From Candidatus Poribacteria bacterium (GTDB lineage: Bacteria; Poribacteria; WGA-4E; GCA-2687025), in contig VGLH01000008.1 of the NCBI GenBank assembly GCA_016866785.1, positions 1 to 55,020 of the forward strand: a stretch of 55,020 bases of DNA, written 5' to 3'. Of this stretch, positions 1 through 55,020 are shown piece by piece. Position 1 is the first letter of the stretch; each line of letters starts with the position of its first letter. Both the position numbers and the translations under genes were made by a program. The notes below the pieces were generated by a model. It made no database searches and was not told where the DNA came from. It saw only the letters and a program-made list of their open reading frames with translations.

Positions 1-445
1 TATTCCCCGCCTTCAGGTCGGGTAGGATGTGGGCTTCCCAGTAGGGCATGACGCGCTCCGCCGTGTCCTTGAGGCTCTCGCCGTTGGGCGGCCGCACGTC
101 GAAGCTCCGTCGCCAGATGTGCACCTGTTCGTCACCGAACTTCTGCGCCGTTTCCGCCTTGTTCAGCCCCTGCAGGTCGCCGTAGTGCCGCTCATTGAGC
201 GCCTGGTCGCGCTCGGTGGGAAGGTTCGCCTGCTTCGCGACTTCGAGGGCGATGTCTGCCGTGCGGATGGCGCGCTTGAGCACCGACGTGTAGACCTTGT
301 CGAACCGGTAGGACGCCAGCTTCGCGCCCGCCTCGCGCGCTTCGAGCTCGCCCTTGGGGCTCAGATCGACGTCGACCCAGCCTGTGAAGCGGTTCTCCAG
401 GTTCCACTGGGATTCGCCGTGACGCAGCAGTACTAGGAACGCCAT
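1..445 (-). CDS. gpmA: 2,3-bisphosphoglycerate-dependent phosphoglycerate mutase, N-terminal part (runs off the window)
   Basis: Glycolytic/gluconeogenic enzyme interconverting 3- and 2-phosphoglycerate in the cytosol. The first 148 residues are visible; the family is usually about 230-250 long, so the last third lies beyond base 1. The sequence opens [20 protein letters not shown], containing the histidine-phosphatase RHG motif whose His (residue 9) is phosphorylated. [19 protein letters not shown] and [12 protein letters not shown] follow, as in GpmA-type enzymes, and then [16 protein letters not shown]. The ATG at 445 follows a GAGAGG-like ribosome site. It is the last visible gene of a minus-strand run, 25 bp after the dnaJ-like gene. 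Identification is firm; only the C-terminus is unseen. Confidence 0.95.
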
Positions 446-470
446 GAGGACCTCTCAGCCGTGGATAGGA

Positions 471-1334
471 CTAGCTCGCGTCGGCGAGCTTGCGAACCAT
501 CGATTCCTGCTCGGGGGAGACCGTCTGCGGAACCGTGATGAGGACGCGCGCGCGGAAGTCGCCTTTCGTGCCATTCGCTCGGGCGAACCCTTGACCCGCG
601 ATGCGCAGGAACTTGCCGGACTGCGTGCCCTTCGGGATGGTGAGCATGATGGAGCCACGCGGCGTCTCGACCAGCACCTTGCCGCCCAGGATCGCCGTCG
701 TGAAGGGCACGTAGACGTCGGCGATGATATCGTCCCCGTCGCGCTCGAAGCGCGGGTCTTCGCGCACATCGACGGTCACGAGCAGGTCACCGGGCGGCAT
801 GCCGCCCGTTCCGGGGTAGCCCTTGCCTTCGACCCGCAGCGTGCGTCCGGACTGGATGCCTGCGGGGATGTGGAGCTTGATGCGCTGCTTCTGCCCGTCG
901 CGCGTGACGGTGAGCGATTTTTCCGTGCCCGAGATGGCTTCATGGAACTCGATGGTCAACGAGTGATGGAAGTCGTCGCCGCGTCGGGAGCGGGAGGGTC
1001 CCTGTCCGAAGGTCGTGCGCCGTTCGCGTACGTCGCCCCAGAGATCGCCGAAGATATCGCCGAAGCGACCGAAGATGTCGTCCGTGCTCTCGAAGCCGCC
1101 GCCTCGGTATTCGTAGCTGCCGGCTCTGCCTCGCGCGTCGTACTTCCGGCGCTCGGCGGGATCGCTCAGGACATCGTAGGCTTCGGAGGCTTCCTTGAAC
1201 TCGTCCGTCGCCTTGGCGTCCTTGTTCTTGTCGGGGTGATAGCGCATGGCGAGCTTGCGGTACGCCTTCTTGATGTCCTCCTGGGAGGCATCCTTCGGCA
1301 CGCCGAGGGTTTCGTAGTAGTCGCGTTGCGCCAT
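471..1334 (-). CDS. DnaJ-family co-chaperone, CbpA type (no zinc finger)
   Basis: A 287-residue J-domain co-chaperone that would stimulate DnaK ATPase and deliver substrates. The J domain covers about residues 4-68 ([20 protein letters not shown]) with the diagnostic HPD at 33-35. A Gly/Phe-rich segment rich in GG, FGRFGD and FGDLWGD follows, then two C-terminal beta domains ([20 protein letters not shown] and [18 protein letters not shown]). No CxxCxGxG zinc repeats are present, so this is the CbpA/DnaJ2 type and not a classical DnaJ. ATG 1334 was chosen because [11 protein letters not shown] is the normal start; the frame stays open far upstream but that stretch shows no homology. It lies 17 bp after the NIL gene, probably co-transcribed. 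Confidence 0.93.
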
Positions 1335-1351
1335 CGCTTCACTGCCTCGCC

Positions 1352-1594
1352 CTAGTGGACGACGACGTCCCCGTCGACGGGTTCCACCTGCACGCCCGTA
1401 TGACGGAGATACTCCAGCGCTCGTTCGAGCTCGTCGGGCTCGCCGCTCATCTCCAGGACGACCCAACCGGCGTCTTTGGTGACGCTGGCTCGACGGATAT
1501 TCGTCACGATGCGGAACTTGTGACCCACGTTGTAGATGACCGGCTCGGTCACCTGCTCCGGTGGGAAGGTCAGGCGTACGCGCTGCGATGTCAT
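1352..1594 (-). CDS. NIL-domain small protein
   Basis: An 80-residue protein that is essentially one NIL domain, the ferredoxin-fold ligand-binding domain known from the C-terminus of the methionine importer ATPase MetN and from small standalone proteins. It opens [20 protein letters not shown]. The alternating hydrophobic pattern ([46 protein letters not shown]) fits the family, including the invariant-looking NIRRA stretch. A GGAGAG site precedes the ATG. It sits just upstream of the dnaJ-like gene on the same strand. The bound ligand cannot be inferred; a role in sulfur or methionine chemistry is only suggested by family association. Confidence 0.85.
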
Positions 1595-1739
1595 GGCGGA
1601 CTCTCCTCGTCCGGCGCGAACGCGTCACCTCTCGCGTTCCGTCCGTCGGTTCTATTGTTGAGTACGGGTCGCGGCAAGGCAAGGGACGGCACGGTCCATC
1701 GGCGTCGACTACGCCGCGCAGAGCGGATGTCCGCAACGA

Positions 1740-2576
1740 TCACGACAGGTGGAACACCCGCCGCGCGTTCCCGGAACCGATCGCCTCGCGGGCGGCGGCC
1801 GAGAGCCTCGCCGACTCGAACATCTCGAACTGTGGGACGTTCTGCCCGATGTGCAGGTAGTCCGTGGCGAAGAAGAGCTTCCGATGATGCCGTTCGAGGA
1901 ACGCCTGCCCGAACTCCCAATCCCGCGTGATCGCCGTGTGCGCCGAGCCCGCCGACAGGTCCGCGTATAGGTTGGGGTATTGCCCCAGCAGGCGATCCAT
2001 CGGTCCGCCTGGGACGACGGGACCTCTTGGATAGCCGCCCATGTCGGCAGCGGTCACGTCGGCGGAGATCGCCGCCCAGAACCCCGGCGCGTGCCCGATG
2101 AACGTCACATTCGGATAGGCGTTCAGCATCGCCTCGAGCCCGCGCAGGTCGGGCGCGTCGATGCAGCGAATATTGTCGCAGTGGAAGAGCAGCGGGAGCT
2201 TCAGGTCGTCGCAGATGCCGTAGAGAACCTGAAGCTTCGAGTCGTCGATGGGCAAGCCGACCTTCACCTCGCCGAATCCGACCGCGCCGCGCTCGACGTA
2301 CTCCGTGATGACCGATCGGAAGCCATCCTCCCCTCGACTCATCGACATCCTCGGATCGACGACGCAGAATGGGATGAACCGGTCCGGGTGCTGTTCGCAT
2401 AGGCGCAGCATGTCGCGCGTCGTGATGTAGTAGCTGGCGCTCTCTGGGCTCTCGACGGGCAGGGGAATCGCCATCTCGATGCCGTAGGCGTCCATCCATC
2501 CGAGCATCCGATGCGGTTCCACTGGCTCGTACGTGTCCCAGACGCGTCCGACGTGCGTGTGCGTGTCGATGAGCAT
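1740..2576 (-). CDS. Amidohydrolase family protein (TIM-barrel metal hydrolase, amidohydro-rel_2 type)
   Basis: A 278-residue cytosolic metal-dependent hydrolase or decarboxylase of the amidohydrolase-2 group. It opens MLIDTHTHVGRVWDTYEPVE, giving the HxH metal pair on strand 1. Later come FHCDN (third His), VTFIGHAPGFW (fourth His) and FFATDYLHIG (catalytic Asp), all in the expected order and spacing. Open sequence upstream of ATG 2576 lacks family similarity, and the HTHVG motif right after the start supports this choice. It follows the Gfo/Idh/MocA gene by 10 bp on the same strand, so the two probably act in one sugar- or polyol-related degradation route. The substrate is unknown. Confidence 0.88.
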   Translation of the reverse strand: MLIDTHTHVGRVWDTYEPVEPHRMLGWMDAYGIEMAIPLPVESPESASYYITTRDMLRLCEQHPDRFIPFCVVDPRMSMSRGEDGFRSVITEYVERGAVGFGEVKVGLPIDDSKLQVLYGICDDLKLPLLFHCDNIRCIDAPDLRGLEAMLNAYPNVTFIGHAPGFWAAISADVTAADMGGYPRGPVVPGGPMDRLLGQYPNLYADLSAGSAHTAITRDWEFGQAFLERHHRKLFFATDYLHIGQNVPQFEMFESARLSAAAREAIGSGNARRVFHLS

Positions 2577-2586
2577 CGAGTCTCCC

Positions 2587-3564
2587 TCAGATCGTCTCGT
2601 AGGCGACCTGGACCACGGCTCCGGTCTCCGACGAGTCGCGGATCGCCTCATAGAGAACCATGCTCCTGTAGCTTTCGGCGATGTTCGAGCGAGTCGTCCT
2701 ACCGTCACGGATCGCTTCGACGAAGTCGATGATTTCCGCCAGGTGCCCGGTGTCGAGTCCGCTGTCGCCGGAGCTGGTGAACGTCGAGGGTTCCCGCCAT
2801 TCCGTCGGTACGCCGTCGGCGGTGATCCGCCAGCGTGAGGAGTTCGAGATCGTCATGAAGTTACCGCCCCGCGCGGTGAGCTCGACCTCCTCGGTTGGGA
2901 CGCGGAACGATCGACCGTCGTTCAGGTTCATCGACCCGACCGCGCCGTTGGCGAACCGGATGCTCACGGCGTAGGCATCCTTGCCCTTGGAGAACGCGAA
3001 GACCTCCGACGCGTCGCCGAACAGATAGCCCACCAGGTCGATAGCGTGAATGGCGAAGTCCAGCAGGAACGACGTGCGGAGCGATTCGTTCGAGTATTGC
3101 GCCGAGGCGTAGTCCACCGAGAGGGAGTACAGGTCGGACGGATCGAACGACTCGATCCACTGCTTCGCGCGGGCGTAGGCGGCCGAGTAGCGCTTCTTGA
3201 ACGCCGTCATGCAGAGCCTGCCGGTCTCTTGGGCGACGCGGGCAACCTGCAGCGCGTCCTGAGCCGTTGGAGCCGGCGGCTTCTCCGTGTAGACGGGGAA
3301 TCCGAGCCGGAGGACCTGCGGGGCGAGCGCCGCGTGTCCTTCGGGTCCGACGCAGATGATGACGCCGTCGGGCTCCTCGGCGTCGAGCATCGCCGTCAGG
3401 TCGGTGTAGGGCATGCCGCCGAAACGCCGAGCGTTCCGTGCGGCGCGCTCTGCGTCGAGGTCGCACACGCCGACGAGCTGGGCTCCGGCAGCCCCGACGT
3501 AGGGATAGATCCGTTTCGTCGAGAGGCTGCCGGCTCCGATGATGCACAGGCGAACGTCGTCCAT
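2587..3564 (-). CDS. Gfo/Idh/MocA family NAD(P)-dependent oxidoreductase
   Basis: A 325-residue sugar or inositol dehydrogenase-like enzyme. The N-terminal Rossmann fold opens MDDVRLCIIGAGSLSTKRIY, with VGVCDLDAERAARNARRFGG as the beta-2/alpha region that sets cofactor choice. The family signature EKPPAPT occurs near residue 95, followed by MTAFKKRYSAAY. The C-terminal alpha/beta domain (residues about 125-325) has DFAIHAIDLVGYLFG, matching the conserved helix with catalytic-site His. The start is 5 bp from the stop of the upstream Trx/PDZ gene, and the amidohydrolase follows by 10 bp, so the three are likely one operon. The substrate cannot be told from sequence. Confidence 0.9.
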   Translation of the reverse strand: MDDVRLCIIGAGSLSTKRIYPYVGAAGAQLVGVCDLDAERAARNARRFGGMPYTDLTAMLDAEEPDGVIICVGPEGHAALAPQVLRLGFPVYTEKPPAPTAQDALQVARVAQETGRLCMTAFKKRYSAAYARAKQWIESFDPSDLYSLSVDYASAQYSNESLRTSFLLDFAIHAIDLVGYLFGDASEVFAFSKGKDAYAVSIRFANGAVGSMNLNDGRSFRVPTEEVELTARGGNFMTISNSSRWRITADGVPTEWREPSTFTSSGDSGLDTGHLAEIIDFVEAIRDGRTTRSNIAESYRSMVLYEAIRDSSETGAVVQVAYETI

Positions 3565-3569
3565 GGTGC

Positions 3570-4850
3570 CTATTCGTCCCCGACCAGAGGCAGCGTCAGG
3601 TTGACGCGCTTGCCTTCACGAATGACGACGACGGGAACCGTGGTTCCCGGCTCGTAGTTGAGGCGTACGCGTGCGCTCAGCTTCTGGAAGCTGACGTGCT
3701 TCGAGTCGCCGTCGAACGACACGAGGATGTCGTTGTTCTGGAGACCCGCGCGCTTCGTCTCCTCGCGCGGGATCCACCGCACCTTCATGGCGAGAGCATC
3801 CGGCGCGAGCCCGTTGGCGAGGCGTTCCTCCGCCGACAGCTCCGGCGACCAGAAGCCCAGGTCGGGACGAAGTCCCCACATGGACGCCCGCCAGGAGATG
3901 TCTGTCTTGCGCCAGTCGCCGACGGTATTCAGCGTCGCCTCACGGTTCTTGCCGCCGCGCGCGTAGGAGACACGGAGCTTGCCTGGCGTCGGCAGGTTGT
4001 GCAGCACCCACGCGATATCCGCTTGGGAGATGATGGCTTGCCCGTTCATCATGCGGATGACATCGCCCGCCTTAAGCCCGGCTTTGTCGGCGAAGGAACC
4101 GCTCGCGACGCTCTCGATGACCGGGTCGTCATCGACCTTCATCGTCATGCCGACGTTCTCCGGCAGCGGGTAGACCCAGATGTCCTTCTTCTGGTCGAAG
4201 GACTTCTCGGCTTTGCGGACCTCCCGCGCGCCGTCGTTGAGCATGTGGCAGTGGATACAGCCTTCTTTCGCCTGCTCGCTGTTTGCGAGACGTTCGCGGA
4301 GCGAGGGCATGTCAGACACCGTCTTGAAGCGCGGGGTCGATCCGCGTTTGGCGGAGAAGAGGGCGCGGTTCTTCGGGTAGTCCTTGTGGAGCTCGAGGGC
4401 GCGGCGCATCGCCGTCGTGAGCCCCGTCAAGGAGAGATGATCCATGGCATCTTCGGACGCGCGGATACCGTAACGCCCGTAGATCGTACCGTCGGCGTTC
4501 ATGAAAAACGCCGCCCACGTGAGGTCGTAGTCGAACTGGAACTGAACCAGGTCGATTGTGTTCATCCGAACGATACGCACCGGCACGAAGAGCTTGGAGA
4601 GCTCCGTGAGCTCGTTGTCCTGACGAGCAACCTGCCCGTCAAATGCTCGGCATGCCAGTCAAGGCACGCATCGGAAGACGACGAAGAGCGGTTTGCCCTC
4701 CTGCTTCGCCCGCGCGATGCCCGCGTCGAGGTCGTTGTAGATCCAGTGATCGCCCACTTCCAGGTCGCCGAGCTCCTGCCGCAACACTTGCCCCTGGAGC
4801 GACATGGCGATCAGCAGCGCACACGCCGTCGCAGCCGCGAATCGTTTCAT
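3570..4850 (-). CDS. Trx/PDZ-domain selenoprotein with in-frame TGA (Sec64) and a CxxCH motif
   Basis: Read through one in-frame TGA at 4659-4661, this is a 426-residue exported protein. A signal peptide (residues 1-21, MKRFAAATACALLIAMSLQG) is followed by a thioredoxin-like segment in which KPLFVVFRCVP leads to the TGA as residue 64. This gives C61-V-P-U64, the selenium form of a CxxC redox site. In the same phase follow LACRAFDGQVARQDNELTEL and FDYDLTWAAFFMNADGTIYG, normal Trx-fold continuation. Residues 198-202 are CIHCH, a c-type haem attachment motif. PDZ-like domains lie near 227-310 and 345-420. Start ATG 4850 has a GAGAGGA site. Without recoding it would be called as an 85-residue fragment plus a GTG-started 338-residue protein lacking signal peptide and active site. 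I recall a Trx7/PDZ (seleno)protein family; the assignment is from memory. Confidence 0.85.
4621..4641 (-). promoter_or_regulatory. Bacterial SECIS-type hairpin just downstream of the Sec TGA
   Basis: In the mRNA sense (minus strand) the segment UGACGGGC - AGGUU - GCUCGUCA folds into an 8-bp stem with one G-U pair and a five-base loop. The loop A-G-G-U-U carries the GGU core seen in bacterial SECIS loops such as E. coli fdhF (AGGUCU). The stem begins 18 nt and the loop 26 nt after the TGA at 4659-4661, within the spacing typical of bacterial elements bound by SelB. It lies inside the coding frame, as expected for bacteria. Fold and spacing were worked out by hand. Confidence 0.75.
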
Positions 4851-5327
4851 CGAGCGTCCTCTCTGAACCGGCGAGCGATGTCCTCTCACCCTCGCCATAT
4901 GCGCTGACTGTATCAACTCGGTCGTGGCGTGTCCAGCGGCGACTTGGCTTCACAGCCAATCGGCGGCAAGACCGGACCTCATCCACCAAGAATCTCTCAC
5001 AGAAGGATGGATCGAAGTGTTAAGTTGGAGGGGGCTTGCGCGACGTGGCTCTTGACACGAATCGTGGCGCTGGTCAAAACCGATGGTGTTCCGACTGCCC
5101 CGATTTGGAAGGGGATGAAACGGCGCGTTGTTGTAGAGGGCAACGGGGGTCTGTTGGGCGTGGCGATTGCCGGCGCGAACGTCTACGACACTCAGTAGAA
5201 TTCAGATACGACCTATAACGTTATCGAGTCTGATCAGTACGCGTGATACCCCGTCACCGAACGCGCGACGACAGAGCGCCTTGCGACAGTGGAGCCCGGA
5301 ACGGTCACCAGTCCATTGGCGACTCGC
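4851..5327. other. 477-bp gap between the Trx/PDZ selenoprotein gene and dapF
   Basis: The right-hand part of the promoter region for the minus-strand run starting at 4850 must lie here. The only recognisable coding matter is the transposase fragment at 5076-5198. From about 5199 to 5327 the sequence is non-coding and somewhat richer in A+T around 5200-5240. I see no clear terminator, RNA gene or intact reading frame in it. Confidence 0.5.
5076..5198 (+). pseudogene. IS5-family transposase fragment (central DDE region)
   Basis: A short stretch encodes KTDGVPTAPIWKGMKRRVVV and then EGNGGLLGVAIAGANVYDTQ followed by TAG. This pattern (GxNPTxRxKxGxKR...VDGxGxPLxVxxxGANxxD) is the catalytic-core start of IS5-family DDE transposases. 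About 40 residues of an expected roughly 250-300 remain, with no N-terminus, no later catalytic residues and no visible inverted repeats. It is a dead remnant. A second remnant of the same kind, covering the complementary parts of the protein, lies on the opposite strand at 17535-17658. Confidence 0.6.
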
Positions 5328-6155
5328 CTAGTAGTCCCAAGCGTCCTGCCGTAGCTCGCCGACGTAGACGATCCGAGCGTCGCCTTCGAGATGGATCGAC
5401 TGCGCGGACTCGCCGACGAGCTCGAAGCTGACGGTCAAATCGAAGCCGCCCTGCGTCCGAAGCGTCACGGGCGACTGTACGACTCCCCGCGCTCCGCCGA
5501 GAATCGCCGCCGCGATGGAGCCGGTTCCGCACGCCAGCGTCTCGTCTTCGACCCCGCGCTCGTAGGTGCGGATGCGCATCGAGTTCCGTCCCGTGACGGT
5601 GACGAAGTTCGCGTTCGTCCCGGCGGGCGCGAAATCGGCGTGGTAGCGCGTCTGCCGACCCAACCCGACGACGTCTACATCGTCCACGCTCTCGCAGAAG
5701 AACACGACGTGCGGAACACCCGTGTTCGCAAACGAAACCTTGAACTCGCCTCCTCGCAGAGCCAGCGGGAAATCGAGTCGCATGTCCTTCGGATCGCTCA
5801 TCTGGACGCGGACACGCTCGCCTCGTATCTCGGACTCGTAGACGCCCGCGAGCGTCTCGAACCGCATGTTCTCGCCCGCGATGCCGTTGACGTGGGCGAA
5901 CCGCGAGATGCACCGCGCGCCGTTGCCGCACGTCTCGGCTTCGCCGCCGTCGGCGTTGAAGTAGCGCATCCGAAAGTCCGCCTGCGCCGGGTCCGACGGG
6001 TTCTCAACCAGCAGCAGACCGTCCGCGCCGACCGACAGACGCCGCGCGCACACGCGCTCGACGAACCGCGCATCCGCCTGGACGGTACCTTGGCGGTTGT
6101 CGATGATGACGAAGTCGTTGCCCGCGCCCGAGAGCTTCATGAAGGGAATCGCCAC
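5328..6155 (-). CDS. dapF: Diaminopimelate epimerase
   Basis: Converts LL- to meso-diaminopimelate, the cofactor-free two-cysteine racemase step of lysine and peptidoglycan synthesis in the cytosol. 275 residues, normal length. It opens MAIPFMKLSGAGNDFVIIDN, the family start. Both catalytic Cys are present: ETCGNGARC (Cys76) and LACGTGS (Cys209). FANTGVPHVV and ERGVEDET are also typical. It lies 30 bp downstream of lysA on the same strand, so the last two lysine-pathway steps appear to be co-transcribed. Nothing is missing or odd. Confidence 0.97.
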   Translation of the reverse strand: MAIPFMKLSGAGNDFVIIDNRQGTVQADARFVERVCARRLSVGADGLLLVENPSDPAQADFRMRYFNADGGEAETCGNGARCISRFAHVNGIAGENMRFETLAGVYESEIRGERVRVQMSDPKDMRLDFPLALRGGEFKVSFANTGVPHVVFFCESVDDVDVVGLGRQTRYHADFAPAGTNANFVTVTGRNSMRIRTYERGVEDETLACGTGSIAAAILGGARGVVQSPVTLRTQGGFDLTVSFELVGESAQSIHLEGDARIVYVGELRQDAWDY

Positions 6156-6185
6156 GTCGGTTCACCTGCCGCATGTTGCGCCGCA

Positions 6186-7454
6186 TTAAGCCAAGAAGTC
6201 GGGGATGCTTTCGCCTCGGATCAGGTCGTCGTACGTCTCGCGCGCTCGGACGACATGGGCTCGATCGACGCTGACCAGCACCTCGGCGGCGCGTGGACGC
6301 GCGTTGTAGTTGGACGACATCGCGAAGCCGTACGCCCCCGCGCTGAAGACCGCCAGGTAGTCGCCCGCGTCGACGCGTGGGAGCTCCCGGTTCTTGGCGA
6401 GGAAGTCGCCCGACTCGCAGACGGGCCCCACGACATCGACCGTCTCCGTGTCTGCCGAACGGTCCACAACCGGATGAATCCGGTGGAAGCTGTCGTAGAG
6501 CGCCGGGCGTATCAGGTCCGTCATCGCGCCATTGACGATGACGAACGTCTTGGTGTCCGTCTCCTTTCGGTAGAGGACCCGCGTACAGAGGATGCCCGAG
6601 TTCCCGCTGATGTAACGACCCGGTTCCAGTAAGAGCCGGCAGCCGCTCTGGCGGATCAAGGGGATGAGCCGCTCGGCGTACTCGGACGGGGGCGCGGGCG
6701 TCTCGTCGCGGTACGCGATGCCCAGCCCGCCGCCGAAGTCGAGCCGCGTGATGCCGATGCCGCGAGTGCGCAGGAGCCCGATCAGCTCCACGATGCGCGC
6801 CATCGCCTGTTCGAAGGGCTCCAACTGCATCACCGGGGAACCGATGTGCGCGTGAACGCCGCAGACGTCGAGATGCGGCATCGCGGCGGCTGCCTCGAAG
6901 CTCCTGATCGCGACGTCGAGATCGATGCCGAACTTGTTGCCCTTCTTGCCGGTCGTCGTGTGCGCGTGGGTGCGAGCGTCCACGTCGGGATTGACGCGCA
7001 GGGCGACGGGAGCCCGCACACCGAGCTCGCCAGCGACGGAGTCGATGAGCATCGCCTCCGCCAGCGATTCGACGTTGAGCATGTAGACGCCTGCCGTCAG
7101 CGCGGCGCGGACCTCATCACACGACTTGCCGGGACCCGCGTAGACGATCTTGCTCGCGTCGATCCCGGCTCTCAGCGCGCGGAAGAGCTCGCCGCCGGAG
7201 ACGATATCGGCTCCAGCGCCTTCACGCGCCAGGGCGCGCAGAACCGCCAGGTTCCCGTTGCTCTTCATCGCGAAGCAGATCAGCGGGTCGATGCCCGCGA
7301 ACGCCTTCTGAAAGTCGCGGAAGCGCGACACGAACGCCGCGTGGCTGTAGATGTAGAGCGGCGTCCCGTGCTGCGCGCAGAGGTCCTCGACGGAGACATC
7401 TTCGCAGAAGAGCTTCCCGTCCCGATACGTGAAAACGTCGTTCGTCTGCCCCAT
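6186..7454 (-). CDS. lysA: Diaminopimelate decarboxylase
   Basis: PLP-dependent enzyme decarboxylating meso-diaminopimelate to L-lysine. 422 residues, usual length. Fold-III motifs are in order: CFAMKSNGN with the PLP lysine at residue 64, VHAHIGSPV, the LDFGGGLGI phosphate-binding loop, LEPGRYISGNSG, and GPVCESGDFLA carrying the catalytic Cys contributed across the dimer. ATG 7454 was chosen for the start MGQTNDVFTYRDGKL. Upstream, the segment holding the GAGGAAC ribosome site is duplicated in a 16-bp tandem repeat (7463-7494). dapF follows by 30 bp. Confidence 0.97.
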   Translation of the reverse strand: MGQTNDVFTYRDGKLFCEDVSVEDLCAQHGTPLYIYSHAAFVSRFRDFQKAFAGIDPLICFAMKSNGNLAVLRALAREGAGADIVSGGELFRALRAGIDASKIVYAGPGKSCDEVRAALTAGVYMLNVESLAEAMLIDSVAGELGVRAPVALRVNPDVDARTHAHTTTGKKGNKFGIDLDVAIRSFEAAAAMPHLDVCGVHAHIGSPVMQLEPFEQAMARIVELIGLLRTRGIGITRLDFGGGLGIAYRDETPAPPSEYAERLIPLIRQSGCRLLLEPGRYISGNSGILCTRVLYRKETDTKTFVIVNGAMTDLIRPALYDSFHRIHPVVDRSADTETVDVVGPVCESGDFLAKNRELPRVDAGDYLAVFSAGAYGFAMSSNYNARPRAAEVLVSVDRAHVVRARETYDDLIRGESIPDFLA

Positions 7455-7462
7455 CCGGTGGC

Positions 7463-7494
7463 GTTCCTCGTGAGTAGGGTTCCTCGTGAGTAGG
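7463..7494. repeat. Two 16-bp tandem copies in the lysA leader
   Basis: The unit GTTCCTCGTGAGTAGG occurs twice head-to-tail at 7463-7478 and 7479-7494, followed by a degenerate start of a third (GTTCTTCG, 7495-7502). On the coding strand of lysA each unit supplies ACGAGGAAC, so the likely ribosome-binding purines are duplicated; the proximal copy lies close upstream of the ATG at 7454. Confidence 0.9.
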
Positions 7495-7553
7495 GTTCTT
7501 CGATGGCGCGGATGCGACGAAGGGTATCCGCGCTGGCGTCGGACGTCAAGGCG

Positions 7554-8411
7554 TCAGTGGTTCAGCGACCAGTCGTAGTCGTTGTAGACGAGCCGCAGCG
7601 TGTCGCGATGCTCCTCAATGTACTCGCGCGTGGCATCGTCGGACAGCATCCGCGCGATGAAGTCGATCTCGGATCGCGGCTTCTCGCCGAAATCGTCGCG
7701 GTACCAGTCGAAGATCGCCGACAGGTGGAGCGTGTTGCTCTCCGCGTCGAGGCGCACTTCGGAAGGCGAGTTCACGAAGGCGCGCGCTGCTGTGTCGAGC
7801 TGCTCGTCCAACCGGTCGGCGTCGTAGGCGGCGATGGGCGGGCATCCCGCCGACGCGCAGTTCAGGGCGAAGTGGATGCGCGGATCGAGCCGCGCGACGA
7901 CGAACCGGAACCTCGGATCCGTGTGCAGGATCGATACGCCGCGCAGGATGCCGTGCTCGATGTCGTTGGGCGTGTAGACCAGTCCGCCGATCCGGTACGC
8001 GAAGAGGTCGAAGAACCGCTCGCGCTCTCGGACGCTGGTCGTCACGCCGGAATCGAGGACGGAGTGCATCACCAGCGCGTTGTAGAGGTTCACCCAGAAG
8101 GCGACCTGCTCGTCGTGCGTGGCGAGCTCGCCCGGGTCGAACCGATCCAGCCGCGCGGCGAGCTCTCGGTACTCGGCGAACGCCGGCGACTGCGACAGAC
8201 CTTCGTAATCGACGCGCTTCCCGTCGACGAACTGCGCGACGAGTCGGTTCGCCGTCTTGCGCAGACGCGCGGGCACGCTCTCGTCGGGCTCTGGCGCTTC
8301 GGTCGCGCTGGCGGTCGGGTCGTTCAGGATGCGCGGCGCGCTGGCGCGAGCGCCCGACAGCAGCATGAGCGCGGCGGCGACGGACACGAGGCTGTGGGCT
8401 CGGATCGGCAC
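7554..8411 (-). CDS. DUF547 domain protein, exported
   Basis: A 285-residue protein with a likely signal peptide (residues 1-23, MPIRAHSLVSVAAALMLLSG) and then a DUF547 domain. Supporting motifs are FWVNLYNALVMHSVLD, FDLFAYRIGGLVYTPNDIEH, HFALNCASAGCPPIAAY and NTLHLSAIFDWYRDDFG, in the order normal for the family. DUF547 proteins are widespread exported or plant proteins without an established reaction; some authors relate the fold to papain-like enzymes, and a conserved Cys (in NCASAGCP) and His-containing segment are present here. It is divergent from rqcH with a 59-bp gap, so promoters for both must lie at 8412-8470. Confidence 0.85.
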   Translation of the reverse strand: MPIRAHSLVSVAAALMLLSGARASAPRILNDPTASATEAPEPDESVPARLRKTANRLVAQFVDGKRVDYEGLSQSPAFAEYRELAARLDRFDPGELATHDEQVAFWVNLYNALVMHSVLDSGVTTSVRERERFFDLFAYRIGGLVYTPNDIEHGILRGVSILHTDPRFRFVVARLDPRIHFALNCASAGCPPIAAYDADRLDEQLDTAARAFVNSPSEVRLDAESNTLHLSAIFDWYRDDFGEKPRSEIDFIARMLSDDATREYIEEHRDTLRLVYNDYDWSLNH

Positions 8412-8470
8412 GCGCGTTCCTTTCCGGGTGGAGCCGGTGCTATGCTTCCCACCGTGACCAGGAGAACCGA

Positions 8471-10219
8471 ATGGCGATCGACGGCTTCACCCTCTACTGC
8501 ATGTTACCCGAAATGGACGCGGCTCTGCGCGGGAGGGCTGTCCGCGACGTCGTCCAGCACACTCGGACCGAGGTCGTTCTACGCTTCCGGTCGCGCGAGG
8601 GCGAGCCCGAAGCCGCGCTCCTGTTGTCGGCGCACGCCGTCCACGCACGCGCGCATCTGGTCACCCGATTCCCCAAGCAGCGCGAGTCGGAGCGTCCACA
8701 TTTCGCCTCGGTTCTCGTCAAGCATCTGATGCGCGCTCGACTCACGGGCGTGGGACAAGCGGGACTCGACCGCATCCTGACCTTCCGATTCGAGCTCGAC
8801 TCCCAGGTTCCCGGAGCTGAACCCGAACGGCGCGATCTGGTCGTCGAGATGATGGGCAAGCACAGCAACATCATCCTGACGAACCCCGAAACCGGACGCG
8901 TCATCGAGCCGCTGACGCATGTGGACGAGCGCGTCAATCGCTACCGCGAGGTGCTCCCCGGCGTCGCCTACGTCCCGCCGCCGCCCAGCCGCCGCAGCGA
9001 CCCGTTCGGGGAGACGCCGGAAGGGCTCGCCGAGAGGATCGACCCGCGCGAGACACCCGTTTCGCGTCAGATCGTCCGCGCGTACGACGGCTTCGGTTCC
9101 GCCACTGCGGCGCACGTGTGCGAGACGGCGCGCGACGAGACGGACGCTGCCGAGCTCTGGCACGCGTTCCGAACGACCGTCGTTCGCATCCGTTCCCACG
9201 ATGTCGAACCGTGTGTCATCTGGGAGGAGAGGAACCGGGAACCGACGGCATACTCCTTGTTTCTCCCCAACGCCGCCGACACTCGCCATGAGCGGACGGA
9301 TTCGGTCAGCCGCGCGGTGGGGCGAGCCTACGTAGGCATCGAACGACAAGACCAACTCGCGGGGTTGCGTCACACGATCGCCCAAGCCCTGGATCGGCGC
9401 GAACGATCGCTAGCGAGGAAGATCGCCGACCTGACCGTCGAGCTCTCAGCCGCCGAGAAGGCGAGCGAGTACCGCGTCTACGGCGATCTGCTTCTCGCGT
9501 CGCTCGACCGAATCGAACCTCGCGCCGAGACCGCGTCCGTCCCCAACTACTTCGAGCCCGACGCGCCCATCGTCCAGATTCCGCTGGAATCCGACAAGAA
9601 CGCCGCCGAGAACGCACAGGCATACTTCCGCCGATACCAGAAGGCGAAGCGCGGGGCAGCGATCATCCGTCAGCACGTCTTCGACACCGAGCAAGAGCTG
9701 GAATGGGTCGAGGAGAAGCGCGTCGCCCTGGAGTCGGCTGACTCGCTGGAGGCGGCTACGGAACTCCACGCGCAGCTCATCGAGCTAGGCTGGGTCGCCG
9801 ATCCGGATCGATCCCGGCGGCGCGAGAAGCGCAAGGCGGACACGCCGTACCGCCTCGTTACGACCGCCAACGGGTGGCAGATACTCATCGGGCGCAACGA
9901 CCGTGAGAACGAGTGGCTCGTCACGCGGGCTGCCCGCAAGGACGACATCTGGCTCCACGCCAAGCAGATACCGGGCTCCCATGTCATTGTGCGGAACCCG
10001 GAGCGCAAGACGCAGATTCCGATGCCGGTTCTACTCGAAGCGGCTGGGCTCGCCGCATATTTCAGCAAGGGGCGCACGTCGAACCGTGTTCCCGTGGATT
10101 ACACCTTCGCGAAGTACGTCGTCCGGCCCAAGGGTACGGCGGCTGGCTTCGTCACCTACACGCACGAGAAGACGCTCTACGTCGAACCTGCGGCGACCGA
10201 TCGGCGGTTCGCCGACTGA
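8471..10219 (+). CDS. rqcH: Ribosome quality control protein RqcH (NFACT family)
   Basis: 582-residue NFACT protein, the bacterial Rqc2 homologue. In known members it binds obstructed 50S subunits carrying peptidyl-tRNA and recruits Ala-tRNA to add C-terminal alanine tails. The NFACT-N domain (1-about 220) contains the tRNA-contacting Asp-Arg pair (D100-R101, in GLDRILTFRF) and VVEMMGKHSNIIL. Coiled-coil and HhH parts follow around 290-440. The NFACT-R domain has GWQILIGRNDRENEWL, DDIWLHAKQIPGSHVIVR and AAYFSKGRTSNRVPVDYT. GGAGAACCGA precedes the ATG. It is divergent from the DUF547 gene and followed 36 bp later by an unrelated oxidoreductase. Often annotated as fibronectin-binding protein; the RqcH role is better supported. 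Confidence 0.93.
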   Translation: MAIDGFTLYCMLPEMDAALRGRAVRDVVQHTRTEVVLRFRSREGEPEAALLLSAHAVHARAHLVTRFPKQRESERPHFASVLVKHLMRARLTGVGQAGLDRILTFRFELDSQVPGAEPERRDLVVEMMGKHSNIILTNPETGRVIEPLTHVDERVNRYREVLPGVAYVPPPPSRRSDPFGETPEGLAERIDPRETPVSRQIVRAYDGFGSATAAHVCETARDETDAAELWHAFRTTVVRIRSHDVEPCVIWEERNREPTAYSLFLPNAADTRHERTDSVSRAVGRAYVGIERQDQLAGLRHTIAQALDRRERSLARKIADLTVELSAAEKASEYRVYGDLLLASLDRIEPRAETASVPNYFEPDAPIVQIPLESDKNAAENAQAYFRRYQKAKRGAAIIRQHVFDTEQELEWVEEKRVALESADSLEAATELHAQLIELGWVADPDRSRRREKRKADTPYRLVTTANGWQILIGRNDRENEWLVTRAARKDDIWLHAKQIPGSHVIVRNPERKTQIPMPVLLEAAGLAAYFSKGRTSNRVPVDYTFAKYVVRPKGTAAGFVTYTHEKTLYVEPAATDRRFAD

Positions 10220-10255
10220 CGCACATCGCCCGCGCCAGGGCTCTCGGAGGGTTCC

Positions 10256-11431
10256 ATGTCCGACCGACTGCGCATCGGGATCGTCGGCTGTGGTGGCATC
10301 TCGCCATCGCACATCCGCATCTACGCCGAGCATCTCAGCGAAGAAGCCGAGATCGTCGCCGTCTGCGACATCGACGAGGCGAAGGCGCGGAGCCGGTCGA
10401 CCGTCGTGCGGGACACATACGCCAAGCGCGCCGAGGAGCTCGAAACACGCGCCGCCCAGACGGACACGACGGCGGCGTACGAGCGACGGAACCGCCAGAT
10501 CGAGGCGTGCCGCGCATCTGCCCGCGAAGCCGCCGTGTTCACGGACTACGAGAAGATGATCGCCGAAGCCGACATCGACGCCATCAACATCTGCGTGCCG
10601 CCGTTCGCCCATTCGGGCCCGGCAATCGCGGCGGCGCAGGCGGGCAAGCACGTCTTCTGCGAGGGTCCCATCTCCGGCAGCCTGTCCGAGGCGGACGCGA
10701 TGATCGCCGCTGCGAAGGCGCCCGGCGTCGTCTTCACCGTTCAGTACGGGCATACGCGGTTCCACCGGACGGCGATGATGGCGAAGCGCGCCATCGAGAA
10801 CGGCGACCTCGGCAGGATCATCATGGGGAACGTGGACGTCCTGTGGCACCGAGGGCAGGACTACTACGACATGGACGCCTGGCGCGGGACATGGAAGGGC
10901 GAGCGCGGCGGAGCCACCTACCACCACGGCCGCTACGCCATCGACCTCTATCTGTGGCTCATGGGAGCCGCGGACGAGGTCTACGCCCGCATGGGGACGT
11001 TCACGCACGACATTGAGGTCGAGGACACGTCCGTCGCGCTGCTGACGTTCGCGGGCGGCGCGTTCGGGCAGATCACAGCGAGCACGTCGGCGCATCCGAA
11101 CCCGAAGATGCCCAGTCAGCGCATCGAGATCTTCGGCGAACGCGCGTCGATCGCCGTCATTCCCGAGTACGCTATCGGCTCCGCCGAGAAAGGCTACGCG
11201 GAAGCTCTCGCAGCGAAGCTCGAACGCGAAACGCCCGCCGTAGGCACCGAGGGGATGCCAGGGCAGTTCGTCGACTTCATTCGGGCGATCCGCACGGGTT
11301 CCCAGCTCTTCATCTCCGGCGCGAGCACGCGTCCGCAGCTCGAAGTGACAAAGGCGATCTACAAGTCCGTCGAGACTGGGGCAGCCGTACGGCTCCCGAT
11401 CCAGCGGTACGATCCGTACTACACGCTCTGA
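10256..11431 (+). CDS. Gfo/Idh/MocA family oxidoreductase
   Basis: 391-residue NAD(P)-dependent dehydrogenase-like protein. The Rossmann domain starts MSDRLRIGIVGCGGISPSHI and continues with IVAVCDIDEAKARSRS. A roughly 45-residue basic helical insert (about 45-90: KRAEELETRAAQTDTTAAYE and following) separates it from INICVPPFAHSGPAIAAAQA. The usual EKP is replaced by EGPISGSLSEAD, so the catalytic-site lysine of the EKP motif is missing; this may change the reaction. The C-terminal domain has HHGRYAIDLYLWLMGAADEV. GGAGGGTTCC gives a strong ribosome site. It is paralogous to but clearly different from the gene at 2587-3564. Confidence 0.88.
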   Translation: MSDRLRIGIVGCGGISPSHIRIYAEHLSEEAEIVAVCDIDEAKARSRSTVVRDTYAKRAEELETRAAQTDTTAAYERRNRQIEACRASAREAAVFTDYEKMIAEADIDAINICVPPFAHSGPAIAAAQAGKHVFCEGPISGSLSEADAMIAAAKAPGVVFTVQYGHTRFHRTAMMAKRAIENGDLGRIIMGNVDVLWHRGQDYYDMDAWRGTWKGERGGATYHHGRYAIDLYLWLMGAADEVYARMGTFTHDIEVEDTSVALLTFAGGAFGQITASTSAHPNPKMPSQRIEIFGERASIAVIPEYAIGSAEKGYAEALAAKLERETPAVGTEGMPGQFVDFIRAIRTGSQLFISGASTRPQLEVTKAIYKSVETGAAVRLPIQRYDPYYTL

Positions 11432-11451
11432 TCCTGGTGTCGTCCTGAGTG

Positions 11452-11480
11452 GTAGGGGCGCGTCTCAGACCCGCCCCTAC
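11452..11480. repeat. 29-bp palindrome between convergent genes (REP-like element or terminator)
   Basis: GTAGGGGCG at 11452-11460 and CGCCCCTAC at 11472-11480 form a perfect 9-bp stem around an 11-base centre in which GTC/GAC can add three more pairs. It lies between the convergent ends of the oxidoreductase gene (stop 11431) and the phyH gene (stop 11534), so it could end transcription both ways. No T-run follows it. The sequence resembles a dispersed GTAGGGGCG-type palindrome I recall from uncultured bacterial genomes. Confidence 0.6.
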
Positions 11481-11533
11481 GGGACTGTCACCGATTTCCG
11501 AAACGAACCACTGGGAACGACACCTGCTCGCCA

Positions 11534-12259
11534 TCAGCCGTCGTCGCGCGGGACGGGCTTGCGGCCGCCGACGTAGGGCGGCTCCAGCAGGGCTGAGCGT
11601 GTCGGCGACGCCGACTCCGCTCGAAGCCAGTCGAGCGACTCAGGCCTGCCCCAAGTCATGTGTCCCGCGTTGTACTTCAGCAGGAGCGACCGCCGCGTGT
11701 GGTCCGCCTGCCACTGGCGCGTCCCGTGGACGAGCGCCTCGGTGAACAGGATCGCGTCTCCGGGCTCCAGGGCTGGCTGGAGAACACGGTCGCCGTCGTG
11801 ATCCATCTGCAGCGGCAGGTTCGACTTGTGCGATCCGGGCACGACGATGAACCCGCCGTCGCCGGGACGCTGCGGCGCAAGCGCGATGCTGATGACGACC
11901 AGCCCGTTCCACATGCGTCCCTGATGCCACGCGTAGTAGTGGGAGCCGTTGTCTCGGTAGGGCCCGCCGTGCAGGTTCGAGTGACCCTCGCCGCGCGTCA
12001 TCTCCAGACCGTAGGTGTGGTCGAGCCGCACATGCTCGCCGCACATCGTCCGCATGTACGGCAGGATGCGCCGGTCATCGATGAGAGCGCGGAACGACGC
12101 GTCGAGCCGCATGAAGTCGAACGAGACACCCTTGCGCGGGTTCGCGGCGCGGTCGCGGTCGATGATTGCGTTGAACGCGGCGACCTCGTCCGCCGTCAGC
12201 AAGCCCGGGACGATCAAGAAGCCACCGAGATCGAACAGGAACATCTCCTGAGCGTTCAT
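11534..12259 (-). CDS. Phytanoyl-CoA dioxygenase (PhyH) family protein with HxG in place of HxD
   Basis: 241-residue member of the Fe(II)/2-oxoglutarate oxygenase superfamily. Cupin-like core motifs are present: GDGGFIVVPGSHKSN, PGDAILFTEALVHGTRQW (distal His178) and HTRRSLLLKYN (2-oxoglutarate Arg). The first iron motif, normally HxD, reads NLHGGPYRDN (H97-G98-G99); the only other candidate, WHQG (H112), also lacks an acid. HxG or HxA is the pattern of radical halogenases, although this LHGG subgroup is, as I recall, common in Poribacteria-like genomes and its chemistry is not known to me. It follows the creatininase-like gene by 21 bp on the same strand. Confidence 0.85.
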   Translation of the reverse strand: MNAQEMFLFDLGGFLIVPGLLTADEVAAFNAIIDRDRAANPRKGVSFDFMRLDASFRALIDDRRILPYMRTMCGEHVRLDHTYGLEMTRGEGHSNLHGGPYRDNGSHYYAWHQGRMWNGLVVISIALAPQRPGDGGFIVVPGSHKSNLPLQMDHDGDRVLQPALEPGDAILFTEALVHGTRQWQADHTRRSLLLKYNAGHMTWGRPESLDWLRAESASPTRSALLEPPYVGGRKPVPRDDG

Positions 12260-12280
12260 GTCACCCCCATGTTGCGACAG

Positions 12281-13177
12281 TCACGTCCGGTCCGGAATCC
12301 GCCAGTTCCGCTGCCAGACCGAATCCGACGGCAACTGCTCGCTCTCGCTCCACTGCTGCGTCATCGTGCGGAAGCCCTTGAGCGCCGGCGCGACGATGCT
12401 CTCCCAGACACGCTCGACCTCCTCGAAGGTCACCAGCCGCTGCGTCGGCTGCACGTGCTCGTAGTCGGCGAGCAGTTCGCGCGCCTTGTCGCCCAGCCAG
12501 CCGACCTCGTCGGCAACCATGCGCTCGCCGATCTGCCGGTTCGACTCGCGCGCGTTGCCTCCCATCGCGAAGTGGGGCCCCGGTGCGTCGACCGGCGGGA
12601 TGCGCGACACGTCGACGCACTCAGGTTCCAGCGCCCACAGCAGCGACGTCTCGACACGACCGGCATGGTCACCGCCGCTCTTGCCGTCGCCCGCGAATCC
12701 CGGCTGGTTCGCTTCGAAGTCGGGCAGCCCGTAGAGCCGCGCGCCGACGTGGGGCTGAATGATATCGAGAAGCGTTTTGAGGTCCTGCCAGTTGGGCCCG
12801 TAGTGCCCGGTCAGCAGGATCGCTGCGCGGAAGCCGAGCGAGTCCGCCGCCCGAATCTGGTAGCAGATGTTCTTGAAGTGCATCCACGGCGGGACGGCGG
12901 TCATCCAGGCGCGTTCAACTTCGCCGACGGATCGGTGCGCCCATGCGGCGTACCCGCCGACCTCGTGGATGTGCCAGTAGTCCGGCGGCGCGACGATCCC
13001 GCCGTGCTCGTGCGCCGCGCGGCAGGCGATGGCATGCGCCTTGAGCGCGTCCAGTCCGATGGCGTTCTGGGGCCCGTGCGGCTCACACAGCCCGTAGGCG
13101 AAGTAGACGACGGGACACTGGGCGAACGCTCGCTCCAACTCGTCCGGGAACATGCGTTCCCACCGCACCTCACGCAT
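12281..13177 (-). CDS. Creatininase family protein
   Basis: 298-residue cytosolic metal amidohydrolase-like protein of the creatininase / FAPy-deformylase superfamily. Supporting motifs: VYFAYGLCEPHGPQNAIGLD (the metal-binding ExHGP.LP.xxD pattern), GFRAAILLTGHYGPNWQDLK (GHxGN-like, here GHYGP), and GKSGGDHAGRVETSLLWALE (DxHAGxxETS, the family hallmark). ATG 13177 has AAAGGAG at good spacing; another in-frame start at 13201 is less likely. It overlaps the 3' end of thiO by 8 bp, so translation is probably coupled, and phyH follows by 21 bp. The substrate is unknown, plausibly a cyclic amide. Confidence 0.88.
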   Translation of the reverse strand: MREVRWERMFPDELERAFAQCPVVYFAYGLCEPHGPQNAIGLDALKAHAIACRAAHEHGGIVAPPDYWHIHEVGGYAAWAHRSVGEVERAWMTAVPPWMHFKNICYQIRAADSLGFRAAILLTGHYGPNWQDLKTLLDIIQPHVGARLYGLPDFEANQPGFAGDGKSGGDHAGRVETSLLWALEPECVDVSRIPPVDAPGPHFAMGGNARESNRQIGERMVADEVGWLGDKARELLADYEHVQPTQRLVTFEEVERVWESIVAPALKGFRTMTQQWSESEQLPSDSVWQRNWRIPDRT

Positions 13178-14312
13178 GTCGTTCTCCTTTGCTCTGACCA
13201 CGAACCGACCGCGCGTCGCGGTCTGGGTGGAAGTCGTCCAGGTTCACGGGCGACACGCCGTCCAGGATCGCCGTCGCGACGACGTGCGCCGTCGAGGGTG
13301 CGAGCAGAATCCCCGTCCGGAAGTGACCCGTCGCGACCCACAAGCCCGGTCGGAGCTCGGCGATGTAGGGGAACCGCCGCGCCGGAGCGGGCCTCAGCCC
13401 CGCCCACGTCTGCAGCACGCGCTCGTCGGCAAGAGCCGGGAACGCCCGGATGGCTCCGATCCGGAGCGACTCGATGCCGTCCTCTGTCGTCGACTTGTCG
13501 AACCCGACCTCCTCCTGGGTCGAGCCGACGATCAGCGTGCCGTCGTCTCGCTGGACGACATAGGCTCCATCGGCGTTGACCGTCCGGCTGAGCAGCCCGT
13601 CCGGCGCGGACATCCGAAGCATCTGTCCCCGAACGGGCCTCACCGGCAGCCGGACACCGCCATCGATCTGTCCCGACCAGCAGCCCGCCGTGAGCACCGT
13701 CGTGCCAGCCTGATGCTCGACGCCACCTGCGGCAGCGCCCACGACGGAGCCGTCCGGCGACGATAGGATGCCATCGACAGGCGCGTTCGTCACCACCTCC
13801 GCGCCCAAGCCTCGCGCGGCTTCGTTGAGCGCCCGCAGGAGCCGAGGCGGACGCACCTGGGCATCGTGCGGGAAGAACACGCCGCCCAAGACGGACTCGC
13901 TGACCGCCGGCTCCATGTCGCGGACCTCAGAAGGCTCCAGCCACCGAGCTCCCAGCCCGCGACGTTGCTGCATCAGCAGGAAGCGCGGGAGCGATGCCCT
14001 CTTCTCTGGCGAGAAGGCGAGCTCGAGCCCTCCGCGCGGGCGGAAGCCGATGTCGATTCCCGTGCGTTCCAGAAGGTCGTCCGCCCATGCGGGGTAGCGA
14101 GCCAGTCCCTCGCGTGAGAGCCAGCCGTAGGCGTCCTGCGTCGTCACGCGCTGATGGAGGAAACCGGCCGCAGCCCACGACGCTTCGCACCCGACCGCCG
14201 CGTTGCGCTCCAGAACCCGGACGCGCGCGCCGCGACGGGCGAGCTCGGAGGCGATTCCCAGACCGATGACGCCCCCGCCCACGATCAGGGCATCCGGGTG
14301 ACTCGCGCTCAT
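13170..14312 (-). CDS. thiO: FAD-dependent glycine oxidase-like protein (ThiO)
   Basis: 380-residue DAO-family flavoprotein. ThiO oxidises glycine to the iminoacetate used for the thiazole of thiamine. The FAD-binding fold is at the start (DALIVGGGVIGLGIASELAR), followed by VLERNAAVGCEASWAAAGFL, and the C-terminal half has GRLRPAPARRFPYIAE-like GLRPAPARRFPYIAELRPGL and GHFRTGILLAPSTA, typical of ThiO. ATG 14312 was chosen because the Rossmann motif follows directly. It is divergent (78 bp) from a thiamine-binding-type gene, which supports a link with thiamine, although a general D-amino-acid or sarcosine oxidase role cannot be excluded. It overlaps the creatininase-like gene downstream. Confidence 0.8.
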   Translation of the reverse strand: MSASHPDALIVGGGVIGLGIASELARRGARVRVLERNAAVGCEASWAAAGFLHQRVTTQDAYGWLSREGLARYPAWADDLLERTGIDIGFRPRGGLELAFSPEKRASLPRFLLMQQRRGLGARWLEPSEVRDMEPAVSESVLGGVFFPHDAQVRPPRLLRALNEAARGLGAEVVTNAPVDGILSSPDGSVVGAAAGGVEHQAGTTVLTAGCWSGQIDGGVRLPVRPVRGQMLRMSAPDGLLSRTVNADGAYVVQRDDGTLIVGSTQEEVGFDKSTTEDGIESLRIGAIRAFPALADERVLQTWAGLRPAPARRFPYIAELRPGLWVATGHFRTGILLAPSTAHVVATAILDGVSPVNLDDFHPDRDARSVRGQSKGERHA

Positions 14313-14390
14313 AGCGCGACTCGATCCGGCAGGCACGGTCGGCGGCGTGGTAGACTGACCGTAGGGTCCCCCTCGTGAAAGGAAGCGCGC

Positions 14391-14696
14391 ATGTACGCCA
14401 TCGCCGACATCTGCATCATCCCTCTGGGCGTCGGGACCTCCGTCTCGGAGCAGGTCACGGTCGCCCATCGCATCCTGCGCGACGCCGGGCTCAACGCCCG
14501 CCTGCACGCCTACGGCACGAACGTCGAGGGCGAGTTCGACGACATCATGGCGGCGCTGCGCCGCTGCCACGAGGAACTGCACGCGCTCGGAGTGCCACGC
14601 ATCTCGACTTCCGTTCGGATCGGGACGCGAACCGACAAGCCGCAGACCGCCGACGACAAGCTCCGTGCGGTCGAAACGCTCCTCGGCGACGCCTAA
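14391..14696 (+). CDS. MTH1187/YkoF-family thiamine-binding-type protein
   Basis: 101-residue ferredoxin-like-fold protein of the MTH1187 (DUF77) family, some members of which bind thiamine or related ligands. It starts MYAIADICIIPLGVGTSVSE and contains NARLHAYGTNVEGEFDDIMA and GVPRISTSVRIGTRTDK, which match the family pattern well, including the TNVEG(E/D) segment. A GTGAAAGGAAGCGC leader gives the ribosome site. It diverges from thiO across 78 bp, so a shared regulatory region for thiamine-related functions is plausible. Its TAA overlaps the stop codon of the convergent gene at 14693. Confidence 0.85.
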   Translation: MYAIADICIIPLGVGTSVSEQVTVAHRILRDAGLNARLHAYGTNVEGEFDDIMAALRRCHEELHALGVPRISTSVRIGTRTDKPQTADDKLRAVETLLGDA

Positions 14697-17425
14697 CGGG
14701 CTGGCGACACGCGCTCAGCTTCCCGCTCCAGTTCGTCGACGAAGTCCGCCGGATCGTCGAGAATGGGTCCCTCGTTAACGCGGCTCCAGTCGAACTCGGC
14801 GTCGAACGGATCGAGCGCCTTCGACGGGTCGAACACCTCCGGGTGAACTGGCACGGCGTCGTAGGGCGAGAAGTCCGGCGTGTCGGTGAAGCAGTCGTCC
14901 AGCAGCGATGCCCCACCGTCGTACTGGTTCAGATACGGGATTCCCAGCAGACGTTCCATCGTCTTGAGGATCGACCCGAAGCTGGCGTGCCGCCGCGAGA
15001 GGTAGCCGCGCTTCGCCCACGGGCTGATGACCATGCATAGGCTGCGATGGGCGTCCACGTGATCGAGGCCGCCCTGAGCGTCGTCCTCGGTGACGAAGAT
15101 CGCCATCTCGCGCCAGTAGGGCGTCCGGGAGAGCATCGACACGACGCGTCCCAGCGCGAGGTCGTTGTCTGCCATGTAGGACTCGCGGAACGGGTAGCCG
15201 TCGTCGGGGCGTTCCGACGCGCCGTGGTCGTTGGGTAGCATCATCGTGATGAGCTGCGGGAAGGGCTCCGCGCCGCTCAGCCATCGCTCGCGCAGCTCCT
15301 GCTCGAACATGTCCGCACGGAACTGGTCGGGCACGTTCATGTTGTAGGTCGCGAACTGCCTCGACGTGCGCTCGAACAGGGCTTGCGGCATGGGGTAGTT
15401 GAGCGGTAGGCGGATGCCGGTGAACCGGTGCTCCTGCCGCTCGAAGCTACCCGCGAACTCGAATCCGAGTCCGAAGTTGCGGAAGGACACGCCGTTGCGT
15501 TCGAGATGCTCCCAGATGGAACCCGCCTCGTTGTAGTCTTCGGGGTAGATCGCGCCGCTGGCTCCGGTGACGGCGCGGCGTCCTGGCGCTGAACTCGTCG
15601 TGATGTGCCGCCGATGTCCGCCGTAGGACGCCGACGTGCTCGTCTCGACCCACTCGTTCGGGTAGACGCCGACGAGCCAGCGGTGACCATCTGCCGAGTG
15701 GTCTGAGTCGCAGTAGAAGTTGTCGGACATCGCGTACTGCGCCGCGAGCCGGCGATGGTTGGGCATGACGGTCACGTCCTCGACGGCGAGGCTCCCCGCC
15801 GCGTTGACGACGCGCCTGCCCGCGCCGTACGTCGCCAGCGTCGGGTCGCCGTCGACGCCCGGCATATCCCCGAACACCTGATCGAACGTCCGGTTCTCCT
15901 TGGCGATGTAGACGACGTAGCGGATGCGATCGCTCCAGTTGGGTTCCGCTGGATCGCTGGCGCGTTCGATGGCGAAGTTGGCGTTGACGACCTGCTGGGT
16001 CATCGCCCGCAGCGCGTCAGGTGACGGGATGTCGCACACCTGGACGACGCCCTTCATCAGCCGCCCGACGTTCCTTCCTTCGGGGCCCGGCACGAAGTCG
16101 GTTCCGCCGTTGGGTCCGGATCCGAAGCCCTTCGCGTTCGCGATGACCAGTCGCTTGCCATCGGGTGTGACGGCGATCTTGCTGGGGAACCACGCCGTCG
16201 GGATGTAGCCCTGTACGGAGAGGAGCCGCGTGTCGATCACGGCGACGGCGTTGACGCCGGAAGCCGCGACATACAGCGAGCGCTCGTCCGGCGACAGAGC
16301 CAGGCCGAACGGGATCGCGCCGCGCCATGCGTTAACCGCCGGATGGAGCCGCAGCGGAACCTCGGCGACGACCGTGTGCCGGTCGCGGGCGATGACGGAC
16401 ACCGTGTCGTTGCTCCCGTTGCTGACGAAGACGTAGTCGTCGGACACGACGACCGAGTTCGGGGACGACCCGCCGACGGCAGGGATTCCCTCGACAAGCT
16501 CGCCGACGAGGACGCCGGTCTTGATCCGCGCCGTAACTTCCAGCGTCGTCGTATCGACCGCCCAGACCGAGAACGACTCCGGGGCGTTCGGGTCGCCCAA
16601 ACCGGGGACGTGTCTGCCATCGGGCAGCGTAACGCCCGTTTCGGCTTCGGGCGATGGGAATCCGAAGGCGGGGAACTCCATCGCCGTGGCTTCGGTCCCG
16701 TCGTAACCCTCGACGGTCTGGTACTCGAACATGCCGACGTTGGCGACGTAGAGTGTCCCCTCGTCTGGAGCGAGCGCGATACCGAACGGGTACCGACCCA
16801 CGCGGACGCTCCCAGTGACCTGTCCTGTCTCGAGATCGGCGACGACGACGCGGAAGTTCGCCTGATCGACGGCGTAGACTGTCCGCGCATCCCGCGCCAG
16901 GACGAGATCGCCGATGTACGAGTGTTCGAACGCCTTGCCGTTCACCGGCACGTCGCAGGAGATCGTCTGGAGCCGTGTCCCGTCGAGCACGTCCCAGACC
17001 ATGATCGTGCCGTCGTCGCCTCCGGCTGCCACAAGCCGGCGGCTGTCGGGAAGGAAGGCGAGTCCCATGAAGACGGCGTTCAAGATGCCGGAGTCCGTCT
17101 CGACGCCGGGCGGTATCTGCGTCACCGTCGGCGAGTCGGTGTCGATGCCCCGGACGACGGAGAGCGAGAAGGGCCCGGTTCCGCTGTTGGCGGTGACGGC
17201 GATCTTGCCGTCGGGGCTGAGCGCCAGCCCGTAGGGATGGGGAGCCACGGTGACCAAGTCGCCGACGGGGCGAACGATGCGCCCGTTCGGAAGGACCGCA
17301 ATACCCGCCTCGCGGTCGATCTGTGCTGGTCGGTCACCAGCGGGTGCGCTGACTTGGTAACGAGCGTTCGCTGTCGCTGCCGCCGACCCGAGGCAAAGCA
17401 GTAGTCCTAACAACCGGAGCTTCAC
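14693..17425 (-). CDS. YncE-type beta-propeller fused to a phosphoesterase / alkaline phosphatase-like domain, exported
   Basis: 910-residue secreted protein. A GTG start at 17425 follows a perfect AGGAGG five bases upstream and opens a signal peptide (KLRLLGLLLCLGSAAATANA). Residues about 40-450 form a seven-bladed YVTN/YncE-like propeller: HPYGLALSPDGKIAVTANSG, PFGIALAPDEGTLYVANVGM, IPFGLALSPDERSLYVAASG and KIAVTPDGKRLVIANAKGFG. From about 500 a phosphoesterase (AcpA/phospholipase C-like) domain starts at IRYVVYIAKENRTFDQVFGD and includes MPNHRRLAAQYAMSDNFYCD, SDHSADGHRWL and VTEDDAQGGLDHVDAHRS, the metal- and phosphate-site segments. This bifunctional arrangement is known in environmental bacteria. 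Its stop overlaps that of the convergent thiamine-binding-type gene. Confidence 0.88.
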   Translation of the reverse strand: MKLRLLGLLLCLGSAAATANARYQVSAPAGDRPAQIDREAGIAVLPNGRIVRPVGDLVTVAPHPYGLALSPDGKIAVTANSGTGPFSLSVVRGIDTDSPTVTQIPPGVETDSGILNAVFMGLAFLPDSRRLVAAGGDDGTIMVWDVLDGTRLQTISCDVPVNGKAFEHSYIGDLVLARDARTVYAVDQANFRVVVADLETGQVTGSVRVGRYPFGIALAPDEGTLYVANVGMFEYQTVEGYDGTEATAMEFPAFGFPSPEAETGVTLPDGRHVPGLGDPNAPESFSVWAVDTTTLEVTARIKTGVLVGELVEGIPAVGGSSPNSVVVSDDYVFVSNGSNDTVSVIARDRHTVVAEVPLRLHPAVNAWRGAIPFGLALSPDERSLYVAASGVNAVAVIDTRLLSVQGYIPTAWFPSKIAVTPDGKRLVIANAKGFGSGPNGGTDFVPGPEGRNVGRLMKGVVQVCDIPSPDALRAMTQQVVNANFAIERASDPAEPNWSDRIRYVVYIAKENRTFDQVFGDMPGVDGDPTLATYGAGRRVVNAAGSLAVEDVTVMPNHRRLAAQYAMSDNFYCDSDHSADGHRWLVGVYPNEWVETSTSASYGGHRRHITTSSAPGRRAVTGASGAIYPEDYNEAGSIWEHLERNGVSFRNFGLGFEFAGSFERQEHRFTGIRLPLNYPMPQALFERTSRQFATYNMNVPDQFRADMFEQELRERWLSGAEPFPQLITMMLPNDHGASERPDDGYPFRESYMADNDLALGRVVSMLSRTPYWREMAIFVTEDDAQGGLDHVDAHRSLCMVISPWAKRGYLSRRHASFGSILKTMERLLGIPYLNQYDGGASLLDDCFTDTPDFSPYDAVPVHPEVFDPSKALDPFDAEFDWSRVNEGPILDDPADFVDELEREAERVSPAR

Positions 17426-17453
17426 CAGCGCCTCCTGAGTGCGGCACGAGAAA

Positions 17454-17475
17454 GGGAGCCAATCGCTTGGCTCCC
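17454..17475 (-). other. Perfect 9-bp hairpin upstream of the propeller/phosphoesterase gene
   Basis: GGGAGCCAA and TTGGCTCCC flank a four-base loop (GCGA on the minus strand), followed on that strand by TTTCTCG. It lies between the transposase remnant and the GTG start at 17425. It could stop transcription entering from the remnant or be the stem of a leader RNA; the short T-run makes it a weak terminator at best. Confidence 0.4.
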
Positions 17476-17534
17476 AGTCTGTACGAACGCGAGTCCGATG
17501 GCAACCGGCTGGCTGCGTCGCGCCAGATGCGGTC

Positions 17535-17658
17535 GAATCCCGCGTGACGGAGTTCTTGCCGATGTCGCTGCGAGTCATACGCCCGATCGGCATAGATCCG
17601 TTGAAAACGACGATGCGACGATCTCCCACAAGTCATCGGTCACCAACGGTCTTGCCAT
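17535..17658 (-). pseudogene. IS5-family transposase remnant, internally deleted
   Basis: From an ATG at 17658 with a GGGAGGAACG ribosome site the frame reads MARPLVTDDLWEIVASSF, the usual start of IS5-type transposases (xPLLTDxLWxxI). It then jumps, with a phase change, to RRFQRIYADRAYDSQRHRQE and LRHAGF, a segment normally found some 150 residues later around the second catalytic Asp. The middle of the protein is deleted and no C-terminus is recognisable. A fragment of the missing middle type lies at 5076-5198 on the other strand; whether they come from one copy cannot be decided by eye. Confidence 0.6.
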
Positions 17659-17955
17659 CGTTCCTCCCTTTCACCGGGAGGATAACCGCAGCGCCACCTT
17701 TTGTTAGAGGTTCTAAGTGGGCGCTACATCAGGGCGAATCTTGTGTCAATGCATGGCTGTCGGGCTCTGCCGATCGAGCCTCGTGTGACTCCACAGACGG
17801 CGAACCGTTCGGCACTCGTGACGGAACGGGCAGCCACGGCGCGACCCTACAGCTACACGCGAGCGCTGTAGACCAACAACGCTGCTATCATCGCCTATGT
17901 CACAACGTCGTCGGGTCGCCGGCTGACGGTGCACGCCCAAGCTCCGTCCAGCAGC

Positions 17956-18040
17956 CTCAGAAGTTCTTCTGGTCCCACGGTTTGCCGCGCACGACGGAAC
18001 GGCAGTAGCCGTTGCCGGTCACGTCATAGGCGACCGTGAC
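17956..18040. repeat. Direct repeat copy 1 of a phyH 3' end (85 bp)
   Basis: Matches 19738-19822 at 83 of 85 positions in the same orientation, with the first 70 bp identical. The two mismatches (18026 and 18035) fall at third codon positions of the phyH frame read on the minus strand. The pair brackets the two genes at 18094-19790. Confidence 0.95.
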
Positions 18041-18052
18041 GGCGTGACTCAT
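17957..18052 (-). pseudogene. PhyH C-terminal remnant (31 codons)
   Basis: On the minus strand an ATG at 18052 opens MSHAVTVAYDVTGNGYCRSV and ends VRGKPWDQKNF plus TGA. From its fourth residue to the end it is residue-for-residue the same as the C-terminus of the intact PhyH at 19739-20482, and all nucleotide differences in that part are silent. This suggests it was once the end of a functional phyH gene under selection, either a paralogue or the original gene end displaced by an insertion. It lacks all catalytic residues, so it is treated as a remnant and not as a working short gene. Confidence 0.65.
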
Positions 18053-18093
18053 CCTAGTTGCGGCTGACGGTTAGGAGCGCTACCATCGCCTCC

Positions 18094-18717
18094 ATGGATG
18101 CAGTACGACCGCATACCGCGACACGTCTGATCGCCATCTCATCCGCGATCCTGGCGGTGGGAGTCATTCTGTCCGCTGCTTGGCTGATCTATCCGCCCGG
18201 GCGTGGGCTGGTCTATCTCTGCCTCTACACCGTCCTGACGAACACCTACATCTCCCTCCTTCCGTACGAGCCGTTCCTGTTCTACTACTCTGCGCTTTAC
18301 GCGCCGATGTGGGTCACGGCAGCGGCGGGAGTCGGCGCGCTCCTGTCCGGCTCGATCGATTACGCGACGCTGAACCCCGTGCTGCACCTCGCAAAGATCC
18401 GGCGCCACTTCGTCGAACGTCGGCTCTATCGGTGGCCGGTCCGCGTCTATGACAGAGCGCCGTTCCTGTTGATCGTTTTTGCCGCTCTGACCCCGTTTCC
18501 GTTCTACCCCGTGAAGTTCCTGGCTCTCTCGACTCGCTATCCGATGGGGCGGTACCTCGCCGCGCTGATGGTCGGACGACTGCCCCGGTTCTACGCACTG
18601 GCATCCGTCGGGCATGCGATTCACATACCGCTATGGGTGCTTGTCCTATCGTTCGTCGCGATGTTCGGCGTGACGTTTCTCGGCTCGAAGCTCAGACGCA
18701 AAGGCGCGCGCGGCTGA
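18094..18717 (+). CDS. VTT-domain (DedA/TMEM41-like) membrane protein
   Basis: 207-residue integral membrane protein. Hydrophobic segments are at about 11-33 (LIAISSAILAVGVILSAAWL), 40-60, 66-90, a segment around 138-156 (APFLLIVFAALTPFPFYPVK) and 185-200 (IPLWVLVLSFVAMFGVTFLG). The combination TPFPFYPVKFLALSTRYPMG and RLPRFYALASVG resembles the VTT/SNARE-associated Golgi domain proteins, which include DedA family transporters and lipid scramblases. ATG 18094 is the start nearest the first helix; a further upstream in-frame ATG at 18058 is possible. It lies 32 bp before a radical SAM gene on the same strand, and both are enclosed by the direct repeats, so they probably moved together. Confidence 0.75.
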   Translation: MDAVRPHTATRLIAISSAILAVGVILSAAWLIYPPGRGLVYLCLYTVLTNTYISLLPYEPFLFYYSALYAPMWVTAAAGVGALLSGSIDYATLNPVLHLAKIRRHFVERRLYRWPVRVYDRAPFLLIVFAALTPFPFYPVKFLALSTRYPMGRYLAALMVGRLPRFYALASVGHAIHIPLWVLVLSFVAMFGVTFLGSKLRRKGARG

Positions 18718-18749
18718 GCCGACATCGTCGGATACAGAAAGGGAGTCCG

Positions 18750-19790
18750 ATGCGGATCCGCCACCCTATCCGCGTTGCATGGAACACGCTGGCGCGGAGA
18801 TCGCCGATTGACGCCCAGTTGGTCGTTACGAGACGTTGCAACCTGAGCTGCGGGTATTGCCACGAGTACGACCGCACATCGCTGCCGGTCCCGACAGACG
18901 TGGCGAAAGAGCGCATCGACGTCCTGCATCGACTCGGAACCGCGTCCATATCGCTTCTCGGCGGGGAGCCGTTGCTGCATCCAGACGTCGTCGAACTGAT
19001 CCGCTACATCTCTCGGCGGCGCGTCGCCGGCATCATCACAAACGGGTTCCTGCTTACAGACGAGATGATCCGTGCGCTGAACGACGCCAGGCTCGACTAT
19101 CTGCAGTTGAGCATCGACGCGGCCGTGCCTTCGCCCGACCTCTTCATTATCAAGTCGCTCAAGAGCCTGAGCAGGCAGTTGGAGCTGCTCAGAGCAGCGG
19201 CGAGATTCTCGGTGAACGTGAACATCGTGCTCTGTCCGCAGAATGCGGATGAGTTCACAGAGCTCGTAACGACAGTGGAATCGATGGGCTTCCCGGTGAC
19301 GATCGGACTCGTCCATGGCTCTCATGGGCGCATCATGATCCACGGGGAGCCGTATGTGAGCCTGTGGGAATCCCACTTCCGCCGGGCGACGGGGATGCCC
19401 GCCATCGAACGGACATACGGAGCTCGGCTTCTACGCGGTGAGACGCCCGACTGGCGCTGCCGGGCGGGACGGCGATATCTCTACGTGGACGAAGCAGGAC
19501 GGGTTCAGTATTGCGCCTCGCAGCGCGGGCGTCTCGATGTTGCGCTATCGGAATACTCTCGCCGAGACATGCGTCGGTACGGCGATCGCCGGAAGGGGTG
19601 TGAGCCCGGCTGCACGATCGGTTGCGCGTACCGGACGTCCGCCATCGACAACTCGCCCGTTCGGGTAGCGCTGACGTGCTGGAGACTGCTCCTGCCACGG
19701 CCGCGTTCGCGATCTACCCCTGGCGGCTCGGCGAACACTCAGAAGTTCTTCTGGTCCCACGGTTTGCCGCGCACGACGGAACGGCAGTAG
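18750..19790 (+). CDS. Radical SAM protein with C-terminal Cys cluster
   Basis: 346-residue radical SAM enzyme. The [4Fe-4S]-SAM motif is C30-NLS-C34-GY-C37 (CNLSCGYCHEYD), followed by SISLLGGEPLLHPDV (GGEP), GIITNGFLL and LDYLQLSIDAAVP. A SPASM/twitch-like C-terminus has Cys at 237, 255, 284, 288 and 292 (CRAGRRYLYVDEAGRVQYC; CEPGCTIGC), consistent with at least one auxiliary cluster. ATG 18750 follows AAAGGGAGTCCG. The last 17 residues (QKFFWSHGLPRTTERQ and the Thr before it) are read from the antisense of the phyH end repeat, so the tail was created by the junction; the original stop is gone. It is paired with the VTT gene. The substrate is unknown. Confidence 0.85.
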   Translation: MRIRHPIRVAWNTLARRSPIDAQLVVTRRCNLSCGYCHEYDRTSLPVPTDVAKERIDVLHRLGTASISLLGGEPLLHPDVVELIRYISRRRVAGIITNGFLLTDEMIRALNDARLDYLQLSIDAAVPSPDLFIIKSLKSLSRQLELLRAAARFSVNVNIVLCPQNADEFTELVTTVESMGFPVTIGLVHGSHGRIMIHGEPYVSLWESHFRRATGMPAIERTYGARLLRGETPDWRCRAGRRYLYVDEAGRVQYCASQRGRLDVALSEYSRRDMRRYGDRRKGCEPGCTIGCAYRTSAIDNSPVRVALTCWRLLLPRPRSRSTPGGSANTQKFFWSHGLPRTTERQ

Positions 19791-19822
19791 CCGTTGCCGG
19801 TCACGTCGTAGGCGACGGTGAC
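19738..19822. repeat. Direct repeat copy 2, within the 3' end of the intact phyH gene
   Basis: The partner of 17956-18040 (83/85 identical). It includes the last 28 codons or so of the intact minus-strand phyH gene and also encodes, on the plus strand, the 17-residue tail of the radical SAM gene. The distance between the repeat starts is 1,782 bp. Confidence 0.95.
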
Positions 19823-20482
19823 CGCCCGGCGGTCGCGCGGCGACGGATTCGCGTCCGATCCGTGAATGACCAGGGGCCCGAAGAACACGGCGTCGCCTGC
19901 CTTCATCTCGACCGGTACGGCGTCCTCGCGCTTCTGAAAGTACCCCGGCAGAAAGACGCCAAAGGAGGTGTTCCGCCGGTCGTGCTCTAGCAGACCGCCC
20001 TTGTGGCTCCCCGGCACGAACTGAATGCAGCCGTTCTCGATGTCCGCGTCATCGATGGAGAGCATGCAGTTCATCATCAACGGACGGTTCTCTTTGCGAT
20101 GCCAGTAACCGTAGTCCTGGTGCCAGGGCGTGATCGTCCCGTCGTAGGCGGCTTTCATGAGCAACTTGCAGTGGAACAGCGAGATGTCGGGACCCATGAT
20201 GGGTTCGAGGACGTCGAGAACCTCGTCCGAGTGGACGAGCCGCTTGAGCCCGTCGCTGACGAGCTCGCCGTGCATCAACTGGCGAATGCGCTTCGGCTTG
20301 GCGGGGTCGTCGTATTCTTCCCAAGAGACGCCGACGCCCTGGGGCGTCTCCGCCGCCATCGCCTCGTGCAGTCCGTCCACCTCCTGCTGAATCTGCCGCA
20401 GCCAATCGCCCGTGACGAGCCCCCGCTTCACGAGAAAACCGTTGTCATCGAAGAACGCGCGTTCTTCTGCCGTCAGCGCCAT
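19739..20482 (-). CDS. Phytanoyl-CoA dioxygenase (PhyH) family protein
   Basis: 247-residue Fe(II)/2-oxoglutarate-dependent oxygenase. The complete facial triad is visible: WHQDYGYW (HxD), GCIQFVPGSHKGGL, and GPLVIHGSDANPSPRDRRAV with the distal His and the 2-oxoglutarate Arg eleven or twelve residues on. It starts MALTAEERAFFDDNGFLVKR, typical of the family. Contrast the paralogue at 11534-12259, whose acid is missing. It is the last gene of a minus-strand group (DUF993, DUF6785, isomerase, PhyH) with a 110-bp gap before it. Its final 85 bp are duplicated at 17956-18040. The substrate is unknown; a hydroxylation within the operon's catabolic route is likely. Confidence 0.9.
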   Translation of the reverse strand: MALTAEERAFFDDNGFLVKRGLVTGDWLRQIQQEVDGLHEAMAAETPQGVGVSWEEYDDPAKPKRIRQLMHGELVSDGLKRLVHSDEVLDVLEPIMGPDISLFHCKLLMKAAYDGTITPWHQDYGYWHRKENRPLMMNCMLSIDDADIENGCIQFVPGSHKGGLLEHDRRNTSFGVFLPGYFQKREDAVPVEMKAGDAVFFGPLVIHGSDANPSPRDRRAVTVAYDVTGNGYCRSVVRGKPWDQKNF

Positions 20483-20592
20483 GGTAATCCTCCTCTGCCA
20501 CCCATTCCGTCACCCATACGGACGCCCTCTCATGGCTGGAAAGGGCTCCATCCGGCATATTCATGTTAGCGTGTCGTGATGCGGGGCGTGCG

Positions 20593-21360
20593 CTAGCTTG
20601 CCAGCGCCTGCGTGAACGCGAGGTTCCGCCGGTTCCCTTCGTCGGGAACGTCTCCTGTCGGCGTCTCCAGCACGAGCCACTGGTCATAGCCGATGTCGCG
20701 GATCGCCGCGCCGACCGCGTCGAAATCGACGCCGCCCTCGCCCAAGTGCTTGCCGCCGAGGTCCTTCATGTGGATCTGCGCGATGTGCGGACCCAGCGAC
20801 CGAATCTCCGCTGGCGAGTCGTAGCCGTAGTTCGTCGCGTTCCCCATGTCGTAGTAGACCCCGACGGACGACAGCCTGACAGCGTGGACGAGCGCGTGAT
20901 GCTGCTCGCCGCTCAACGTCGATTCGATGCCCAGCGTCACGCCGTACTTGCCGGCGACCTCGCCCGTCCGCTTGAGCCCGTCCACGAGGCGCGGATCGAG
21001 CGAGCGCTCCGCTGGGATCGTCCCGTCGCCGAAGAACGGCACAAGGATCACCTTCACGCCGAACTCCGGCGCGACGCGCGAGAGGTGGTTCAGCATGCGG
21101 AGTCCCTCGGTGCGCCGCTCGTCGTCCGGGTGGAGGTACGTGTAGCTCGTGAACCCGCCGGGCGAGAACGACGACACCGCGACCCCCGACGCGTCGCTCA
21201 GGGCGCGAAGCTGGTCGATACCCGCTTCGCTGAAGAGCGGGCTCGCCTGGTAGTTGCCGCCTAGGCAGATCTCGATCCCGTCGAAGCCGAGCTCCTTCGC
21301 CTTCGCAAACTGCTGTTCCAGCGGAACGCGGAGCATCCCGTCGCGGATCCCGAACCGCAT
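20593..21360 (-). CDS. Sugar phosphate isomerase/epimerase-type TIM-barrel protein
   Basis: 255-residue AP-endonuclease-2-like xylose-isomerase-fold protein. It opens MRFGIRDGMLRVPLEQQFAK with ELGFDGIEICLGG on the second strand. Metal-site segments typical of the family are present: TLGIESTLSGEQH (Glu), GVYYDMGNATNYG (Asp), HIAQIHMKDLGG (His) and WLVLETPTGD (Glu). Such enzymes act as sugar or keto-sugar isomerases, epimerases or dehydratases. It begins 16 bp after the stop of the DUF6785 membrane protein gene, so the two are surely co-transcribed. The substrate is not deducible. Confidence 0.87.
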   Translation of the reverse strand: MRFGIRDGMLRVPLEQQFAKAKELGFDGIEICLGGNYQASPLFSEAGIDQLRALSDASGVAVSSFSPGGFTSYTYLHPDDERRTEGLRMLNHLSRVAPEFGVKVILVPFFGDGTIPAERSLDPRLVDGLKRTGEVAGKYGVTLGIESTLSGEQHHALVHAVRLSSVGVYYDMGNATNYGYDSPAEIRSLGPHIAQIHMKDLGGKHLGEGGVDFDAVGAAIRDIGYDQWLVLETPTGDVPDEGNRRNLAFTQALAS

Positions 21361-21376
21361 CGCCGTGTCCTTCCGA

Positions 21377-23311
21377 TCAGAAGATCCAGAACGTGTACGT
21401 CTGCTCCTGCATGATGACGCTGAGAGCGCTCCAGAAGCTCCCGATGGTGAACTCGCCGAGGATGAGTCCCAGGAAAAACGGCGTCGCTCGCTGGAGGGCT
21501 TTCAGCCCACCATATCGCAGGATCGCTGCCTTCGCAATCGACGCGATGACGAGGCAAAACCAGATGTAGTCGATCCCGAAGTTCGTCGAGAGGGCGTATC
21601 CCGCCGGGTGGAGGGGCCACCACAGGAACTGCATCCGCATCGCCATCAGGAAGAACGTGAAGACGAATCCGACCGCCAGGAAAAAGATGGCAGGCAGGTC
21701 GGGGTCGGTCGGCGACATGAGCCGACCCGTCAGCCGGTTGAACGTTTCATACCCGAACCAGTACCCGGGAGCCGTGTTCGTGTTGTAGCTCATGTGGAGC
21801 AGCGACGCGAACGAGGCGGGAACCGCGACGACGACCGCCAGCAGGATCGCCCAACTCAGGCGGCGGTTGTCCATGCGCGCCCGCTCCGCCATCTTGTAGG
21901 CTTCCAACTGCACGGGCATTGGATGGTTCCGATAGGAGCGGTTGAAGAACCAGTAGATCGTCATGATCGTCAGGCTGGGAGCGCCGAGGCGTCTCGACCC
22001 GAAGATGTCGACGAGGATGTGCTCGGCGTTCATGGGCGTCAGCTCGTGCGTTGGGGGACCCAGCTCCGCCCGCATGCGCGCGATCGCCGTCGAGATGCCC
22101 AAGTAGATGGCGAAGAAGAGCACCGCGCTCCAGAGCGACATGCCCGCCTGGACGGAGAATCCCACCAGGGCGAGCACACCGACGACGAACCCGCCAATCG
22201 CCCAGCGGTAGGGCATCGGTTCCCGCGACTCGTCGATCTCCTTCCGGTCGGGCGTCGCCGCCAGCGCCGTGCGGATCACCTGACCCAGATGGCGGCGGGA
22301 TATCCAGATCGCCAGCGCCGCCAAGCCGATCCACGCGCCGGATGACTGCTCGTTCAGGTAGGGGAACCCCGGCAGATTACGAAGGCCAGCCGCCGCCGCG
22401 AGCACCTGCTGCCCCTTGCGGAACAGGTAGAAGAACCAGATGGAGAAGCACAGGTCCAGCGGCAGGAAGAACGCCAGCCCGACCGCGAACGGGTAGAGGG
22501 GCCACGGCAGGCGTCCGATGGCGTTCCACGGTTTCTGCGTGAAGACGGTTCCCAGTTGCGAGAACTTGACGGGTATCACCGGGATCGACGGGAAGAAGTG
22601 GTTCAACCCGTTGATGAGGTCGATGCCGCCCGCCAGGGCGAACGCCGCCCACATGACCGGGTTGCGGAACAGCCCCGCTGCGCCCTTCTCGTCGCTCAGT
22701 GCAAGCGGAACCTGGATGATCGGGTAGCTCAGCTTTTCGTCTTCGGTCCACGCCTTGCGGACGATCGCGTTGATGCAGAGCATCACGAACAGCAGGACGA
22801 AGATGAACCCGCCCCACCAGAGCATCGGGCCCATCCACGCCAGCAGGTTGTGCCGCGTGAACAACGACACGCCGCCGTCATAGTAGCCGTCCATCACCTG
22901 TGTATCGCGGATCGTCAGCCACGTGGGCAGATGGGGCTGGATGAGCGTCTGCCACTCGTTCTCCGGCGTGGCGAAGCGAAAGACGTGCGGGATCGACGGG
23001 ATGAGAATCTGGAGCATGTCGTGCGAGGCGATCGTCGACATGATCCCGATCATCACGTAGATCGTCAGGAGCTCGCCCGGCGTCAGCGCGACGGACGGGA
23101 AGAAGCGCCGCACCGCCAGGTTGAGCAGCACAACGACCAGCAGGCTGAAGACGACGTTGTAGAAGATGGACGCGCAGGTGGGGTGCCCGGAGTACCAGAC
23201 GATCTCGATCTGGATGACCCAGTAGCAGTTGAGCGGGCCCAGCAACAGAGCGATGAGGATGGCTCGCCAGGTGACGCTGCGGGGATTGGGCGCGCTGCCC
23301 CCTTTCCTCAT
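21377..23311 (-). CDS. DUF6785/DUF6784-type polytopic membrane protein (OPT-like)
   Basis: 644-residue membrane protein with about 14 hydrophobic segments, for example ILIALLLGPLNCYWVIQIEI, FSLLVVVLLNLAVRRFF, LLTIYVMIGIMSTIAS, LWWGGFIFVLLFVMLCINAI, ALAIWI and FFLAVGFVFTFFLMAMRMQF. The segment FNRSYRNHPMPVQLEAYKMA and the long central loop match, from memory, the DUF6785/DUF6784 family, which looks like a relative of oligopeptide transporters and is frequent in Poribacteria-like genomes. ATG 23311 gives MRKGGSAPNPRSVTWRA; a GTG at 23317 is equally possible, and neither has a strong ribosome site. It lies between the DUF993 and isomerase genes, so uptake of the operon's substrate is a reasonable guess. 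Confidence 0.75.
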   Translation of the reverse strand: MRKGGSAPNPRSVTWRAILIALLLGPLNCYWVIQIEIVWYSGHPTCASIFYNVVFSLLVVVLLNLAVRRFFPSVALTPGELLTIYVMIGIMSTIASHDMLQILIPSIPHVFRFATPENEWQTLIQPHLPTWLTIRDTQVMDGYYDGGVSLFTRHNLLAWMGPMLWWGGFIFVLLFVMLCINAIVRKAWTEDEKLSYPIIQVPLALSDEKGAAGLFRNPVMWAAFALAGGIDLINGLNHFFPSIPVIPVKFSQLGTVFTQKPWNAIGRLPWPLYPFAVGLAFFLPLDLCFSIWFFYLFRKGQQVLAAAAGLRNLPGFPYLNEQSSGAWIGLAALAIWISRRHLGQVIRTALAATPDRKEIDESREPMPYRWAIGGFVVGVLALVGFSVQAGMSLWSAVLFFAIYLGISTAIARMRAELGPPTHELTPMNAEHILVDIFGSRRLGAPSLTIMTIYWFFNRSYRNHPMPVQLEAYKMAERARMDNRRLSWAILLAVVVAVPASFASLLHMSYNTNTAPGYWFGYETFNRLTGRLMSPTDPDLPAIFFLAVGFVFTFFLMAMRMQFLWWPLHPAGYALSTNFGIDYIWFCLVIASIAKAAILRYGGLKALQRATPFFLGLILGEFTIGSFWSALSVIMQEQTYTFWIF

Positions 23312-23359
23312 TGGCACATGGGTTCAGACGATGCGGGCGCAGCGTGACCGTTGGATGCG

Positions 23360-24541
23360 TCAGACGTGGGGCTCGATATGCCTTCGGTACGCCTCAAGGG
23401 ATTCGTCCTCGGTGAAGAGCCCCGCCAGGTCCATCAACCGGTAGATGCCGACCCGATGCAGAAGCCCCCGCTGGTGCGAGTTGCTGGGTAGCAGCAGGTC
23501 GTTTTCCTGCTTGCCGCGCAGCATGGCGACCGTCGCGACGCCGTGCTTGTACGCCGCCGTCGGAGCCTGGAACACCCAGTAGGACAGCGGAACCGTCGGC
23601 AGGAGCCACCGCCGGTAGAGCTCGATATCGCCTGCCGCCAGGGCGTTCAGCGCTTGCTCTGCCACGTCTTCGAACAGGCTCATGCAGCCCAGCAGTGCGT
23701 GGCTGAAGTCTCCGAAAGGATAGCGAACGCCCGATGACTCGTAAACCCCAGCGGCGACCGGATGATCCGTTCCCTCGATGAGCTCGACGTAGTGGTAGTC
23801 GTCGCCCGTCTTGACGATCTTGCCCAACGCGGCGAGCCGCCGTCGGATGTCGATCTCCCGGTCTTCATCCAGGAGCGATATCTTGGCGCTCTCGAAGTTG
23901 GGAAGCTCCATGACTCGGTAGAACGACTCGCCGGGGAAGTAGCCCCTCATCCGCGCGTTGAACATCTCTCCGAGCCAGTGAGCCAGCAGGGGACCTTCCG
24001 CCGCCGCGTCGATGGCGCTGTAGACCTCGACGAAGTCCGATTCGGTCCGCCCGGCGAGATACGGTGTCGGGAACACGGCGACTTTCCCGCCGAGCGACTG
24101 AATCTCTCTCACCTGCCGGATGTACGCCTGGGCGATCGCCCGATTGCTCGGATCGAACGCGCGGATGTCATCGGTTCCAGCGCCGAAGTACCAGCGGCGT
24201 CCGTTCGCCTGCTCGGCGGTCTGCTGGAGCAGATAGGCGACGTGTCCACGCGGCAGGATGTCGCGTTGAGCCGTATCCATGCCATCCGCGACGCCCAATC
24301 CTGCGTTCCAGATGTGCTCGCGGATCTCCGCCGTCTTGGTCCAATCGACGACGCTCAGGTCGAACTCGGTCTCGCTGCCGGCGTAGTCGGGGTTGATGAC
24401 GATGTGGACGGCGGCGTCCACTTCACGGACCGGAGTCGCGGGTTGGGAGGCCCGAGGCGGCTGCCCGAAGAGACGCGCGCGAGGGATGTAGTACTCACGG
24501 GAACCGTCGCAGGTCGGAAGCCATATCCCCGTCTCAGGCAT
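23360..24541 (-). CDS. DUF993 family (dihydrodipicolinate synthase-like) protein
   Basis: 393-residue protein resembling the DUF993 group, annotated elsewhere as dihydrodipicolinate synthase-like TIM-barrel enzymes. The match rests on the pattern AAVHIVINPDYAG, VDWTKTAEIREHIWNAGLGV and ADGMDTAQRDI, followed by GTDDIRAFD and a central barrel with KVAVFPTPYLAGRT and GPLLAHWLGEMFN. A candidate Schiff-base lysine is not certain. It opens MPETGIWLPTCDGSREYYIP. It is the first gene of the minus-strand group ending with PhyH at 19739, 48 bp before the membrane protein. An aldolase or lyase step on a sugar-derived substrate is a reasonable inference. Confidence 0.75.
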   Translation of the reverse strand: MPETGIWLPTCDGSREYYIPRARLFGQPPRASQPATPVREVDAAVHIVINPDYAGSETEFDLSVVDWTKTAEIREHIWNAGLGVADGMDTAQRDILPRGHVAYLLQQTAEQANGRRWYFGAGTDDIRAFDPSNRAIAQAYIRQVREIQSLGGKVAVFPTPYLAGRTESDFVEVYSAIDAAAEGPLLAHWLGEMFNARMRGYFPGESFYRVMELPNFESAKISLLDEDREIDIRRRLAALGKIVKTGDDYHYVELIEGTDHPVAAGVYESSGVRYPFGDFSHALLGCMSLFEDVAEQALNALAAGDIELYRRWLLPTVPLSYWVFQAPTAAYKHGVATVAMLRGKQENDLLLPSNSHQRGLLHRVGIYRLMDLAGLFTEDESLEAYRRHIEPHV

Positions 24542-24612
24542 GGGGAGCCCTTTCTGTCGCGTACGTCTGCCGCGCGTTGGGGTGTCGATCCGTGCGTGCC
24601 GTCATCCCAACC

Positions 24613-24645
24613 TTCTCCCTCGATATGGACGGAGAGGGCGAGGGA
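24613..24645. other. Imperfect inverted repeat after the STAND gene
   Basis: CCTTCTCCCTC and GGAGAGGGCGAGGG face each other across about nine bases. It lies 16 bp beyond the stop of the minus-strand STAND gene and before the DUF993 start, a place where a terminator is expected. Pairing is imperfect and no T-run follows, so it may instead be a degenerate dispersed palindrome. Confidence 0.3.
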
Positions 24646-24660
24646 ACCGGACGCAGCGGC

Positions 24661-26838
24661 TTACCGGCGCATCTGGGCTTCGACGATTTCGAGGTTCTGC
24701 CTAGACTGCCGGGTCAGGGGATGGTCAGGACCCAGGAACTGCTCGCAGATGCGAAGCGCGCGTTCGGTGCATTGTCGCGCACCTGCCACATCACCCAGTT
24801 GTAGAAGAACGCCGCCCAGGTTGTTCACGTCCCTCGCGACTTCGGGGTGGTCTTTGCCGTACGCCGTTTCGTCGATGCGGAGGGCGCGCTCGAAGTGCTC
24901 CTTCGCCCCCTCCAGATCGTGCAGGTCTCGCAGAACGCCGCCCAGGTTGTTCACGTCCCTTGCGACTTCGGGATGGTCTTTCCCGTACGCCGCTTCATCG
25001 ATGCGAATGGCGCGCTCGAAGCAAGCCTTCGCGCCCGGCAGATCGCCCAGGTCGTGCAGAACGCCGCCCAGGTTGTTCACGCACATCGCGACGGTGGGGT
25101 GGTCTTTGCCAAGGGCAGTCTCCAAGATAGGCAGGGCGCGCTCGAAGCACGCCTTCGCCCTCGGCAGATCGCCCAGGTCACACAGAACGCTGCCCAGATT
25201 GTTCACGAGTGTGGCGACGTTGGGATGCGCTTGTCCAAGGAGCGTCTCGAAGATAGATAAGGCGCGCTCGAAGCAAGCCTTCGCCCCCAGCAGATCGCCC
25301 TGGGCTCGCAGAACGCCGCCCAGGTTGCTCACGCCGATCGCGACGGTGGGGTGGTCTTCGCCGTACTTGGCTTCCGCGAGTTCGAGCGCCCACGTCAGGT
25401 ACTCCTTCGCGCGGGCGAAGTCGGCGATCTCCCGCATCAGCCTGCCGACGTCCAACACGAACTCGCCTACATCGCCGCCGAGCCCGAGCGCCCTGACGCG
25501 CTCCAAGACGGCGATCATGTGGGGAACCTCGGACCGCAGCGCTCCCAGCCGCGTCACGAGCTCGGCATCCTCGACGTGGATCAACGGCGCATACGCCCGC
25601 GCGACCGAGAGCGCTGCCTCCTGCTCCGCCTCCGGTTCCTCGGCGACCTTCTCCCGCACGAACTCCTGAATCAGCCGATGGCAGACGATCCGTCCCGCGT
25701 CCGCCACATCGAGCATGCCGATCTGCCGCGCCTCGTGCAGCGCGTTCGCGAAGCGCGTCGGAGAGGGAGGCGCATCCGACAGGCCGCTTGCCGCCGCGAG
25801 CAGGTCGGACCCGATCGAGTTCGGCGCGTGGAACGCCGCCGCGACGACGACCTGCTTGGCGTCGATCAGGTTCCCGTCTTCCGTCAGGCGTTCCCAGGTC
25901 GTCCCGAACGTCGCGCGCACGCCTCGCACGTAGTCGTCGGGGTTGGACTCATCGAGCACGGCGACGCAACCCATCTTTTCGAGCATCGCGTCGTAGTCCT
26001 CGAAGGAGACGTCCGTGCGGGCGTTCAGGTAACCGACGGCGAGGCGCAGCGCCAGCGGCAGGTAGCCGACGCGCTCCGTGATGGACGCCGCCTTGGCGTG
26101 CTCGGGCGAGCCGGGCTCCGGTCGGCGTCGCTCGGAGCTCTCGGCGCGCGATAGCAGGAGTTCGAGCGCGTCTTCGGGGCGCAGCAGGTCGAGCCGCATC
26201 GTGTCGAGTTCGGCGGTTTCGGCGAGGCGCAGGACCCGCGTCGTCACGAGCGCGTGGTGTCCCTTCACGCCCCGTAGCGCATCCACCCACGGCTTGACGG
26301 TTCCCCACTTCTCGACGTTGTCGAACACGACGAGGAGGGGCTTCGTCTTCTGCTGGAGGGCATGAACCACCTTGAGGATCGCCGTATCCTGATGTGGTTC
26401 TTCGATGTCCAACGTGATGGCTTGGTTCGCCATCGAGGATCGGGCGGACCCCTCGTCTGCGACGACCCAGTAGACGCCGTCGGGGTAGTCGTCGCGGTGG
26501 CGGGCGGCGTATTCGGCGGCGAGCTGCGTCTTGCCGATGCCGCCGATGCCGGATAGCGCCGTCACCGAAAGGGCGTTGGCGGATTCGAGCCGCCGACGAA
26601 CTTCTCCGAGTTCGTCGCTGCGTCCGATGAACCCGTCTCCGAGGGATGCCGGGGCGAAGGTGGGAGTCGGGGCAAGTTCAGGCTTCGGTGCGTCTGTCCT
26701 AGGCGCGGGAAGCGGTTCCGGGCCTACGAGCTTGAATGCCGTGACCTTGTTCCGGTCTAGACGACGTACGATAAGCCAACCTGCGGCACCCAATGCCGCA
26801 GCCACGGCCGAAGGCACAATCAATGGGACCCAGTCCAT
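24661..26838 (-). CDS. Membrane-anchored STAND (NB-ARC-type) NTPase with tandem TPRs
   Basis: 725-residue signalling NTPase. One N-terminal membrane helix (residues 5-25, PLIVPSAVAAALGAAGWLIV) is followed by a Pro/Ala-rich linker to about 65 and an NTPase core: IGRSDELGEVRRRL, Walker A GIGGIGKT (97-104), Walker B KPLLVVFDNVE (167-176), TTRVLRLAETAEL (sensor-like) and GYLPLALRLAVGYL (GLPLAL motif). Winged-helix-like and helical parts extend to about 480. Residues 484-693 are five 42-residue TPRs of kinesin-light-chain type plus a partial sixth to 725. STAND proteins detect a ligand with the repeat domain and oligomerise; bacterial relatives include regulators and anti-phage sensors. No effector domain is evident, so the anchor may localise it. 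It diverges from the TPR giant at 27102 across 263 bp. Confidence 0.85.
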   Translation of the reverse strand: MDWVPLIVPSAVAAALGAAGWLIVRRLDRNKVTAFKLVGPEPLPAPRTDAPKPELAPTPTFAPASLGDGFIGRSDELGEVRRRLESANALSVTALSGIGGIGKTQLAAEYAARHRDDYPDGVYWVVADEGSARSSMANQAITLDIEEPHQDTAILKVVHALQQKTKPLLVVFDNVEKWGTVKPWVDALRGVKGHHALVTTRVLRLAETAELDTMRLDLLRPEDALELLLSRAESSERRRPEPGSPEHAKAASITERVGYLPLALRLAVGYLNARTDVSFEDYDAMLEKMGCVAVLDESNPDDYVRGVRATFGTTWERLTEDGNLIDAKQVVVAAAFHAPNSIGSDLLAAASGLSDAPPSPTRFANALHEARQIGMLDVADAGRIVCHRLIQEFVREKVAEEPEAEQEAALSVARAYAPLIHVEDAELVTRLGALRSEVPHMIAVLERVRALGLGGDVGEFVLDVGRLMREIADFARAKEYLTWALELAEAKYGEDHPTVAIGVSNLGGVLRAQGDLLGAKACFERALSIFETLLGQAHPNVATLVNNLGSVLCDLGDLPRAKACFERALPILETALGKDHPTVAMCVNNLGGVLHDLGDLPGAKACFERAIRIDEAAYGKDHPEVARDVNNLGGVLRDLHDLEGAKEHFERALRIDETAYGKDHPEVARDVNNLGGVLLQLGDVAGARQCTERALRICEQFLGPDHPLTRQSRQNLEIVEAQMRR
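24760..25389 (-). repeat. Five tandem 126-bp repeats encoding 42-residue TPR units
   Basis: Units at 25264-25389, 25138-25263, 25012-25137, 24886-25011 and 24760-24885 (in reading order) encode variants of a unit with DHP-VA--VNNLGGVL-DLGDL and AKACFERAL. The last two share the 20-residue stretch AYGKDHPEVARDVNNLGGVL exactly and are very similar at DNA level, pointing to recent duplication or gene conversion. A truncated sixth unit ends the protein. Confidence 0.9.
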
Positions 26839-27101
26839 CGCGCGGACTCCTTACCCGAAGATCCGGTCGCGTTCGCGGCGAGTCTTCAACTAGAGATATG
26901 TCGCATCTCGTTGGATTCGGCAAGATGGTTCTGTCGGCGGGCGCGTCCGTGGTCGGCGGCGCGTCCGGCGATTGCGTGTACCGTTCGATGGGCATTGGAC
27001 GTTTTTCACGTGAACGTGGCGTATTGGCAGCGCTGCGGCTGTGCGACGAGCTCTCCGGGACGACCGTTTGCAGGCGGCGTTCCCAAAGAGGGCGAACTCA
27101 G
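26839..27101. other. 263-bp divergent region between the STAND and giant TPR genes
   Basis: Both promoters for the divergent genes starting at 26838 (minus) and 27102 (plus) must lie here or nearby. The plus frame is open through this region, but the sequence shows no domain, and the ATG at 27102 better fits the start of the TPR protein. No obvious operator palindrome was seen. Confidence 0.4.
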
Positions 27102-30100
27102 ATGGGTTGGCTTCTAGAACGCATGCAAGACGTTCTCACCCGTGTCCTGCTCCGACAAGGCGTCTGGATGCTCCGCCACGGACGGGCGAAGACCGCCCTG
27201 GCGATCGCCACGCGAGCCCTGCACACCTATGGACGCCTCGATCCCGACTCCGGCGAGACGGTCCCGCGTCAGGAGGACGACTACGCCGACGCCCTGCTCC
27301 TCAAGGCGCGCGCGTTGGCGCATGTCCACTCGCCCAACGCCGTGGGGGCATATCTCCGCGCCCGGCAGTGGACGTCGCTCCAGCCGGAGGACATCGACTT
27401 TCTCGGCGGTTACTATCTGAACCACGTCCCCAAGACCTTCTCCGCGTTCCCCATCTATCTCGACTGGTACAAGCAGGCGGAAGACCCCGACGACGCCGAA
27501 CAGCGCATCCGGCGAGTCGCCGAGATCCGCCAGAACGAGCTTCCCGACGAACCGACGCTGCCCGTTCGTCAGGAGTTGAACGAGTACCTCGCCGCGCATT
27601 TCCCGACGTGGCACTGGACGCTCGAGCATCTCGCCAACTGCCACCTGGTCTACGAGGACCTCGACGCCGCGCACGCCTGCCTCGCGGAATGGTACGCGCG
27701 GGAACCGGACAACCGCGAAGTGCGTTCGCGCGAACGCCTCACCGCAGGTCAGCGCCACTTGGCGGCGAATCAGCTTCCGGAAGCCATCGGAGCCTTCGAG
27801 ACGTCGATGGCTGCCCACGGCAGCGCTGCCGAGGCAGCCGCCCGGGAACTGCTCTCCGTCGTCCGCCGGGCGCGGCTCAGCAAGGCGCAGGTGCGGCACA
27901 TCCGTCGGGCGTTCGACGGGTTCAGCCTCCGCACCGATGACGTGGGGCTCCTCGTCGATTACGCGACGTGGGTGGCTCAGTCGGACGACGAGGCGGCTCT
28001 GGCGACGCTCCACCGCGCCGTGGACATCGACCCGCAACATCCGACGGCGCTCTGGGAGCTCTCCATCGCTCTCTATCGCCGAGGTCATCCCCAGCATGCC
28101 TTGGAGCATCTCGACCGGTTCCTGCGGATACGTCCCGACGACCTTCGGGCGACCGTCTGGGCGTCGCGCATCGCCGAGGAGGTGGGCGACTGGGAAAGCG
28201 CCATCGCGTTCCTCGACCGGGTTCCGACGCGAAACGCCCAGCAAGACCTGCGATACGCCCGCGCCTTGATATCCCTCAAGCGAACCGAAGCAGCGCGCGA
28301 CCTGCTGACGGCACTCGACCTGAACGCGCTCCCGGCGGAACAGCGCGCAGTCGCCGAACGTCTTCTCGCCGATGTTCTCTACGAATCCGGTGATCTCGAC
28401 GGAGCCGCCGAGCGCTACGAAATCCTGCTGGATACGTCCGACGACTGGACGCTCTACTACCGCCTCGGCGTCGCCTTCCTAGCCCGGCAGCGTTGGGAGG
28501 ACGCCCGCGACGCGCTCTCGGAGGCGATCCTGCGGAACCCGGGGCACGTTCCCTCGCTGAACGCGCGCGGCAGCGCGAGCTTCCACCTGGGAGACCGCAA
28601 GGGCGCGTCGGAGGACTTTCACGAAGCGCTCCTGCACGACCTGCATCAGCCCAAGACGCTCTACGCCCTGGCGCTCTGCCTGATCGACGATGACGTGGAC
28701 CTGGCGGCGACGTTCCTCCGACACGCCGTCGAATACGCTCCCGACATGGCTGGAGCCTGGCTCGCCCTGGCTCGGATCGCGGAGGAGGGCGAGGACTGGG
28801 CGGAAGCAACGAGAGCGTACCGCAAGGCGATGGAGAACTCGGACGATCCGGCGATCCACGCGCGGCTCGCCTTCGTCGCCCTGAGATCCGGAGACCACAG
28901 CGCCGCGACGGAATACTTCGAACAGCGAGCCGACGCGGACGACGCCGACGCCTTCGCCCGCTACGCGCTCGGCATGTGCAGCTTGCAGGCGGGCGACCTG
29001 GTACGCGCTGCTCAACAATGGCGCGCCAGCCTCTTGGTGCGCGACGATCCGAAGCTCCGCGAGGACCTCGCGTGGCTTCACATCCGGCTCGCAGACGCGG
29101 CGGCGGCTCGCAACCGAGCGGAGATGACGCAGCACTGGAACACGGCGATCGACCGCCACCCGGAGAGCCCCATCGTCGAGGCGCTCGTCCAGCGCTGGAC
29201 GGCGGAAGCGGTCCGGCGGCTGCGGTATCCCGAATCCTTCCATCCGTCGTCGCGCGATTTCCAGATCGCCTACGACCTGATGTCCGATGTGCTCCACTAC
29301 ACGGAGGGTGACCCGGTCTATCGGCTGATCGCGGGGCTCTGCGCCGCGCGGATGGGCGATTGGCAGCTCGCCGACGATCTGGTGGAACCCCTTACGAACG
29401 AGGGGTTGTGGGCGACGGAGGCTGCCTATTTCGCCGCCGTCTGCCGGATGGAGCGGAACCTGCCCGACAGCACCCTGGCGATCCTCGAAACGCTCGGCAG
29501 AGACTGGGGCCCCTGGGAACCCTATGCCCAGGCGTTCCGCGTGCAGGTGTTCCTCTCGTCCAGCGACATCGATAAGACCGCGCGCGAACTCGCCATGCTC
29601 CGCGCGATGGCTCCCGAGCACTGCACGCAGGAGACGACGCTCGCCGTCCTGCTCCACCTGCGCGTGTGGCGGCAGCTCTACGATTTCGTTCAGGAGCTCC
29701 CGTCCGAGGATCGCTCGCCCCTGGCGTTCTACGCCCACGGGGTCGCCGCCCTCATGCTCCGGCGCGAGACGGAAGGCATCGAGCGCTTGGAGCAGGTTCC
29801 GGCGGGCTCGGAATGGGATTCGGCGGCGCAGTCGCTGCGTCTGACAGGCTACAAGCGGCAGGCGCTGCGGGCGTTCCAGGCGCTTGGGTGGTCGGAAGTC
29901 GCCCGGTCGCTCGAAGCGGTCGTCCAGATGGACGAAGACGACGAGACGGTGCGCGACTGGCTGGAACGCGCCAAGGTCTTCGCTCTGCTGTCGAGCCAGG
30001 ACCCCGGTTCCAGCGCAACGCTCGTCGCGAAGTGGCGCGAGCGCATCCGCCGCGAGCCGACGGACCCGCGTCCGCTCCATCAGTGGGCGACCTTCGCCTA

Positions 30101-31520
30101 CTGGGACGCCCAGACTGAGCCGACCCCGGAGAAGTGGCGTCACGCCATGTCGCTCTGGGGAACCCTCCTCAACCTGGAGGGCTACTGGCGGCGTTGGATC
30201 GCGGATCGGCTCAAGCGGCACGACCCGAAGTCGTGGATCGTCGCCAACGAGGACGAGACGTTCTGGACGCGCGTCGCCGCGATCGTCGCGGCGCATCGAA
30301 CACGCATGATGGAGTCGCTCACGTCCGAGATGACGGACTCCGTCCTGCGGGCGAATCCTGCGTCCGAGGAGCTCGACGCGCTCGTGCTGGACTTCCTGCG
30401 CGAGTATCGCACGTCGATGCTCTGGCGCGAATGGCTCGACGAGAACTCGGACCTGCGCGACGCGGTGCTCCCTTACGGCGGCGATCTGTTGGAGACGCTC
30501 CACCGGCTCGACGAGGCGCGGGACATCCTCTCGACGACGCTGAACCTGGAGCCGACGTCGCTGACCGAACGCCTGCTGATCTACCTGTCGCCGCTGGGCT
30601 CGCTCATCGCGGCGGCGGAGACGGGCAACGAGCGGTTCGCCCACCAGCGGGCGCGAGGGCTCTTCACGAGTCCCGACGCCACGGAGCGGCGCTATGCGCG
30701 GATCGTCTACGTCTTGGCGACGCGGCACGGCGACTGGCTCACGGCAGCGCCGCGCGAAGGTCTGGAGACCGCCTTGACCGCGGTGGTCGCCGCCCACGAG
30801 GTCGGGCACTCCTCCGTGATCGCCGAAGTGGCTTGGGGCCCCATCTTCGCCCGTCTGTCGGACGCCATCGTGGCGGAGGTGGAAGGGCTCGCCAACCAGA
30901 ACACCGAAGAGCGGATCCGAATCGCCGCCGACATGCGCGACCTGCTGCGCCGCGCCTACGAGACGACGCGCATGGGTTCGCTCATCCACGCCATCGTGCG
31001 CCTGACGATTCTGGAAGTGCGCGCGCGGGTCGTGCTGGGCAGGCGGGGACGCCGCGCCGCCGATGATCCCTACTTCTCGGAGCAGGACGCCGAGGCACTT
31101 GGGCTCCTCCAAGAAGCGCTCGCCCTCGCGCCCGACCACGTGACCCTCCAGCAAGAGGCGGCGCAACTCAGGCTGCGGCGCGGGCTCGTCGCCGCGAGCG
31201 AGGACCGGCTCAACGAAGCGTTGATCGACTTCTCGCGCGCCCACGAGCTCGATCCCGTGAGCCACCGCATCACGACGACCTACGCAACGTTCATGATGGA
31301 GCAAGCCGCGCGCGTGTGGATGGAGACACGCGCCGACGCTCAGCGGGAAGCGCTCTCGCTGGCGCATCGCGTGCTGTCCGCCGACCCGACGGATCCGCAG
31401 CTTCTCGCGCGATGCGCTCGGTTCCTCGATCTGCCGGAGGCGCATCCGCTTCGGGAGACGCCCGAATACCGTCGGCTCGCCGCGCTGTTCCTGAGACAGG
31501 AGGGCAACCATGAGTCATGA
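27102..31520 (+). CDS. Very large TPR-repeat protein, function unknown
   Basis: 1472-residue protein made almost entirely of helical TPR or TPR-like repeats, for example AIGAFETSMAAHGSAAEAAA, ATLHRAVDIDPQHPTALWEL, ALEHLDRFLRIRPDDLRATV, ARDALSEAILRNPGHVPSLN, ASEDFHEALLHDLHQPKTLY and a C-terminal ALGLLQEALALAPDHVTLQQ. No signal peptide or membrane helix was found, so it is probably cytosolic. Residues 1232-1236 read HEVGH, but no second metal ligand supports a peptidase. The start MGWLLERMQDVLTRVLLRQG was chosen because the repeat-like helices begin there. It overlaps the next gene by 11 bp and diverges from the STAND gene. A scaffold for a multi-protein assembly is likely; I do not recognise the family. 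Confidence 0.85.
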   Translation: MGWLLERMQDVLTRVLLRQGVWMLRHGRAKTALAIATRALHTYGRLDPDSGETVPRQEDDYADALLLKARALAHVHSPNAVGAYLRARQWTSLQPEDIDFLGGYYLNHVPKTFSAFPIYLDWYKQAEDPDDAEQRIRRVAEIRQNELPDEPTLPVRQELNEYLAAHFPTWHWTLEHLANCHLVYEDLDAAHACLAEWYAREPDNREVRSRERLTAGQRHLAANQLPEAIGAFETSMAAHGSAAEAAARELLSVVRRARLSKAQVRHIRRAFDGFSLRTDDVGLLVDYATWVAQSDDEAALATLHRAVDIDPQHPTALWELSIALYRRGHPQHALEHLDRFLRIRPDDLRATVWASRIAEEVGDWESAIAFLDRVPTRNAQQDLRYARALISLKRTEAARDLLTALDLNALPAEQRAVAERLLADVLYESGDLDGAAERYEILLDTSDDWTLYYRLGVAFLARQRWEDARDALSEAILRNPGHVPSLNARGSASFHLGDRKGASEDFHEALLHDLHQPKTLYALALCLIDDDVDLAATFLRHAVEYAPDMAGAWLALARIAEEGEDWAEATRAYRKAMENSDDPAIHARLAFVALRSGDHSAATEYFEQRADADDADAFARYALGMCSLQAGDLVRAAQQWRASLLVRDDPKLREDLAWLHIRLADAAAARNRAEMTQHWNTAIDRHPESPIVEALVQRWTAEAVRRLRYPESFHPSSRDFQIAYDLMSDVLHYTEGDPVYRLIAGLCAARMGDWQLADDLVEPLTNEGLWATEAAYFAAVCRMERNLPDSTLAILETLGRDWGPWEPYAQAFRVQVFLSSSDIDKTARELAMLRAMAPEHCTQETTLAVLLHLRVWRQLYDFVQELPSEDRSPLAFYAHGVAALMLRRETEGIERLEQVPAGSEWDSAAQSLRLTGYKRQALRAFQALGWSEVARSLEAVVQMDEDDETVRDWLERAKVFALLSSQDPGSSATLVAKWRERIRREPTDPRPLHQWATFAYWDAQTEPTPEKWRHAMSLWGTLLNLEGYWRRWIADRLKRHDPKSWIVANEDETFWTRVAAIVAAHRTRMMESLTSEMTDSVLRANPASEELDALVLDFLREYRTSMLWREWLDENSDLRDAVLPYGGDLLETLHRLDEARDILSTTLNLEPTSLTERLLIYLSPLGSLIAAAETGNERFAHQRARGLFTSPDATERRYARIVYVLATRHGDWLTAAPREGLETALTAVVAAHEVGHSSVIAEVAWGPIFARLSDAIVAEVEGLANQNTEERIRIAADMRDLLRRAYETTRMGSLIHAIVRLTILEVRARVVLGRRGRRAADDPYFSEQDAEALGLLQEALALAPDHVTLQQEAAQLRLRRGLVAASEDRLNEALIDFSRAHELDPVSHRITTTYATFMMEQAARVWMETRADAQREALSLAHRVLSADPTDPQLLARCARFLDLPEAHPLRETPEYRRLAALFLRQEGNHES

Positions 31521-31983
31521 GCCGCCTGCCCGGCGCAACGGACGCGCCATCCGGCTCTACCGCGATCCCCGCGATCAGCGCGAGCTCTTGACGGACACCC
31601 TCGGCGTCACGGTGGATGCGAGCCTGTCGGATGCCCGTGGCGGACTCGACAGCGCCCCGACGGCTGCCGCGAACCTGCTGGGACGGCGCAAGCGGGAACG
31701 GGCATGGGAGGAGCTCCAGGACCCGGTCAGTCGGCTCATGCAGGAGACGACGCTCTATCCGGTCGAGCCGATCCCGTCGCCGAACGACCCGGAGTTCCCG
31801 TCCTACGAGCCGAAGCTGCCCGACCCGCCCTCGCTGCACGATACGTCGGCGGCGCTCGAACGCCTGCTGGACGCCCTCGAAGACGCCCTTCCGCCGCGTC
31901 CAGAGCCGCCGGAGCCCGTGTTGCGGCTTGAGGCGGAACCGCCCCTCCCGTCGTTGCCCGACCCGGAGTTCACCGACCGCTAG
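31510..31983 (+). CDS. Small Pro/Glu-rich protein coupled to the giant TPR protein
   Basis: 157-residue protein of unrecognised family. The N-terminal half (MSHEPPARRNGRAIRLYRDP; LLTDTLGVTVDASLSDARGG; ANLLGRRKRERAWEELQDPV) is basic and partly helical. The C-terminal half is rich in Pro and acidic residues (PSPNDPEFPSYEPKLPDPPS; PPRPEPPEPVLRLEAEPPLP) and looks disordered. Its ATG lies 11 bp before the TPR gene's end, behind AGGAGGGCAACC, so it is translated from the same message. The coupling suggests it is a client or partner of the TPR protein. No function can be assigned. Confidence 0.75.
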   Translation: MSHEPPARRNGRAIRLYRDPRDQRELLTDTLGVTVDASLSDARGGLDSAPTAAANLLGRRKRERAWEELQDPVSRLMQETTLYPVEPIPSPNDPEFPSYEPKLPDPPSLHDTSAALERLLDALEDALPPRPEPPEPVLRLEAEPPLPSLPDPEFTDR

Positions 31984-32148
31984 GCGCGCCCGATCCGCCC
32001 TTCGCGCGATCCGCTCTCGCGGGAATGACGCCGGACTCCGCCAGACGCCGACCGACGTTCCACGTCATGACGTGCCGGGTTGAGACGCCCCGCTGTATCG
32101 ACTATCCTCCATCCCTGACGTGACTGCCTTTCGATATCTGAGGAACGC

Positions 32149-33405
32149 ATGAGCCTTTGGATTCTCGGCGACCTGCTGATCCCCGGCATCGACGATGACC
32201 CTGTGCCCCGCCCCGCGATCCGTGTCGAGGACGGCGTCGTCCGAGAGATACGCGCCCGCGACGCCGTGTTCCAGCCTCCCGCTGGCGATGAGGTTCTCGA
32301 CCTCTCCGGCGCGACGCTTTTGCCCGGCTTGGTCGACGCCCACGTCCATCTCTGTTTCCGACCCGACCGCTCGATGGCGCACGTCGCCGAGGTTCCGCTC
32401 TCCGAGCTCTTCTTCCGCACGCTGCGGAACGCCCAGGGCGCTCTCGCCAGCGGCGTGACCACCATCCGCGACTGCGGCGGCAGGGACTTCGTCACGCTGG
32501 CGGTCCGTGACGCCATCGACGACGGACTCGTCACGGGCCCCCGAATCCACGCCTGCGCCATGCCCATCACGACGACGCGCGGACATCTCCATTACTGCGG
32601 CGCCGAAGCGGATTCTGCCGACGAGATGGTCAAGAAAGTGCGCCAATTCGCCAAGGCGGGCGTCGACTACATCAAGGTCTGCGCCACCGGCGGCAGGAAC
32701 ACGCCGGGCAGCAACGTCTTCGGCGCGCAGTACCGCCAGGATCAGTTGACCGCGCTGGTCGAGGACTCGCATCGGCTCGAACTCAAGGTCGCCTCGCATG
32801 CGCTCTCGATGCCGGGGATCGCCTACTCGGTCGCCGCCGGTGTCGATACGATCGAGCACTGCACGTGGTACGCGCCCGGCGGGTTCGATTACGCCCCGAA
32901 TGTCGTCGAGGAGATGATCGAGAAGGGCATCTACGCGGGATTCAACTTCAGCGGACCCTTTCGCGCCGCGCTCGACCCCGACGGCGTTCTCGACTTCGCC
33001 AAGATCGCCGACCACACGGGCGAGCTGCGCGGCAGAATGCGCGAAGCCGGGCTGCCCTATTTCCTCTCGACCGACGCGGGCATTCCCGGCATGCCGCACG
33101 AGGATTTCGCGCTCTCCATCGAGGTCGGCGCACGGTGCATGAGCTTGCCGCCCATGGAGGCCATCCGCCGCGCGACGAGCGAACCGGCGCGCGCCATCGG
33201 CGTCGAGGCGGGAACCGTCGAGGTGGGCAGACGCGCCGACATCCTCGCCGTGAACGGGAACCCGCTGAAAGGGCTCCAAGCCCTGCGCGACGTGCGCGCC
33301 GTGATCGTTAGCGGCCGGCTCGTGGTCGAACGCGGGAACGACGCCACCTGGCTCCACGGAACCGCCACGCTCCCACCGCGCCCTACTGGAGAGGAAAGCC
33401 GTTGA
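32149..33405 (+). CDS. Imidazolonepropionase-like amidohydrolase
   Basis: 418-residue metal-dependent amidohydrolase of the broad group containing imidazolonepropionase and prolidase-like enzymes. Residues 1-55 and 355-400 form the beta-sandwich, with TLLPGLVDAHVHLCFRPDRS giving the HxH pair. ASGVTTIRDCGGRDF, VDYIKVCATGG (bridging Lys), LKVASHALSMPGIAYSVAAG (His), DTIEHCTWYA (His) and YFLSTDAGIPGMPHED (catalytic Asp) are all present in order. AGGAACGC precedes the ATG. Its TGA overlaps the TTG start of the phosphatase gene that follows (TTGA), so translation is coupled. The substrate may be a cyclic amide or dipeptide; this is not determinable. Confidence 0.9.
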   Translation: MSLWILGDLLIPGIDDDPVPRPAIRVEDGVVREIRARDAVFQPPAGDEVLDLSGATLLPGLVDAHVHLCFRPDRSMAHVAEVPLSELFFRTLRNAQGALASGVTTIRDCGGRDFVTLAVRDAIDDGLVTGPRIHACAMPITTTRGHLHYCGAEADSADEMVKKVRQFAKAGVDYIKVCATGGRNTPGSNVFGAQYRQDQLTALVEDSHRLELKVASHALSMPGIAYSVAAGVDTIEHCTWYAPGGFDYAPNVVEEMIEKGIYAGFNFSGPFRAALDPDGVLDFAKIADHTGELRGRMREAGLPYFLSTDAGIPGMPHEDFALSIEVGARCMSLPPMEAIRRATSEPARAIGVEAGTVEVGRRADILAVNGNPLKGLQALRDVRAVIVSGRLVVERGNDATWLHGTATLPPRPTGEESR

Positions 33406-33851
33406 TCGACTTCATCACGGACGAGATCGCCATCGGGAACCGACACGACGCGAGCGATCTGGATCTGCTCCGGGAGCAGTCCATAACTGCTGTCCTGAAC
33501 GTGGCGTGGGACCTGGACATCGTCTATCCGCCGGACGTTCCTCCCAGGGCGTCGTATCCCGTGGAGTACCACAAGGTCGGTATGATCGACGGCGAAGGGA
33601 ACGCGCCGGGAACGCTGGCGGCGGCGGTGCTGGTTCTGCAGCAGATTCTCGAGCGCCATCCGCGAGTGCTGGTGCACTGCCACGCGGGCGTCAGCCGGTC
33701 ATCGACGGTGGTATCGCTCTTCCTCGCGGTGCGCGACGGCATCCCGTTCGATGCGGCGGTCGCGCAGGTGCGCAAAGCCCGCTGGGTGATCGACCCGCAC
33801 GCCGCGCTCGTCGCGCTGGCGAAGCAGGCGCGGGAGCTGCTGGAAGCGTAA
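33402..33851 (+). CDS. Dual-specificity protein phosphatase family
   Basis: 149-residue cytosolic phosphatase with the Cys-based signature RVLVHCHAGVSRSSTVVSLF (HCxxGxxR, here HCHAGVSRS). The preceding NVAWDLDIVYPP and YHKVGMIDGEGNAPGTL supply the general-acid Asp segment, and the final KARWVIDPHAALVALAKQA matches DUSP C-terminal helices. It opens with TTG at 33402 (Met-Ile-Asp-Phe), overlapping the amidohydrolase stop, behind GAGAGGAAAGCC; no other start gives a full domain. Standalone bacterial DUSPs act on Ser/Thr/Tyr phosphates or on phosphosugars. It is 26 bp upstream of the sulfatase. Confidence 0.88.
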   Translation: MIDFITDEIAIGNRHDASDLDLLREQSITAVLNVAWDLDIVYPPDVPPRASYPVEYHKVGMIDGEGNAPGTLAAAVLVLQQILERHPRVLVHCHAGVSRSSTVVSLFLAVRDGIPFDAAVAQVRKARWVIDPHAALVALAKQARELLEA

Positions 33852-33877
33852 GTGTCGTCTGGACAGAGACACGCGAC

Positions 33878-35389
33878 ATGCCCCAGCCGAACATCCTCAT
33901 CGTCACGACGGATCAGCAGCGTGCCGATAGCCTAAGCTGCTACGGGAGCGGCTTCACCGAGACGCCCTACCTCGATCGGCTCGCCGCACAGGGCGTCCGG
34001 TTCGACCGCGCCTACTGCCCCAATCCCGTCTGCACGCCCTCGCGCGTGTCGCTGTTCACGGGCAGGCAGGTCAGCCGCCACGGCGTCTGGAACGTCGGCG
34101 TCAACTGCCCGCCGGACGAGGGGATGATCTCCCACCGGCTCGCCGACGTCGGCTACCGCACGCACTACATCGGCAAGGCGCACTTTCAGGCGTTCGGCGC
34201 TAGCAGGGATGCGTCCCAAGAGGATGTCGGCGGCTGGAAGCGTGGCTACGACGGCTGGAACGCACCCTACTACGGCTTCGAGACCGTCGAGCTCGCGCTG
34301 GGGCACGCGACCTACGGCATCAGCGGTCACTACGGCGAGTGGGTGCGCCGCGCCGTCGGCGACGAGCAGGCGACCGCCTGGGAACGCGCCCGCAACCTGT
34401 CGAGCGTCGGGTTCGGCGGGAACGCCTTCGACTGGGATATCCCGCCGGAGTATCACAACAGCGCCTGGACAGCGGATCGCGCGGTCGCGTTTCTACGGGA
34501 ACGCGACTCGTCGCAGCCGTTCCTGTTGGCGCTGGGGTTCGAGGACCCGCACCATCCCCACGCGGTTCCGACGGCTCTCCGCGAGCGGGTCGATCCAGAG
34601 CGCGTTCCCCTGCCCCGATTCGTCGACGGCGAGCTCGACGACAAGCCGCCGCACTTCCTCGAAGCCCGCGAGGGACGGCTTGAAAGCTCCGCCATGCGTG
34701 GGCAGTTCCACGTCGCCGGGCAAGGCGGCGGCGCGGATTATCGTCTGGTCTCGGAGCGGGACGCGCGGCTCGGACGAGCCTACTACTACTCGCTGGTGCG
34801 GTTCGTCGACACCCAGTTCGGGCGAGTGTTGGACGAGTTGGATCGTCTCGGCATCGCCGACGACACGCTCGTCGTCTTCACGTCGGACCACGGCGAGCTC
34901 CTCGGCGATCACGGTCTGTGGATGAAGGGCCCCTTCCACTATGAAGAGCTCGTCCGCGTTCCGATGATCGTCCGATGGCGGAACGGCTTCGACGGCGGGT
35001 CCCACACGGACAGCCTGATGAGCCTCGTCGATGTCGTGCCGACGTGCCTATCCGCCGCTGGGTTGCCGGTTCCCGACGATCTGGACGGAGTAGACATGCT
35101 GCCGGCGCTGCGAGGAGAAGCCGTGTCCACTCGCGACGACATTCTGATCGAGATGACGGACGACCCATCGAAGCTGCGCCTCAAGACCGTCGTCACGAAG
35201 AACTGCAAGCTGACCGCCTACGCCGGACAGTCCTACGGCGAGCTCTACGACCTCGACGCCGATCCGGGCGAGCAGGTGAACCGATGGGACGACCCCGCGT
35301 ACGGTGCGGACAAGGCGCGTCTGCTCGGAAGGATCATCGACTACTCGGAACGGATCGAACGCCGCCAACCCCGCCTCTGCTACGCCTGA
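33878..35389 (+). CDS. Sulfatase (formylglycine-dependent)
   Basis: 503-residue type I sulfatase. It opens MPQPNILIVTTDQQRADSLS, the metal-site start of the alkaline phosphatase superfamily. The modification motif is C52-T-P-S-R in NPVCTPSRVSLFTGR, where the Cys would be converted to formylglycine. Further supporting segments are YIGKAHFQAFG, LALGFEDPHHPHAVP, VVFTSDHGELLGDHGLWMKG (Asp/His metal ligands) and KGPFHYEELVRVPMIVRW. No clear signal peptide precedes the fold, so this one may be cytosolic and act on imported sulfated sugars or glycan fragments. Sulfatases are strongly expanded in sponge-associated Poribacteria-like genomes. No maturase (FGE or anSME) gene is in the window. Confidence 0.92.
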   Translation: MPQPNILIVTTDQQRADSLSCYGSGFTETPYLDRLAAQGVRFDRAYCPNPVCTPSRVSLFTGRQVSRHGVWNVGVNCPPDEGMISHRLADVGYRTHYIGKAHFQAFGASRDASQEDVGGWKRGYDGWNAPYYGFETVELALGHATYGISGHYGEWVRRAVGDEQATAWERARNLSSVGFGGNAFDWDIPPEYHNSAWTADRAVAFLRERDSSQPFLLALGFEDPHHPHAVPTALRERVDPERVPLPRFVDGELDDKPPHFLEAREGRLESSAMRGQFHVAGQGGGADYRLVSERDARLGRAYYYSLVRFVDTQFGRVLDELDRLGIADDTLVVFTSDHGELLGDHGLWMKGPFHYEELVRVPMIVRWRNGFDGGSHTDSLMSLVDVVPTCLSAAGLPVPDDLDGVDMLPALRGEAVSTRDDILIEMTDDPSKLRLKTVVTKNCKLTAYAGQSYGELYDLDADPGEQVNRWDDPAYGADKARLLGRIIDYSERIERRQPRLCYA

Positions 35390-35405
35390 CGGATAGGAGC
35401 CGCCC

Positions 35406-36392
35406 ATGTCGACGACCCGCGAGCGATTCCTCGCCGTGATGCGCGACGGCGACGTGTCCCTGGGGCTTCCGGCGATCGAGTGGGCGGGATGGTGGCATCT
35501 CACCCGCGAGAACTGGCTGCGACAGGGCGCGCCGGAGAACACCGACCTGCGCGTGTGGTTCGGACTCGATGAGCATCACCAGATTTGGTATCCGCCGAAC
35601 CGATCCGGCGTCCGGCACATCAAGAACGAGGGCGACTACGACCGCATCCGCTCGCAGCTCTACCCGGAGCCGACGTTCGACCCCGACGGCATGGCTCGCC
35701 GCCGCGCGCGTCAGGAGAGCGGCGACGCTTTCCTGTGGCTCACGCTTGAGGGTCCCTTCTGGTATCCGCGCACGCTGTTCGGCATTGAGCGGCATCTCTA
35801 CGCGTTCTACGACCAGCCGAAGCTCATGATCCGCATCAACGAGGACCTCGCCGAGTTCAACATCCGCGTCATCGAGGCGATGTGCCAGCACTACACGCCC
35901 GACTTCATGACCTTCGCCGAAGACATGTCCTACAACCACGGGCCCATGATCTCCTACGACATGATGGACGAGTTCATGGGGCCCTTCTATGAGCGCGTCG
36001 TGCCGGAGCTGACCCGCCGAGGCATCCTCCCGATGATCGACAGCGACGGCGATATCGAGCCGCTTGTCCCGTGGTTCGAGGGCGTCGGCATCCAGGGCAT
36101 TCTGCCGCTGGAGCGCATGGCGGGCGTCGACGTCTGCCGGATGCGGGGGAACCATCCGAAGTGGCGGATGGTCGGCGGGTTCGACAAGACGGTCATGCAC
36201 AAGGGCGAAGGCGCGCTCCGCGCGGAGTTCGAGCGCATCCGTCCCGCCGTGCTGGGCGGCTACTACGTCCCTAGCTGCGACCACCAGACGCCGCCCGCCG
36301 TGTCCATCGAGGACTACCGGCTCTACGTCCGGCTGCTGCGGGAGTTCTCGGACGACATCGCCCATGAAGCGAGTACGCGCAAGACCGCGTAG
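35406..36392 (+). CDS. Uroporphyrinogen decarboxylase (URO-D) family protein 1
   Basis: 328-residue TIM-barrel protein of the URO-D superfamily, which also contains cobalamin methyltransferases (MtaA/CmuA). It opens MSTTRERFLAVMRDGDVSLG and shows DGMARRRARQESGDAFLWLT, YTPDFMTFAEDMSYNHGPMI, GILPMIDSDGDIEPLVPWF and the C-terminal LGGYYVPSCDHQTPPAVSIE, the usual final strand with the Cys/His pair of methyltransferase-like members. It lacks the Arg-rich N-terminus of haem-pathway HemE, so a haem role is unlikely. TAGGAGCCGCCC is the ribosome site. It follows the sulfatase by 16 bp; a second member lies at 39784. Confidence 0.85.
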   Translation: MSTTRERFLAVMRDGDVSLGLPAIEWAGWWHLTRENWLRQGAPENTDLRVWFGLDEHHQIWYPPNRSGVRHIKNEGDYDRIRSQLYPEPTFDPDGMARRRARQESGDAFLWLTLEGPFWYPRTLFGIERHLYAFYDQPKLMIRINEDLAEFNIRVIEAMCQHYTPDFMTFAEDMSYNHGPMISYDMMDEFMGPFYERVVPELTRRGILPMIDSDGDIEPLVPWFEGVGIQGILPLERMAGVDVCRMRGNHPKWRMVGGFDKTVMHKGEGALRAEFERIRPAVLGGYYVPSCDHQTPPAVSIEDYRLYVRLLREFSDDIAHEASTRKTA

Positions 36393-36566
36393 CTGTCTGT
36401 AGCCCGAGCTTCTCTGTCGATGCGGGAACGGCGAAGCCTTTCGCCCCAGCCTGCTCCCGCGATGGCGTGAGGAACGTCGTCCTATCCGCGCGTCCGCGAA
36501 CGTTGTCGGTCGCCGAATGAGCGTGCGATAATGAGCCTGGAGAGGTTCCCCGACTCGGAGGTGCGG

Positions 36567-36926
36567 ATGAGCGGTCCTTTGACCGACTGTCAGGAGCGCG
36601 TCGACGAGTGGATTCGCACGATCGGCGTGCGCTACTACTCGGAGTTGACGAACACGGCGATCCTCATGGAGGAGGTCGGGGAAGTCGCTCGGATCATGGC
36701 GCGGCGTTACGGCGACCAGAGCTCCAAGGCATCCGACGAGCGCGTGGACCTCGGCGAGGAGATGGCGGACGTGCTCTTCGTCGTCTTCTGCTTGGCGAAC
36801 CAGACGGGCGTCGATCTCGATGGCGCATTCGACGCCAAGATGCGTAAGCGCTCCGAGCGCGACGGCGAACGCCACCGGCTCAACCCGAAGCTCCGCGCGG
36901 AACCGGCGCACGAGGGCGGAGCCTAG
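36567..36926 (+). CDS. MazG-like nucleotide pyrophosphohydrolase
   Basis: 119-residue all-alpha NTP pyrophosphatase of the MazG/dUTPase-2 superfamily. The metal-binding pattern is EEVGEVARIMARRYG (ExxE) followed by DLGEEMADVLFVVFCLANQT (ExxD), the hallmark of the family. It would hydrolyse (d)NTPs to NMP and PPi as house-cleaning. ATG 36567 was chosen because GGAGGTGCGG precedes it at good spacing; an earlier ATG at 36531 lacks a site. It is a single-domain form, much shorter than E. coli MazG. It lies 30 bp before the first CNNM gene. Confidence 0.88.
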   Translation: MSGPLTDCQERVDEWIRTIGVRYYSELTNTAILMEEVGEVARIMARRYGDQSSKASDERVDLGEEMADVLFVVFCLANQTGVDLDGAFDAKMRKRSERDGERHRLNPKLRAEPAHEGGA

Positions 36927-36955
36927 CGCGCCGTCTATCAGTGATCCAGCCCACC

Positions 36956-38341
36956 ATGGACGACCCGTCGCTTTGGATCGAGTTGGTTCCCGGCCTGATC
37001 GCCGCTGGCGTGCTGTTGCTCCTGTCGGCGTTCTTCTCCAGCTCCGAAACGGCGATCCTGTCGTTGACGAAGCTCCAGGTTCAGCGCTTCCGTGAACAGG
37101 GCGGACGCGCCAGCCTGGCGCTCGTGCGGTTCGTCGAACACCCCCGGCAACTTCTCATCACGGTTCTCGTCGGCAACACGTTCGTCAACATCGCGCTGGC
37201 GACGCTCGTGACATCAATGTTCCTCAGCGCGGGCCCCAGGGCGTTGGGCTGGGACACCGGCGCGCTGCTCACAGGGGCGCTGGTCGTCGGGACGACGCTG
37301 CTGCTGCTCTTCGGCGAGATTGCTCCAAAAACCTACGCGCTGCGGCATTCGGAACGCCTCGCCAGGGCGGTGGTGTTGCCGCTGTCGTTCGTCTCGTGGC
37401 TTCTGACGCCGATCCGCTCGACGCTCCGGCTCACCGTCGATGCCATCGCGCGGTTGCTCGGCTATCCCGATCTCGCCGGCGCCGAGTTCGTCACGCCCGA
37501 CGAGCTGCGAAGCGCCATCAGCGAGAGCGAGGCGACCGGCGGACTGCGGGAACACGAGCGCGACTTCATCGACCGGATCGTCGAGCTCCGCGAGATGAGC
37601 GCGCGCGACATCATGGTTCCCAGGACGGAGATGGTATGCGTCGACATCGGCATGACGCTCGACGCGGCGCTGTCGGTGGCTCGCAGCGTCGGGCACTCGC
37701 GCGTCCCCATCTACGAAGGCGACGTCGACCACATCGCCGGAGTCCTCCACGTCAAAGACTTCCCGCGCTGGCATCGCCTCGACGTGCTCGACATGCCGCT
37801 GCGCGACCTGACCGAGCGGCGCTCGGAGCTCTTCCCGGATGACGCCGGAACGCTCATCCGCCCGCCGCTCTATCTGCCGGAGACGAAGCGCCTGAACGCG
37901 CTCTTGCGCGACTTCGCCGATGAACGCACACAGATGGCGATCCTGCTGGACGAGTACGGTGGAACCGCCGGGCTCATCACGCTCGAAGACATCGTCGAAG
38001 AGATCACCGGCGAGATCGCCGACGAGTACGACACACTCCACGAACCGGAGTACGTGGAGGAGTTGAGCGCCTCCATCCTTCGGACAGAGGGCGTGCAGCT
38101 TCCCGCGAAGCTGAGCCTCCGGACCGCGAGCCGCATCGTGCGCCACGCCTTCGATACGGACGTCGCCGACACTGTCGGCGGCTACGTCTACAGCCTTTTC
38201 GGGCGCGTTCCCATCGTCGATGAGACCGTCACAGACGACAACGGCTTCGAGTTCCGCATCGCTGCGATCACGGGAACGCGGATTCAGCGGGTCGTCGTTC
38301 GGCGAGAGATCGCCCCTGACGCCCACGAGGACGAGGCATGA
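36956..38341 (+). CDS. CNNM/CorC-type (HlyC/CorC family) membrane protein 1
   Basis: 461-residue protein with the order DUF21/CNNM membrane domain (about 5-185), CBS pair (about 200-340) and CorC_HlyC domain (about 370-455). Membrane helices include LIAAGVLLLLSAFFSSSETA, LITVLVGNTFVNIALATLVT and LVVGTTLLLLFGEIAPKTYA. The CBS part has MVPRTEMVCVDIGMTLDAAL, HSRVPIYEGDVDHIAGVLHV and YGGTAGLITLEDIVEEITGE. Family members take part in magnesium or other divalent-cation efflux. ATG 36956 was chosen; a GTG at 36941 is possible. Its TGA overlaps the ATG of the next, paralogous gene (ATGA). Confidence 0.9.
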   Translation: MDDPSLWIELVPGLIAAGVLLLLSAFFSSSETAILSLTKLQVQRFREQGGRASLALVRFVEHPRQLLITVLVGNTFVNIALATLVTSMFLSAGPRALGWDTGALLTGALVVGTTLLLLFGEIAPKTYALRHSERLARAVVLPLSFVSWLLTPIRSTLRLTVDAIARLLGYPDLAGAEFVTPDELRSAISESEATGGLREHERDFIDRIVELREMSARDIMVPRTEMVCVDIGMTLDAALSVARSVGHSRVPIYEGDVDHIAGVLHVKDFPRWHRLDVLDMPLRDLTERRSELFPDDAGTLIRPPLYLPETKRLNALLRDFADERTQMAILLDEYGGTAGLITLEDIVEEITGEIADEYDTLHEPEYVEELSASILRTEGVQLPAKLSLRTASRIVRHAFDTDVADTVGGYVYSLFGRVPIVDETVTDDNGFEFRIAAITGTRIQRVVVRREIAPDAHEDEA

Positions 38342-39774
38342 GCGAACGCTGCCCACTGCCTCCGCCGATCATCCTCCCCAGCCGATTGCAGAGGATCGGC
38401 GTCTACATCTGGCTGTTCGTCGGGTCGGGCGCGCTCGTCGCGTGGGCTCAGACGGCAGAGCCTGTGACGCAAGGTTCCGCGATGGTCTGGGCTTACAGCG
38501 GGCTGTGTGCCGTGTGCGTTGTGCTTTCTGCGGTGATGTCCGGCTCGGAGACAGCCTTCCTCACCGCCAATCGCGCCCGCATCACCGCGCTCGCAGAAGC
38601 GGGGAACCGCCGAGCTCGGGCTCTGCTCGAGCTTTATGCCGTGCCGGAGCGCACGCAGACGACGACGCTCGTTGGGAACAACATCGTCAACGTCAGCGCG
38701 ACGGCATTCTCTCTCATGCTGATCGAGACAGCAGCCGCCAATATGCAGCCGCAGTTTCGCGACACGCTGAACACTCTCGCGGTGACGCCGCTGTTGCTGG
38801 TATTCGGCGAGATCCTTCCCAAGTCGATTGCGCGAAGCCGTCCGGACATCTTCCTGAACCGCGTCGAGCCCCTGCTGGCGATGCTCGACTGGGCGCTGCG
38901 ACCGGTGTCGTTCGTCGTGCTTCAGTTCGCGTACGTCCTGATGAAGCTGACCGGGCAGGAGGGCGAAGCCGAGATCGTCACGCGCGAGGATTTGCGGCTC
39001 CTCGCCGAGATGAGCGAATCCGAAGGCGTCATCCACCAAGAGCAGCGGAGGATGATCCACGCGGTTCTCGACCTGGACCAGCAACGCGTCGAGCAGGTGA
39101 TGCGTCCTCTCGCCGACATCGTCTCGGTGGCAGAGGGAACGCCGTTCGATGCGTTTCTCGACCTCGTCGCCGAGACCGGGCACTCGCGGATCCCCGTTTA
39201 CTGCGACCGGATCGACAACATCACCGGGACCATCCACATCCTCGACGTCGTGTATGCCGAGGCGAGCGCCGAGACCATCGACGGGTTCATCCGGCGGGAG
39301 CTCCTCTTCGTGCCGGAGACCAAGCGCGTTGCGACGCTCCTGGCGGAGCTGCGCTACCGGCGGAACCCGATGGCGTTCGTCGTCGACGAATACGGCGGCA
39401 TCGTCGGGCTGGTCACCGTCGAAGACCTTGTCGAGGAGATCGTCGGCGAGATACGGGACGAACGCGACCGAGCCGGCGACGCCGTCCAGCTCAACGCGCG
39501 GACGATGTCGCTGGAGTGCGACGGCAAGATGGAGATCGATGCTCTCAACGACGAGCTCGACAAGGCGGGCATCCGAATCCCGCCCGGCGATTACGAGACG
39601 GTGGGCGGGTTCATCGTCCACGCGCTCGACAAGATTCCCCGCACCAACGATGTCGCCGAGACGGACGACCTGCTATTCATCGTGGTAGCGGCGGACGCCC
39701 GAAGCGTCCAGCGCGTTCGCATCGTCCGCAAGCGCGCGCGGGACAGCCGAAGACCCCTATCGACGGAATCCTAG
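38338..39774 (+). CDS. CNNM/CorC-type (HlyC/CorC family) membrane protein 2
   Basis: 478-residue paralogue of the preceding gene with the same domain order. It has an N-terminal extension with a separate helix ([20 protein letters not shown]) before the DUF21 domain ([35 protein letters not shown]). CBS segments are [40 protein letters not shown] and [20 protein letters not shown], and the C-terminal domain ends in [20 protein letters not shown]. The genes overlap by 4 bp, so they are translated together and could form a heteromer, as in other bacteria with paired CNNM genes. A metal-transport role is inferred from the family only. Confidence 0.9.
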
Positions 39775-39783
39775 GAGCCATCG

Positions 39784-40746
39784 ATGGCGACATCCGACGA
39801 CCGCTTGAAAGCGATGAATTACGAGTACCCGGAGCACATCCCGATTGGCGTCGGACTGCTGCCGGCGACGTGGATGCGCCACCGCGACAAGCTGGACGCC
39901 CTTGTCGCGCGCCATCCGATCATCTTCGGGCAGCAGGAGGTCGGCAAACGGAACTTCGACGCCGTCGGCGGAACCTACGCCGAGGGGAGCCACATCGACC
40001 GGTGGGGATGCGTCTGGGAGAACATCGAAGACGGCATGGAGGCGTACGTCAAAGGACACCCGCTCCCGACGCGGGAGTCGGTCCAAACGATGCGCGCTCC
40101 CGATCTGGTGGACGGCAGCTTCCCGCACGGGTTCATGTACCTGCGGCTCCAAGACCTGCGCGGTTTCGAGGAGCTGATGCTGGACATGGCAGAGGACCCG
40201 CCGGAGCTGAGGCAGCTCATCGATACGGTTCTCGACTACAACATGCGGAACCTCGAAGTCCGGCTGAAGGGACAGACCTATCCGCTCATGTCGTTCGGCG
40301 ACGACCTGGGCATGCAGGAGAACCTGCCGATGGGTCCGGGGCTGTGGCGGAAGTACCTCAAGCCGTGCTTCGCCAAAATCTACGGCAGATGCCACGAGGC
40401 GGGGTTCGCCGTCTACATGCACACGGACGGGCATATCTGGGAGATCATCCCCGATCTGATCGAGTGCGGGGTCAACGTCGTGAACCCGCAGATTCGCGCG
40501 AACGGATTGGACAACCTCGTCGAGGTGTGCAGGGGCAAGGTGTGCGTCAACCTCGACTTGGACCGGCAACTCTTCCCGTTCTGCAAGCCCGAGGACATCG
40601 ACGCGCACATCCGCGAAGCCGTCGAGAAACTGGGCGCTCCGGAGGGCGGGTTGTGGCTCTCCGCCGAGTGCGGACCCGACGTGCCCATCGACACGATCGA
40701 GGCGATCTGCGTGGCTCTCGAGAAGTACCGCGACTACTATCGTTGA
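39784..40746 (+). CDS. Uroporphyrinogen decarboxylase (URO-D) family protein 2
   Basis: 320-residue URO-D superfamily barrel. It starts MATSDDRLKAMNYEYPEHIP and contains WGCVWENIEDGMEAYVKGHP, FMYLRLQDLRGFEELMLDMA, PLMSFGDDLGMQENLPMGPG, FAVYMHTDGHIWEIIPDLIE and GGLWLSAECGPDVPIDTIEA. The YMHTDGH and SAECGPD segments correspond to the metal- or corrinoid-side residues of methyltransferase-like members. Like the protein at 35406 it is not a HemE by its N-terminus. The two are clearly different sequences, so they probably serve different substrates. AGGAGCCATCG is the ribosome site, directly after the second CNNM gene. Confidence 0.87.
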   Translation: MATSDDRLKAMNYEYPEHIPIGVGLLPATWMRHRDKLDALVARHPIIFGQQEVGKRNFDAVGGTYAEGSHIDRWGCVWENIEDGMEAYVKGHPLPTRESVQTMRAPDLVDGSFPHGFMYLRLQDLRGFEELMLDMAEDPPELRQLIDTVLDYNMRNLEVRLKGQTYPLMSFGDDLGMQENLPMGPGLWRKYLKPCFAKIYGRCHEAGFAVYMHTDGHIWEIIPDLIECGVNVVNPQIRANGLDNLVEVCRGKVCVNLDLDRQLFPFCKPEDIDAHIREAVEKLGAPEGGLWLSAECGPDVPIDTIEAICVALEKYRDYYR

Positions 40747-40792
40747 TGGGATCCGCTGAAACGCGCCCTTCGAGGCGAAAGGAGGTCAACCC

Positions 40793-41182
40793 ATGTCGGA
40801 CAGACAAGAACCCGAACGTCAGGCTCCCAAGCCGCCGCCCGCCAGCTTTCTCGGACTCGTCGAGATGTTCGTGAGCCAAGCCTACATGGGCATGGGCGGC
40901 GTCCAGGACCCCAAGACGGGCAAGCCGCTCATCGAGCTGGACTTCGCCAAGCATGCCATCGACATGCTGGAAGTGCTGGAGAACAAGACGAAGGGAAACC
41001 TGACCGCGCCGGAACGGAACTACCTCGAAAACGTGCTCTACGAGCTGCGGATGCGGTTCGTCCGTGTGTCCCAGAACCCGCCGGAAGTCGACGCAACGCC
41101 CGATAAGGCGGACGCGCCAGAGCCCGAGCCCGCCGAGTCGGGAGAGACCGCGCCAGAGCCCGGGGAGAAGGACGATGGCTAG
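40793..41182 (+). CDS. DUF1844 domain protein
   Basis: 129-residue protein of the DUF1844 family. The core is FLGLVEMFVSQAYMGMGGVQ, PLIELDFAKHAIDMLEVLEN and KTKGNLTAPERNYLENVLYE, LRMRFVRVSQ, characteristic of this short helical family found in many uncultured and Deltaproteobacterial genomes. The C-terminus (after about 95) is Pro/Glu-rich and disordered. The AAAGGAGGTC site at 40778-40787 is an almost perfect anti-16S match, suggesting strong translation. Its end overlaps the start of the MEMO1-AMMECR1 gene by 8 bp. No function is established. Confidence 0.87.
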   Translation: MSDRQEPERQAPKPPPASFLGLVEMFVSQAYMGMGGVQDPKTGKPLIELDFAKHAIDMLEVLENKTKGNLTAPERNYLENVLYELRMRFVRVSQNPPEVDATPDKADAPEPEPAESGETAPEPGEKDDG

Positions 41183-42710
41183 ACGGGATGCGGGAGACGC
41201 CCCGTACGCGCGCCCGGCAGCCGTCGCGGGCAAGTTCTACACGGCGTCGCAGGCGGCGCTGCGCAGTCAGGTCACGCGCATGCTGGGGGGCGAGCCGGAC
41301 GAGCTCTCCGGCGAACTGCGGGGCGTCATCGTGCCTCACGCGGGCTACGTCTTTTCGGGAGCCATCGCGGCGCGGGCGTTCCGCCAAGTGATGGGCAGGA
41401 GCTACGACACGGTCGTTCTTCTGGGACCCAGCCACTACTACCGGTTCGACGGCGCGGCGGTTCACGCGCGAGGGTCGTTCCAGACGCCGCTGGGCGACGT
41501 GCTGATCGACGAGGCGTTCTGCGCCGATCTGCTGGCGGACCCGCTCTTCCACGACTCGCCGGCGATCCACGCGCCCGAGCACGACATCGAGGTTCAGCTT
41601 CCCTTCCTCCAGGAAGCCCTGTCGGGACCCTTCTCCATTGTCCCGGTCGTCATGCAGGACTTCTCGGACGCCAACTGTGGACGAGTCGCTGATGGGCTCT
41701 CGGAAGTCCTCGCCGGACGGAGCGCGCTCTTCGTCGTGACGACCGACCTGGCGCATTACCCAGCCTACGAGGACGCCGTCGAATCGGATCAGGCGATGGT
41801 GCGCGCCATCGAGAGCTTCGAGGGAGACGAGGTGCGGCGCCGGTCCGACGACTACATGTCGCGGAGCATTCGGAGCCTGCACTGCACGATGTGCGGCACG
41901 GGGCCCGTGATCGCTGGAATGGGGGTCGCGCGGAACCTCGGCGCGGCGGGCGTTCAGACGCTTCAGTACGCGAACTCCGGCGACGTGCCGATCGGAGGGC
42001 GCGATCAGGTCGTCGGGTACGTCGCGTCGGCGTTCGTCGCCGGTTCCACCGACGGACAGTCCCGGTCATCCCAGCAGCAGTCCATCGCGCAGGTATTGGG
42101 CGGCTCTGCTGACCTGCTGGGCGTCGAGACCCAGCGGGCTCTCCTGAGAATGGCGCGTGAGACCATCGAACGGCACGTCCAAAGCCAAGCTCCCATCCCA
42201 CCGGAGCGATACGCGAGCTCCGGCGACGTCGCCGCCGACCTGCGCAAGCGGCGGGGGGCGTTCGTGACGCTCCACAAGGGCGGGCAGCTGCGCGGGTGCA
42301 TCGGGCATATCGAGAACGACCTGCCGCTGTCGCAAGTCATCCCGCACATGGCGATCGCTGCCGCTACGGAGGACCCGCGCTTCAGGCGCGTCATGCCGCC
42401 GGAACTGGCGGAGCTCGACGTGGAGATCAGCGTCCTGACGCCGCCGCGCCGCGTGATGAACCTCGACGAGATCGAAGTGGGCAGGCACGGACTGATCGTC
42501 CGTCAGGGACGCCGCGCGGGGCTTCTTCTGCCGCAGGTGGCGACCGAACAAAACTGGAACCGCGCGCAATTCCTCGCCTATACTTGTGTGAAAGCCGGGC
42601 TGCAGCCGGATGCCTTCGGCGACGAGAGCACCGTCGTCGAGTGTTTCGAGGCTCAGGTGTTCTCCGCCGACACGGTCGAGTCGTCGACGGCGCGGCAAGA
42701 CCACAAGTAG
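41175..42710 (+). CDS. AmmeMemoRadiSam proteins B and A fused (MEMO1-AMMECR1)
   Basis: 511-residue fusion. The N-terminal MEMO1 domain (about 10-300) has the metal-site residues in VPHAGYVFSG, LLGPSHYYRFDGA, TTDLAHYPAYE and LHCTMCGTGPV, which match the His/His/Cys cluster of human MEMO1. A linker near 300-325 leads to the C-terminal AMMECR1 domain (about 330-500) with KRRGAFVTLHKGGQLRGCIG, AAATEDPRFRRVMPPELAEL, VEISVLTPPRRV and TEQNWNRAQFLAYTCVKAGL. In other genomes these two occur with a radical SAM partner, the AmmeMemoRadiSam system. No such partner of that family is in this window. The start overlaps DUF1844 by 8 bp. Confidence 0.9.
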   Translation: MARRDAGDAPYARPAAVAGKFYTASQAALRSQVTRMLGGEPDELSGELRGVIVPHAGYVFSGAIAARAFRQVMGRSYDTVVLLGPSHYYRFDGAAVHARGSFQTPLGDVLIDEAFCADLLADPLFHDSPAIHAPEHDIEVQLPFLQEALSGPFSIVPVVMQDFSDANCGRVADGLSEVLAGRSALFVVTTDLAHYPAYEDAVESDQAMVRAIESFEGDEVRRRSDDYMSRSIRSLHCTMCGTGPVIAGMGVARNLGAAGVQTLQYANSGDVPIGGRDQVVGYVASAFVAGSTDGQSRSSQQQSIAQVLGGSADLLGVETQRALLRMARETIERHVQSQAPIPPERYASSGDVAADLRKRRGAFVTLHKGGQLRGCIGHIENDLPLSQVIPHMAIAAATEDPRFRRVMPPELAELDVEISVLTPPRRVMNLDEIEVGRHGLIVRQGRRAGLLLPQVATEQNWNRAQFLAYTCVKAGLQPDAFGDESTVVECFEAQVFSADTVESSTARQDHK

Positions 42711-42723
42711 AGAAGGCTCGAAC

Positions 42724-44005
42724 GTGAGCATCGCCGCGATCCGTGGAACACGAGACCTGCTGCCCGAAGAGATCGCCGCTCGCCGCGTGGCGTCGTGTCG
42801 AGGACGCCGCCCGCGACGTGTTCAGACGCTTCGGGTATCAGGAGATCCGCACGCCCATTTTCGAAGCGACGGAGCTCTTCGTGCGCGGCGTCGGCGAAGG
42901 CACGGACATCGTGGATAAGGAGATGTACACCTTCGAGGACAAGGGCGGGCGGAGCCTGACGCTGCGTCCCGAAGGCACGGCGGGAGTCGTCCGGGCGTGC
43001 ATCGAGCACAATCTGCTGGCGACATCGCCGATCCGCAAGTTCTACTACACGGGTCCGATGTACCGATACGAACGCCCCCAGGCGGGGCGGTACCGCGAGT
43101 TCTGGCAGACGGGCATCGAGGCGTTCGGCGTCGCGGGTCCTTTGATGGACGCCGAAGTGCTCGTATGCGCCTATGAATTCTTGTCGGCTTTGGACATCAA
43201 CGGGCTGATTGTCCAGTTGAACAGCATCGGCGACAGCGAGCGTCCCGACTACATCCGAGTGCTGAAGGCGTATGTCCAGCCGGAGCTGGAGCGCTACTGC
43301 CCGAAGTGCCAGCATCGCTACGAGACGAATCCGCTCCGTTTGCTCGACTGCAAGGTTCCGTCCTGCCGCGAGCTCGTCCAGGGCGCTCCCAAGACGGTCG
43401 AACACCTGACGAGCGAGTCGATGGAGCACCTGGTCAGGGTTCGGCGGCTGCTCGACCGGGCGAAGGTTCCCTATATCCTGAACCCGTTCATCGTGCGCGG
43501 ACTCGACTACTACACGCACACGGTTTTCGAGGTCACCGCCGAAGGGCTCGGCTCGCAGGACGCCATCCTCGCCGGTGGTCGGTACGACCGGCTCATGGAA
43601 GTCGTCGGCGGGAAGCCCAGCCCAGGCGTCGGGTTCGCCGCCGGGATCGACCGGCTCGTCATGGCGATTCAGGCGCAGGAACCGGCTGCCACCGGTTCGT
43701 TTGGAATCGACGTCTATATCGCGCGGATCGGAGACGCGCCGCCGGAGCCGGCGTACGACCTCGCCATCGCCCTGCGCCGCGCCGGGATTGCGGTCGAGAT
43801 GGACTACGAAGGCAGAAGCCTGCGAGCACAGATGAAATCGGCGAACGCCCTCGGCGTTTCGCACACGCTGCTCTTGGGAGAGGATGAGATCGCCCGCGAG
43901 AGCGTGACCGTCCGTCAGATGGACACGGGAGCCCAAGAGACGCTCCCGCTGACGGACGTCGTCGCCTATCTCGCCGGGCGCGCGAATCGCCCTCCGCTCG
44001 GATGA
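42724..44005 (+). CDS. hisS: Histidyl-tRNA synthetase with an apparent 1-base frameshift near the start
   Basis: Cytosolic HisRS charging tRNA-His. The expected N-terminus VSIAAIRGTRDLLPEEIAAR is read from a GTG at 42724, but the rest (WRRVEDAARDVFRRFGYQEI onward) is in the next frame. An extra G near 42787 in CGCCGCGTGG breaks the phase; removing one base gives a continuous protein of about 426 residues. Downstream all class II motifs are intact: LTLRPEGTAGVVRA, GRYREFWQTGIEAFG (motif 2), FIVRGLDYYTHTVFE, GGRYDRLMEVVG and GVGFAAGIDRLVM (motif 3), plus an anticodon domain at the end. A GTG at 42743 would give an intact but unnatural start. Assembly error or a real mutation are the likely causes. 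Confidence 0.9.
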
Positions 44006-44111
44006 TTCGGCACGGGACGGTCCGACGACCCCTGGCGCCACGCGGAGTCGGGTTCCCGTGTTCGCCCAATGATCGACACAGCCCGATCTCATGAATCGAG
44101 GTTAGGATACG

Positions 44112-45896
44112 ATGCTGACTAGGCGTACGTCGTACTGCGGCGCGCTGCGCGCCTCCCATGTCGGGACAGAACAGGTCGTCACCGGGTGGGTGCAGCGCCG
44201 CCGGGACCATGGAGGACTCATCTTCATCGACCTGCGCGACCGCACCGGGATCATCCAGGTCGTGCTCGACCCGTCGCAGAGCCCGGATGCCCACTCGGTC
44301 GGCGAAGACGTGAGGACGGAATACGTCCTCGGCGTGCGGGGCAAGGTTCGCCCGCGCCCCGAAGGAACGGTGAACCCCAACCTGCCGACCGGCGAGGTCG
44401 AGGTGCTGGCGTCCGAGGCGGAGATACTCAGCGCGTCGGCGACGCCGCCGTTCCTGATCGAGGACGGGATCGACGTCAGCGAAGATGCCCGGCTGACCTA
44501 CCGCTATCTCGATCTACGCCGACCCCGGATGCTCCACAACATCACGCTCCGCCATCGGGTTCTCCAGACGGTGCGCCGGTACTTCGACGAACACGGCTTC
44601 ATCGAGGTCGAAACGCCGATCCTGACCAAGAGCACGCCGGAAGGCGCGCGCGACTTTCTGGTTCCCAGCCGTCTCAGCCCGGGCGAGTTCTACGCGCTGC
44701 CGCAGAGCCCGCAGCTCTTCAAGCAGATGCTGATGATCGCCGGACTCGACCGCTACATCCAGATCGTCCGCTGCTTCCGCGACGAGGACCTGCGGGCGGA
44801 CCGCCAGCCGGAGTTCACCCAGATCGACGTCGAGATGTCCTTCTCCGGTCAGGAGGAGGTCTTCGCGACGATTGAGGGACTGATGGTCGAACTCCTGAAG
44901 CTGATCGACGTCGAGATCGAGACTCCGTTCCGGCGCATTCCCTACGCGGAGGCGATGGGGACCTACGGATCGGACAAACCGGACATCCGGTTCGGTCTGG
45001 AGCTCCGCGACGTGTCCGACATTGCCGCCGAGTGCGAGTTCCGGGTCTTCCGCGCCACGCTGGAGAAGGACGGGATCGTCAAGGGCGTGTGCGTGCCAGA
45101 CGGCGTCGCGTCGTTCTCGCGCAAGGATTTGGACAACCTGACGACATGGGTGAACACCTACGGCGCGAAGGGCTTGGCGTGGATGCGCGTCACCGAGGAC
45201 GGGATGGACTCGCCCATCGCCAAGTTCTTCACGGCGGAGCAGTTGGCGTCGCTCCGGGCGAAGATGGAAGCCAAGGCGGGCGATCTGCTGCTGTTCGTCG
45301 CCGACCGCCCGAAGGTGGTTCACGACGCGCTGGGACAGTTGCGCCTCCACCTGGCGCGGCGGCTGGGACTGATGGACCCGAACCAGTATGCCTTCGCGTG
45401 GGTGGTGGACTTCCCGCTCGTCTCGTGGAACGAGACGGAGAAGCGGTGGGACTCCGAGCACCATCCCTTCACGTCGCCGAACTACGACGACTTGGAATGG
45501 CTCGACAAGGACCCGTCGAAGGTGCGGTCGTACGCCTATGACCTGTCGATGAACGGCAACGAGATCTTCGGCGGGAGCGTGCGGATCCACAGCCGGGACG
45601 TGCAGGAGCGCATCTTCCGGCTGCTCAACCTGACGGACGAGGACATCTCGGTGCGGTTCGGGTTCTTCCTGCGGGCGCTGCAATACGGCGTCCCGCCGCA
45701 CGCCGGGATCGCGGGCGGACTCGACCGTATCGTCATGCTGTTGGCGGGCGAACAGTCGATCCGCGACGTCATCGCGTTCCCCAAGACGCAGAAGGGAACC
45801 TGTCCCGTCACGGACGCCCCCTCGCCGGTTCCGTCGAAGCAGTTGGACGATCTCTTCGTCCAGCTCAAACGGCTGCCGGACAAGGAGAAGCCGTGA
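44112..45896 (+). CDS. aspS: Aspartyl-tRNA synthetase (bacterial type)
   Basis: 594-residue class IIb synthetase, normal bacterial length. The OB-fold anticodon domain (1-about 105) reads [20 protein letters not shown] and [13 protein letters not shown]. The catalytic domain has [30 protein letters not shown] (motif 1), [40 protein letters not shown] (motif 2) and [20 protein letters not shown] (motif 3). The GAD insertion domain (about 280-420) marks the bacterial kind. Some enzymes of this type charge both tRNA-Asp and tRNA-Asn; that cannot be told here. It starts 106 bp after hisS and overlaps der by 4 bp (GTGA). Confidence 0.97.
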
Positions 45897-47230
45897 ACCT
45901 TCCGGTCGTCGCCATCGTCGGGCGGCCCAACGTCGGTAAGTCGTCGCTCTTCAATCGGATGATCGGGCGGCGACTCGCCGTCGTGGAGGACACGCCGGGC
46001 GTCACCCGCGACCGCCTCTACGCGGAGGCGTCGTGGGGCGGTCGGACGTTCTCCGTCGTGGACACGGGAGGACTCGACCTGCTGCCCGACGATCCGGTCA
46101 TCGACCGCGTCAAGACGCAAGTCGAGGTGGCGATCCGCGAGGCATCCGTCATCCTCTTCGTCGTCGACGTCATCGCCGGCATCACGGGCGATGACATCCT
46201 CGTGGCGGAGAGTCTGCGAACCACGAGCAAGCCGGTGCTCGTCGTAGCGCACAAGGCGGACCATCCGGGGCTGGACGCGAACGCCGCAGAAGCCTACGAG
46301 CTGGGTTTCGCCGATGTGTTCCCGGTGTCGTCCATCCACCGCCACGGGATCAGCGACCTGATGGACGCGACGGTCAGCTTGCTGCCCGAAGCGGGAGAAC
46401 CTCTGACGGACGCGGACGAACGCCGCCCGATCCGCATCGCCATCGTCGGAAAGCCGAACGCCGGGAAATCATCCATCATCAACGCGCTGATCGGCGAGGA
46501 GCGCGTCATCGTCGACGACCGTCCGGGCACGACGCGCGACGCGATCAACGTCCGGTTCGAGTGGCAGTCCAACGAGTTCGAGCTCGTGGACACCGCCGGG
46601 ATGCGCCGCCGCACGCGGATCGAAGCTCGTAGCGTCGAACAGCACGCGGTTCTTCGCGCGACGACGAGCATCGAACGGTGCGATGTCGCGTGGCTCGTGC
46701 TGGACGTCACGCAGGAGATATCGCACCAGGACAAGGCGATCGCCGACCTGGTGGATCGGCACGGCAAGCTCTGCATCCTCGTCGCCAACAAGTGGGACCT
46801 GGTCGAGAAGGACCACACGACCTTCAACGAGTTCACGGAGTGGGTCCGCGACTCGTTCAGGGCGTTCGATTATCTGCCGATCGTCTTCACGTCGGCGGTC
46901 ACGCGGCAGCGGCTGGACAATCTGCTGGAGCTGAGCCTGCGTCTCTACACGGCGGGGGCTACCCGCGTGCCGACGGCCGAGCTCAACGACTTCCTACGCC
47001 AGACCGTCGTTCAACAGGCTCCGGCGCTCGTGCGGGGCAGGAGACCCTCGCTGAAATACATCACGCAGGTAGACGTGCTGCCCCCGACGTTCGCTGTCTT
47101 CACGAACCTGCCCGAGTCGGTTCCCGACAGCTACACGCGCTTCCTGGCGAGCCGCATCCGCGACCAATTCGGCTACGAGGGCGTGCCGCTTCGCATCCTG
47201 TATCGCCAGTCGGGGAACCGGACGCGCTGA
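45893..47230 (+). CDS. der: Ribosome biogenesis GTPase Der (EngA)
   Basis: 445-residue double GTPase needed for 50S subunit assembly. First G domain: [20 protein letters not shown] (G1), DTPGVTR (G2 region) and VVDTGGLDL (G3), with the NKAD-type motif changed to AHKADHPG. Second G domain: [38 protein letters not shown] and [11 protein letters not shown] (NKWD). A KH-like C-terminal domain follows ([20 protein letters not shown]). The GTG start at 45893 overlaps the aspS TGA. Length and motif order are normal. Confidence 0.97.
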
Positions 47231-47326
47231 GCGGTTCGGGACATGCGGGTTACCGAACTTGCGTGGGTAACGGTGTCTTTCCGTCGGTGAGACGTACCGC
47301 TCCGGGCTGTCGTTGGTACCCGAAGG

Positions 47327-47962
47327 TCAGTCGCGGCGGCGGAAGACGGCGAAGAGCTCGCATCCGCGCCGGCGTTCGACGGAGTCTTCGGGGACGAAGA
47401 GCGTCTCTTCCTCGAAGCAGGGCGTGAACCGCTCGCGAATCTCCTCGACGGAGACAGGGAACGGCGGTCCGTCGGGCGGGAGGATCGCATAGAAGAGCGC
47501 GACGAGCCTTCCGCCCGGCTTGAGCATCCGATGGACGGCGCGGACGTAGTCGTCGCGGCGCGCGGGGTCGATGGCGCAGAAGCAGGTGTGTTCGACGACC
47601 GTATCGAACGCGCCGTCGTGCTCGTCGCCGGGGTCGAGGATGTCCTGCTGCACGAACCGAAGCGGGAGTTCCTTGCCGGCGGTGAGCGCCGTCGCCTCGC
47701 GCACGGCGGCGTCTGAGAAGTCGAACCCGACGACCTGCCAGCCGTTCTCGGCGAAGAATCGCGCGTCATTCCCCTTGCCGCACCCAACGACGACGAGCCG
47801 CCCTCGCGCTTCGCCATCCAGAGATCGGACATAGGACACCAACGGCGGGGCGGGCTGCCCGAGGTCCCAGCCAGCCGTGTTCGTCTCGTATCGCTCGTTC
47901 CAGAAGGCGACGCTGCGGTAGTCCAGACCTGCCTCGTCCCTCACCGGCTCCATCCTCCCCAT
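47327..47962 (-). CDS. Class I SAM methyltransferase, TPMT superfamily
   Basis: 211-residue SAM-dependent methyltransferase resembling the thiopurine methyltransferase superfamily. It opens with FWNERYETNTAGWDLGQPAP, the TPMT-like W-x-x-G(Q/R)xxP segment. Motif I is GRLVVVGCGKGNDARFFAEN, followed by WQVVGFDFSDAAVREA, FVQQDILDPGD, YDTVVEHTCFC-like FDTVVEHTCFCAIDPARRDD and LKPGGRLVALFYAI. In bacteria related enzymes methylate thiols, selenium or tellurium compounds, or halides; which applies is unknown. ATG 47962 opens MGRMEPVRDEAGLDY; ATG 47953 is equally possible. It is convergent with der and located 45 bp before the SLBB gene end. Confidence 0.88.
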   Translation of the reverse strand: MGRMEPVRDEAGLDYRSVAFWNERYETNTAGWDLGQPAPPLVSYVRSLDGEARGRLVVVGCGKGNDARFFAENGWQVVGFDFSDAAVREATALTAGKELPLRFVQQDILDPGDEHDGAFDTVVEHTCFCAIDPARRDDYVRAVHRMLKPGGRLVALFYAILPPDGPPFPVSVEEIRERFTPCFEEETLFVPEDSVERRRGCELFAVFRRRD

Positions 47963-48007
47963 CGTCCTGGGCGATCCCCATCTGCCCGGTAACCATGCGG
48001 ATCGCCA

Positions 48008-51000
48008 TCAGTTCCGGTTGACGATGGCGATGACGAGAACAGTGGTCGCCGCCGTAGCGACGGTGAAGCGGATGATGCTGGCGATTCGATCCCAGGCGTT
48101 CGTCATCTTCTCGACCATGACGCGCGTCGGCACGACGATGATATCCCCCTCCCGCAGCCGCTCGACTTCGTCCACACGGAATACGAGCCCGTTCGTGCGG
48201 AGAACATGGATGCCATCCTTGTCGGCATCGGCTGCGAGTCCACCCGCGAACGCGAGGTAGTGCTTGATCTCCAGCTTCGGGTTGAACGTGAACGTTCCGG
48301 GACGTGCCGCCGCACCAGCCACGACGACGGTCGCAAGCCGACGCGGAATCTCCAGATGATCGAGTTGCCGCAGGTAGAGATCGTCAGCCCCTCTCGGAGA
48401 CCGCAGGATACCCGGCAGGTCGATCACGACGCGGTCGGATTCGATGAGCTCCTCGATCTTCCGCGCCGGCGTCACGAGATTGACGACCTTGGGAATCGCC
48501 GAGGGGCTCGCTGCCGATGTCGGGAGGGTGGATTTCATCTTCGCCGCTTCCGAAGTCGCGTCACCGGTCACGACGACGGAGCCGCCCGTTTCGCTTGTCG
48601 TGGCGCCATCCGTCCCACTTTCGGTGCCGTTCTCGGTCGCGCCGGTCAGCCCAGGAGCGATGCCTGCGAACGCGCCGACGAGGGGCGTCGCCACCTGTTC
48701 CAGCGTTTCAGTGAGCGGCTCGATCTGCGCCCCCTGCTTCTGTGCCTCGAACCTCGCGCGGGCTAGCGCTCGCTCGAAGGCGAGTTCGTTCGTCGCGTCG
48801 AGCGTCTTCCACAGGTCCTTGAGCGCCTGGCGCTGGGTCTGGTTAGCGATGTTCTCGCTGGCTCGCGTGAAGACGGCTCCCTCGGCGTTACCGAGCTGTG
48901 TCAGCCCGCCCGCCTTGCGCACCAGATCGCTGATCCGGTCGTCCAACTCGATGGCGTAGGTTCCGGGATACATGACTTCGCCGGTGATGGTGACCATGCG
49001 TGGGACATCGCGGAAGAGCGTCCGGCTCATGACGGAAAGCACATCGCCAGGCTCCAGCTCGATGTTGTGCTGCGGATCGCCAGCGGCGGCTTTCGCAAGG
49101 TTCACCCAGACGACGTTCGTCTGCTTGTCGGTGCGCGCGCGGGCGATCTGTCCCTCTTCGCGCGCGTTCGGGAGAACCCCTCCTGCGACGTAGAGGGCGT
49201 CCTGAACGCGCATCCCCTCGGTGTGTGGGTAGACGTCGGGGTTCTGGACCGCGCCGAAGATGGAGATGACGTCCTCCGGCACGTATTCCGCCTCGCGGAT
49301 CGTGGCGACGCGGAGCATGTCGCCGTCGCGGAGCGGGATGTCCGCGGACTCGTCGCCGGACAGAACCGCTTCGAGGTTCACGGCGATGGCGCGTTGGCGC
49401 TCCCAGTCGTCCATGTAGCGCAGCAGGTCGGCGCGCTTGAGATAGGCGTTCGGGAGAATGCCTCCGGCGCGCATCAGCAGGTCGCTGACCCGCATGTTCT
49501 CGGTGCGGGGGAACGTGTCGCCCTTTTGGACGGCTCCTATGACGCTCACCTCGCGCGGGGCTTCCCAGCGGGCGTCTTTGAGGTGGTAGATGACGAGCTC
49601 GTCTTCGGGCTGGAGCGGCAGATCGGCTGGGGCATGTCCCGCAAGGATCGCCGCCAGGTCGAGGGCCCGGCTGATTCCGACGCGATCCCAACGCGCTTCC
49701 TTGCGCAGGAGCAGCCCCAGCGGCGCATGATCCGGGAGAACGCCTCCGGCTCGGAACAGAGCGTCGCTGACGCGCATGTTCTCGGCAAAGGGAACCAGAC
49801 CCGGCGTCTGCACGGCTCCCGTGACGCGGACTTCGAGATGGGGCTGCCAACGGGCTTCGTCGTGCGTCAGCACCAAGAGCACATCGCCATCCTGCACGCG
49901 GAGGTCCGTCTCCGGCGTCAGCTTCGTCAGGTCGACGGGCAGGCTCCGCGCGAGCCGGTTACGCGCGTCGACACGGAGCAGCAGCGCGTGTTGCGCGTAG
50001 CCGTCGGGCAGAGCGCCCCCGGCGAGACGCAGCAGATCGGACAGCCGCATGTCGTCGGAGCGCGGGTAGTTGCCGGGGCGTGTGACGGCTCCCTGGGCGG
50101 CGGCGATCCGCTCCGGATGCCACGACACCTCAAAGGTCGAGTAGACCGTCAGCCGGTCGTGCGGCTGGAGAGGCACGTTGGCATCAGGATTCCCGTCGAG
50201 AGCCGCGTTCAGGTCGATGGGAATGAGCGTCGTCGTCCGCTGATCGGCGTTCCGTCGGAAGAGGTCGGCGCGGTCGCGGTGGGCTTCGCCGCGCAGTCCA
50301 CCGGCGAGCTGGATCGCGTCGGTGGCGCGCATGCCCGCGCGGAACTGGTAGATACGCGGCTGCTTGACGAACCCCCGGACCTGGATCGTATCGACCGGCT
50401 CCGACAGGACGGGATAGACGGTCACGCGGTCGCCGTCGAACAGCGCGGGAGCGTCGGCAAGATTGCCTGTCGCGTCGAGCGTGCGGATGACGCGCTGGGA
50501 ATGGTCGTCGACGGATTCGATCTGCACGGTCTTAGCGAACCCGCTGGGGCGGATGCCCAGCGCCATCTCGACGAGCTCGGGGAACCCCTCGTCGTCGGCG
50601 AGCTCGTAGATCGCGGGTCTTTGGAACTCGCCGATGGCGGCGACTTGCCGTCGTACGGGCCCGATCCAGATTTCGTCGCCGCCTTCGAGCTTCATGTCCT
50701 GTTCGGAGTCGCCGTGGAGCAGGTAACGGTAGAAATCGACCCGGTGGGTCTTCGTGCCGCGCCGGAGGGTGATGTTCCGCAACGAGCCCGAGTCGCTGGG
50801 GCCCCCGCTCACGTAGAGGGCGTTGAAGAGCGTCGCGGCGGCGCTGATCGCGTAGCTGCCGGGACGGTAGGCGTTGCCCACGATGGAGACCTGGATCGTC
50901 CGCAGCCTCTCGAAGGTCGCGACGACGCGCGTATCGGCGAAGGTCGTCCGGGCGATGAGATCGCGCGCCGCCGACTCGAACTGTTCCAGCGTCATCCCGG

Positions 51001-52621
51001 CGACGACGAGGGTTCCATGCGGTGGGAGCACGACCTGACCGTCTTTGGACACGGTGAGTGTGACCGTCTCCGGCGGCTTCCCGGCTGTTTCCGACCAGGA
51101 GATGATGATCAACTGGTCGCCGGGCTGGATGACCTGGTTGTGCGGAATGCTCAGCAGGACGTTCGAATCGAGCAGATCGGTCGGACCCACGAAGCCGGAG
51201 ATGGCGTCCTTGATGATCGCACTCGCCGGCGGCAGTCCCTGGCGGATGGGCGACGGCGTCTCGGTGGAACCGCTGCGAGCTCGGCGACGACCGGTCTCGG
51301 TTCCCTCAGCGTCTTCTGCGTCGAGCCGGGGTTCCTGCAGGAGGCGGACCTGGTTCTCCAGGTTCTTGATGTAGCTGCGGCTGCCCTGAAAGTAGTCGAT
51401 CCCAAAGCGCTGGACGAGCTGCTGCGACTCGTCGAAGACCTGACGGCGGGCTTCCTCTTCGGCGTCGAGCAGCATCGCTTGCTCGTCGAGGGTTTCGGAC
51501 GTCGGCGTCCGCCGTTTCGTCGGGACGATGATGAGGTCGCCAGCGCGGAGCGGCTCGTCGCTGCGGGCGAAGGTTCCGTCCCGGCGTAGGACGCGCACGC
51601 GCTCGGCATCGGCGTATTCCGTTGTGCCGCCGGCGAGCCGGATGTAGTCGCGCACCGCCAGCATCGGCTGGTAGAGGAAGGACATCGAGCGCGCGACCGC
51701 GCCGGTCACGACGATCCGCGCGAGAACCGTCGCGTCGATAGCCGCGTCGTCGATGGGCTGCTCGGGCTGGGGCTCGGCGACGTCCGCCGGTTCGGGTTCC
51801 AGCGGCAGACGGGGAACCAGGATCGTGTCGCCGGGCAGGAGATGGGTGATCTCGTCAGCGCGCTTGAGCTGACCGTTGGCGCGCAGGACGCGCACGGCGT
51901 CGCGGTCGGCGTCGGCGTCGTAGCCGCCTGTCGCCGCGATCAACTCGTCGAGGGTCCGCCGAGGGTCGTAGGGGAAACTCCGACCACGCACGACGGCTCC
52001 GATGACGCGGACGCCGCGCTGCTCGTCGGGCGTCGTCGGGACGGCGATTTTGGTCGGCTCGGGCTTCTCGCCGGGCTTGGCGGCAGGGGGGGCGCCGGGC
52101 GTGGGCCGCGCCGTCGTCGGAACGCCTTCTGCCTCGGCGGACATGACGATGAGCGTGTCGCCGCGCTCCAGTTCCGTCTTAGGCATCAACGGGAGCATCG
52201 TCCCGTCGGGCTTGAGAACCTGCACGTACACCTCTTCCGCGTCCTTGGCGTCCATCCCGGCGAGGAGCAGGTAGTCGCGCGGCTCGAGGCGCTCATCGAA
52301 GGGCATGGGTCCGGGGCGGCTGACATCGCCGAGGACGTACACGCTGCGCCGGAAGACGTCGCGTTCCTGCGGCGTCAGCACGGTGGACTTGCGTTCGGCG
52401 GAGCGGTCGGCGCTCTGGTCGCCTGTCGCGGTCGTCGGCTTGCGGGGTTCCTGCTGTCGTGGTTGGGTCTGCGTCGGGAGAAGACGCGGCGTTGCGCGGG
52501 GTCGTTGACTCGCTGGGTTCGACGTGGAGCTCTGTCCCCAAGCGGAAAGAGCGATCGCGAGGGTCGCCCATACGGTCGTCCACACCAAGGAACGCGCCAG
52601 ACGGGCGCTCGCAGATCGCAT
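48008..52621 (-). CDS. Giant polysaccharide-export-type protein with about 12 SLBB repeats
   Basis: 1537-residue exported protein. Signal peptide near 1-30 (LVWTTVWATLAIALSAWGQ). Twelve SLBB-like units are marked by a G-x-V-x-x-P-G pattern: GDVSRPGPM, GAVVRGRSF, GAVARSMSF, GNAYRPGSY, GEFQRPAIY, GFVKQPRIY, GAVTRPGNY, GAVQTPGLV, GAVQKGDTF, GAVQNPDVY, GEVMYPGTY and GAAARPGTF. A Wza-type Poly_export core lies between units 3 and 4 (VIQPGDQLIIISWSE; VTLTVSKDGQVVLPPHGTLV). A C-terminal helix (RFTVATAATTVLVIAIVNRN) would cross a membrane. Family members of about 370 residues form outer-membrane polysaccharide channels; this one is four times longer. GAGGAGCGGCT precedes the ATG. No glycosyltransferase or Wzc-like gene adjoins it; it diverges from the TonB receptor. 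Confidence 0.88.
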   Translation of the reverse strand: MRSASARLARSLVWTTVWATLAIALSAWGQSSTSNPASQRPRATPRLLPTQTQPRQQEPRKPTTATGDQSADRSAERKSTVLTPQERDVFRRSVYVLGDVSRPGPMPFDERLEPRDYLLLAGMDAKDAEEVYVQVLKPDGTMLPLMPKTELERGDTLIVMSAEAEGVPTTARPTPGAPPAAKPGEKPEPTKIAVPTTPDEQRGVRVIGAVVRGRSFPYDPRRTLDELIAATGGYDADADRDAVRVLRANGQLKRADEITHLLPGDTILVPRLPLEPEPADVAEPQPEQPIDDAAIDATVLARIVVTGAVARSMSFLYQPMLAVRDYIRLAGGTTEYADAERVRVLRRDGTFARSDEPLRAGDLIIVPTKRRTPTSETLDEQAMLLDAEEEARRQVFDESQQLVQRFGIDYFQGSRSYIKNLENQVRLLQEPRLDAEDAEGTETGRRRARSGSTETPSPIRQGLPPASAIIKDAISGFVGPTDLLDSNVLLSIPHNQVIQPGDQLIIISWSETAGKPPETVTLTVSKDGQVVLPPHGTLVVAGMTLEQFESAARDLIARTTFADTRVVATFERLRTIQVSIVGNAYRPGSYAISAAATLFNALYVSGGPSDSGSLRNITLRRGTKTHRVDFYRYLLHGDSEQDMKLEGGDEIWIGPVRRQVAAIGEFQRPAIYELADDEGFPELVEMALGIRPSGFAKTVQIESVDDHSQRVIRTLDATGNLADAPALFDGDRVTVYPVLSEPVDTIQVRGFVKQPRIYQFRAGMRATDAIQLAGGLRGEAHRDRADLFRRNADQRTTTLIPIDLNAALDGNPDANVPLQPHDRLTVYSTFEVSWHPERIAAAQGAVTRPGNYPRSDDMRLSDLLRLAGGALPDGYAQHALLLRVDARNRLARSLPVDLTKLTPETDLRVQDGDVLLVLTHDEARWQPHLEVRVTGAVQTPGLVPFAENMRVSDALFRAGGVLPDHAPLGLLLRKEARWDRVGISRALDLAAILAGHAPADLPLQPEDELVIYHLKDARWEAPREVSVIGAVQKGDTFPRTENMRVSDLLMRAGGILPNAYLKRADLLRYMDDWERQRAIAVNLEAVLSGDESADIPLRDGDMLRVATIREAEYVPEDVISIFGAVQNPDVYPHTEGMRVQDALYVAGGVLPNAREEGQIARARTDKQTNVVWVNLAKAAAGDPQHNIELEPGDVLSVMSRTLFRDVPRMVTITGEVMYPGTYAIELDDRISDLVRKAGGLTQLGNAEGAVFTRASENIANQTQRQALKDLWKTLDATNELAFERALARARFEAQKQGAQIEPLTETLEQVATPLVGAFAGIAPGLTGATENGTESGTDGATTSETGGSVVVTGDATSEAAKMKSTLPTSAASPSAIPKVVNLVTPARKIEELIESDRVVIDLPGILRSPRGADDLYLRQLDHLEIPRRLATVVVAGAAARPGTFTFNPKLEIKHYLAFAGGLAADADKDGIHVLRTNGLVFRVDEVERLREGDIIVVPTRVMVEKMTNAWDRIASIIRFTVATAATTVLVIAIVNRN

Positions 52622-52751
52622 AGCCGCTCCTCGAAGGATTCCAGCCGTCGGGACAGAGGGCGGGCGCTTGGCAGCGCCGCAGTCCCGATGATACTCTTAC
52701 GCGCAATCGCCGCGCAATGGAAAGCACGCCCGTGCCCAACCGGTTCCCATC

Positions 52752-55007
52752 GTGAAGATGCCCCTTCGCCTGCTCATCGCGCTAACGCTCGCACTGTGCG
52801 CCTTGCCCGCCGTCGCTGCGGAACCGACGGGGACGCTCACCGGCGTCGTCCGCGCCCAAGTCACCCAAAAGCCCATCGCCAATGCCCATGTGAGCTGTGG
52901 AGCCTACACGGCACAGGCGGACGAGAAGGGCGAGTTCGTTCTGGAGGACATTCCAGCGGGCGTCTATTCCGTGTCGGCGAACGCACCCGGCTATGGCGGT
53001 CGGCTCATCACGGACGTCCAAGTATCTAGCGGGCGGGTCGCTCGGATACTGCTCGAACTACATCCCGATGAACCGGACGTGACGCAGCTCGAAAGCGTCC
53101 ACGTCCAGGCGAGCCCCTTCACAGGGAGCTCGCGCGCGGCGACCAGCGCCGTCCGGCTGAACCGCTTCGAAATGCAGCGAACCGTCGGCGCCGCGTGGGA
53201 CATCCAGCGCGTCTTCGGCTCTCAGCCCGGCGCGACGACCAGCTCCGACCTCACGAACAACCTCGTCGTGCGCGGCGGCAACCCGACCGAGAACCTCATC
53301 CGCGTCGACGATATCGAAGCCCTCAGCATCAGCCATATCGCCGCGCAGGGCGAGTCGGGCGGCGCTATCGGCTTAGTGAACCTCGACTTCGTCCGCGACA
53401 CGGAGTTCTTTACGGGCGGGTTCCCCGCCGAGTACGGCGGCAAGCTATCGTCCGTGCTGGACATCCGCCTGCGTGAGGGGAACCGCGAGCGGCTCGGCGG
53501 CGAAATCGAGCTCTCGATGGCGGGATTCGGCGGAGGACTGGAGGGCCCCCTTCAGGGTGGACGCGGTTCGTGGGTCGCCTCGTACCGGCAGAGCTTTCTC
53601 GACCTGCTCAAGGAGCCCGCGCGTCTGACGGCGATCCCGCACTACGACGACGCGCACGCGAAGGTCGTCCTCGACCTGTCCGACTCCCATCGGCTGTCGT
53701 GGGTCGGCATCGGTGGGCGCAGCGATGTCGATATCCAATGGGTGCGGAACGTCGACCGCGCCGTCTACGACGGGTTCAAGCTGCTCACGGGCGGGACGTG
53801 GTCGGCGATCTGGGGAGAGAGCGCCGCGTCGCGTGTGACCTTGTCCCACGTCGCCAGCGTGGACGATTCGCAGATCTGGCAGGCGAAGCCGGAGCCCATC
53901 TACGACAGCCATTCGGCGAGCCGCGAGACCGCCGTCGCAGGCGCGCTCGACATCGGCGCGGACGAGAACAACGCGTGGCGGCTCGGGGCGGAGCTCCGCC
54001 GGATCGAGTTCCGCTATCGGATCGGTTCCGAGGATTGGAACGGGTTCAGCGAGAACGCCGGCAGGATCGTCTACATCGAGGAGCACGAGGTCGATGTGCG
54101 GCACGTCGGGTGGCGGCTCAGCGGCTACGCGCATCGGGACTGGACGCCCGTCCGCCCGCTGAGCGTCCGGCTTGGCGTGCGCGGTCAGAGGTTCACGCTG
54201 ACGGACGCGTCGAGCGTGGACCCGCGCATCGGTCTGCGCTGGACGGTCGCGCCGCAGACCTCGCTGAGCCTGAGCGGCGGGATCTACCATCAGTCGCCGA
54301 CGACGCTGGAGCTCGTCCTGGACCCGACGAACCTGGAGCTGCAAGACTTCGAGGCGTGGCATGCCGTCGCGGGATTCGAGCGGCGGTTCGCGGGGGCGTC
54401 GCGCCTGCTGATCGAAGCCTATCGGAAGGAGTACCGCGACCTGCCGATCCGCGAAGACGAGACCCTCGCCGGATCGAACGCGCTGAGGAACCTCGGCAGG
54501 AAGCAGGTGCAGGGCGTCGATCTGCTGCTGGAGAAGCGCATCCGGAAGGGTCCCTACGGGTCGATCATCCTGTCGCTGTCGGACTCGAAGTCGCGCGACG
54601 CCCAGGGCGCGTGGTACCCGGACGACTACGACATCCGCCGCCTCGTGTCGGTGTCGGGCGGGGTTCCGCTGATCGCGGGATGGACGCTCGGCGGCAAGTG
54701 GAGGCTCGTCGGCGGCAGACCCTACACGCTCCTGCCCATCCGTCCGAACGACGTGGGGGGTTACGATCTGGACCCGGACTTCGAGGCGCGGAACACCGTG
54801 CGCTATCCGGACTACCGGCGGCTCGACCTACGGATCGACCGGCGATTGGAGCTGGGCGGGTGGGGCGTGTCGCTGTTCTTGGAGGTCCAGAACGTCACGA
54901 ATCGGGACAACGTCTACGCCTGGCAGTTCGACCGCGTGGATGGGGAACTGAAGCCCATCCTTCAGTTCCAGCGGCTGACCATCATGGGAATCATCGCGGA
55001 TTTCTGA
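52752..55007 (+). CDS. TonB-dependent receptor with N-terminal carboxypeptidase-regulatory-like domain
   Basis: 751-residue outer-membrane receptor, complete. Signal peptide MKMPLRLLIALTLALCALPA then VAA. Residues about 26-105 form a carboxypeptidase-regulatory-like (Ig-like) domain (GTLTGVVRAQVTQKPIANAH; VLEDIPAGVYSVSANAPGYG). The plug domain (about 115-240) has SDLTNNLVVRGGNPTENLIR and FFTGGFPAEYGGKLSSVLDI. The barrel follows and ends with hydrophobic RLTIMGIIADF, whose terminal Phe is the outer-membrane insertion signal. It is of the SusC/OmpA-related or CirA-like TonB group with no cognate SusD nearby, so its ligand (siderophore, vitamin or glycan) is unknown. The start is GTG 52752 or ATG 52758; no strong ribosome site was seen. 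Confidence 0.9.
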   Translation: MKMPLRLLIALTLALCALPAVAAEPTGTLTGVVRAQVTQKPIANAHVSCGAYTAQADEKGEFVLEDIPAGVYSVSANAPGYGGRLITDVQVSSGRVARILLELHPDEPDVTQLESVHVQASPFTGSSRAATSAVRLNRFEMQRTVGAAWDIQRVFGSQPGATTSSDLTNNLVVRGGNPTENLIRVDDIEALSISHIAAQGESGGAIGLVNLDFVRDTEFFTGGFPAEYGGKLSSVLDIRLREGNRERLGGEIELSMAGFGGGLEGPLQGGRGSWVASYRQSFLDLLKEPARLTAIPHYDDAHAKVVLDLSDSHRLSWVGIGGRSDVDIQWVRNVDRAVYDGFKLLTGGTWSAIWGESAASRVTLSHVASVDDSQIWQAKPEPIYDSHSASRETAVAGALDIGADENNAWRLGAELRRIEFRYRIGSEDWNGFSENAGRIVYIEEHEVDVRHVGWRLSGYAHRDWTPVRPLSVRLGVRGQRFTLTDASSVDPRIGLRWTVAPQTSLSLSGGIYHQSPTTLELVLDPTNLELQDFEAWHAVAGFERRFAGASRLLIEAYRKEYRDLPIREDETLAGSNALRNLGRKQVQGVDLLLEKRIRKGPYGSIILSLSDSKSRDAQGAWYPDDYDIRRLVSVSGGVPLIAGWTLGGKWRLVGGRPYTLLPIRPNDVGGYDLDPDFEARNTVRYPDYRRLDLRIDRRLELGGWGVSLFLEVQNVTNRDNVYAWQFDRVDGELKPILQFQRLTIMGIIADF

Positions 55008-55020
55008 GGTGGGAGCGATG

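Follow-up and report, generated by a model that had tools for sequence, protein, structure and literature searches.

The window analysed here, a stretch of 55,020 nucleotides from a draft Candidatus Poribacteria genome, carries on its minus strand two reading frames that are separated by one TGA, and the question that this locus raises is whether the TGA ends the first of two genes or is read as selenocysteine (Sec) within a single longer one. We consider it very probable that the gene at 3570-4850 encodes a selenoprotein, predicted to be exported, and that it belongs to the NF041199 (Trx7/PDZ) family; this confidence refers to the selenoprotein nature and the family assignment.

One reading frame across an in-frame TGA

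When TGA is translated as U, the minus-strand frame from 4850 to 3570 gives a product of 426 residues with one internal TGA, at 4661-4659, which corresponds to residue 64. This translation bears out the sequence-only reading, which had described two frames in the same phase split by a single TGA at 4659-4661. The redox motif lies in the sequence context FVVFRCVPULACRAFDG, in which FRCVPU represents residues 59-64 and CVPU residues 61-64; the CxxU spacing proposed earlier is correct, although the TGA had been placed four residues after Cys61 and the actual distance is three. The features of this part of the gene are as follows.

3570-4850, minus strand: complete gene of the predicted Trx7/PDZ selenoprotein, 426 aa, stop codon TAG at 3570-3572; matches NF041199 with 470 bits over residues 35-421
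4659-4661, minus strand: in-frame TGA, probably read as selenocysteine 64; all Sec-encoding relatives share a TGA at this codon, and the Cys forms have a Cys codon instead
4668-4670, minus strand: Cys61, first residue of the CxxU motif; predicted Sec (TGA) at this position in most relatives of the class
4497-4745, minus strand: Thioredoxin_7 domain, residues 36-118 (Pfam PF13899, 3.2e-11)

In mechanical ORF calling, a first ORF stops at 4659 and a second begins at a GTG at 4586, so that the Thioredoxin_7 domain is cut at its active site; as had been foreseen, a pipeline that treats TGA as a stop splits the gene and loses that site. Taken at face value, the two ORFs that standard calling yields would be two separate genes, one for a short secreted peptide (4850-4659) and the other for a PDZ protein starting from the GTG at 4586. 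This reading is very hard to reconcile with a cut that falls inside the Thioredoxin_7 domain and removes the active site, with a family profile that runs unbroken across the cut, or with the coding-like GC3 of the interval from the TGA to the GTG, and we give it almost no credence. GC3 is high in both flanks and also across the 72 nt that separate the TGA from the GTG following it (0.84/0.71/0.85), as expected of one coding frame. The alignment to the NF041199 profile is continuous over the TGA, from residue 35 to 421, and the Thioredoxin_7 domain spans residue 64, which upholds the earlier proposal that the codons on both sides of the TGA belong to one thioredoxin fold. Our single-gene model corrects the standard call, which splits the gene at its active-site codon.

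Family assignment and earlier records

Against the cut-off of 300 set for NCBIfam NF041199, 'Trx7/PDZ domain-containing (seleno)protein', the full-length translation reaches 470 bits, and it covers model positions 1-389 of 390. In addition to exceeding the cut-off, it has the arrangement that defines the family, a Thioredoxin_7 domain followed by PDZ domains, with CxxU at the thioredoxin active site. The window gene shares with the family the domains over the whole length, the Sec position in CxxU and a bacterial SECIS element directly downstream, and we found no essential difference between them. Two VPGUxxT thioredoxin-like selenoprotein families (NF041382 and NF041383) have a related Thioredoxin_7-like domain with Sec; in these models the window protein reaches 39 and 30 bits, where 350 and 275 are required, and only its thioredoxin part is matched.

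The family is already known, and the window gene is a well-supported added member of it. The description of the gene as an unannotated selenoprotein consequently fails at the family level, since a curated model exists, reviews of 2022 and 2026 list the CxxU form, and the family can be traced to a survey of 2008. The 2022 review has the entry 'PDZ domain-containing protein, pfam13899, CxxU' (PMC9312934), and that of 2026 'Trx7/PDZ domain-containing protein, NF041199, CxxU, 1 Sec' (PMC13188914). A 2021 follow-up described a CxxC/U protein fused to PDZ (PMC9402790), which in our view belongs to this family. The CxxU protein reported as 'putative secreted serine protease MucD' in the 2008 Global Ocean Sampling survey (PMC2398784) very probably also belongs to NF041199, and the family was apparently first sighted in those ocean data under that name.

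The 2008 name raises the possibility of a MucD/HtrA-type serine protease containing selenocysteine, an idea to which the DegP/DegQ-like PDZ tandem lends some support. A Pfam search, however, returned no trypsin-like domain and identified the N-terminal domain as Thioredoxin_7, and HtrA family models match via the PDZ part only, far below their cut-offs; a selenocysteine-containing protease is therefore very improbable, and the lack of a protease domain suggests that the name MucD is misleading.

UxxU, CxxU and CxxC forms among relatives

The family was found in 25 of the 83 genomes of the window's class, at 33 places. Two TGAs are present at 26 of these places, in the UxxU arrangement in every sequence read, and within the class CxxU is restricted to the window, G004:C103 and G005:C12, and CxxC to three copies (L022, L024 and L040); the N-terminal part is missing at one place. 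A single genome, G005, has four copies, with no, one or two TGAs. The UxxU copies, including L019, L021, L023, L025-L039, L041 and L042, have two UGA codons nine bases apart and a single SECIS-like hairpin downstream.

Outside the class, we found among named genomes CxxU in two Planctomycetota (L069 and L071) and UxxU in Abditibacteriales and Armatimonadetes (L070 and L073). Among the Planctomycetota, 124 of 392 genomes match the family, and the 30 copies read comprise 14 CxxC, 9 CxxU and 7 UxxU. UxxC was seen in none of the copies read, within or outside the class, and a pattern scan of viral contigs returned no relative. Every relative examined has Sec or Cys at the codon of the window's residue 64, in agreement with what had been anticipated from an alignment of homologues. 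This distribution of UxxU, CxxU and CxxC, with no UxxC, indicates that predicted Sec at residue 64 is the stable feature of the Sec-encoding copies and that, among these, residue 61 is the one varying between Sec and Cys.

A further TGA in L040/L062 (G001) was considered as a second Sec site and rejected, because the sequence around it, in a CVPC copy, is out of frame. This CxxC copy (L062 1012-2331, G001:C29) has the out-of-frame stretch and the TGA in its first PDZ domain, in a frameshift-like arrangement.

The predicted UxxU state of the relatives is evident from their nucleotide sequences. UxxU with two Sec residues is known from a few bacterial families, e.g., Prx-like selenoproteins and metal-binding proteins (PMC9312934, PMC13188914, PMC2398784); these resemble the window's relatives in the motif but are different families, and the window protein itself is CxxU. 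For NF041199, the tables of the 2022 and 2026 reviews (PMC9312934, PMC13188914) contain CxxU only; the UxxU form that prevails among the same-class relatives is an addition to these tables, and the text of the NCBIfam NF041199 entry may already mention it. UxxU is thus the main form in the window's class and is frequent in Planctomycetota. The UxxU/CxxU/CxxC forms, with up to four copies per genome, constitute a natural series for asking what the second selenium buys, and the UxxU relatives offer a way to ask how one SECIS serves two nearby UGAs.

In the tree, the window adjoins a CxxC pair with weak support (60/29), and the minimum number of motif changes is four; from this tree, neither UxxU nor CxxU can be named as the ancestral form. 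We speculate that the family might at its root have been a two-Sec UxxU protein, periplasmic and capable of forming a diselenide, with one SECIS for both UGAs and a c-type haem on the same chain, and that the window might have lost the first Sec; we regard this history as unlikely.

A SECIS-like hairpin downstream of the TGA

The sequence-only reading had placed a SECIS hairpin right after the TGA, and the following element was located there.

4622-4640, minus strand: SECIS-like bacterial hairpin of 8 bp; its GGU loop, 4632-4630, lies 26 nt downstream of the TGA

A bacterial SECIS is expected to be a hairpin shortly past the TGA with a G starting the apical loop, and the GGU loop of the window has this form. 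All 8 of 8 pairs are formed in the window, a value that was reached in 0.3% of synonymous-codon recodings of the same residues. The fold energy of the window's 54-nt stretch was unremarkable against shuffles (z = -1.0), and tests for any hairpin against synonymous recoding were weak when taken sequence by sequence; pairing at a fixed position and covariation replaced the energy and any-hairpin tests as the evidence. Support for the hairpin comes from the comparison with relatives.

In the main comparison set, the stem of all 33 Sec-encoding copies occupies an identical position downstream of the second redox codon, with 7-8 of 8 pairs and a GGU loop (AGU once) 26 nt past the UGA. The three Cys copies retain 3-4 of 8 pairs at this position, and the stem is lost. 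Among 27 distinct sequences, 98.1% of the pair cells are standard, three pairs change on both sides and 17 cells are double changes. The covariation score was 0.293, compared with 0.146 for shuffled alignments, and none of 500 shuffles scored as high; when the partner was slid by 1-3 columns, the paired cells fell to 18-55%. Several Sec copies from Planctomycetota have a stem that is shorter or displaced by one base, with a loop of AGUU or similar. The 8-bp core at 4640-4622, with its compensatory changes in Sec copies and its loss in Cys copies, corroborates the hairpin first noticed in the window alone.

Selenocysteine machinery of the genome

The window's own genome is 95% complete and 3.4% contaminated, as a draft in 291 contigs. 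On one of its contigs, selA (551.8 bits) immediately precedes selB (342 bits), and the genome also contains selD (348 bits; L065, G000:C37:28420-29343) and the tRNA-Sec gene selC (78.8 bits, TCA anticodon); a look-up of these four genes had been suggested, and all were found. The catalytic site of SelD, CAGUASK, is likewise encoded with an in-frame TGA, so that selD is a second gene of this kind in the genome; SelD is therefore predicted to be a selenoprotein itself. Two identical tRNA-Sec genes (L003 and L004) lie at the ends of contigs G000:C41 and C76 and may represent one locus split by the assembly, or a repeat.

In the class, selA is over the cut-off in most family-carrying genomes. The carriers without selA over the cut-off are G034, G046, G076 and G080, which are drafts with UxxU copies, and G003, which is 61% complete and has CxxC only; G076 has a partial selA, and the missing genes may be assembly gaps.

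These results bear on a third explanation of the TGA, namely that a Cys gene (CVPC) acquired it from TGC or TGT by nonsense mutation or sequencing error, leaving a pseudogene or a wrong base. In its favour, CVPC forms (L022, L024 and L040) occur within the same family of genomes, and the assembly, with its 291 contigs, is a draft. Nevertheless, TGA occupies the same codon in many independent genomes, the frame is intact on either side of it, the hairpin is kept in the window and absent from Cys copies, and the Sec machinery is complete, with SelD itself containing a TGA; we thus attach very little probability to mutation or error. The presence of Sec or Cys at residue 64 in homologues, the SECIS-like hairpin and the presence of selA, selB, selC and selD together sustain the CxxU selenoprotein originally proposed; neither of the two refuting outcomes that were checked, a genome without these genes or homologues with some other residue at this position, occurred. 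The comparison supports a mechanism in which SelB with Sec-tRNA would insert selenocysteine at UGA codon 64 under the guidance of the hairpin, whose start lies 18 nt further downstream.

Domain architecture and possible function

The remaining features of the protein are as follows.

4791-4850, minus strand: residues 1-20, probably a signal peptide or membrane anchor; MKRF leads into a hydrophobic stretch; AlphaFold helix 2-27
4245-4259, minus strand: CIHCH, residues 198-202, candidate c-type haem attachment motif or metal site; invariant in 29/29 aligned proteins and in 30/30 Planctomycetota copies read
3927-4148, minus strand: PDZ domain 1, residues 235-308 (Pfam PDZ_2, 4.4e-18; DegP/RseP-like in Foldseek)
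3588-3764, minus strand: PDZ domain 2, about residues 363-421, a second PDZ stretch

The charge and hydropathy profile makes a signal peptide likely. Of the earlier statement that Sec, CxxCH and PDZ domains are combined on one exported chain, the predicted Sec site, the CxxCH motif (C198-H202) and two PDZ domains were confirmed, and export stands as likely. The AlphaFold model of the protein has a mean pLDDT of 87.8 and a pTM of 0.84. In Foldseek, the PDZ tandem is similar to that of DegP, DegQ and RseP; unlike these, the window protein has no protease domain. The middle domain, whose model is of low confidence (pTM 0.49), gave no structural match in a Foldseek search against the PDB.

From this composition, we consider it reasonably probable that the window protein has a thiol-redox function with PDZ docking. 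The mature protein is predicted to be a thiol/selenol oxidoreductase acting outside the cytoplasm, in which Cys61 and Sec64 would form a selenenylsulfide cycling against client disulfides or oxidised thiols, and the PDZ tandem would dock these client proteins. The CxxCH middle domain might hold a c-type haem or a metal, through which electrons would be supplied or removed; this is a guess on our part. CxxU would be one of three states, with UxxU and CxxC, between which the family moves.

C198, C201, H202 and H155 are invariant across 29 proteins, and ccmB- and ccmC-like cytochrome c maturation genes are present in the window's genome. The motif itself, earlier called a CxxCH haem motif, was correctly recognised as a motif, and haem may be attached to it. 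A TGA in a cytochrome c assembly match was considered as Sec and rejected, as it terminates the gene before it (ccmB by eye). These invariant residues, the CxxCH in 30 of 30 Planctomycetota copies read and the presence of ccmB and ccmC also allow for a different function, in which the selenoprotein would transfer electrons by means of a haem c instead of acting as a plain thiol-disulfide enzyme, and its selenenylsulfide site would swap electrons with a CxxCH haem, His202 and His155 being the candidate ligands. However, the domain, in its low-confidence model (pTM 0.49), resembles no solved cytochrome, and zinc or iron could sit on the same four residues; we hold this function to be conceivable but rather unlikely, and favour the thiol-redox function with PDZ docking.

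The neighbours of two relatives were inspected and differ from those of the window, and their comparison revealed no redox partner, client or conserved operon. In the window, two Gfo/Idh-type oxidoreductase genes were recognised by eye, at 10256-11431 (plus strand) and 2587-3564 (minus strand), and the latter starts no more than 6 bases from the selenoprotein stop codon.
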